The notes below the pieces were generated by a model, which had not been told where the DNA came from, made no database searches, and saw only the letters and a list, made by a program, of their open reading frames with translations. 29,670 nucleotides of DNA from the IMG/VR virus record IMGVR_UViG_3300036668_000331, positions 1-29,670 of that record; one strand, given 5' to 3'. Source of the stretch: a virus. How positions within the stretch are numbered: the first letter of the stretch is position 1; every line of letters begins with the position of its first letter. This document shows, one piece after another, positions 1 to 29,670 of this stretch. Made by a program: the position numbers and the translations under genes.

Positions 1-120
1 ATCCCGGACATCCGCGACTGGGATGGATCGATGGAAGACGCGATGAACTCGTACGTGGACCTGCGCCGCAGCGAGGGCAGGCGTCCGTTCATTGACGGCC
101 CCCATTTTGAGCTGGCCTGA
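1..120 (+). CDS. 3' end of an unidentified gene (partial)
   Basis: An open frame enters from the left edge and ends in TGA at 118-120, giving 39 residues that finish in DGPHFELA. The segment is acidic and hydrophilic, with alternating Trp, Asp and Arg residues. It lies directly upstream of the small-protein and head-completion block on the same strand, with 15 bases to the next start. By position it could be the end of a packaging or capsid gene, but no recognisable motif is present, so no function is assigned. The 5' end is outside the window. Confidence 0.6.
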   Translation: MPDIRDWDGSMEDAMNSYVDLRRSEGRRPFIDGPHFELA

Positions 121-135
121 CCGAGGGTCGAAGTA

Positions 136-387
136 ATGGCGAAGTCTCCAGCGTGGCAGCGAAAAGAGGGAAAGGACCCGTCTGGCGGCCTCAACGCCAA
201 GGGAAGGGCTTCCGCCAAAAAGCAAGGCATGAACCTCAAACCACCCGCGCCGAACCCAAAGAACAAGAAGGACGCCGGCCGGAAAAAGAGTTTCTGTGCC
301 AGGATGGGTGGAATGCCCGGTCCGATGAAGGATGACAAGGGAAAGCCGACACGTAAGGCGCTATCGTTGAAGAAGTGGAACTGCTGA
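136..387 (+). CDS. Small basic phage protein, DUF6321-like
   Basis: This 83-residue, Lys/Gly/Pro-rich protein begins MAKSPAWQRKEGKDPSGGLN, a start I recognise as the DUF6321 family common in marine phage genomes. A central Lys-rich stretch is followed by FCARMGGMPGP and an LSLKKW ending, also typical of that family. No catalytic residues are visible, and the strong positive charge suggests a nucleic-acid-binding or virion-associated role (inference). It follows the partial gene by 15 bases, and its TGA shares one base with the ATG of the next gene, suggesting coupled translation. Confidence 0.75.
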   Translation: MAKSPAWQRKEGKDPSGGLNAKGRASAKKQGMNLKPPAPNPKNKKDAGRKKSFCARMGGMPGPMKDDKGKPTRKALSLKKWNC

Positions 388-653
388 TGGGAAGCGTACA
401 ACTCACGCATGAAGAGCTCGAAGCGATGCTGGACCGTGCTGCCAAGCGAGGTGCGAGGGCCGCGTTGCGAGAGCTTGGTCTCCACGACGAGAACGCCCCG
501 CGGGATCTTGACGAGCTGCGCGGACTGCTGTCTGCTTGGCGGGATACTCGAAGCACAATGTGGCAGACGGTGGTCAAGATTGTAACGACCGGCACGTTGA
601 TGTTTATTGCCGCTGCGATCTGGATGTCGTTCAAAGACAAGGTGGGACAGTAA
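387..653 (+). CDS. Small membrane protein, DUF6127-like
   Basis: The 88-residue protein has an N-terminal helix (LTHEELEAMLDRAAKRGARAAL, roughly residues 6-27), an acidic linker, the segment LRGLLSAWRDTRSTMWQTVV, and one hydrophobic C-terminal segment (about TTGTLMFIAAAIWMSF). This order, an Ala/Arg-rich helix, then an RD linker, then a single membrane span, resembles DUF6127 proteins of phages and prophages. I chose the start at 387 because it gives a TGATG overlap with the upstream stop; an in-frame ATG at 375 would add four residues. One membrane span in a phage late operon could suit a holin-like or virion membrane role, but this is not shown. Confidence 0.7.
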   Translation: MGSVQLTHEELEAMLDRAAKRGARAALRELGLHDENAPRDLDELRGLLSAWRDTRSTMWQTVVKIVTTGTLMFIAAAIWMSFKDKVGQ

Positions 654-654
654 G

Positions 655-849
655 ATGAATCGTGCTAATATGGCCAAGCAAATCACGGAGGTTCCGATGG
701 CTGGATGTAAACCCAAGGGTATGAAGATGGGCGGCAAAGTTATGGCCGGCTACAAAAAGGGCGGCAAGGTCAAGATGGCCAAGGGCGGCAGCGTCGACCA
801 GTCGATGTGCAGCCCCCGCAAGCAGATGGCAATGGGGAAGATGAAGTAA
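655..849 (+). CDS. Small Gly/Lys/Met-rich protein
   Basis: The 64-residue protein is built from short MGGKV, KKGGKVKM and AKGGS units, is very basic and has several Met residues. The start at 655 sits just after the upstream stop; the open frame extends further upstream but would overlap the membrane protein gene. Repeated KxGGK units of this type occur in short virion-associated proteins of marine phages. No enzymatic motif is present. The stop TAA shares one base with the next ATG (TAATG). Function unknown. Confidence 0.65.
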   Translation: MNRANMAKQITEVPMAGCKPKGMKMGGKVMAGYKKGGKVKMAKGGSVDQSMCSPRKQMAMGKMK

Positions 850-1001
850 TGGCTAAACCTCCTGGTCTATACGCCAACATCGCGGCCAAGAAGAAGCGCA
901 TTGCTTCTGGCTCCAAAGAAAAGATGAGGAAGCCCGGCTCCAAGGGCGCGCCTACGGATAAGGCGTTCCGCGAGTCGGCCAAAACGGCGAAGAAGAAATG
1001 A
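849..1001 (+). CDS. Small basic conserved marine-phage protein
   Basis: This 50-residue protein (MAKPPGLYANIAAKKKRIA at the start, SAKTAKKK at the end) is strongly basic. The GLYANIxAKKxRIxxGSxEKMRKPGSKGAP pattern is one I recognise from many uncultured marine phages, where it is usually left as hypothetical. The open frame begins further upstream, but the TAATG overlap with the previous gene and the conserved start support 849. The end overlaps the next gene through ATGA. A DNA- or RNA-binding virion component is possible, without direct support. Confidence 0.7.
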   Translation: MAKPPGLYANIAAKKKRIASGSKEKMRKPGSKGAPTDKAFRESAKTAKKK

Positions 1002-1663
1002 CCACCTCAGGTACGAGAACCTTCAACCTCGATGTCGCAGAAGTCATCGAGGAAGCTTACGAGCGTTGCGGCTTAGAAGTCCGCACAGGCTACGACGCCA
1101 AGACGGCTCGGAGGTCTCTCAACCTGATGTTTGCCGACTGGGCAAACCGTGGCCTGAATCTTTGGACGGTAGGCCAGGGGACGACAACCCTGGTGCAAGG
1201 CACGTCGACCTACACTCTGGCTGCGGATGTCGTCGACATTCTCGAGATGGTTCTGCGCCGTGATAGTACTGACTACGAGGTCGAGCGGATCAGCCGCGGG
1301 GATTACCTCACTTTCCCGAACAAGACTGACCAGGGCCGCCCGTCGCAGTTCTATTTGAACCGCCAGATCGAGCCTGTCATCACGCTGTGGCAGACGCCAG
1401 AGAACTCGACCGACCAGCTGATCTACTACTACGTCCAGCGGATCGAGGACGCAGGCACTCTGGTCAACACAGCCGACCTGCCGTTCCGCTTCTTGCCCTG
1501 CATGGTTGCAGGGCTGGCCTATTATCTGGCCATGAAGCGTGCGCCGGAGCGGCTGCAGTTCCTCAAGGCTGTGTACGAAGAAGAGTTCCAGCGCGCGGCC
1601 GAGGAAGACGAGGACCGCGTTTCGCTCAAGCTCCAGCCCAGCGCTCGGTACATGAGGACCTGA
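998..1663 (+). CDS. Head completion / tail accessory factor, P22 gp4-like
   Basis: The 221-residue protein starts FNLDVAEVIEEAYERCGLEVRTGYDAKTARRSLNLMFADWANRGLNLWTV, the helical arrangement of the P22 gp4 family. Those proteins attach below the portal ring and prolong the DNA channel after packaging. The C-terminal part (LPFRFLPCMVAGLAYYLAMKRAPERLQFLKAVYEEEF) is the long helix expected for portal contact. The length is close to that of the gp4 family. It overlaps its neighbours by ATGA upstream and TGATG downstream, inside a run of connector genes. A gp4-like protein together with the gp10-like gene at 6555 argues for a short-tailed virion. Confidence 0.8.
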   Translation: MTTSGTRTFNLDVAEVIEEAYERCGLEVRTGYDAKTARRSLNLMFADWANRGLNLWTVGQGTTTLVQGTSTYTLAADVVDILEMVLRRDSTDYEVERISRGDYLTFPNKTDQGRPSQFYLNRQIEPVITLWQTPENSTDQLIYYYVQRIEDAGTLVNTADLPFRFLPCMVAGLAYYLAMKRAPERLQFLKAVYEEEFQRAAEEDEDRVSLKLQPSARYMRT

Positions 1664-1965
1664 TGGCTTTTGCATCGGACAAAAACGCCTTTGGTATCTC
1701 GGATCGCTCCGGGTTCCGCTACCGTCTTCGGGACATGAAGAAGGAGTGGACGGGCGCGCTTGTCGGAAAAGACGAGTTCGAGCCCAAGCACCCGCAACTG
1801 TACCCGCCCCGAGTTGGGCCGGATCCCCAAGCGCTTCGCAACCCTCGTCCAGACCAAGCCGAGGCGCTGCAGGTCTACGTCGCTGTGCCGACGGTTGAGG
1901 ATCCCAGTCTGCAACGGCCGCGCATGCTCGGCGCTGCAGGCCAAGTTACGGTGGTGACGACATGA
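1663..1965 (+). CDS. Conserved hypothetical protein between connector genes
   Basis: The 100-residue protein has a central SGFRYRLRDMKKEWTGALVGKDEFEPKHPQL block and a Pro-rich second half. The combination KKEWxGxLVGxDEFEPKHPQ recurs in phage genomes near connector genes, but I know no function for it. The frame is open far upstream; I took 1663 because it overlaps the preceding stop (TGATG) and begins MAFASDKNAFG. It ends by overlapping the adaptor gene start (ATGA). It is probably a minor structural protein of the neck, inferred from position only. Confidence 0.65.
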   Translation: MAFASDKNAFGISDRSGFRYRLRDMKKEWTGALVGKDEFEPKHPQLYPPRVGPDPQALRNPRPDQAEALQVYVAVPTVEDPSLQRPRMLGAAGQVTVVTT

Positions 1966-2612
1966 GTTTTACATACGCGCAGTTGAAGCAGGCAATTCTG
2001 GACTACACGGAGAACGACGAGACATCGTTCGTCAACAACCTGCCGTTGTTTATCCGTCAGGCCGAGGAGCGCATTCTCAAGAACGTGCAGCTCAGCCTGT
2101 TCCGCAAGAACGTGCAGGCCACGGCCACGATCAGTAACCCGTATCTGGCGGTCCCCTCGGACTACTTGGCTGCTTTCTCGCTCAGTATGCGCGGGGACGA
2201 CGGCGATCGGTTCTTCCTTGAGTTCAAGGATCCGAGCTTTCTGCAGAGCTACACGCCTGACGATACGACGGTCGGCGCGCCTCGGTACTACGCTGTCTTT
2301 GACGTCAGCAACTTCTTGCTGGCCCCGACCCCTGATGTGGCGTACACGGCAGAGCTCCACTACTTCTACCGCCCGGCCAGCTTGACCGCGGGCGCCGAGG
2401 GCGGGACTACGTGGCTCAGCGAAAACGCAGAGATGGCGATGCTCTACGGCGCACTGATCGAGGCCTACATCTACATGAAGGGTGAGCAGGACGTCATGGC
2501 GTCCTACAACGCACGCTTCCAAGAGGCCCTGGTCGGTATCAAGATGCTGGGCGAGGCCAAAGAGACGACGGACGAGTACCGCAAGGGCAAAGTCATTAGG
2601 GATAAGACCTGA
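1962..2612 (+). CDS. Phage adaptor protein, SU10-like
   Basis: The 216-residue protein begins MSFTYAQLKQAILDYTENDETSFVNNLPLFIRQAEERILKNVQLSLFRKN, followed by a beta-rich middle (VPSDYLAAFSLSM, APRYYAVFDVSNFLLAPTPD) and a C-terminal helix with TTWLSENAEMAMLYGALIEAYIYMKGE. This matches the adaptor family described for the short-tailed phage SU10 and its relatives, which sits between the portal and the tail. It is the second connector-type protein in the block. Start and stop both overlap neighbouring genes. Assignment is from pattern recognition of the family, not an alignment. Confidence 0.75.
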   Translation: MSFTYAQLKQAILDYTENDETSFVNNLPLFIRQAEERILKNVQLSLFRKNVQATATISNPYLAVPSDYLAAFSLSMRGDDGDRFFLEFKDPSFLQSYTPDDTTVGAPRYYAVFDVSNFLLAPTPDVAYTAELHYFYRPASLTAGAEGGTTWLSENAEMAMLYGALIEAYIYMKGEQDVMASYNARFQEALVGIKMLGEAKETTDEYRKGKVIRDKT

Positions 2613-2908
2613 TGTTTGAGTTTAAGCTCGATGTCCTCAAGGACCAGCCCATAGTGGGTGTCCGGACCACCAAGAACCGCGGCTTTACGCCGGAGGAGCT
2701 TGCTGCTCAGTGCATGGAGAAGGTCATCTCTGTTTCGGAAACGGCCCCTCCGGCCCTCCGGGATCAGGCGCGCGCCTTCTCTAACGACATCGAGAGGCTT
2801 GTGGCGTATTATATGCGACAAGCTATTCGCAGCGACCGAACAACAGTGTATAATGCGCTGACAGACGCAGGCCATCCTGACTTGGCCGAACTCATAAGGA
2901 GACTTTGA
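2612..2908 (+). CDS. Conserved hypothetical protein
   Basis: The 98-residue, mostly helical protein has an NRGFTPEELAAQCMEKVISV segment, a middle helix around LRDQARAFSNDIERLVAYYMRQAIRSDRTTVYNAL, and the ending GHPDLAELIRRL. Similar RGFTPEE and DRTTxxxxLxxAGHxDLAxLIRRL patterns occur in other marine phages directly after the adaptor gene. No active site is visible. It is TGATG-coupled to the adaptor, suggesting stoichiometric co-expression and a virion or assembly role (inference). Confidence 0.65.
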   Translation: MFEFKLDVLKDQPIVGVRTTKNRGFTPEELAAQCMEKVISVSETAPPALRDQARAFSNDIERLVAYYMRQAIRSDRTTVYNALTDAGHPDLAELIRRL

Positions 2909-2909
2909 C

Positions 2910-3347
2910 ATGGCTTTTATAGGCAACTTTCTTTGCACATCCTTCAAGCAGGAAATCCTGCAAGCTGTGCACAACTTTACGACCTCGACGGGGGACACCT
3001 TTAAGCTGGCGCTGTATGACAACAGTGCTTCGTTTACGGCTGCGACCACGGCCTACACGGTCACGAACGAGGTCGGCAACTCCGGCTCCTACACTGCTGG
3101 CGGCGGTGCGTTGACCAACGTCACGCCCACGACGAGCGGCACCACGGCGTTCACGGATTTCGATGACCTGACCTTCACCTCGGCCACGATCACGGCGCGC
3201 GGCGCGTTGATTTACAACGACACCGCTGCTGGCGATCCAACCGTTGCTGTGCTGGACTTTGGTGCCGACAAAACGTCGACCGCCGGTGACTTCCAGATTG
3301 TCTTCCCTACCGCGGATGCTTCGACGGCGATCATTCGCATAGCTTGA
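2910..3347 (+). CDS. Putative virion structural protein, beta-rich
   Basis: The 145-residue protein starts with a short helical segment (NFLCTSFKQEILQAVHNF), then runs as Thr/Ala/Gly-rich beta strands, including DTFKLALYDNSASF, FDDLTFTSATITARGALIYND and FGADKTSTAGDFQIVFP. Small proteins of this type are often annotated in marine podoviruses as structural or tail-associated. A good ribosome binding site (AAGGAG) lies 8 bases upstream of the ATG. The Thr-rich strands suggest a jelly-roll or Ig-like fold. Function is inferred from composition and position. Confidence 0.65.
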   Translation: MAFIGNFLCTSFKQEILQAVHNFTTSTGDTFKLALYDNSASFTAATTAYTVTNEVGNSGSYTAGGGALTNVTPTTSGTTAFTDFDDLTFTSATITARGALIYNDTAAGDPTVAVLDFGADKTSTAGDFQIVFPTADASTAIIRIA

Positions 3348-3367
3348 AGCACGCGGGGTGATCGGCC

Positions 3368-4363
3368 ATGGCAAACATAACGGGCTGGAGCCGCGGCACA
3401 TGGTCTGAGGGCGCGTGGAGCGAGGCCGTACCGGTAACGGTTACGGGCCTTTCTGCCACGGCCTCTCCGGGAACGCTTTCTGTTATTGGTGACTCGACAC
3501 TCGCTGTAACGGGTCTTTCCGCCACGGCTGCCTCTGAGGGCGTCACAGTCCAGATCAATGCTGCCCCAGAACTTGTTGGTCTGGCGGCGGCTGGTGGCGT
3601 TGGCACGGTTGTTGCAACGGGCACGGCTATTGTTACGGTAACGGGGGTGGATGCCACTACGGCTGTTGGCACGGCTACGGCCGCTGCAGGGGCAGGCGCA
3701 GTTGTCACGGGGGTTGCGGCCACCGGCGGGGTCGGCGAGGTCACTTTCCGGGCGCTGGTCGCTGCTGTCGTCACCGGTGTCGAAGGTACGATGTCCGTTG
3801 AGGGCGTTACGATTGGCGAGGGCGCCGGTGTAAGCACAACGCTTACAGGCGTCGAGGGCACCGGTGCGGTGGACACGGGCATCGCGACAGGCTCCACCGC
3901 TCCAATCCTCACGGGTCTGGCAGCGACCGGGGACGTCGGCACTGTTACAGCCACGGGCATCGCTGTTGTTTCGGTGACGGGTGTGGCGGCCGAAGGCTTG
4001 GTGAGCTCGATCCGGCAGGACGCCTTGGTCTTCTTTGAGGGCTGGGGCCGCGGCACATGGGGTCAGGGCGCATGGAGCCAGCCGGTTACGCTGCCGCTCG
4101 AGGCTATTGGTCAGGTCGGCGAGGTCACAACGCAGGTCAACCAGCGCATTCCGGTCAATGGTTTTGCGATGACGGGGGCCGTTGGTTCTGTGGCCGTCAC
4201 GGGCGGCACGGGGATTGACGTTCTGGTCACAGGGGTTTCCGCGCGAGGGCTCATTAGTCCTCGGGGCGTTCTGGTCTGGGGACGCATTGTGCCTGATCCT
4301 GACACGGACTGGACTCCTATTGCGCCAACTCCCACAACAGTCTATACTGAGATTCAACCGTGA
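3368..4363 (+). CDS. Repeat-containing virion protein with Trp-Gly motifs
   Basis: The 331-residue protein begins with the Trp-rich motif GWSRGTWSEGAWSE (residues 6-19). It continues as about nine repeats of 22 residues, each carrying T-G-L/V (for example at residues 26, 48, 70, 92, 114, 136, 160, 182 and 204). A second Trp motif, GWGRGTWGQGAWSQ, is at 225-238, followed by shorter repeat-like strands. The Val/Thr/Ala/Gly composition and regular period suggest a beta-solenoid or stacked-strand fibre. It lies between the beta-rich structural protein and the tail fibre gene, so a tail spike or fibre component is likely. No enzymatic domain is seen. Confidence 0.65.
   Translation: MANITGWSRGTWSEGAWSEAVPVTVTGLSATASPGTLSVIGDSTLAVTGLSATAASEGVTVQINAAPELVGLAAAGGVGTVVATGTAIVTVTGVDATTAVGTATAAAGAGAVVTGVAATGGVGEVTFRALVAAVVTGVEGTMSVEGVTIGEGAGVSTTLTGVEGTGAVDTGIATGSTAPILTGLAATGDVGTVTATGIAVVSVTGVAAEGLVSSIRQDALVFFEGWGRGTWGQGAWSQPVTLPLEAIGQVGEVTTQVNQRIPVNGFAMTGAVGSVAVTGGTGIDVLVTGVSARGLISPRGVLVWGRIVPDPDTDWTPIAPTPTTVYTEIQP
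3383..3424 (+). repeat. Trp-Gly motif, copy 1
   Basis: This encodes GWSRGTWSEGAWSE, matched at 4040-4081 by GWGRGTWGQGAWSQ in the same gene. A relaxed version, GWGAGPWSRGAWGS, lies at 7200-7241 in the gp10-like gene. The three copies share the spacing G-W-x-x-G-x-W-x-x-G-A-W. Confidence 0.7.
3428..3997 (+). repeat. 66-base (22-residue) tandem coding repeat
   Basis: Within the Trp-motif virion protein, the tripeptide T/V-G-L/V recurs at residues 26, 48, 70, 92, 114, 136, 160, 182 and 204. The period is 22 residues with one 24-residue step. Each unit has the form VTGxxATxxVGxVTxxGxAxV. Nucleotide identity between units is only moderate, so these are old, diverged repeats rather than a fresh expansion. 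Confidence 0.7.
4040..4081 (+). repeat. Trp-Gly motif, copy 2
   Basis: This encodes GWGRGTWGQGAWSQ, the second copy in the repeat protein. It marks the boundary between the 22-residue repeat array and a shorter C-terminal strand region. Confidence 0.7.
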
Positions 4364-4383
4364 CCCGGATATAAGGGCGACCT

Positions 4384-5352
4384 ATGGCTAGTACATATAC
4401 CGTAAATACCGGCATCGAGCTCATCACCAATGGTGAGCAGTCGGGGACGTGGGGTGATACCACCAACACGAATCTTGAGATCATCGACCGCCTGACGAAT
4501 GGCGTTGGTGACATCACGATTACCGGCACGACGCACACGCTGACTACTTCGGACGGCGCGCTGTCTGACGGCCAGTACAAGGTTCTGGTATTTGGCGGCA
4601 CGCCCAGCGGCACCAACACGGTGACGATCTCGCCCAACGATCAGGAGAAGTTGTACTTCATCGTCAACAACTCCGGCGAGAGCATCATCCTGACCCAAGG
4701 TTCGGGGACCACGGTTACGGTCGCCACCGGCGCGACGGACATCGTCTACGCGGACGGCGGCGGTGCAGGCGCGAATGTGGCCAGTTTAGGTGCGGACTTG
4801 TCGGGCTTTTTGTCCGCGTCAAACAACCTGTCCGATCTTGCGAGTGCGGCCACCGCGCTTGTGAATCTTGGCGTCACTGCCACCGCTGCCGAGTTGAACA
4901 TCCTCGACGGCGTCACTGCGACAGCTGCGGAAGTCAACTACCTTGACATCACGCTGCTCGGCACGTCCGAGGCCAGCAAGGTCGTCACGGCTGATGCAAA
5001 CGGCGTCGTGATCTTCGACGCCGGTGTGGTCGAAGACGAAACTGCAATCACCTCAACCAGCAACGCAGCGACGATCAACTGCCGCGATGGCAACGTGTTT
5101 ACCCATGAGTTAACTGAGAACGTAACCTACACATTCAGCAACCCGCCTGCCTCTGGGCGCGCCTTTGGCTTCACGCTCAAGATCGTCCAAGACAGCACAG
5201 CCCGCACGATCACATGGCCTGCATCGGTTGACTGGGCTGGGGGTGAAGCGCCTGATGCTCCTGCAAGCAATGAGGTAAACATTTACGCCTTTATTACCCA
5301 TGATGGCGGCACGACTTGGTATGGCTTCTTGGCTGGGGCGGCGCTGGCATGA
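4384..5352 (+). CDS. Tail fibre-like protein
   Basis: The 322-residue protein opens with YTVNTGIELITNGEQSGTWGDTTNTNLEIIDRL, a common N-terminal attachment segment of phage tail fibres. The middle holds the fibre repeat TATAAELNILDGVTATAAEVNYLD (about residues 162-185). The C-terminal domain (HELTENVTYTFSNPPASGRAFGFTLKIVQD, then TITWPASVDWAGGEAP) is a module shared by many phage fibres and tail proteins. Its ATGA overlap with the DUF1566 adhesin gene suggests the two are made together, the adhesin perhaps forming the distal tip. Start chosen at the ATG following AAGGGCGACCT. Confidence 0.75.
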   Translation: MASTYTVNTGIELITNGEQSGTWGDTTNTNLEIIDRLTNGVGDITITGTTHTLTTSDGALSDGQYKVLVFGGTPSGTNTVTISPNDQEKLYFIVNNSGESIILTQGSGTTVTVATGATDIVYADGGGAGANVASLGADLSGFLSASNNLSDLASAATALVNLGVTATAAELNILDGVTATAAEVNYLDITLLGTSEASKVVTADANGVVIFDAGVVEDETAITSTSNAATINCRDGNVFTHELTENVTYTFSNPPASGRAFGFTLKIVQDSTARTITWPASVDWAGGEAPDAPASNEVNIYAFITHDGGTTWYGFLAGAALA

Positions 5353-6041
5353 GTATCACTCAAATTATGATGCAAGCTGCGGCTAATACTGGTGAGCCTG
5401 GTCCAACCGAAATTGGTCAGGCATTTGGTGGTGGTTTCTATGCTGGTAATATTGTTGAGGGGGGGACTGAATATTATATTATTGTCGCACCTAAGTCTTC
5501 TGGTGAGAACTCAAGTAAACTATTTAAGGATAGATTTTCTGCCGCACCTTCAGCTACTCAAACACTAAACAACGGCCCTGCTGCATCCTCCTCTATGAAC
5601 TCTGGAACCTACCCAGCGGCACAGTTTTGTGAGGCGCTAACCATTGGTGGCTTTACTGACTGGTATCTTCCTGCCAGAGATGAACTAGAGCTTTGCTATC
5701 GTAACCTTAAGCCCAATACCACAGCTAACAGCCCGTCAGCTAGAAACAAGTCTACTATTACATACCCAGAAGGGGACGATCTGCCGGGTGACACAATGGG
5801 TGTTAATCGCAACAGTAACCCGACAGGTGCTGCTTATACTTCTGGGACACCTAGTCAAACTTCCGTAACAGCTTTCATAACGGGAGGTACAGAAGCCTTT
5901 ACTTCCACAAACCGCTACTGGTCTTCTTCAGAGTTTTCTGTCACGGGCGCTTGGTACCAGAGCTTCAGTGACGGCAAGCAGAACTACCGCGATAAGGACT
6001 ATGGAGACAATGTTCGTGCCGTCAGGCGAGTCCCTGTATAA
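5349..6041 (+). CDS. DUF1566-type adhesin, C-type-lectin-like tip protein
   Basis: Starting at the ATGA overlap, the protein has 230 residues. After a Gly-rich N-terminus (EIGQAFGGGFYAGNIVEGGTEYYIIVAPK) it contains the DUF1566/Lcl C-terminal domain, seen as GGFTDWYLPARDELELCYRNL and, at the end, RYWSSSE...AWYQSFSDGKQ...VRAVRRV. This domain has the C-type-lectin-like fold used in phage receptor-binding tips and in diversity-generating retroelement targets. The DNA is visibly AT-richer than the flanking genes, with a sharp change at the gene start, which suggests exchange as a module. No reverse transcriptase or template repeat is visible in the window. The open frame extends to 5316, but that start would lie inside the fibre gene. 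Confidence 0.75.
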   Translation: MSITQIMMQAAANTGEPGPTEIGQAFGGGFYAGNIVEGGTEYYIIVAPKSSGENSSKLFKDRFSAAPSATQTLNNGPAASSSMNSGTYPAAQFCEALTIGGFTDWYLPARDELELCYRNLKPNTTANSPSARNKSTITYPEGDDLPGDTMGVNRNSNPTGAAYTSGTPSQTSVTAFITGGTEAFTSTNRYWSSSEFSVTGAWYQSFSDGKQNYRDKDYGDNVRAVRRVPV

Positions 6042-6085
6042 CTTGAATTTATCTAAAACAGCCACGAACAGATCGGAGACACACA

Positions 6086-6544
6086 ATGTTCGTCAAAACT
6101 ACAAATGACCAGATTGACCAATACCCTTACACGGTCGGTGATCTTCGTCGTGACAACCCAAACACTAGCTTTCCCAAGCGTGTATCTGACGAGATGTTAG
6201 CAGATTGGGGTGTTTACCCTGTTGCTAAGGCTGACAGGCCCAACGTAGGTCACACACAGAACCTCACAGAAGGCCAACCAGCCCTTGTAGACGGTCAATG
6301 GCAGCAGACATGGGTCATCACCGATGCTACGCCAGAGGAAGTATCTCAGCGGGCAGAGCAGCAGGCTAACGATATCCGTAATACCCGCAACCAACTGCTG
6401 TCTGACAGTGACTGGACTCAGATTGGGGATGCCCCTGTTAACGCTACAGCATGGGCTACCTATCGTCAGGCTTTGCGCGACATCACGGATCATGCTAACT
6501 TCCCTTATCTGGGCGAGGATGATTGGCCCGTTGAACCCGCATAA
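6086..6544 (+). CDS. Tail fibre assembly chaperone-like protein (Phage_tail_APC type)
   Basis: The 152-residue protein has a variable N-terminal half and a C-terminal helical motif. That motif, TRNQLLSDSDWTQIGDAPVNATAWATYRQALRDIT, closely fits the Phage_tail_APC pattern (RN-LL-x-SDWTQ...W-x-x-YRQALRDI). Such proteins help fold or attach the adjacent receptor-binding fibre and usually travel with it. Here it lies 44 bases after the DUF1566 gene, behind a GGAG site, and its base composition is also lower in GC than the conserved structural genes. The pair 5349-6544 therefore looks like a swappable host-range cassette. Confidence 0.75.
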   Translation: MFVKTTNDQIDQYPYTVGDLRRDNPNTSFPKRVSDEMLADWGVYPVAKADRPNVGHTQNLTEGQPALVDGQWQQTWVITDATPEEVSQRAEQQANDIRNTRNQLLSDSDWTQIGDAPVNATAWATYRQALRDITDHANFPYLGEDDWPVEPA

Positions 6545-6554
6545 GGGGAATAAC

Positions 6555-8450
6555 ATGCCACTGACAAAACTCCAGTTCCGCCCCGGTATTAACCGAGAGA
6601 TCACTTCGTATAGCAACGAGGGTGGATGGTTCGACGGCGACAAGATTCGCTTCCGGTTTGGATACCCTGAGAAGATCGGCGGCTGGGCCCGCCTTGGGAA
6701 CAGCACGTTCCTCGGGTCGTGCCGCGCGCTGCACATCTGGCGGACCTTGGGCCTTGAGACCTATCTCGGCGTGGGCACGCACCTGAAGTACTACATAGAG
6801 TATGGTCAGGGGTATTATGACGTCACGCCCATCCGCCGTACGGCGACGGCCGGAGCCGTTACGTTTGCTGTGGTCAACGGCTCTTCTGTGCTGACTGTGT
6901 CGGACCCGACGCACGGCGCTGTGGCCGGGGACTTTGTGACATACACCGATGCGGTTAGCCTTGGTGGCGCCATCACCGCTGACGTTCTGAACCAAGAGTA
7001 TCAGATCGCCTCGGTCGTCGACTCGTCGACCTACACTATTCTGGCGCGGGCCGTGGCCTCGCTGTCGCAGATCACGATCAACGGAGAGTACACCCCCACG
7101 CTTGTGGCGGCCAATGCTTCCGACACCAGCGACGGCGGCGCGGGCGTGATCGGCGCGTATCAAATCAACATCGGTCTCGACACATCTGTGTTTGGCACCG
7201 GCTGGGGCGCAGGCCCGTGGAGCCGCGGCGCGTGGGGCAGTGCCGCCACGATTGATCTCATTAAAGACACTTTGCGGCTGTGGAACCACGACAACTTTGG
7301 CGAAGACCTGCTGCTCAACATCGTGAACGGCGGAATCTACCTTTGGGATTCCTCTGCGGGGCTGAGCAACAACCGAGCGGTGGCGATCAGCGATCTATCT
7401 GGAGCAATCTCTGCCCCTACCGTGGCAACGCAGATCATGGTGTCCGACATCGACCGGCACGTAATCGCCTTCGGGTGCGATCCATTCACAGACGTCGGTG
7501 TGCAAGACCCCCTGCTCATTCGCTTCTCGGATCAGGAGTCCGTGGTGGACTGGCTGCCGACCGCGACCAACACAGCGGGCGACTTGCGCCTCGGCTCTGG
7601 GTCCAAGATCATCCGTGCCGTCGAGACCCGACAGCAGACGATCATCTTCACAGACGTCTCTTTGTACGCCATGCAGTTTATTGGCCCCCCGTTCACGTTC
7701 GGCCTGTCAAAGGTTTCAGAGAACATCACCATCCAGAGCCCGAACGCGGTTGTAGCCGTGGACGACAGAATCTTCTGGATGGGCCGGAACGAGTTCTACG
7801 TCTACGAGGGCACGGTCAACCGCCTGCCCTGCTCTGTGCGGGACCTTGTGTTCAACGACATGAACTTCGATCAGGTGGAGAAGATTTTTGCAGCCGCCAA
7901 CACGGCGAACAGCGAAATCTGGTGGTTCTACCCGTCGGCGAACAGTGTAGAAAACGACCGCTACGTCGTGTTCAATTACCTTGAGAACCTGTGGTACTAC
8001 GGATCGTTGGAGCGCACAGCTTGGCTGGACCGAGGCATCGAGCAGCGGCCTATTGCGGCGAGCACGGACTACCGTTTGTACAACCACGAGATTGGTTTCG
8101 ACGACGGCAGCACTGTCCCCGCGTCACCAATAGACGCCTTTGTGCAGTCCAGCCCGCTCGATATGGGCGACGGCGAGCAGTTCGTCTTCATGCGCCGGAT
8201 GATCCCCGATGTGGACTTCCGCAACTCCTCGACCGCAGATCCGTCTATCGACGTGACCACGCGCGTGCGGAATTTTACCAACGGCAACTACCTGCGGACC
8301 ACGACAAGCACCGTTGACGAGAACACCGAGCAAATCCACTTGAGACTGCGCGGCAGACAGTTTAGCGTTCGCATCGCCTCCGACGGTTCCGGTGTGGGCT
8401 GGCGCCTTGGCAGCATGCGGTACGACCTGCGGCCTGACGGGAGACGCTGA
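6555..8450 (+). CDS. P22 gp10-like tail needle-hub / DNA stabilisation protein
   Basis: The 631-residue protein begins MPLTKLQFRPGINREITSYS, then GGWFDGDKIRFRFGYPEKIGGWARL. This is the hallmark N-terminus of the gp10 packaged-DNA stabilisation family (the beta-propeller hub of P22-like tails). Further along, GSGSKIIRAVETRQQTIIFTDVSLYAMQFIGPPFTFGL and VAVDDRIFWMGRNEFYVYEGTVNRLPCSVRD are typical propeller blades of this family. The longer open frame upstream is ignored because the ATG at 6555 has an AAGGGGAAT site and the conserved start. The Trp-Gly motif GWGAGPWSRGAWGS sits at residues 216-229. It closes the DNA channel after packaging. Confidence 0.85.
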   Translation: MPLTKLQFRPGINREITSYSNEGGWFDGDKIRFRFGYPEKIGGWARLGNSTFLGSCRALHIWRTLGLETYLGVGTHLKYYIEYGQGYYDVTPIRRTATAGAVTFAVVNGSSVLTVSDPTHGAVAGDFVTYTDAVSLGGAITADVLNQEYQIASVVDSSTYTILARAVASLSQITINGEYTPTLVAANASDTSDGGAGVIGAYQINIGLDTSVFGTGWGAGPWSRGAWGSAATIDLIKDTLRLWNHDNFGEDLLLNIVNGGIYLWDSSAGLSNNRAVAISDLSGAISAPTVATQIMVSDIDRHVIAFGCDPFTDVGVQDPLLIRFSDQESVVDWLPTATNTAGDLRLGSGSKIIRAVETRQQTIIFTDVSLYAMQFIGPPFTFGLSKVSENITIQSPNAVVAVDDRIFWMGRNEFYVYEGTVNRLPCSVRDLVFNDMNFDQVEKIFAAANTANSEIWWFYPSANSVENDRYVVFNYLENLWYYGSLERTAWLDRGIEQRPIAASTDYRLYNHEIGFDDGSTVPASPIDAFVQSSPLDMGDGEQFVFMRRMIPDVDFRNSSTADPSIDVTTRVRNFTNGNYLRTTTSTVDENTEQIHLRLRGRQFSVRIASDGSGVGWRLGSMRYDLRPDGRR

Positions 8451-8746
8451 TGAGCCGTAACCTTATTCTTCCGTTCTTTGCTGTTCCTCCACGGGAATAC
8501 GACCAGCAGTACTTCGCGAATCTGACGCGGAGCTTTGCAACGTATATGGAGCAGCAACAGAACCCAGGCCTGGAGCGAGCGACCAACATCACTCTGACAG
8601 ACCTGAAAACGACAGACTTCGGGCTGGAACCAGGAACGTTGTTTCAACAGAACGGATTTGTTAAGGTGGCTCTAGCAAACGCGCCGCATCCGAGTGGCGT
8701 AGGCACCACCGCTGGGGTGGGCGCCGTGACAGTGGTGATAACATGA
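8450..8746 (+). CDS. Conserved hypothetical protein after the tail hub gene
   Basis: The 98-residue protein begins LILPFFAVPPREYDQQYFANLTRSFATYMEQQQNPG and ends in a Gly/Val/Thr-rich tail (GTTAGVGAVTVVIT). The PPREYDQxYFxxLxRxFxxYxxQxxNPG pattern is a familiar short protein near fibre or hub genes of marine phages. No function is known to me. Start and stop overlap the neighbouring genes (TGATG, ATGA), consistent with a minor virion component. Confidence 0.65.
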   Translation: MSRNLILPFFAVPPREYDQQYFANLTRSFATYMEQQQNPGLERATNITLTDLKTTDFGLEPGTLFQQNGFVKVALANAPHPSGVGTTAGVGAVTVVIT

Positions 8747-8964
8747 CAATTATAGAGCTGCCCAACGGCACACGCTGGAAACCTTCCACAAGTTCTGATA
8801 CTGTGCACTGCAAAGACTGCGGCAACGCAGTCGACACGCCAGAAGAAGTTCTCAGCTACCCCCATGGCAAGTGCCCCGACTGCGGCACCGAGTGGACAGG
8901 AAGCGAGCGGCGCAGCACGAGCATCACGGTTACCGCTCCCGCGGCAGTTAAAGGAATTGCGTAA
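8743..8964 (+). CDS. Small zinc-ribbon protein
   Basis: The 73-residue protein has two CxxC knuckles, C23-K-D-C26 and C44-P-D-C47, separated by 17 residues. This is a classic four-cysteine zinc ribbon. The C-terminus (SITVTAPAAVKGIA) is flexible. It is embedded between virion genes with ATGA and TAATG overlaps, which is unusual for a zinc ribbon. It may bind DNA or another virion protein during assembly. The family is not recognised. Confidence 0.65.
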   Translation: MTIIELPNGTRWKPSTSSDTVHCKDCGNAVDTPEEVLSYPHGKCPDCGTEWTGSERRSTSITVTAPAAVKGIA

Positions 8965-9740
8965 TGGGCCTTCTTTCAGCAATTGGTGGTATGATCGGAC
9001 TAGCGGTCGGCGGGCCTGTCGGCGCGGCCCTCGGTTCTGGTATCGGCAGCTTAGCTGGCGGCGGTGACTTCAAGGACGCCTTGAAAAGCGGTATTCTTGG
9101 TTACGGCATCGGCTCAATCCCGGGCGCTGCGGGCTTTGCGAAAGCGGGCACAGGCGCCCTGGGATTGAGCGGTTTGATGGGCGGCGCAGGCGGCGCAGCG
9201 GCAGCTAACCCCTTGACCGGTTTGTTCGGCGGCGCAGGAGCAGCAGCCACGGGCGCTGGTGCTGCAACCGGCGCTGCGGGCGCGGGCGCAGCCGGTGTGG
9301 CGGGCGCCGGCGCAGGAGCCGCGGCTCAGGGCGGCCTCGGTCCTTTCCTCACCGGCATGGCTCAAAACCCGCTTGTTATGGCATCTCTTATGGAAGCCTT
9401 CCAGCCGCGCGGCTCGATGATGACGCCGCTCCAGCAGCAGCAGATGGCTACAGGTGAGCGCCTGCCCAACTACCGCGGCACGGCAGCGCCAGACTTCCGC
9501 TATGGCGGCAACAACCCGAGCTTTGCCATGGGCGGCTACATCGAAGGCCCCGGCACTGGGACCAGCGATTCGATCCCAGCCAAGATTTACCAGAACGGAG
9601 GCCCTGTCCAAGAAGCGATGCTCTCGGACGGTGAGTTCGTCATGACGGCGGACGCGGTCCGCGGGGCTGGCGGCGGTGACCGCGGCAAAGGTGCTGCGAA
9701 AATGTACGAGATGATGAACCGTCTCGAGCGGAGGGCATAA
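8964..9740 (+). CDS. Gly/Ala-rich internal virion protein
   Basis: The 258-residue protein has a glycine-zipper-like N-terminal half (IGGMIGLAVGGPVGAALGSGIGSLAGG, then long Gly/Ala stretches to about residue 125), suited to membrane insertion. The C-terminal half contains GYIEGPGTGTSDSIPAKIYQ, EAMLSDGEFVMTADAVRGAGGG and KMYEMMNRLERRA. That terminal module recurs in internal or tail-tip proteins of marine podoviruses. It is probably ejected with the DNA to help form a channel across the host envelope (inference from composition and position ahead of other internal proteins). Confidence 0.65.
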   Translation: MGLLSAIGGMIGLAVGGPVGAALGSGIGSLAGGGDFKDALKSGILGYGIGSIPGAAGFAKAGTGALGLSGLMGGAGGAAAANPLTGLFGGAGAAATGAGAATGAAGAGAAGVAGAGAGAAAQGGLGPFLTGMAQNPLVMASLMEAFQPRGSMMTPLQQQQMATGERLPNYRGTAAPDFRYGGNNPSFAMGGYIEGPGTGTSDSIPAKIYQNGGPVQEAMLSDGEFVMTADAVRGAGGGDRGKGAAKMYEMMNRLERRA

Positions 9741-10873
9741 TGGCCGAACCAGACCAGACAGTTCTTCAGCAGTCGCAGCAGCTTCTGCCGGAATACCAGG
9801 AGCGGTTCCTAAAGGACCTGCTGGCCAACGTTTACCAGACAGACCCGGAGACAGGCCAGGTCAGCGGTATCGCCGCTATGTCTCCGCTCTACGGCCAGCC
9901 CATGATGGACGAGCAGGGCAACCCGCTCTTCAAAACCCTGGAGGGCGGCTTTACCTCCGACCCGACTCAGGCGCAGACCGACCAGTTTGGCGTGCCCATC
10001 GAGGCCGTGCAGGGCGGTGTTCCGCGGCCCGACATCATGCAGTTCACGCCTGCTCAGCAACGGGCGGTAGAGCTTGGTGCGCAGGGTATCGGTCTCTACG
10101 AGCCGATGATGGAGCAGGCAGAAAGCACGCTTGGCGCTGGCCTCGGTGCTTTCCAACAGGGTGTCGGCGGTGTCGGCGGCACGACCGGGGCTTTTGACCC
10201 GCAGTCGTATCAGCAGTTCTACGATCCCTTTGTTGAAAACGTCATCCGGTCCACTGAGTCTGACATCCAGCGGCAGGCCGACATCGAGCGCCAGCGCATC
10301 GGCGGCGCGGCCGTACAGTCTGGCGCATTTGGCGGCTCGCGGCAGGCGGTTGCCGAGCAAGAGTTGCAGCGCAACGCGGCGCAGCAGATGGCGGATACCT
10401 CCGCACGTCTGCGTTCGGCCGCCTTTACCGGCGCGCAGCAGCAGGCGCAGGGTGCATTTGAGAACCAGATGGCGCGCGGCCAGACCGCAGCGCAGATCTT
10501 TGGCCAGCTTGGTCAGGGCATCGGCCAGCTTGGCGTTCAGCAGGGTGCATTGGGCGAGGCAGCGCAGGGCGCAGCGCAGCGGGACGTCAACGCGCTGTTC
10601 AATGTGGGCGCCCTCGAGCAGGCACAACGTCAGGCTGAGTACGACGTGCAGCGGTCCGGCGCGATTGAGGAGGCCTATGAACCCTTCCAGCGCTTCAGCT
10701 ACATGTCCGACATTTTCCGCGGAGTGCCGTCGACAGGCCAGACGCTGGCGTCGACCAGCGTTCCTCGGCCGAACCCAGTCGCCTCTATCTTTGGCACTGC
10801 GCAGGCACTAAGCTCAATGCCGGGCGGTATGACAGGAATCCTGGGCGGAATGACTCGGGGTGGTGGAGGCTGA
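9740..10873 (+). CDS. Putative internal virion (ejection) protein
   Basis: The 377-residue, Gln/Ala/Gly-rich protein is largely helical. Notable segments are LLPEYQERFLKDLLANVYQTDP near the start and FYDPFVENVIRSTESDIQRQADIERQRIGGAAVQSGAFGGSRQAVAEQELQRNAAQQMADTSARLRSAAF in the middle. Such FxDPxxxxVIxxTxxDIxRQ...GAFGGSRQ patterns are common in large marine-phage proteins beside the internal core genes. No lytic transglycosylase motif is visible. It is TAATG-coupled to the glycine-rich protein upstream. An ejection role is inferred. Confidence 0.65.
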   Translation: MAEPDQTVLQQSQQLLPEYQERFLKDLLANVYQTDPETGQVSGIAAMSPLYGQPMMDEQGNPLFKTLEGGFTSDPTQAQTDQFGVPIEAVQGGVPRPDIMQFTPAQQRAVELGAQGIGLYEPMMEQAESTLGAGLGAFQQGVGGVGGTTGAFDPQSYQQFYDPFVENVIRSTESDIQRQADIERQRIGGAAVQSGAFGGSRQAVAEQELQRNAAQQMADTSARLRSAAFTGAQQQAQGAFENQMARGQTAAQIFGQLGQGIGQLGVQQGALGEAAQGAAQRDVNALFNVGALEQAQRQAEYDVQRSGAIEEAYEPFQRFSYMSDIFRGVPSTGQTLASTSVPRPNPVASIFGTAQALSSMPGGMTGILGGMTRGGGG

Positions 10874-10874
10874 T

Positions 10875-11936
10875 ATGGAAAACGTAAACAATCGCTCGCT
10901 CTTCCGGAACCGTTCTGGGGCCGCTCGTGACAAGGTCCGCCAGATGGGCATGGTCCGAGAGCCGCAGGGTATCTTGTCCTCGTTCCCAGAGCTGATGAAC
11001 GCTGCAGGGCGTAACCGCCCTCAGAACGGTATGATGCAGCAACCTATGATGCAGCCGCAGATGATGCAGCAACAGCCCCCTGCCCGTTTCGAAGATGGCG
11101 GCCCAGTGGCCCCTTCGTTCATGGAGCGGGTCGGGCAGAATGCTATGCTTGCCGGAGGCGTGGGTTTGCGCGGCGGTCTGGGTCTTGACTTTAGAGATCC
11201 TGCATCGATGCCACCACAGCAATTTGACATCGCTGCCACGCCCACACCCCGCGAGCAGGTTGAAGTCCCTGACATTTCTACAATGATCAAGGAAAACATT
11301 GGCGACAACCCAGAAGCGCAAGAGAAGCTGGCGGAGCTCGAGGGCGCGCTGGACAACCCAGATGCCACTCCCGAGGACCGTAAAACCGCCCTCACCGATG
11401 CTTTCGGCGCTCCGGACACGAAGGACGGGCTGCGCGATGTTGTGACCAAGGTTACCGGGCGGGAGCCGTCTGCGTCGGCAACCGTTGACGAGTTGAACAA
11501 CGCAATCAGCGGCGTCGCTCTTGGGGGCGCGATCGGCGGCCCTCGGTCCGCGGCTGCCCGCATCTCTGAGGCGCTGCTCCTGGGTCTGCAGGCAAAGCGG
11601 GAAACTGCCATTGAGCGTGAGCGCTTTGGTCAAGAGCTTGCCATTGCTGGAGCAAAAGCAAAACCAAAAGAGGTCAAAGGCTTTTTGGAGACGCCTCGCG
11701 GGGAAGCTGCGCTGGAGATGTACAACGAGTTCCTAAGCCAAGAGTTTAGTCCCGAGCAAGCCTACGCCCGCATAAATGAGGTCACTCCGGGGTTGGGTTC
11801 TGAGCTTAACGCGGCTATGTCTGGGGCCGCGGCCAAGCCCCTGACTGATGTGCAAGAAAACGATCAAGGTGTGCGTATTGGCTGGGACGGTTCACAATGG
11901 GTTGATGAAGCGACACGCCAGCCTTACCAGCAGTAA
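10875..11936 (+). CDS. Putative internal virion protein, Met/Gln-rich linker
   Basis: The 353-residue protein begins MENVNNRSLFRNRSGAARDKVRQMGMV, then has a low-complexity MMQQPMMQPQMMQQQPP stretch (about residues 55-70), a Gly-rich patch and an acidic helical section (EAQEKLAELEGALDNPDATPEDRKTALTDAFG). It ends with WDGSQWVDEATRQPYQQ. The frame opens at 10860, but the ATG at 10875 lies one base after the upstream stop and fits the start seen in related proteins. It sits between two internal-protein genes and is probably part of the same ejection complex. No enzymatic motif was found. Confidence 0.65.
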   Translation: MENVNNRSLFRNRSGAARDKVRQMGMVREPQGILSSFPELMNAAGRNRPQNGMMQQPMMQPQMMQQQPPARFEDGGPVAPSFMERVGQNAMLAGGVGLRGGLGLDFRDPASMPPQQFDIAATPTPREQVEVPDISTMIKENIGDNPEAQEKLAELEGALDNPDATPEDRKTALTDAFGAPDTKDGLRDVVTKVTGREPSASATVDELNNAISGVALGGAIGGPRSAAARISEALLLGLQAKRETAIERERFGQELAIAGAKAKPKEVKGFLETPRGEAALEMYNEFLSQEFSPEQAYARINEVTPGLGSELNAAMSGAAAKPLTDVQENDQGVRIGWDGSQWVDEATRQPYQQ

Positions 11937-11948
11937 TAGGAGGCACAC

Positions 11949-14900
11949 ATGGCCGACGAAAACATCCCGGCACCGCCTCCAGGTTTCCGCCCGGTCCAAG
12001 CGCCAAGCGCCGCAGCGCCGCCTCCAGGTTTCCGCCCAGTCGGGGATACTCCCGGAGCGGCGGCACCGGCACCGGGGGAAAGCGATTCTTTTCTGACGCG
12101 GACCGCGGACCGCGTTGCGGGGGCCGTGGACGTTGCAACCGATATCGGCGAGGGCATCCTCTCCGGCGGCGTAAGCTTTGCGCAAGGCCTCGCGGAGCTC
12201 CCTGCCATCGGCTTTGATTTCGCGTTTGACACCAACACAGCGCGCGGTGTCTCGGATCTTTTTAAGCCTATCCAAGCGGCTGCGCAGCCAGAAGGTACTG
12301 CTGGGCGCGTCGCAGCAGACATCACAGCTTTTGGCGCCACCTTCCTCCCCTTCGCCGGGTGGCTGAGTCGCGCAGCGCAAGGCGCACGCGCGTTAAAGGC
12401 AGGCCAAGCAACGCGGGGCACGATCGCGGGCACAGGTCCCCTAAGCAGCTTCATGCGCAGCGCCGACGCGTTCGGCCGCAGTGCTACTGGGCAGCGCCTG
12501 CTCTCTACCCGGCTAGGACAATATGGCACCACGGCCCTCGCAACTGGGGCCTTCGCCTCTTTGGTAAGCCCCGACGGGCGCGCGACGCTGTCCGACTCGT
12601 TTGATGTCCTCCCCGATTTCCTGAAGACGGAGGACAACTCCGGCCTGCAGGGCCGCGAAGAGGCTCTCCGCCTGGTCCGCAACCGTCTGCGCCAAGGGGC
12701 GGAAGATGCCGCCCTGTCTGGGGTCATCGACACCACGCTCGGCGCCTTTGGTGCAGGTGCGAGGCAGGTTGCCCGGGTGCCGCAGGTTGCGGCGGCCGCC
12801 AACGCCTTCAGCGACGGCTTGGCGAGATCAGGGGACACGCTTACACGGAAGTTCCCCAAGTCTGTGGCCGTTGCGAAAGAGTACTTTACGCCCAGCGGTG
12901 GGGCGAACCGCCTGCTCTACGAAGAGGCAGAGGACGCAAAGGCCGTTATCCGGGGAGCAGAGCAGAAAGCTTCGAATGCCGCTCAGGACTACACCACAGC
13001 CTTGGCCGAGGTCATGAAGGCCGCCGACATGCCGACCAAAAACCGGCTGGCAAGTAAGCAGTTCCAGGGCGAGGTGACGCGCTATCTTGAAGGCGCATCT
13101 GACACGCTGCCAAGCATCACCGACGAAGCCTTACGCAAGAAGCTCACTGGATCGCTGGATCGGATGATCGGCGTCAACAACAACCTGATCGACGATCTGA
13201 TGTTTCAGATGGAGTCGGTAGCCAAGAACCCCGCCCTTGAGGGCGAGATGAAGCAGCGCCTGGCGCAAGAGGCTTTTGATGTCCTGAAGCAGACACGCAA
13301 CGCGCAAGGTACGCACCTGCGCCGCGTGTTCGAGCAGTACACCAACCCCGTCAACTTCTACAAGAACCTCGACGTCATCGGTCCGCAGGCCAAAGCGGCT
13401 GTACAAGAGGTGGCGCAAAACATCGCCTCAATGGAGGGGCGCGACGTATTGGACGAGGCCGTTCAACAACGGGCCAAGAGCGTTTTCTTCCGGTTCTTAG
13501 GCCTTGGAGACCTTGCCACGACCAAAAACGTGCCTGAAGCGCAGCTTGTCACAGAAGCCCTTGAAGCCGCAAAGGCAGCGAACAAGGGTACAGGTAAGCT
13601 GGGCGCGCTGACTGCCAAAGACCGGCCCGAGTTCGCGACCGACAAGAGCCTGTTCACAGAGCAAGAAGAGATTCTCTCCCGATCCCCAAAGGTCCGGGAA
13701 ATGATGGGCGAGATCACGGACCCCTTGGCGCGCTTTACCCGTACCACCGAAGACGTGACGCGCGCGTTTGTGGCTGAGGAGTTCTACGGTTCCCTGCCGC
13801 GGCTGGGCCTCGAGCGCAGCCTCATGGACGGGGTGGCCGAGATCAACGCGGGCGGGCGCCCTGCAGTTGTGTCCGTACCAGATCTGCGGGCCATGACAGA
13901 CGAGCAATATGCGGAGGCCATGCGTCCGTTCTCCCGCGAGTCGGCCGAAATCAACGCCGAGCAAGCCCGGCTCAGGCCTGGGATGGGCACCGCACCTCGG
14001 CCCTCGGTTGACCGCCTGACGCGCGAGCAGCTGGTTGAACAGTACGAGCAGCGCTTGCGTAATTCTGGGTACATCAAGCTGGGCGAGGCTGACGCGACAG
14101 ACGTCTTCGGCGGCCTGTACGGTTCCGCTTCCGGCAAGTACGTGTCTCCAGAGACCTACCGAGCAATCACGCAGCCGCTGCGCTTGTCCCACGGGTTTCT
14201 AAGCGAGGTCCTCGGTTCTCTGTCAGGCCTGCGCAACTTTACGCAGAAGATGACCATCGTCCCCAACCCAGCGGCACAGGTACGGGGCATCCTCGGCAAC
14301 GTGGGGTTTTTGGGCGGCAACGCCAACTTGCCCACCGGCGGCGACGTTACCGACCTGCTCTACACTTTTGTGGCCAACATGAAAGAACTGGACGACGCAG
14401 GCCTCGAGAGGCTTGCGCGGAAGCTTACCGTGTCCGGGGCCGGCGAAACCAACCTCGTGATCCGAGCGTTGGACGAGTACAAGAAAGCGGCGGACGACCT
14501 GACCTTCTCCGGTCGCATGAACAAAATGCTGGACAATGCCGAAGGCCTCATCCCTTTCATGCGAAGCTTCGAGGCTTTTTACACAAACACTGACACCTTC
14601 TTCAAAGGCGCTGCTCTGCTGGCGGAAGAGGCCAAGCTTGCAAACGGGATCTCTCGGGTTCCAGGCCTGAGCGAGTTCGACCCACGCTTGATCCAATCGT
14701 TTATGGACAACGGCCTGCTCCTTCGGCCTGTTAGCCAGACAGCCGGGGAACTTTCCCCGCTCGAGATGATGGCCGCAGAAGTTGTTAAAGAGACGATGCC
14801 GATCTACCCACGGGTGGTGAAGGCAGTGCGTGCGCTTGACGCTATTCCTGTCATCGGTAACTTCACCTCATTCGCCTCCGAAAACATCCGTAACAGCATC

Positions 14901-16406
14901 GGCACCGTCATGCGCGGGATCCGAGAGGCAGGCTACGAGGCCGGGCCGGCGCTTCGCCAGCAGTACGGCGACGCAGCCATAGACCAGTACGAGCAGTACA
15001 TGCGCGCGCAAGGCGTGCAGCGCCTCATGGCCTACACAACCATGGCCTATGTGATACCGAAGACGATGGTCAAGATGTCGATGCAGGCAACCAACACGAC
15101 TCCGGGCCAGATGGAAGCCCTGTACGAGGTCAACCCTCCGTATGTCGACGGGCACGACCTTGTGATTCTGGAGAACAATCGAGACAAAAAGTACATCGAT
15201 TTTGTCGATCTGAGTTACGTCATGCCGTACGCTTTCATGTCCGACGCTGCTCAGGCCGCGATTCGGGAGTACCAAGAGAAGGGCCGCGCAGATGCGAGCA
15301 CTCTCGACGCTGCGTCAGCAGGCGTGTGGCGCGGTTTTCAGGTGTTCATCGACCCCTTCGCTTCCGAAACCATGTTCTTCGAGCGTCTGCGCAACGTCCT
15401 CCCCGCAGAGGGAACCTTGGTAGGCCGCGGTGGTGTGAGTGCCACTGGCGCGGAAATCTACGGGCCAAACCAGAGCATGGCGGACAAGGCCACGGCATCG
15501 TTCAACCACCTGATGTTTGGTTTTGTGCCGAACGTCGCCACGATGCTGAAAGAAGAGCGCAACGGTGAGTTGCGGGACGGCCGGTTGCTGCGGGCATATA
15601 CGGGTGGTCCAGACCGACAGGGCGAGACCACAAACCCGGCCAAGGAGATCGCCCGACTGGTGACAGGCTTTACACCTATGCGCCTGAACATGCGGACCGA
15701 TGCTCAATACGCGGGCTCCGAGTACCTGCCACTGCGGACGGACTCTCGGACCCGAGCCCTGCGCGGGTTGAAAGACGCTGCGGCCACGCCTGAGACCGTC
15801 GTCGCGGACTGGGGCGCATACCTCGACGAGCTTTACCGGGCGCAGAGCCAGCTGTTCCGCAAGGTTGAGTCGTTTCGGACCTTGGGCATGGACGACAACG
15901 AGATCCGGTACTCGCTCATCAAGCAGGCTGGGATAGGTCGGGGCGAAGCCAACTCGATTATGGACGGCCGTTTTGACCCCACATCAGTCTCGTCCGACAC
16001 GTCGGCAGAAATCCGAAACCAGCTCAACCGAGAGGGCCGCACCCGCCTGCTCGAGGAGATCAACTTTGGGCAGCTGAACGACATGACTTCGGCGCGGAAA
16101 GACGAGCCCTTGCGCACGGCGCCCGAACAGCGGCCCGAGGTCCTCGGTCCTCGGCCCTCCAGTACGCCGTCTGCACCTCCTCCAGGCTTTCGTCCCGCGG
16201 CTCCCGAGCCTGTGGCGCCTCCGACTGCGCCTCCCGGTTTTCGCCCTGTCGCCCCGGTTAACCCCTTCATGCAGACCCCAGCTGTCCCGCAAGCGCCAGC
16301 TGCTCGGCCCATGCAACAGGGCGCGGTTAACCCTGCGCTGCTGGGCGATAACCCAGCAGATCAAGCGGCCAATATGGCGATCGCGCAGAGTTTGGGGCAG
16401 GCCTAG
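11949..16406 (+). CDS. Giant internal virion protein, 1485 residues
   Basis: This is the longest gene in the window, behind a strong GGAGG site. The N-terminus carries two APPPGFRPV repeats (residues 8-16 and 23-31). A possible membrane-active region follows (around TAGRVAADITAFGATFLPFAGWLSRAAQ), then a long, mostly helical body with many charged coils and no clear catalytic motif. The C-terminus has two more PPGFRP repeats (about 1409-1416 and 1427-1434) and a Pro/Ala/Gln-rich tail. Size and position match the large core/ejection proteins of podoviruses. I looked for a Glu-containing transglycosylase motif and did not see a convincing one. The stop overlaps a convergent stop on the other strand. 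Confidence 0.7.
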   Translation: MADENIPAPPPGFRPVQAPSAAAPPPGFRPVGDTPGAAAPAPGESDSFLTRTADRVAGAVDVATDIGEGILSGGVSFAQGLAELPAIGFDFAFDTNTARGVSDLFKPIQAAAQPEGTAGRVAADITAFGATFLPFAGWLSRAAQGARALKAGQATRGTIAGTGPLSSFMRSADAFGRSATGQRLLSTRLGQYGTTALATGAFASLVSPDGRATLSDSFDVLPDFLKTEDNSGLQGREEALRLVRNRLRQGAEDAALSGVIDTTLGAFGAGARQVARVPQVAAAANAFSDGLARSGDTLTRKFPKSVAVAKEYFTPSGGANRLLYEEAEDAKAVIRGAEQKASNAAQDYTTALAEVMKAADMPTKNRLASKQFQGEVTRYLEGASDTLPSITDEALRKKLTGSLDRMIGVNNNLIDDLMFQMESVAKNPALEGEMKQRLAQEAFDVLKQTRNAQGTHLRRVFEQYTNPVNFYKNLDVIGPQAKAAVQEVAQNIASMEGRDVLDEAVQQRAKSVFFRFLGLGDLATTKNVPEAQLVTEALEAAKAANKGTGKLGALTAKDRPEFATDKSLFTEQEEILSRSPKVREMMGEITDPLARFTRTTEDVTRAFVAEEFYGSLPRLGLERSLMDGVAEINAGGRPAVVSVPDLRAMTDEQYAEAMRPFSRESAEINAEQARLRPGMGTAPRPSVDRLTREQLVEQYEQRLRNSGYIKLGEADATDVFGGLYGSASGKYVSPETYRAITQPLRLSHGFLSEVLGSLSGLRNFTQKMTIVPNPAAQVRGILGNVGFLGGNANLPTGGDVTDLLYTFVANMKELDDAGLERLARKLTVSGAGETNLVIRALDEYKKAADDLTFSGRMNKMLDNAEGLIPFMRSFEAFYTNTDTFFKGAALLAEEAKLANGISRVPGLSEFDPRLIQSFMDNGLLLRPVSQTAGELSPLEMMAAEVVKETMPIYPRVVKAVRALDAIPVIGNFTSFASENIRNSIGTVMRGIREAGYEAGPALRQQYGDAAIDQYEQYMRAQGVQRLMAYTTMAYVIPKTMVKMSMQATNTTPGQMEALYEVNPPYVDGHDLVILENNRDKKYIDFVDLSYVMPYAFMSDAAQAAIREYQEKGRADASTLDAASAGVWRGFQVFIDPFASETMFFERLRNVLPAEGTLVGRGGVSATGAEIYGPNQSMADKATASFNHLMFGFVPNVATMLKEERNGELRDGRLLRAYTGGPDRQGETTNPAKEIARLVTGFTPMRLNMRTDAQYAGSEYLPLRTDSRTRALRGLKDAAATPETVVADWGAYLDELYRAQSQLFRKVESFRTLGMDDNEIRYSLIKQAGIGRGEANSIMDGRFDPTSVSSDTSAEIRNQLNREGRTRLLEEINFGQLNDMTSARKDEPLRTAPEQRPEVLGPRPSSTPSAPPPGFRPAAPEPVAPPTAPPGFRPVAPVNPFMQTPAVPQAPAARPMQQGAVNPALLGDNPADQAANMAIAQSLGQA
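11970..12041 (+). repeat. APPPGFRPV repeats at the N-terminus of the giant protein
   Basis: Two copies of the nonapeptide APPPGFRPV lie at 11970-11996 and 12015-12041, with nearly identical DNA. The same motif returns at the far end of the gene (16173-16250). Confidence 0.8.
16173..16250 (+). repeat. PPGFRP repeats at the C-terminus of the giant protein
   Basis: APPPGFRP is encoded at 16173-16196 and APPGFRPV at 16227-16250. These are diverged at the DNA level from the N-terminal copies, so protein sequence rather than DNA identity has been kept. Confidence 0.8.
16338..16359. other. Hairpin near the 3' end of the late operon
   Basis: CTGCTGGG and CCCAGCAG form a perfect 8-bp stem with a 6-base loop inside the last 70 bases of the giant protein gene. 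No T-run follows on either strand, so it is not a standard intrinsic terminator. It could stabilise mRNA ends or slow polymerase at the convergent junction, or be chance. Confidence 0.35.
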
Positions 16407-16609
16407 AAGTCGACGTCCACAGACATGCTGACACCGTTGCCTCCGAAGAGCTTGACCAGCTCATCGCAGTAGGCGGCGGTCTCCTCAAGGGTCTCGTTGT
16501 CTTCCGCCAAAGAGGCAAGGTTCAAGGCGATCCCGATCAGCTCGGTCAACGCCTCAACCTGCATGGGGTGCATGTCTTTGAAACCCATCGATTTAAAACT
16601 ATTGATCAT
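16403..16609 (-). CDS. Small helical protein at the end of the replication operon
   Basis: The 68-residue protein reads MINSFKSMGFKDMHPMQVEALTELIGIALNLASLAEDNETLEETAAYCDELVKLFGG and is mostly amphipathic helix. The start at 16609 overlaps the polymerase stop (ATGA); the longer open frame would lie inside the polymerase. Its own TAG overlaps the convergent late-gene TAG through CTAG. As the last gene after the polymerase it may be a small replication accessory factor, but nothing in the sequence proves it. Confidence 0.65.
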   Translation of the reverse strand: MINSFKSMGFKDMHPMQVEALTELIGIALNLASLAEDNETLEETAAYCDELVKLFGGNGVSMSVDVDF

Positions 16610-19395
16610 CCGACTTCTCCCCAGTTGGCGCCCATCTCCGCGTCTACTTTTGACGGGACTTTCAACACGTCGGAAAGGCCTGTCTCCATAATCTCTTGAA
16701 TGCGGGCGGCCTGCTCCGAACTCTGTACCGAAAAGCATAGCTCATCGTGGACCGTGAGCATAGGCAGAAGGCCCTCTGCGTAACAATCCGCCATCGCTTT
16801 TTTGGTTTGGTCGGCCGCCGATCCTTGGATTAGTTTGTTTAAGGCCTTGTAAGTAAAGGCTCTTGTGAGTGGCTGACCATACTCCTGCATGGCCTCCTCA
16901 AAGGGGAGCGGCTGTTTGTAGCCGAAGGTCCGTGGCTCCCAGAGGTGGAAATTGCAGCGCCGGCCGAGCAGGGTACGGATAACCCCGTGCTTGGCTGCCT
17001 GCTGCATGGCGAGATCGGCCAGCCCTTTAACGAAGGGCACCTTCTCGTGGTGTGTGGACAGGAGTGCACCCGCATCTTCTTCGGCGATACCAAGCTGTCC
17101 GGCGAGCTTGGCCTTGCCCATGCCGTACATGATCCCGAGGTTGACGACCTTGGCTTCCTTCCGCGTGATGCCTGCGAAGTCGGCGACCATCTGGTGGAGG
17201 TCGACGTCTCCCTCGTTGTAGGCTTTGACGACGTCGTCGATCATGTCGTGGCGGTTCGGGCCTCTGATGCTGGCAGCGAAGTGCACCAGCAAACGCGGCT
17301 CCTGTGAGGAGTAGTCGAACGACCCCCATTGTGTCCCATCCTCGGGGATAAACAGGCCGCGGATGACCTTCTTGATCTCTGGGTCTCGTGCCGGAATCTG
17401 CTGCAGGTTTGGATTTGAAGAAGAGTTGTGGTGGATCAGTCCGTGGGCGACATAGCTGTGGTCGGCTTCGACCTCGATGTCCCAGACCTGTGCAACTCCC
17501 AAAGGCTCAATTTTCTCAACGGTGACCGAGCGTGCAGTGAGCGATGCCCCTCCGGTGTCACCAATGCGAGGTTGTGCGGCGAGTTGTCCTCTCGGTTCTC
17601 GTTGATGTGGTGAACATTCATACCCTCGGGCACCTCGGTCAAGCCAAGCATCTGAGCCATTACCACCTGATGCTCGTAGACGTGCTTCGACAAAGGTCTC
17701 CCCGTGTACCAACTCGGCTTGAGCACCAGAATGTAGCCGTACGGGTCGCAGAACAGCCGCCCTTTGTAGTTGGGGTGCAAGCCACCGGTTTTCCCCGACA
17801 TTCCGTTTCTTGCGCCAAGCTTGGACCGAGAGTACCGAAGGGCCTTCTCTTCCCTCATCTGCTCCTCTGTAAGAGCTGTGTTGACTATGGCTCGTGCGGA
17901 GTGAAATGTTATCCCATGCTTCGCACCCACCTCCTTGAGGCTCGGCTTGTCTTTGGAAAGGTACGACTCTACCACTGCTCGGCAAAGCTCCTCGTTCGCT
18001 AAGTCCCTCTTGGATATCGACACCACAAATCTCCTGTCCAATGACCAGGTCACCGACCTTCGTCCACCCCGAGGCTGTCATCACACGATGATTACGGGTA
18101 CATTTAACTACACTACCACAAGATGCCCGTAGCGCAACCATTTCTTCCTCGCCCTTATAAATCAAATGACGAATAGGCTGCAGCCTCCCTCGGTGCGTCA
18201 AGGCCATGTCTTGGCGAGGCTTGATGTCAATGATGGGGACGGGCCCACGCTGTGTTTCGATCAGGGTGTCTTCCGAAACACAGAATCGCCCTGTCACCGT
18301 GCCCCCATCATCGCTGCGGAGCTGGTGAAATTCTGTGTGGATACGACCCTTGTGCTCGTGGCGCAGGATCGAGTCAATGAACGTGCTGTCGGCCTTGTCC
18401 ACTTCCCGCAGGCTCACGATCATCTTGGCTACAGGGTGATCGTGAGCCGACAGCCACTGCTTTGTGAACGATGGCGCGCCGCCCTTGCGGAACATATCCG
18501 TCTGCTCGCTTTTGCTCGTTGGATAGCCCAGGCCCAGCGAGTCGAAGACTGAGGCCACGGAGGCCGCGGCCCACGGCTCCACCCGTATACCTGTCAGGCG
18601 GTGAATCTCGTCTTTGAGCTCAAGGCCTCTACGCTTGAACACGCGCTTTGCTTGCTCGGCTTTACTTACGTCAACCCGCACACCTGCCTGCCGCATGTCG
18701 CACATCATCGGGATCAGGCTGGTCTCGAGGTTCCAGATGTTCCAGAGGTCGTGCTCGTCGAGCTCCAGCTTCAGGCGCTCCCACAGGCGTAGGGTCATGC
18801 CGGCATCCTGCTCGGCGTAGCGGCCCACAAATACTGGCGGGAGCTTGTACATCTCAGCCTTGGGGTCCAAGCCCCACTCGGCCGCAGCCACCCGCAGGAG
18901 CTTCTCGTTCTTCCGCTCCGCCAGATAGTCCCGCCCGAGGTTATTTAGGCTGTACGAAAACCGGTTCTCGTTTACAATGGCGCCGGTGATCATCGTGTCA
19001 ATGATCCGGCCTTGAACGTTAACCCCTTCCGCGCGCAGCCAGCCCAAATCGTAGGTGGCGTTGTGCATGATCTTGTCGATGTGCGGTGTGGCCATCTGCG
19101 CCTTCAACCACTTCATCGTCATCTTTGGATCAAGGTTGTGGCCGTTTGCGTGACGGATCGGGAAGTACCCTTCCCAGTCGCCCGCGGCTACAGCAATGCC
19201 GACGATGAATCCATCGTTCCGCGCCCAGCCGGGCCCAAGCGTCGTCAGGTGCGGGTCGCAGGTCTCGAGGTCAACCGCAATCTGCTTGTACTGCCGAAGG
19301 TCTGGGTACTCGGTTGGGATGTTCCACGCCAGTTCAGGCGGCTCGTTCATCTGGGCCGCAATGACCTGATCCTTGTCTAGTGCATTACCCTGCAT
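16606..19395 (-). CDS. polA: Family A DNA polymerase interrupted by an intein
   Basis: The 929-residue precursor gives a 643-residue polymerase after removal of the intein (residues 372-657). The 3'-5' exonuclease motifs are present: AVDLETCDP (about 40-48), HNATYDLGWL (111-120) and YAEQDAGMTL (193-202). The polymerase motifs are TGRF|SSSNPNLQQIP at the intein junction, motif A FDYSSQEPRLLVHFA (693-707), O-helix RKEAKVVNLGIMYGMG (745-760) and motif C TVHDELCF (881-888). There is no 5'-3' nuclease domain, as usual for phage Pol A. The position equivalent to E. coli Phe762 is Leu (NLGIMYG). The start shares one base with the stop of the dNTP hydrolase gene upstream (TAATG). Confidence 0.93.
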   Translation of the reverse strand: MQGNALDKDQVIAAQMNEPPELAWNIPTEYPDLRQYKQIAVDLETCDPHLTTLGPGWARNDGFIVGIAVAAGDWEGYFPIRHANGHNLDPKMTMKWLKAQMATPHIDKIMHNATYDLGWLRAEGVNVQGRIIDTMITGAIVNENRFSYSLNNLGRDYLAERKNEKLLRVAAAEWGLDPKAEMYKLPPVFVGRYAEQDAGMTLRLWERLKLELDEHDLWNIWNLETSLIPMMCDMRQAGVRVDVSKAEQAKRVFKRRGLELKDEIHRLTGIRVEPWAAASVASVFDSLGLGYPTSKSEQTDMFRKGGAPSFTKQWLSAHDHPVAKMIVSLREVDKADSTFIDSILRHEHKGRIHTEFHQLRSDDGGTVTGRFCVSEDTLIETQRGPVPIIDIKPRQDMALTHRGRLQPIRHLIYKGEEEMVALRASCGSVVKCTRNHRVMTASGWTKVGDLVIGQEICGVDIQEGLSERGALPSSGRVVPFQRQAEPQGGGCEAWDNISLRTSHSQHSSYRGADEGREGPSVLSVQAWRKKRNVGENRWLAPQLQRAAVLRPVRLHSGAQAELVHGETFVEARLRASGGNGSDAWLDRGARGYECSPHQREPRGQLAAQPRIGDTGGASLTARSVTVEKIEPLGVAQVWDIEVEADHSYVAHGLIHHNSSSNPNLQQIPARDPEIKKVIRGLFIPEDGTQWGSFDYSSQEPRLLVHFAASIRGPNRHDMIDDVVKAYNEGDVDLHQMVADFAGITRKEAKVVNLGIMYGMGKAKLAGQLGIAEEDAGALLSTHHEKVPFVKGLADLAMQQAAKHGVIRTLLGRRCNFHLWEPRTFGYKQPLPFEEAMQEYGQPLTRAFTYKALNKLIQGSAADQTKKAMADCYAEGLLPMLTVHDELCFSVQSSEQAARIQEIMETGLSDVLKVPSKVDAEMGANWGEVG
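17436..18023 (-). CDS. HNH homing endonuclease nested out of frame in the intein
   Basis: The frame is shifted by +1 relative to the polymerase and lies wholly inside the intein DNA. From the GTG at 18023 it encodes 195 residues. An N-terminal HTH-like part (SISKRDLANEELCRAVVESYL...LKEVGAKHGITFHSARAIV) is followed by a linker (SKLGARNGMSGKTGGLHPNYKGRL). The HNH core then reads SKHVYEHQVVMAQMLGLTEVPEGMNVHHINENREDNSPHNLALVTPEGHRSLH, with the HH-x-N...DN-x-x-NL signature. The last 30 or so residues are the intein C-terminal coding region read in the other frame. An AGGAG lies 7 bases before this GTG; a GTG at 18053 is possible but has a weaker site. It is expected to cut intein-free polA alleles. 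Confidence 0.8.
   Translation of the reverse strand: MSISKRDLANEELCRAVVESYLSKDKPSLKEVGAKHGITFHSARAIVNTALTEEQMREEKALRYSRSKLGARNGMSGKTGGLHPNYKGRLFCDPYGYILVLKPSWYTGRPLSKHVYEHQVVMAQMLGLTEVPEGMNVHHINENREDNSPHNLALVTPEGHRSLHARSPLRKLSLWELHRSGTSRSKPTTAMSPTD
18031..18035 (-). promoter_or_regulatory. Shine-Dalgarno site for the nested HNH gene
   Basis: On the minus strand AGGAG is followed by 7 bases and then GTG at 18023. The site lies inside codons for intein residues GQEI, where a canonical site with ideal spacing is not required by the intein. It supports independent translation of the HNH protein. Confidence 0.6.
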
Positions 19396-19790
19396 TACTT
19401 CGCATCCTCCGCGCTGAGCCGATTGTCGTTGAGCATCCCATGCTTCTGAGCATCCATCAGAATGGTCATGCAGGCCGCGACATGCGCGAGGTGCGACACG
19501 CCGCTCTCTGGGTCCAAATCCTCACCATCAAACCAAGCGGACAGGTGCCGCCACGCGGCGTCATAGTAGACGGTGGCAGAAACCTGGTGCAGTCGCCAGT
19601 TGTACCGGCCATACTTCCTTGCCCCAAGCTCAAAGACTTTGCCCATCTCTGATATACCGACAGTCGGCGTGGTGCTGATCTTAGGCTTTGCCTCCCCGAG
19701 GGCAGTTTTGGGGTTGTCGTCTGGATACCCAGTGCCGGCGGCAGCGTAGAGGATGTCTTCGTCTTCCACTTCCTGCTGGATCGTTTTCAT
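19395..19790 (-). CDS. dATP/dGTP diphosphohydrolase-like protein (dGTP_diPhyd_N type)
   Basis: The 131-residue protein contains KPKISTTPTVGISEMGKVFELGARKYGRYNWRLHQVSATVYYDAAWRHLSAWFDGEDLDPESGVSHLAHVAACMTILMDAQKHGMLNDNR. This matches the all-alpha domain formerly called DUF5664, now annotated as dATP/dGTP diphosphohydrolase N-terminal. The E..E/H-rich helices with GEDxDPESGxxHLxHV are its core. It probably hydrolyses (d)NTPs to monophosphates, adjusting the nucleotide pool for the phage polymerase encoded next. The start at 19790 overlaps the helicase stop (ATGA), and the end overlaps the polymerase ATG. Confidence 0.8.
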   Translation of the reverse strand: MKTIQQEVEDEDILYAAAGTGYPDDNPKTALGEAKPKISTTPTVGISEMGKVFELGARKYGRYNWRLHQVSATVYYDAAWRHLSAWFDGEDLDPESGVSHLAHVAACMTILMDAQKHGMLNDNRLSAEDAK

Positions 19791-21322
19791 AAGTAGTACC
19801 TGTATTTCTTGTCTGACTCGAGTAAGTATAGGTTGTCCTTGGTCCGAGTGACAGCGACATAAAGAGCGCGCCACTCGTCGTCGGGGTACTTGGTATTGAC
19901 GCAGGACCAAGTGGATCCAAGGTACACGATGCAGTTGCTGTCCTCCCCGCCCTTCATAGCGTGGAAAGTACTGACCTTGATCCTCGGCTCTTGGCTTAGA
20001 TCCTCGCCCCGAGAAACCAGCGCACGGATGTAGCGGGCCTCGTCGTTGCTGACGCGGAGCACGTCGTGGACATGCTTGTCCTGCGGGCCCAGCCAGCCGT
20101 AGTGCGCAACCAAGTCGTCGTACCCCAGCTCTGCCTCGGGGTCGGCCGCGTCCAGCAGCTTGGTGGCACCTCGGCGGACGAGCGCATCTTCTCCGGTCTT
20201 GGGCACTGACCCGTACAAATCCCGTACAAACCTTAGACCCACTGTACCGCCCGATGACAGGGTCTTCCACGTGCTCATGTTCTGGAGCATCTTGGGGCTG
20301 ACTGACGGCGATCCTTTCACGCTGTAGTAGTGCCCCATTTTCTCCAGCCTGTCGGCTATCTCGTAACAAAACGAGTTGACCCTTGCCATGATAGTCCATG
20401 ACCCTCGGTCCATGGACACATCGCCCAAGCGCATAAGGGTCTGGACCGAGCCCTCTTCGTCCCGAGGATGGAAGGCCTTTGGAATCCGGTTCTCGATCTT
20501 TGCCGTGATGCTCTGAGCAAGGCGCCACACTGCGCGAGGCAGGCGGTAGGATTGTGACAGCACCTCGATGTTCTCGGAGCATTTCAGGAACTGGCTCACC
20601 TCCACCCCAGCCCAGCGGTGCACGGCTTGGTCGTCGTCCCCCGCGATCACCACGGCTTTGGACGTCGCGGCCATGTGCCGGACCATGGTCCATTGCAGTG
20701 GGGTCAGATCCTGGGCCTCGTCAACAATAAGTAGGTCAAGGTAAACAGGGTCAGCCATAGCTGGGTAGAGCCCGATCATGTCGGCGAAGTCCTGCTTGCC
20801 CATCTTGGCCTTGTACTTTTCGTTCTGCTCGTGGACCTGTACCATCTTCGGGTAGCTGAGCGAGTAGTCTTCGATGTCGTTGTACTCCCGCTCGAGCGAG
20901 ACCTCACGGTAGCGGGCGCGCATCACGCTCTGCATGTACTTGGCCCCGCTGCCACCGATCGTGGGTAGCACAATGCCGTCATGCACAGAGGTGCGGTCCG
21001 CGCCGCGGAACTCAATCCCAAGCAGATCTCCCAGCGATTTGTAGTCATCCCGGGACATGACATCTGTCCGCTGCAGGCCCAGCGCGTGGTAGCCCGTGGC
21101 GTGCAGCGTACGGAAGTGGGGCAGCTGCTTAGGCTCGAGGTTGAACTCTGCACAGGCCCTGTCCAGAGCCTCCTTGATGGCCTTGGTGGTGAATGACACG
21201 AACCCTATGCGGGACGGATGCACACCACTTGCCAGAGCCTCCCTGACGGTCTCAATCAGCTTGTGTGTCTTGCCGCAGCCGGGCGGCCCAAGGATCAAGC
21301 GGCTATTCGGGATTGGGTGCAT
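19787..21322 (-). CDS. UvrD/Rep-like superfamily 1 DNA helicase
   Basis: The 511-residue protein has all the SF1 motifs: Walker A GPPGCGKT (residues 12-19), motif Ia FVSFTTKA, motif II DEAQD (201-205), motif III GDDDQAVHRWAG (228-239), motif IV QSYRLP (257-262), motif V VSTFHAMKGGE (about 450-460) and motif VI ALYVAVTRTKDNLYLL near the C-terminus. It is shorter than bacterial UvrD, as phage forms usually are. It is likely the replicative or recombination helicase of this phage, working with the primase upstream and polymerase downstream. Its start overlaps the HTH gene by 20 bases, and its stop overlaps the dNTP hydrolase start by ATGA. Confidence 0.9.
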   Translation of the reverse strand: MHPIPNSRLILGPPGCGKTHKLIETVREALASGVHPSRIGFVSFTTKAIKEALDRACAEFNLEPKQLPHFRTLHATGYHALGLQRTDVMSRDDYKSLGDLLGIEFRGADRTSVHDGIVLPTIGGSGAKYMQSVMRARYREVSLEREYNDIEDYSLSYPKMVQVHEQNEKYKAKMGKQDFADMIGLYPAMADPVYLDLLIVDEAQDLTPLQWTMVRHMAATSKAVVIAGDDDQAVHRWAGVEVSQFLKCSENIEVLSQSYRLPRAVWRLAQSITAKIENRIPKAFHPRDEEGSVQTLMRLGDVSMDRGSWTIMARVNSFCYEIADRLEKMGHYYSVKGSPSVSPKMLQNMSTWKTLSSGGTVGLRFVRDLYGSVPKTGEDALVRRGATKLLDAADPEAELGYDDLVAHYGWLGPQDKHVHDVLRVSNDEARYIRALVSRGEDLSQEPRIKVSTFHAMKGGEDSNCIVYLGSTWSCVNTKYPDDEWRALYVAVTRTKDNLYLLESDKKYRYYL

Positions 21323-21515
21323 TTCTCTTCTCCTCTATCCATTTTTGAATGTCTTCTTCCATCCATCTTGCGGCCACACGCTTTCGATCCTCGCCCCCGA
21401 GCTTGATCGGGGCAGGGAACCGGCCTTCGGCCGACCACTTGTAGATCGCGGACTGAGAGACGCCGAGCCATTGCGCCACCTCTTTGATCCGCAGAAGCTT
21501 AGAATGGGACGTCAT
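21303..21515 (-). CDS. AlpA/excisionase-like HTH protein
   Basis: The 70-residue protein has a winged-helix HTH of the AlpA/MerR-excisionase type: LLRIKEVAQWLGVSQSAIYKWSAEGRFPAPIKLGGEDRKRVAARWMEEDIQKWIEEKR. These proteins act as transcription regulators or excisionases. I chose ATG 21515 (AAGGA 8 bases upstream) rather than the TTG at 21521. It lies between primase and helicase, overlapping both genes. This is an unusual place for a regulator and suggests autogenous control of the replication operon or a directionality factor without a visible integrase. Confidence 0.8.
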   Translation of the reverse strand: MTSHSKLLRIKEVAQWLGVSQSAIYKWSAEGRFPAPIKLGGEDRKRVAARWMEEDIQKWIEEKRNAPNPE

Positions 21516-23031
21516 TTTCAATATCCTTCACATCGAGGTCTAGGTCTTCGTCTTCAAATTCTGGAACCCACCACACGCGCATGTTGGTCCGCTTGTCACC
21601 TTCTCTGTAGTAATTCTTGATGGTGGTGCAGCTGTCTGTCCCGTTGATCGCTTTCAGGTGCTCTTGGATCTCGCCCCTGCTGCGGTAGTTGAAATGCCGC
21701 TGCCGCAGGAACTCCTCAAGCCCTGCCATCGTGAACATCGTGCGTCCGTTCTCGGTCCACGGCTTGCCCATCTTGAGCTCGGCAGGCTCCATGGCCCTGA
21801 TCCGGCTGGTGCAGAACTGGCGCAGCACCTCCTTGAACTGGCCGCGCACGGTCAGCTCTTCGGGGGCCTCGAGCCGCGTCGCATCCCGCAGCATCTGCGC
21901 GATCTTGCCTTGGTAGTCCTGCTCCTTGATCTTGGGCGGCATGACCGTGGACTGCTCCATCACGACACGCTGCCAAAGGTGCTGGCTCTGGAGCTCCTCG
22001 GTGCTCAGCTGGATGCGGTGGCCGTCGACATCCATGAAATAGAGACGCGGCTCCGACATCAGGATGGTTAGGCCACCCAAGTTGGGCATGTTGGGCACGC
22101 TGCTGCCGATCCCATGCGGCCGGGTTCGGCAGAGCTGCACATCGCAGTGGCTCCGGAACGGCTCGTCCTTGCAGGTGTAGCTGTATTCCTTCCTGTTCAA
22201 TGACTTCTGGACGCCGTTGACCTCACTCGCCTGCAGCGGATCCGTGAACAGGCGGCGGTTCATGTCCTCCATCTCCTTGACCCAGTCGTCAGGAGTCTTC
22301 ATCCGGCAGTAGACCCCGCAGAAAAACAAGGTTTTGTTGCGGTCGCTCGAGACTGGGCCGTCGGCAAACAGGTGCTCCAGGCAGGGTGGCCCGTCGGTAA
22401 AGTACTTGCGCTTGCCGGAGAGCTGCAGGCTCTCGAGCTGCGCCAAGGTCGCTCGCTTGGCCTCGACGGCGTCCAAGAACTCGGCCAGCTCCATCGCTTC
22501 GCCCTTCTCGTTGAAGGCGTAGCGCATAGTCATTTCGGCGTTCTGGTAGGGCATGTTAATAAAGTTGCCCACATCCCCTCGGTCAGACAAGATTGTGTCT
22601 TGCTTGGGGAACACCTCGCACCCACTATGGCCCAGCGCAATCGAGAACTCTGTCAGAAACTCGCGCACATCCTTGGCGTCGTAGAACTGATCAAGGAACA
22701 GGTAGAGATGTGCGCCGCCAGACTTGGTCCGGCAATGCACGAAGGGAAGCTTGAGCTTCTGGATCTTATCTTGCAGGGCCTTGTGGTCGAGGTCGTAGAC
22801 ATCGATGTCCAGCGCGCCCCACTTGCACTGGTTTTCGGCGTTGATAGGGATGGCGCCTACGCCGAGGCCGCCGCTTAGGTGAGCCTCGATTTTAGCTAAA
22901 TTCAGCGGCTCCCGTACAATACGGCTGTCCGCTTCTGCCTTCCCTGTGCGCCCGGTTCTTCCGACTTTCGTCGTGCCGTGGGCAACCTTCGAACCCTCGA
23001 AGGCAGCCAGCATTCTTGCTGCGTCTGACAT
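21499..23031 (-). CDS. AEP-superfamily DNA primase (PrimPol-like)
   Basis: The 510-residue protein has the archaeo-eukaryotic primase catalytic core. KWGALDIDVYD carries D75 and D77, VHCRTKSGGAHLYLFL carries the S-x-H type histidine H108, and GCEVFPKQ follows. A PriCT-like region (PPCLEHLFADGPVSSDRNKTLFFCGVYCR) and a Cys cluster (C287, C296, C301 in YTCKDEPFRSHCDVQLCRTRPHGIG) are likely zinc-binding elements. It ends in an acidic tail, DEDLDLDVKDIENDVPF, resembling SSB tips. A GGAG site 7 bases before the ATG supports the start. It should make primers for the Pol A encoded downstream. A terminator lies just upstream. Confidence 0.82.
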   Translation of the reverse strand: MSDAARMLAAFEGSKVAHGTTKVGRTGRTGKAEADSRIVREPLNLAKIEAHLSGGLGVGAIPINAENQCKWGALDIDVYDLDHKALQDKIQKLKLPFVHCRTKSGGAHLYLFLDQFYDAKDVREFLTEFSIALGHSGCEVFPKQDTILSDRGDVGNFINMPYQNAEMTMRYAFNEKGEAMELAEFLDAVEAKRATLAQLESLQLSGKRKYFTDGPPCLEHLFADGPVSSDRNKTLFFCGVYCRMKTPDDWVKEMEDMNRRLFTDPLQASEVNGVQKSLNRKEYSYTCKDEPFRSHCDVQLCRTRPHGIGSSVPNMPNLGGLTILMSEPRLYFMDVDGHRIQLSTEELQSQHLWQRVVMEQSTVMPPKIKEQDYQGKIAQMLRDATRLEAPEELTVRGQFKEVLRQFCTSRIRAMEPAELKMGKPWTENGRTMFTMAGLEEFLRQRHFNYRSRGEIQEHLKAINGTDSCTTIKNYYREGDKRTNMRVWWVPEFEDEDLDLDVKDIENDVPF

Positions 23032-23046
23032 TGTTTACTCCAAGTG

Positions 23047-23085
23047 AAAAAGGGGCGCCCTGATTGGGAGGAGGAAGGGCGCCCC
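23047..23085 (-). terminator. Intrinsic terminator after the SSB-like gene
   Basis: On the minus strand a perfect 10-bp stem, GGGGCGCCCT/AGGGCGCCCC, with a 14-base loop is followed by TTTTT. It lies between the SSB-like gene stop (23107) and the primase start (23031). It would cut most transcripts after SSB, leaving a fraction to reach the primase. Confidence 0.85.
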
Positions 23086-23106
23086 GAGGCTACTCAAAAC
23101 TACGAC

Positions 23107-23904
23107 TTAGAACGGGATGTCCGAGTCGTAGTTCTTGGATGCGCCGCCTGTATCAGACTGGGCTTCCGGAGCAGCTTTCACTTCGCCAGCCATGACAGAG
23201 TCACGGAAGGCTTTGCCTTCGAGGAGCAGGTCACGGCTTGTTACCAAACCGACCTTCTCCACTTGGTAGTTGTTCCACGAACCTTGGTCATTGGACTCCT
23301 CAGTCGTGGACAGCTTCCACTGGGTTGCGAACACAGCAGGGGTGATCGACGTCCCAGACGCGGGGTGCCGCACCTTCTGCATCGCGATCTGCGTCTTCCA
23401 GCGCCGGCTCACCTTGAGCTGCGTGGACTTCATGTCGATCACTGCAGGCTGGTACGAACCGTCATCGCCCAAGACCAAGCAGAAGTGCTGGTCAGACTTC
23501 ACCAGCTCGTTGCCGCTTGGCAGCATCTCCTTGGATCCGTTGCGCGTGGTCTGCTGCAAGACCGAGCTGTTGGCAGGGATTTCGCCCTTGAACCCGCCGC
23601 CCATGTCCCGAGGCACGAACTCCAAGTACTTGGTGGTCTGGAAGCAGGGGATCACAGTGACACCCTCCTCGCCGGACCAGTGCTCGCCTGTCACGGTGTT
23701 GAACAGGTCGCCCTGTGCCGCACCCTCGATGTACTCCGGCTTCTTCTTGTTGAGCTGGGGAGACAGAGCCTGTAGCACACGGATGAACGGGATCTGCATC
23801 TCCGAGCTGTCGAAGGCAGCGCCCTCTCCAGCCATGTCAAAGATGTCGTCCAATACGTCCGCCGATACTGCGGTCTCTTTTGCGGTTGTGACTGCGGTGC
23901 TCAT
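23107..23904 (-). CDS. Putative single-stranded DNA-binding protein
   Basis: The 265-residue protein has a central beta-rich region (VTVIPCFQTTKYLEFVPRDMGGG, HFCLVLGDDGSYQPAVIDMKSTQLKVSRRWKTQIAM, QGSWNNYQVEKVGLVTSRDLL) and an N-terminal acidic helix. It ends in ASKNYDSDIPF, the acidic-plus-IPF tip that SSB proteins use to recruit partners. Proteins of this kind in marine podoviruses are often labelled ssDNA-binding. It sits at the head of the replication operon, and a strong terminator directly after it fits a need for high amounts. The OB fold is not proven from sequence alone. Confidence 0.65.
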   Translation of the reverse strand: MSTAVTTAKETAVSADVLDDIFDMAGEGAAFDSSEMQIPFIRVLQALSPQLNKKKPEYIEGAAQGDLFNTVTGEHWSGEEGVTVIPCFQTTKYLEFVPRDMGGGFKGEIPANSSVLQQTTRNGSKEMLPSGNELVKSDQHFCLVLGDDGSYQPAVIDMKSTQLKVSRRWKTQIAMQKVRHPASGTSITPAVFATQWKLSTTEESNDQGSWNNYQVEKVGLVTSRDLLLEGKAFRDSVMAGEVKAAPEAQSDTGGASKNYDSDIPF

Positions 23905-24089
23905 TTTGCTTTCCTTTTAATCTCGTCATCCTGACGCTTCATGTCTCGTTCGATCCATTCGTCCTCGATCTGCTGATCAATCCAGCGATCTTCGCACTCT
24001 TGCTCAAACTTATCGGGGTCCTCACGAGCGTCAGACTCTCCCTGCTCCATCTCTTCCTGCCCCATCTGCCATCTCTTAACGGCGCCCAT
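23901..24089 (-). CDS. Small highly charged protein
   Basis: The 62-residue protein (MGAVKRWQMGQEEMEQGESDAREDPDKFEQECEDRWIDQQIEDEWIERDMKRQDDEIKRKAK) is almost entirely charged, with Glu/Asp blocks and Trp at intervals. It is probably one long helix. It overlaps the SSB-like start by ATGA and its own start overlaps the preceding small gene. A DNA-mimic-like acidic protein or SSB partner could be imagined, but no family is recognised. Confidence 0.6.
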   Translation of the reverse strand: MGAVKRWQMGQEEMEQGESDAREDPDKFEQECEDRWIDQQIEDEWIERDMKRQDDEIKRKAK

Positions 24090-24240
24090 CGATCATCTCC
24101 TGCACTGTAAGTGGGTCAAACTTGATGGCGTACTTTCGACCATCACAGTTGCAATCCTCCGCATGGGCCTTCTTAGGCACGTAGTGGTAGCCAGCCTTGT
24201 GACCAGATAACAACTTTTCCAATATCTCAAAACTTGTCAT
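24076..24240 (-). CDS. Small hypothetical protein, 54 residues
   Basis: A short frame from ATG 24240 to TAA 24076 reads MTSFEILEKLLSGHKAGYHYVPKKAHAEDCNCDGRKYAIKFDPLTVQEMIDGRR. The ATG overlaps the upstream stop (ATGA) and the 3' end overlaps the next gene, so it fills an otherwise empty gap in a tightly packed operon. It carries a CNC pair and a His, perhaps metal-binding. Translational coupling is the main evidence that it is real. Confidence 0.6.
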   Translation of the reverse strand: MTSFEILEKLLSGHKAGYHYVPKKAHAEDCNCDGRKYAIKFDPLTVQEMIDGRR

Positions 24241-24797
24241 GACTTCCTCTTGATTTCTGCTGCGTTTGCAACGAATGCCCCGAACATGTCGAGGTCGATT
24301 GGCTTACCGTTTTCGATACGCTCTTTGACGAAGGCCTTGAGCGTAGCAGGGTGAATGTGGGTCTTGGTCTCAGGGTCGAAGCCTTGGTCTTTCAACAGGC
24401 CGACAGCGTGGCCAGCACGATTGTCTTCACCTTTTCCAAAGCTTACCACCACGTCGTTCTTGATGATGTCATCAAGGTTGTTGGCACGCAGCCAAGCATA
24501 GACATCCTCACGACGGTCGACAGGGATCGACGCGTGGATCATCATCTTTCTGGAAACGGTAACGCCGTCGACATCCAAACGCTCGACACCCATCTCGTCC
24601 ATGAGACCGGGGATGAGTTCGACAGAAAGCTTCTGCTTCTCTGCCTTCAGGCTTTTGACGTGGAGCTCTGCGTCCTGGATCTGCTGCTCGACGCGCTTCA
24701 ATGCTCGTACAAGATCGCTGAGGTTTTTGCCGGTCGCTGTGTCGACGCTGTTCAACGCACCGGCGGTGTCGAACATGTCCTCGAATATGTCGTCCAT
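24237..24797 (-). CDS. Conserved phage protein with coiled coil, first gene of replication operon
   Basis: From ATG 24797 the protein has 186 residues. A short acidic start (MDDIFEDMFDTAGAL) leads into a coiled coil (LSDLVRALKRVEQQIQDAELHVKSLKAEKQKLSVELIPGLMDEMGVERLDVDG). A compact domain follows, including VYAWLRANNLDDIIKNDVVVSFGKGED and THIHPATLKAFVKERIENG. Similar proteins often sit before SSB-like genes in phages; function unknown to me. The open frame extends to 24833, but that would run over the operator-like palindrome, and GAGG before 24797 supports the later start. It is the first gene leftward from the divergent promoter. Confidence 0.7.
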   Translation of the reverse strand: MDDIFEDMFDTAGALNSVDTATGKNLSDLVRALKRVEQQIQDAELHVKSLKAEKQKLSVELIPGLMDEMGVERLDVDGVTVSRKMMIHASIPVDRREDVYAWLRANNLDDIIKNDVVVSFGKGEDNRAGHAVGLLKDQGFDPETKTHIHPATLKAFVKERIENGKPIDLDMFGAFVANAAEIKRKS

Positions 24798-24873
24798 AAG
24801 TTTGTCCTCTTCAGGGGTTGATCGGTGACACACGATGTGTCATCCATACGGTGGACTGTATTGGAGGTATGTA
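24798..24873. promoter_or_regulatory. Divergent promoter region
   Basis: About 76 bases separate the leftward replication operon from the rightward SNF2-like operon; both directions must start here or nearby. A palindrome lies in the middle and a GGAGG site before 24874. I see no unambiguous sigma70 -35/-10 pair in either direction. Confidence 0.6.
24826..24842. promoter_or_regulatory. Candidate operator palindrome
   Basis: TGACACA-CGA-TGTGTCA is a perfect 7-bp inverted repeat with a 3-base spacer, centred in the divergent intergenic region. This is the form of a binding site for a dimeric HTH repressor or activator that could control both operons together. Confidence 0.6.
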
Positions 24874-26343
24874 ATGACTGTCAACTACAATTTTAAGCTC
24901 GAACCATTTGAGCATCAGAAACAAGCACTCACTGCCGCGGGTAGTCGGCCGGAGTTTGGGTTCTTCATGGAGATGGGTACAGGCAAATCAAAAGTACTAT
25001 TAGATAATATCGGGCAGCTGTACCTAGAGGGGCTGGTGAACTTCGCCCTGATCATTGCACCCAAAGGCGTGTACCGCAACTGGGTCACAAAGGAAATCCC
25101 CGAGCACATGTCCGACGATGTACCCCATCGGGTTATACGCTGGGTGGCAAATGCCAATAAGGCGCAGACAAAAGAGCTCAAGTCAGTGGCCGACCAGTTC
25201 GACGGCCTGACCATCTTTGTCATGAACGTCGAAGCTTTCTCCTCGCTCAAGGGCCAGCAGGCAGGCAAATGGCTTGCAACTAAATTCGGTGCGCACGGCC
25301 TGATCGGCATCGACGAATCGACCACGATCAAGAACCACAAAGCCAAGCGCACAAAGGCGCTGATGAAGATAGCCGCAGGCTTCGCCTTCCGGCGCCTGCT
25401 GACAGGGTCGCCCGTGACCAAATCACCGCTGGATCTGTACGGTCAGACCGAGTTCCTCCGCCCTGGGCTCTTGGGTTTCGACAGCTTCTACGCCTTCCAA
25501 GGGCGCTACGCTGTGTTGAACAACCGCAAGATGGGTGCCAAGACCTTCCAACAGATCGTGGGCTACCGCAACCTCGAGGAGTTGACTTGGCGCGTGGATC
25601 AGTTCTCCTTCCGCGTGTTAAAGAAGGACTGCCTTGACCTGCCCGAGAGGACCTACACGGCGCGCTACGTCACGCTGACGCCCGAGCAGGCGAAGATGTA
25701 CGAGTCGATCCAGAACCAAGCCCTGCACATGTTTGAGGACGGCCAGATGGTCACCGCACCGGCTGTGATCACGCAGCTCCTCCGGCTGCAGCAGGTGATG
25801 TCAGGGCATCTGAAGACAGACGACGGGGACATCAAGACCTTTCCTTCCACGCGAATGGATGCGCTTGCAGACATCTTAGACGAGCATGACGGGAAATCGA
25901 TAATCTGGTCACGCTTTCGATACGACATCGTCAATATCGTAGAGATGCTGAACAAAAGATACGGCGAAGGCAGCGCTGCTGCGTACTACGGCGACACGTC
26001 AGACGACCAGCGCAACTGGATCGTCGGAGAGTTTCAGAAGCCGGGATCACGATTGCGTTACTTCGTCGGCAATCCGGCGACCGCAGGGTACGGCTTGACG
26101 CTGACCGAGGCCGACCTTGTGGTGTACTACAGTAACTCGTTTGACCTAGAGCATAGACTTCAGTCACAGGATCGTGTACACAGGATTGGGCAACGTAACC
26201 CTGTGACGTATATCGACCTGATCACTGAGAACTCTATCGATGAAAGAATCGTGGAGGCACTTCGCAATAAGATCGACATCGGAGCACAGGTCCTTGGAGA
26301 AAAGGCGCAGGAATGGCTGAAACTAAAACCGTCCAAAGGGTGA
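24874..26343 (+). CDS. SNF2-like superfamily 2 helicase
   Basis: The 489-residue protein from ATG 24874 (GGAGG just upstream) has Q-type motif PFEHQ (11-15), Walker A EMGTGKS (33-39), APKGVYRNW (Ia), motif II DEST (147-150, in place of DEAH), motif III LTGSP (176-180) and the C-terminal helicase half. That half includes SIIWSRFRYDIVNI, NPATAGYGLTLTEADLVVYYS and motif VI DRVHRIGQ (433-440). This is the SNF2 family as found in many phages, where it acts as a DNA translocase in replication or recombination. The C-terminus EWLKLKPSKG overlaps the AP2-HNH gene by 31 bases, and a near copy of this end appears after that gene. Confidence 0.9.
   Translation: MTVNYNFKLEPFEHQKQALTAAGSRPEFGFFMEMGTGKSKVLLDNIGQLYLEGLVNFALIIAPKGVYRNWVTKEIPEHMSDDVPHRVIRWVANANKAQTKELKSVADQFDGLTIFVMNVEAFSSLKGQQAGKWLATKFGAHGLIGIDESTTIKNHKAKRTKALMKIAAGFAFRRLLTGSPVTKSPLDLYGQTEFLRPGLLGFDSFYAFQGRYAVLNNRKMGAKTFQQIVGYRNLEELTWRVDQFSFRVLKKDCLDLPERTYTARYVTLTPEQAKMYESIQNQALHMFEDGQMVTAPAVITQLLRLQQVMSGHLKTDDGDIKTFPSTRMDALADILDEHDGKSIIWSRFRYDIVNIVEMLNKRYGEGSAAAYYGDTSDDQRNWIVGEFQKPGSRLRYFVGNPATAGYGLTLTEADLVVYYSNSFDLEHRLQSQDRVHRIGQRNPVTYIDLITENSIDERIVEALRNKIDIGAQVLGEKAQEWLKLKPSKG
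26307..26331 (+). repeat. Junction repeat, left copy (SNF2 end / HNH start)
   Basis: The left copy of an imperfect direct repeat flanking the AP2-HNH gene contains GCAGGA followed by an ATGGCT...CTAAA...CCG block. In the SNF2 frame it encodes AQEWLKLKP; in the other frame it starts the HNH protein. Confidence 0.65.
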
Positions 26344-26927
26344 CCGCGGAGGAGTTGAGAGAGCTCCTCGAGTACGACCCTTTAACAGGGCAGCTGTGGT
26401 GGAAACCGCGGCCCCTAAAATACTTTGAAGACCGCGGCGGCAGGTACACAGCCCGACGCAGCAAACGAATTTTTGACACGACCTACGCCGGTACTTTGGC
26501 TCTGAACTGCCTTAACCAATCGGGTTACCTGAGGGGGAATCTTTTTGGTCGTTTGATGCTGGCACACAGAGCTGCGTACATAATTACGACAGGGCATCCG
26601 CTTGTCACGTCGCAGCAGATCGATCACGTAAATGGCGTTCGGTCTGACAATAGGTGGGCTAACTTACGCTTGGCCACCAATACCCAAAACCAACACAACA
26701 GTAAGTCAGCTAAAGGGTCGTCGTCAGAGTTTGTTGGGGTAGCTTGGGACCGATTTGCGAATAAATGGTGCGCTTACATTAGTCCTGAGAACAGGAAGGT
26801 GCACTTAGGGTACTTCGAGACAGAGATTGACGCGGCCATTAGCCGAGATAAGGCCGCAATAGAAATGTTCGGAGAGTACGCAAGGTTGAACGTTTTGACT
26901 GCGGAGAGGAAGCAGGAGAATGGCTAA
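26313..26927 (+). CDS. AP2-domain HNH endonuclease (homing type)
   Basis: The 204-residue protein has an HNH_3 core (LMLAHRAAYIITTGHPLVTSQQIDHVNGVRSDNRWANLRLATNTQNQHN) and a C-terminal AP2 DNA-binding domain (SSSEFVGVAWDRFANKWCAYISPENRKVHLGYFETEIDAAISRDKAAIEMFGEYARLN). The N-terminus, ELRELLEYDPLTGQLWWKPR, is also typical of phage AP2-HNH homing endonucleases. It is inserted between the SNF2 gene and a small gene, overlapping both. The flanking duplicated junction indicates insertion without loss of either neighbour. Confidence 0.9.
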   Translation: MAETKTVQRVTAEELRELLEYDPLTGQLWWKPRPLKYFEDRGGRYTARRSKRIFDTTYAGTLALNCLNQSGYLRGNLFGRLMLAHRAAYIITTGHPLVTSQQIDHVNGVRSDNRWANLRLATNTQNQHNSKSAKGSSSEFVGVAWDRFANKWCAYISPENRKVHLGYFETEIDAAISRDKAAIEMFGEYARLNVLTAERKQENG

Positions 26928-26938
26928 ACCTAAAGCCG
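26912..26938 (+). repeat. Junction repeat, right copy (HNH end / next gene start)
   Basis: The right copy matches the left in GCAGGA and 16 of 19 bases from ATGGCT to CCG, with two extra bases before the ATG. Read in the former SNF2 frame from 26912 it gives AGEWLNLKPSRQ and then a stop at 26950, a remnant SNF2 C-terminus. Confidence 0.65.
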
Positions 26939-27186
26939 AGCCGCCAGTAGATCCATACAGCCCAGAGGTGATCGAGCTGATGATCGAGGTCAGGACAGGC
27001 TGGCGCAATATGACCAACGGCATCCGAGACCTGCAGCAGTTGACTGGGCTCGAGCCCGACATCTGCAGGGTGCTGTTCGAAATGAACAAGAGCCTGACCG
27101 TCCCCCAGATCCGAGGCTACTCGAAGATGCCCGCGCAACTGGTTGAAGGAAAAAGAAAAAAGGCGACCCGAAGGTCGCCCAGTTAG
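26920..27186 (+). CDS. Small hypothetical protein after SNF2/HNH
   Basis: The 88-residue protein MAKPKAEPPVDPYSPEVIELMIEVRTGWRN... has a helical middle (IRDLQQLTGLEPDICRVLFEMNKSLTVPQIRGYSKMPAQLVEG) and a basic tail (KRKKATRRSPS). It may be a DNA-binding accessory protein, since its basic C-terminus follows a small HTH-like fold, but no family is recognised. Its start overlaps the HNH stop. The minus-strand terminator lies within its last codons. Confidence 0.6.
   Translation: MAKPKAEPPVDPYSPEVIELMIEVRTGWRNMTNGIRDLQQLTGLEPDICRVLFEMNKSLTVPQIRGYSKMPAQLVEGKRKKATRRSPS
27151..27179 (-). terminator. Terminator of the right-hand leftward operon
   Basis: On the minus strand GGCGACC-TTCG-GGTCGCC is followed by TTTTTTCTTTT. 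It is a 7-bp GC-rich stem closed by a C(UUCG)G tetraloop, an unusually stable form, with a good U-tract. It would stop leftward transcription from 27.3-29.7 kb before it runs antisense into the SNF2 operon. Confidence 0.85.
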
Positions 27187-27206
27187 GGAGGTAGGCAAAC
27201 AAAGCA

Positions 27207-27228
27207 GGCGGTGCTTTGTAGCACCGCC
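27207..27228. terminator. Second hairpin in the convergent gap
   Basis: GGCGGTGC and GCACCGCC form a perfect 8-bp stem with loop TTTGTA, followed on the + strand by CCTTGTAT, a poor T-tract. It probably helps end rightward transcripts of the SNF2 operon, which lack another terminator. Direction uncertain. Confidence 0.5.
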
Positions 27229-27271
27229 CTTGTATCACGGAACGATACGCATGGGAACACTTATGATAGTG

Positions 27272-27484
27272 CTAGTGCGTGGTCGTCACCTGTTTTCTTT
27301 TCTCCATCAGACTGCGCTGAACGCTACCGGCCTTGTTGGACAGGTGCTCGAGATAGCCCTCCACATTCTCCAATCCGACGTAAGTCCCGATCAGGAAAAA
27401 GATCACGGCCTCGAACTCTTCCTCCTCCATCTGCTTCGGCAGGTTGTTCAGCGCCTCTAAGATTCTCATCTGCTCCTCGGTCAT
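27272..27484 (-). CDS. Small helical acidic protein
   Basis: The 70-residue protein MTEEQMRILEALNNLPKQMEEEEFEAVIFFLIGTYVGLENVEGYLEHLSNKAGSVQRSLMEKRKQVTTTH has an acidic N-terminus, a hydrophobic middle (EAVIFFLIGTYVGL) that is too short and interrupted to be a sure membrane span, and a basic tail. Its start overlaps the preceding stop by ATGA. It is the last gene before the right-hand terminator. Function unknown. Confidence 0.6.
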   Translation of the reverse strand: MTEEQMRILEALNNLPKQMEEEEFEAVIFFLIGTYVGLENVEGYLEHLSNKAGSVQRSLMEKRKQVTTTH

Positions 27485-27963
27485 GATTCCACCTCGACAA
27501 AGCGGCTGATGTCTTTTGCCCAGAGGCAGAAGGATGGACGCTGCTGGTCCGCCCGAGCGTAGACATCGGCCCGCGCAACTCGCTCCTGCTTGAGCAGGCG
27601 GTTCAGCGCGTTGCCTGCCGTCGTGCTGTCCACGGATACCATGTCAGCGATCTCAGAGGTGGTGTGGTATGCACCTGCGTCCTTGCCTATGGCAGCAGCG
27701 ATGCGATCGTCGATCGACGCCGGCACTGGCTCTTCTTCCGGCTCGCCCACGGGAGCAATGTGGATCGCGAACCACGGTGTCCTGTCGCCGTGCTGGTGGT
27801 TGGGGATGAGGGTGGCGATGGAGCTGTCACCAATGCTCATGTTCGCGCGCTTGGTTACGGTCGCAGGGATAAACACCTGCTCCCCGTTATCGCTGCGCAG
27901 CCCAAAGGCAGTGCCGGTGTCCAGCATGTTGGTACAGAAGATGGATACGTTTTCAGATTGCAT
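27481..27963 (-). CDS. Protein with cold-shock-like and winged-helix parts
   Basis: From ATG 27963 (AGGAA 7 bases upstream) the protein has 160 residues. The N-terminal half (LDTGTAFGLRSDNGEQVFIPATVTKRANMSIGDSSIATLIPN) resembles a cold-shock or OB-type strand pattern with FG-x-x...VFIP. The C-terminal half (IDDRIAAAIGKDAGAYHTTSEIADMVSVDSTTAGNALNRLLKQERVARADVY) is a winged helix. A nucleic-acid-binding regulator is likely. The longer open frame would overlap the upstream coiled-coil gene. Family assignment is tentative. Confidence 0.65.
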   Translation of the reverse strand: MQSENVSIFCTNMLDTGTAFGLRSDNGEQVFIPATVTKRANMSIGDSSIATLIPNHQHGDRTPWFAIHIAPVGEPEEEPVPASIDDRIAAAIGKDAGAYHTTSEIADMVSVDSTTAGNALNRLLKQERVARADVYARADQQRPSFCLWAKDISRFVEVES

Positions 27964-27973
27964 GTTGCAGTTC

Positions 27974-28231
27974 CTATTGTTGAGGTTGGATAATATCGAG
28001 AAGTGCGAGGCACTCCTGTAGGTCATGGTATAGTTGGCCACGGTTCTTGGCTGCGTCAAGCTTGAGGATCTCCAGCTTGCGGCGCAGGCGGTGGATTACT
28101 GGTGCTTGGGCCTCGGCCCTCGCTTCTAGGTCCTCGGCGTAGGCCTCCGCCTCCTTGGCGTCCCGCACAGCGGCTTCGTAGCGCTCTTTGTAGTCGATGG
28201 GCGTGCCCTCAGGCAGTTTCCACTTGGTCAT
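27974..28231 (-). CDS. Coiled-coil protein with MTKWKLPEG start
   Basis: The 85-residue protein starts MTKWKLPEGTPIDYKERYEAA and continues as a coiled coil rich in Glu, Ala, Arg and Lys (VRDAKEAEAYAEDLEARAEAQAPVIHRLRRKLEIL). The first nine residues are identical to those of the gene at 29315-29605. It is ATGA-coupled to the small gene upstream. Function unknown; the helix resembles small scaffolding or accessory proteins. Confidence 0.6.
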   Translation of the reverse strand: MTKWKLPEGTPIDYKERYEAAVRDAKEAEAYAEDLEARAEAQAPVIHRLRRKLEILKLDAAKNRGQLYHDLQECLALLDIIQPQQ

Positions 28232-28353
28232 TGGTTTGTGCTTTCTGCGTGCGCGTCGCGCATTATTTCGGTGATGTATTCGGCCACGGATTCGCAGCCC
28301 ATTTTGTCTGTTTCCCTAGCTTGTTCACGGTTCTTGTTCCTTTCTGTTGTCAT
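28228..28353 (-). CDS. Small hypothetical protein, 41 residues
   Basis: A short frame from ATG 28353 to TGA 28228 reads MTTERNKNREQARETDKMGCESVAEYITEIMRDAHAESTNQ. Its stop overlaps the next ATG (ATGA) and its start overlaps the upstream gene by 29 bases, the arrangement seen throughout this operon. An internal ATG at 28302 could be the true start. It fills what would otherwise be a gap. Function unknown. Confidence 0.5.
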   Translation of the reverse strand: MTTERNKNREQARETDKMGCESVAEYITEIMRDAHAESTNQ

Positions 28354-28780
28354 TGCCCCTAAAAAGGGCCTCGTTCTGAGGTAGATACTTCTCGTAATCG
28401 GCTCCGAACATGATCTCTAAGCTAGGAAAGAGGAGGTTCGCGAGGTCTATTTTAGTAGGGTTATTCTTCGCACAGAAATAATACACAGCGTTATGGTGTC
28501 TGCGCGCCCAATTGGGATTGTCTGGGGGTTTTGCTGCGAACGCTGCGCGGACGGATTCGTCCCAACCTTTTATGAGCGGGTAATTTTTGTGGAAGTTCAG
28601 GTGTCGGATATGGCGGCGTTCTAAATCGCGGCACCTAGAGCCTGACAGCTCCATGATCGTCCCAATCTCTTTGTATGTTTTACCTTCTTTACGCAGTTGC
28701 ATGATCTCCTCACCGCGTGCGCGCGCCAGCGTCTTGCGTTCCTCGCTCAATTCTTCCCACGTTCTTTTCGTTTTGCTCAT
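28325..28780 (-). CDS. HTH-containing hypothetical protein
   Basis: The 151-residue protein begins MSKTKRTWEELSEERKTLARARGEEIMQLRKEGKTYKEIGTIMELSGSRCRDLERRHIRHLNFH. The segment IMQLRKEGKTYKEIGTIMELSGSRCRDLERR has the HTH pattern of small phage regulators. The second half (RRHHNAVYYFCAKNNPTKIDLANLLFPSLEIMFGADYEKYLP) is unrecognised. It is ATGA-coupled to the next HTH gene, so two adjacent DNA-binding proteins are made together. Base composition is slightly lower in GC than the replication block. Confidence 0.65.
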   Translation of the reverse strand: MSKTKRTWEELSEERKTLARARGEEIMQLRKEGKTYKEIGTIMELSGSRCRDLERRHIRHLNFHKNYPLIKGWDESVRAAFAAKPPDNPNWARRHHNAVYYFCAKNNPTKIDLANLLFPSLEIMFGADYEKYLPQNEALFRGNDNRKEQEP

Positions 28781-29130
28781 AGCTCGTTCTCCTTATCATA
28801 CTTTGCCCGCACCACGTCCGTCAGCCACTCTGCGAGGGTCTCGTACCCCTCGCGCTGGGCGTCGCCGATCAGCCATACCTTCTCTTCCTTTGACAGCGCC
28901 ATCATCATGTCGCTGATGCGCCCCTGACGCATTCCGTTCCCTTTGACGAGATCAAGCACTGCTTGACGTGGGTTTGTCTTGGGCTTGGGTGGCAGCCAGT
29001 TGCGCTGCCGTGCTCGGGACACGCACCTCACGACCTGATCGTACGTCATGTTCAGCATCTGCGCGATCTCGACGTTGCGGTTGCCTGCGCGGCGCAGGAC
29101 GGCGACTTGATTGATTTGTTCGTCTGTCAT
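28777..29130 (-). CDS. HTH protein
   Basis: From ATG 29130 the protein has 117 residues. MTDEQINQVAVLRRAGNRNVEIAQMLNMTYDQVVRCVSRARQRNWLPP is an HTH of the sigma-region-4 or GcrA-like type. The rest (LVKGNGMRQGRISDMMMALSKEEKVWLIGDAQREGYETLAEWLTDVVRAKYDKENEL) is helical. The longer frame upstream would overlap the neighbouring gene. It is likely a transcription regulator for early genes. Confidence 0.7.
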   Translation of the reverse strand: MTDEQINQVAVLRRAGNRNVEIAQMLNMTYDQVVRCVSRARQRNWLPPKPKTNPRQAVLDLVKGNGMRQGRISDMMMALSKEEKVWLIGDAQREGYETLAEWLTDVVRAKYDKENEL

Positions 29131-29318
29131 GGCCGTGCCACCGGGCGCAGGAACGGGATGCCTGTATCGCGGCAGTATGCGTCCACTTGCTGGCCCCACA
29201 GTTCTTCCAACGCCTCGACCATCGCAGGCATCTGATCGCAGACTGCGTGGGTCTTGCCCGTGATGTGACCGACTTCCATGCTGCCGATCGCGAAGATGAT
29301 TATGTATAGTGAGGTCAT
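29127..29318 (-). CDS. Small protein with hydrophobic N-terminus
   Basis: From ATG 29318 (GAAAGGAAAG upstream) the protein has 63 residues: MTSLYIIIFAIGSMEVGHITGKTHAVCDQMPAMVEALEELWGQQVDAYCRDTGIPFLRPVARP. Residues 3-12 are strongly hydrophobic and could be a short anchor or part of a fold. The tail includes two Cys residues and GIPFLRP. It is ATGA-coupled to the HTH gene. Function unknown. Confidence 0.6.
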   Translation of the reverse strand: MTSLYIIIFAIGSMEVGHITGKTHAVCDQMPAMVEALEELWGQQVDAYCRDTGIPFLRPVARP

Positions 29319-29605
29319 GTTGTCTTTCCTTTCATAGCGTCCGCCAGTATCGCGGCGCGGGTTTCGGGGGTGTTCAGGGCGCGGCGCAATACATTGATAT
29401 AATCTGCCGTGTGCGTTTCGTCTTTCCAATCTGGGCTGTCCCATCTGTCAATGACGGCCTGCGCCGCAAAAATGATGGCGTCAACAAAATCGGCGCGAAT
29501 GTATTCAACGCCGCCATCGTAGTCGTCAAGCGTTTCCCAAGCTTGTATCCGTTCCGGTGCGTCAGTCATGGGCGCTCGGCCCTCGGGTAGTTTCCATTTG
29601 GTCAT
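29315..29605 (-). CDS. Hypothetical protein with MTKWKLPEG start
   Basis: From ATG 29605, which overlaps the upstream stop by ATGA, the protein has 96 residues: MTKWKLPEGRAPMTDAPERIQAWETLDDYDGGVEYIRADFVDAIIFAAQAVIDRWDSPDWKDETHTADYINVLRRALNTPETRAAILADAMKGKTT. The first nine residues match those of the gene at 27974-28231. MTDAPERIxAW...YIRAD is a common start of small phage proteins, so 29569 is an alternative start. No function is known. Confidence 0.6.
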   Translation of the reverse strand: MTKWKLPEGRAPMTDAPERIQAWETLDDYDGGVEYIRADFVDAIIFAAQAVIDRWDSPDWKDETHTADYINVLRRALNTPETRAAILADAMKGKTT

Positions 29606-29670
29606 CCACGCATCCCCTCTGCATCGTCCAGCGCGCCAGCCTTGTACTGGCACCAGTCCGGCGTCATCAT
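29602..29670 (-). CDS. Partial gene at right edge
   Basis: A minus-strand open frame enters from the right edge and ends at TGA 29602, giving 22 visible residues (MMTPDWCQYKAGALDDAEGMRG). The ATG codons at the very edge could be its start or internal. Its stop overlaps the ATG of the next gene by ATGA, as elsewhere in this operon. Nothing can be said about function. Confidence 0.5.
   Translation of the reverse strand: MMTPDWCQYKAGALDDAEGMRG

Follow-up and report, generated by a model that had tools for sequence, protein, structure and literature searches.

Phage genomes contain little non-coding space. In fungal mitochondria, the mobile endonuclease ORFs (mORFs) of Allomyces and Glomus, described at atp6, atp9, cox2 and nad3, bring replacement C-termini to these genes and leave the native end downstream, and the native 3' end left behind resembles the end found in uninvaded relatives more than the replacement does (PMC3630166). 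T4-like phages carry free-standing endonucleases (mob, seg) between genes, and in T4 five endonuclease ORFs overlap the ORF upstream of them (PMC2988022). AP2-HNH homing genes of phages include IPA-HNH (PMC10448857) and the HNN-AP2 genes of Xanthomonas phages (PMC2248197), and the ShiLan domain is an HNH encoded within a phage methylase gene in a different reading frame (PMC11855218).

Here, we describe an AP2-HNH gene that resides at the junction of two phage genes in a contig of 29,670 bases, a virus record referred to below as the window. The gene order is SNF2 helicase, AP2-HNH and a gene of 88 residues, with overlaps of 31 bp and then 8 bp (Table 1). The HNH element supplies the last ~10 codons of the window SNF2 gene, and the displaced native SNF2 end is reused as the 3' end of the HNH gene and the start region of the neighbour, whose protein has no match in Pfam or PHROG. 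From the comparison of sequences, this is very probably a free-standing AP2-HNH homing endonuclease gene that has repeatedly invaded the overlap between an SNF2 gene and a small gene.

Table 1. Features of the window and the lineages that carry an AP2-HNH gene at the SNF2 junction
Feature	Position	Strand	Evidence or remark
SNF2-family helicase gene, 489 aa	24874..26343	+	Pfam SNF2-rel_dom 2.2e-17, Helicase_C 7.7e-12
Probable foreign-donor co-conversion tract at the SNF2 3' end	26083..26312 (approximate, inferred limits)	+	divergence from L004
Dual-coded segment: HNH codons 1-10 / last SNF2 codons WLKLKPSKG-stop in the other frame	26313..26343	+	sequence; mimicry score
AP2-HNH endonuclease gene, 204 aa	26313..26927	+	HNH_3, weak AP2, family profile, model
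7-bp direct repeat AATGGCT, left copy; bounds the 607-bp net insert	26312..26318	+	comparison with L001-L003
7-bp direct repeat AATGGCT, right copy	26919..26925	+	comparison with L001-L003
Displaced native SNF2 3' end, GEEAGEWLNLKPSRQ-stop	26903..26950	+	17/18 bases = relatives' SNF2 codons; tail = L004
Downstream neighbour gene, 88 aa	26920..27186	+	100% identical in L001-L003
Lineage A			the window
Lineage B			L086/L206-L211
Lineage C			L129/L214-L216
Lineage D			L019/L217
Lineage E			L218-L223

A sequence-only reading had proposed that the HNH gene is flanked by a duplicated gene junction, and this is borne out: ATGGCTGAAACTAAAACCG (26313-26331) and ATGGCTAAACCTAAAGCCG (26920-26938) agree at 16 of 19 bases, a match reached, anywhere in the region, by one of 200 first-order shuffles of the surrounding 751 bp. 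A repeat search of the window at default seed did not return the junction duplication. As that reading had noted, the right copy read in the SNF2 frame encodes AGEWLNLKPSRQ-stop and the actual SNF2 end is AQEWLKLKPSKG-stop. The hexamer GCAGGA, which had been counted as part of the repeat, is present at both copies but in a different codon register (left GCG CAG GAA TGG, right GCA GGA GAA TGG). The true duplication reaches further left, where GGAGAGGAAGCAGGAGAA (26903-26920) agrees at 17 of 18 bases with the SNF2 codons for GEEAxE in relatives; outside the two copies the window maximum on both strands is 16 of 18. The right copy is therefore the displaced SNF2 3' end, and its tail, WLNLKPSRQ, is identical to the SNF2 tail of the HNH-free relative L004.

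The SNF2 gene had been predicted to overlap the small gene directly in relatives lacking the HNH gene, and HNH-free relatives indeed carry the two genes adjacent and overlapping, with SNF2 ending in WLxLxPx and running into the next gene by 24-33 bp in nearly all. A survey of SNF2 relatives, with up to 80 loci taken per scan, gave about 130 distinct junctions among the matches listed, with frequencies that are rough; at nearly all of them the next gene opens with ATGGC or a close variant, 24-33 bp ahead of the SNF2 stop. In L124, L140 and L174 the overlapping neighbour is absent and WLELxPR is kept, indicating that the tail owes its conservation to the helicase itself; a different small gene lies a short way downstream in its place. 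No HNH gene is annotated after the helicase in the isolate or complete phages that encode it (DSL-LC04, 023Pt_psg01 and HTVC027P). Close genomes with and without the HNH gene at one site are represented twice, by the window and L001-L006 and by L217 and L024/L025. The nearest relatives, L001-L003, lack the HNH gene, encode an SNF2 protein 99% identical and an 88-residue protein 100% identical to those of the window, and have a junction equal to that of the window minus the 607 bp between the two AATGGCT copies. The window is also mosaic with respect to L001/L002, with 99.4-99.6% identity in a block of ~4 kb (24244-28315) and 92.7-93% and 84% in its flanks (20803-23905 and 29073-29331).

AP2-HNH genes occupy the same junction point in five phage lineages, A to E. 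Lineages other than that of the window were recovered with a degenerate pattern of the junction and with an alignment of four HNH sequences, single HNH queries having given few relatives, and a scan of bacterial and archaeal genomes returned one distant relative only. Every resident HNH gene starts with ATGGC at the WL codons of the helicase, and in the helicase frame the first HNH codons of the five lineages read WLKLKPSKG, WLRIQPK(R/K)P, WLELSPKKSK, WLQLKPSKK and WLNVKPSK. Scored for helicase-tail mimicry against a profile built from 56 empty-junction helicase tails, the 5' ends of resident HNH genes reach 9.7-23.2 (window 23.2), and those of 62 non-resident HNH genes at most 8.1. If random codons follow ATGGCT, such a score is reached with a probability of 3.5e-5 in the case of the window and 0.02-0.04 in that of lineage B (L206/L207), where the dual-coded tail beats chance only modestly. 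The window HNH gene shares its first 19 bases, without a mismatch, with the start of the neighbour in L056, which suggests descent of this prefix from such a junction. Read in this way, the element carries a replacement helicase 3' end with it, and the neighbour is restarted behind the element.

The window HNH protein possesses an HNH_3 nuclease domain that passes the Pfam cut-off (PF13392, 1.4e-10), and AP2 is matched weakly, below the cut-off, by the protein alone (0.0038). A profile of the HNH family matches AP2/ERF structures (6.6e-14) and I-HmuI (3.6e-7), and Foldseek returns AP2 domains with probability 1.00 and E about 1e-3; the protein is thus predicted to carry the C-terminal AP2 DNA-binding domain of AP2-HNH endonucleases. 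Its AlphaFold model is confident (pLDDT 88.6) apart from residues 1-5 and 199-204, which fall where the DNA is common to the neighbouring genes. In the helicase model, a predicted helix (455-482) stops at WL and the replaced tail beyond it, where pLDDT is low, is predicted to lack structure, which may explain why this tail can be exchanged.

The helicase tree forces five changes between the empty and occupied states. In the HNH tree, lineages A-D form one clade (support 98/76) and E stands apart; monophyly of all five resident HNHs was neither demonstrated nor rejected (p 0.49). The relationships of HNH and helicase disagree, the window helicase being closer to L019 of lineage D (72.6%) than to L086 of lineage B (68.7%), and the window HNH closer to L086 (60%) than to L019 (35%). 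Helicase sequences next to the insert are divergent as well. L217 of lineage D differs from the empty L025 by 20.8% over the last 77 helicase codons and by 1.0% at codons 172-300 (Fisher 8e-18), and downstream of the insert by 11 mismatches in 700 bases, that is, with no rise; among empty pairs, no comparable upstream rise was seen. Divergence between the window and L004 is 40, 32 and 28% in the last 10, 10-30 and 30-77 codons and 10-12% further up (Fisher 4e-8), a rise read from a single outgroup pair and its control, L004 against L005, which has no gradient (Fisher 0.66). In profile rows L006 and L011 an indel breaks the codon register, and the values affected were ignored. The gradients and the near relatives together uphold the earlier suggestion that the SNF2 3' end was replaced, and they show foreign helicase DNA left of the insert in two lineages, as would be expected from break repair near the junction. 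A donor of these tracts was not found among the loci sampled.

Between 24916 and 26318, L001-L003 do not differ from the window, foreign tract included, and they carry the motif AQEW; AQEW, AQKW or AMKW occurs at 7 of 7 occupied versus 2 of 123 empty junctions. On the basis of the divergence profiles and these motifs, we dropped L001-L003 as representatives of the ancestral empty state, which L004-L006 (82-90% identical) show. Because they share the foreign helicase tail with the window, L001-L003 are probably secondary losses, in which the HNH gene was once present and was removed by recombination between the 7-bp AATGGCT repeats; an alternative is partial conversion without the gene.

Such a loss would also be accommodated by vertical inheritance, in which a common ancestor already had the HNH gene at the junction and many later losses left the junctions clean. 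The AATGGCT repeat offers a precise route of loss, which L001-L003 resemble, four of the lineages have resident HNHs that group in a single clade, and an old presence followed by losses could account for some of the pattern, gains and losses not being fully separable. We nevertheless consider vertical inheritance unlikely as the overall explanation, since it conflicts with the discordant helicase and HNH relationships, with the one-sided foreign tract of L217, a sign of recent import when compared with the closely related but empty L024/L025, and with the emptiness of nearly all junctions sampled.

The borders of the insert bear on a second alternative. In lineage A, the displaced native SNF2 end forms the HNH 3' end and the neighbour retains ATGGCT, the HNH stop overlapping the start of the 88-residue gene in ATGGCTAA, at which the neighbour of lineage B also starts. 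The neighbour starts with GTGACT in D; it has lost its ATG in C, so that translation has to begin at an upstream start. In E, the return to native sequence falls inside the neighbour (AAAGGATCTGATATGAC versus AAAGGATTTGATATGAC in L115), and the neighbour thus restarts at an internal ATG. The claim that neither neighbour was broken consequently holds for the window but, given C and E, is no general rule. A transposase-like or recombinase-like insertion, with AATGGCT as a 7-bp target duplication and the HNH as a passenger or non-homing nuclease, would account for the exact direct repeats that flank the 607-bp net insert. It is highly improbable, however, because the insert lacks a recombinase, carries a host-gene tail and adjoins a foreign tract, and because right borders that vary by lineage, with E resuming inside the neighbour, are unlike a fixed target duplication. 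That the HNH is instead a domesticated nuclease kept for phage benefit, for example to exclude rival phages at co-infection, is very doubtful, for although its reading frame is intact, its fold confident and marker exclusion tied to homing nucleases on record for T-even phages (PMC2988022), its presence is patchy and near-identical relatives are HNH-free.

The comparison establishes where the gene sits, its dual coding, the existence of empty sites, gains or losses that occurred separately in five lineages of the helicase, and the left-side foreign helicase tract. Three features of homing endonuclease genes are found together here: presence and absence at one site, mismatch between gene and host phylogenies, and flanking co-conversion. 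Three signs point to homing, namely the state changes with four of five HNHs in one clade, the disagreement of the trees, and the foreign upstream tracts. In the proposed homing mechanism, the target would be the start of the small downstream gene inside the last ~10 codons of the phage SNF2 gene. By beginning where the ATG of the displaced gene stood, the element would take over the ribosome-binding region of that gene. The first ~10 codons of the element double, in another frame, as the replacement helicase C-terminus; past its 3' end, the displaced native sequence supplies the new start of the neighbour. The enzyme would cut at or near the junction, double-strand-break repair would copy the cassette together with co-converted sequence on one side, and recombination through the AATGGCT repeats might sometimes remove it again, as in L001-L003.

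A second out-of-frame HNH is present in the window. The DNA polymerase ORF (16606-19395, minus strand) carries an intein within which a complete HNH ORF of 205 codons (17436-18053, minus) is read in a different frame of that strand. In L290-L294 (69-100% identity) the intein frame is free of stops across the HNH ORF, so that both frames stay open; early stops lie near the 5' end of the HNH frame at L292:3022 and L293:3010, where this frame either starts later or is decaying. This HNH resembles that of ShiLan but is surrounded by an intein splicing domain. L292 and L221 lie on the same contig, IMGVR_UViG_3300022859_000008, a phage genome that combines a lineage-E HNH at the junction after SNF2 with the polymerase intein and its out-of-frame HNH. 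IMGVR_UViG_3300023235_000323 (L001, presumed formerly occupied) and IMGVR_UViG_3300023235_001474 (L218, lineage E) share a metagenome number, so that donor and recipient phages may be present together.

The junction has received five natural insertions, two with close empty relatives, and shows a probable loss scar; it is thus a replicated case that opens recognition, upstream repair, downstream restart and loss to direct testing. It also carries a warning for annotation, as what looks like a host gene's own end may be coding sequence that belongs to a resident element. The evidence leaves us evenly divided on whether these genes constitute a class of homing element for overlapping genes, one that would carry the recipient's gene end in a second frame at its 5' end, recycle the displaced native end as its 3' codons, enter arrangements that have no space between genes, spread among distant phages and sometimes leave a foreign-tail scar when lost. 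Among open-licence papers on HNH or homing genes in overlapping genes, the arrangement of the window was not found described. The T4-like endonucleases likewise include free-standing HNH genes between conserved genes that are inherited with co-conversion, but the portion of PMC2988022 drawn on here does not describe an upstream coding end replaced by the endonuclease's own codons, as in the window. IPA-HNH and HNN-AP2 share with the window the HNH plus AP2 architecture and a patchy presence; no conserved sequence was identified in the flanks of the Xanthomonas HNN-AP2 genes (PMC2248197), whereas the insertion site of the window type is fixed. In ShiLan, as here, HNH and host coding occupy different frames of one DNA, but the entire HNH lies within one host gene, whereas the window HNH has only its two ends in common with its neighbours. 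The replacement tail of fungal mORFs continues the reading frame of the host gene, and the ORF is of the LAGLIDADG or GIY-YIG type (PMC3630166); the window tail, in contrast, is shared with endonuclease codons, its ~10 codons being a second-frame reading of the 5' end of the AP2-HNH gene, at a site where two genes overlap. In both, an endonuclease ORF lies near the 3' end of a host gene and a foreign C-terminus replaces the native one, and the window has the same succession of a foreign left tail, WLKLKPSKG, and a native end downstream, where the right copy equals the L004 tail. The mobile endonuclease ORFs of fungal mitochondria are the closest precedent for this locus.
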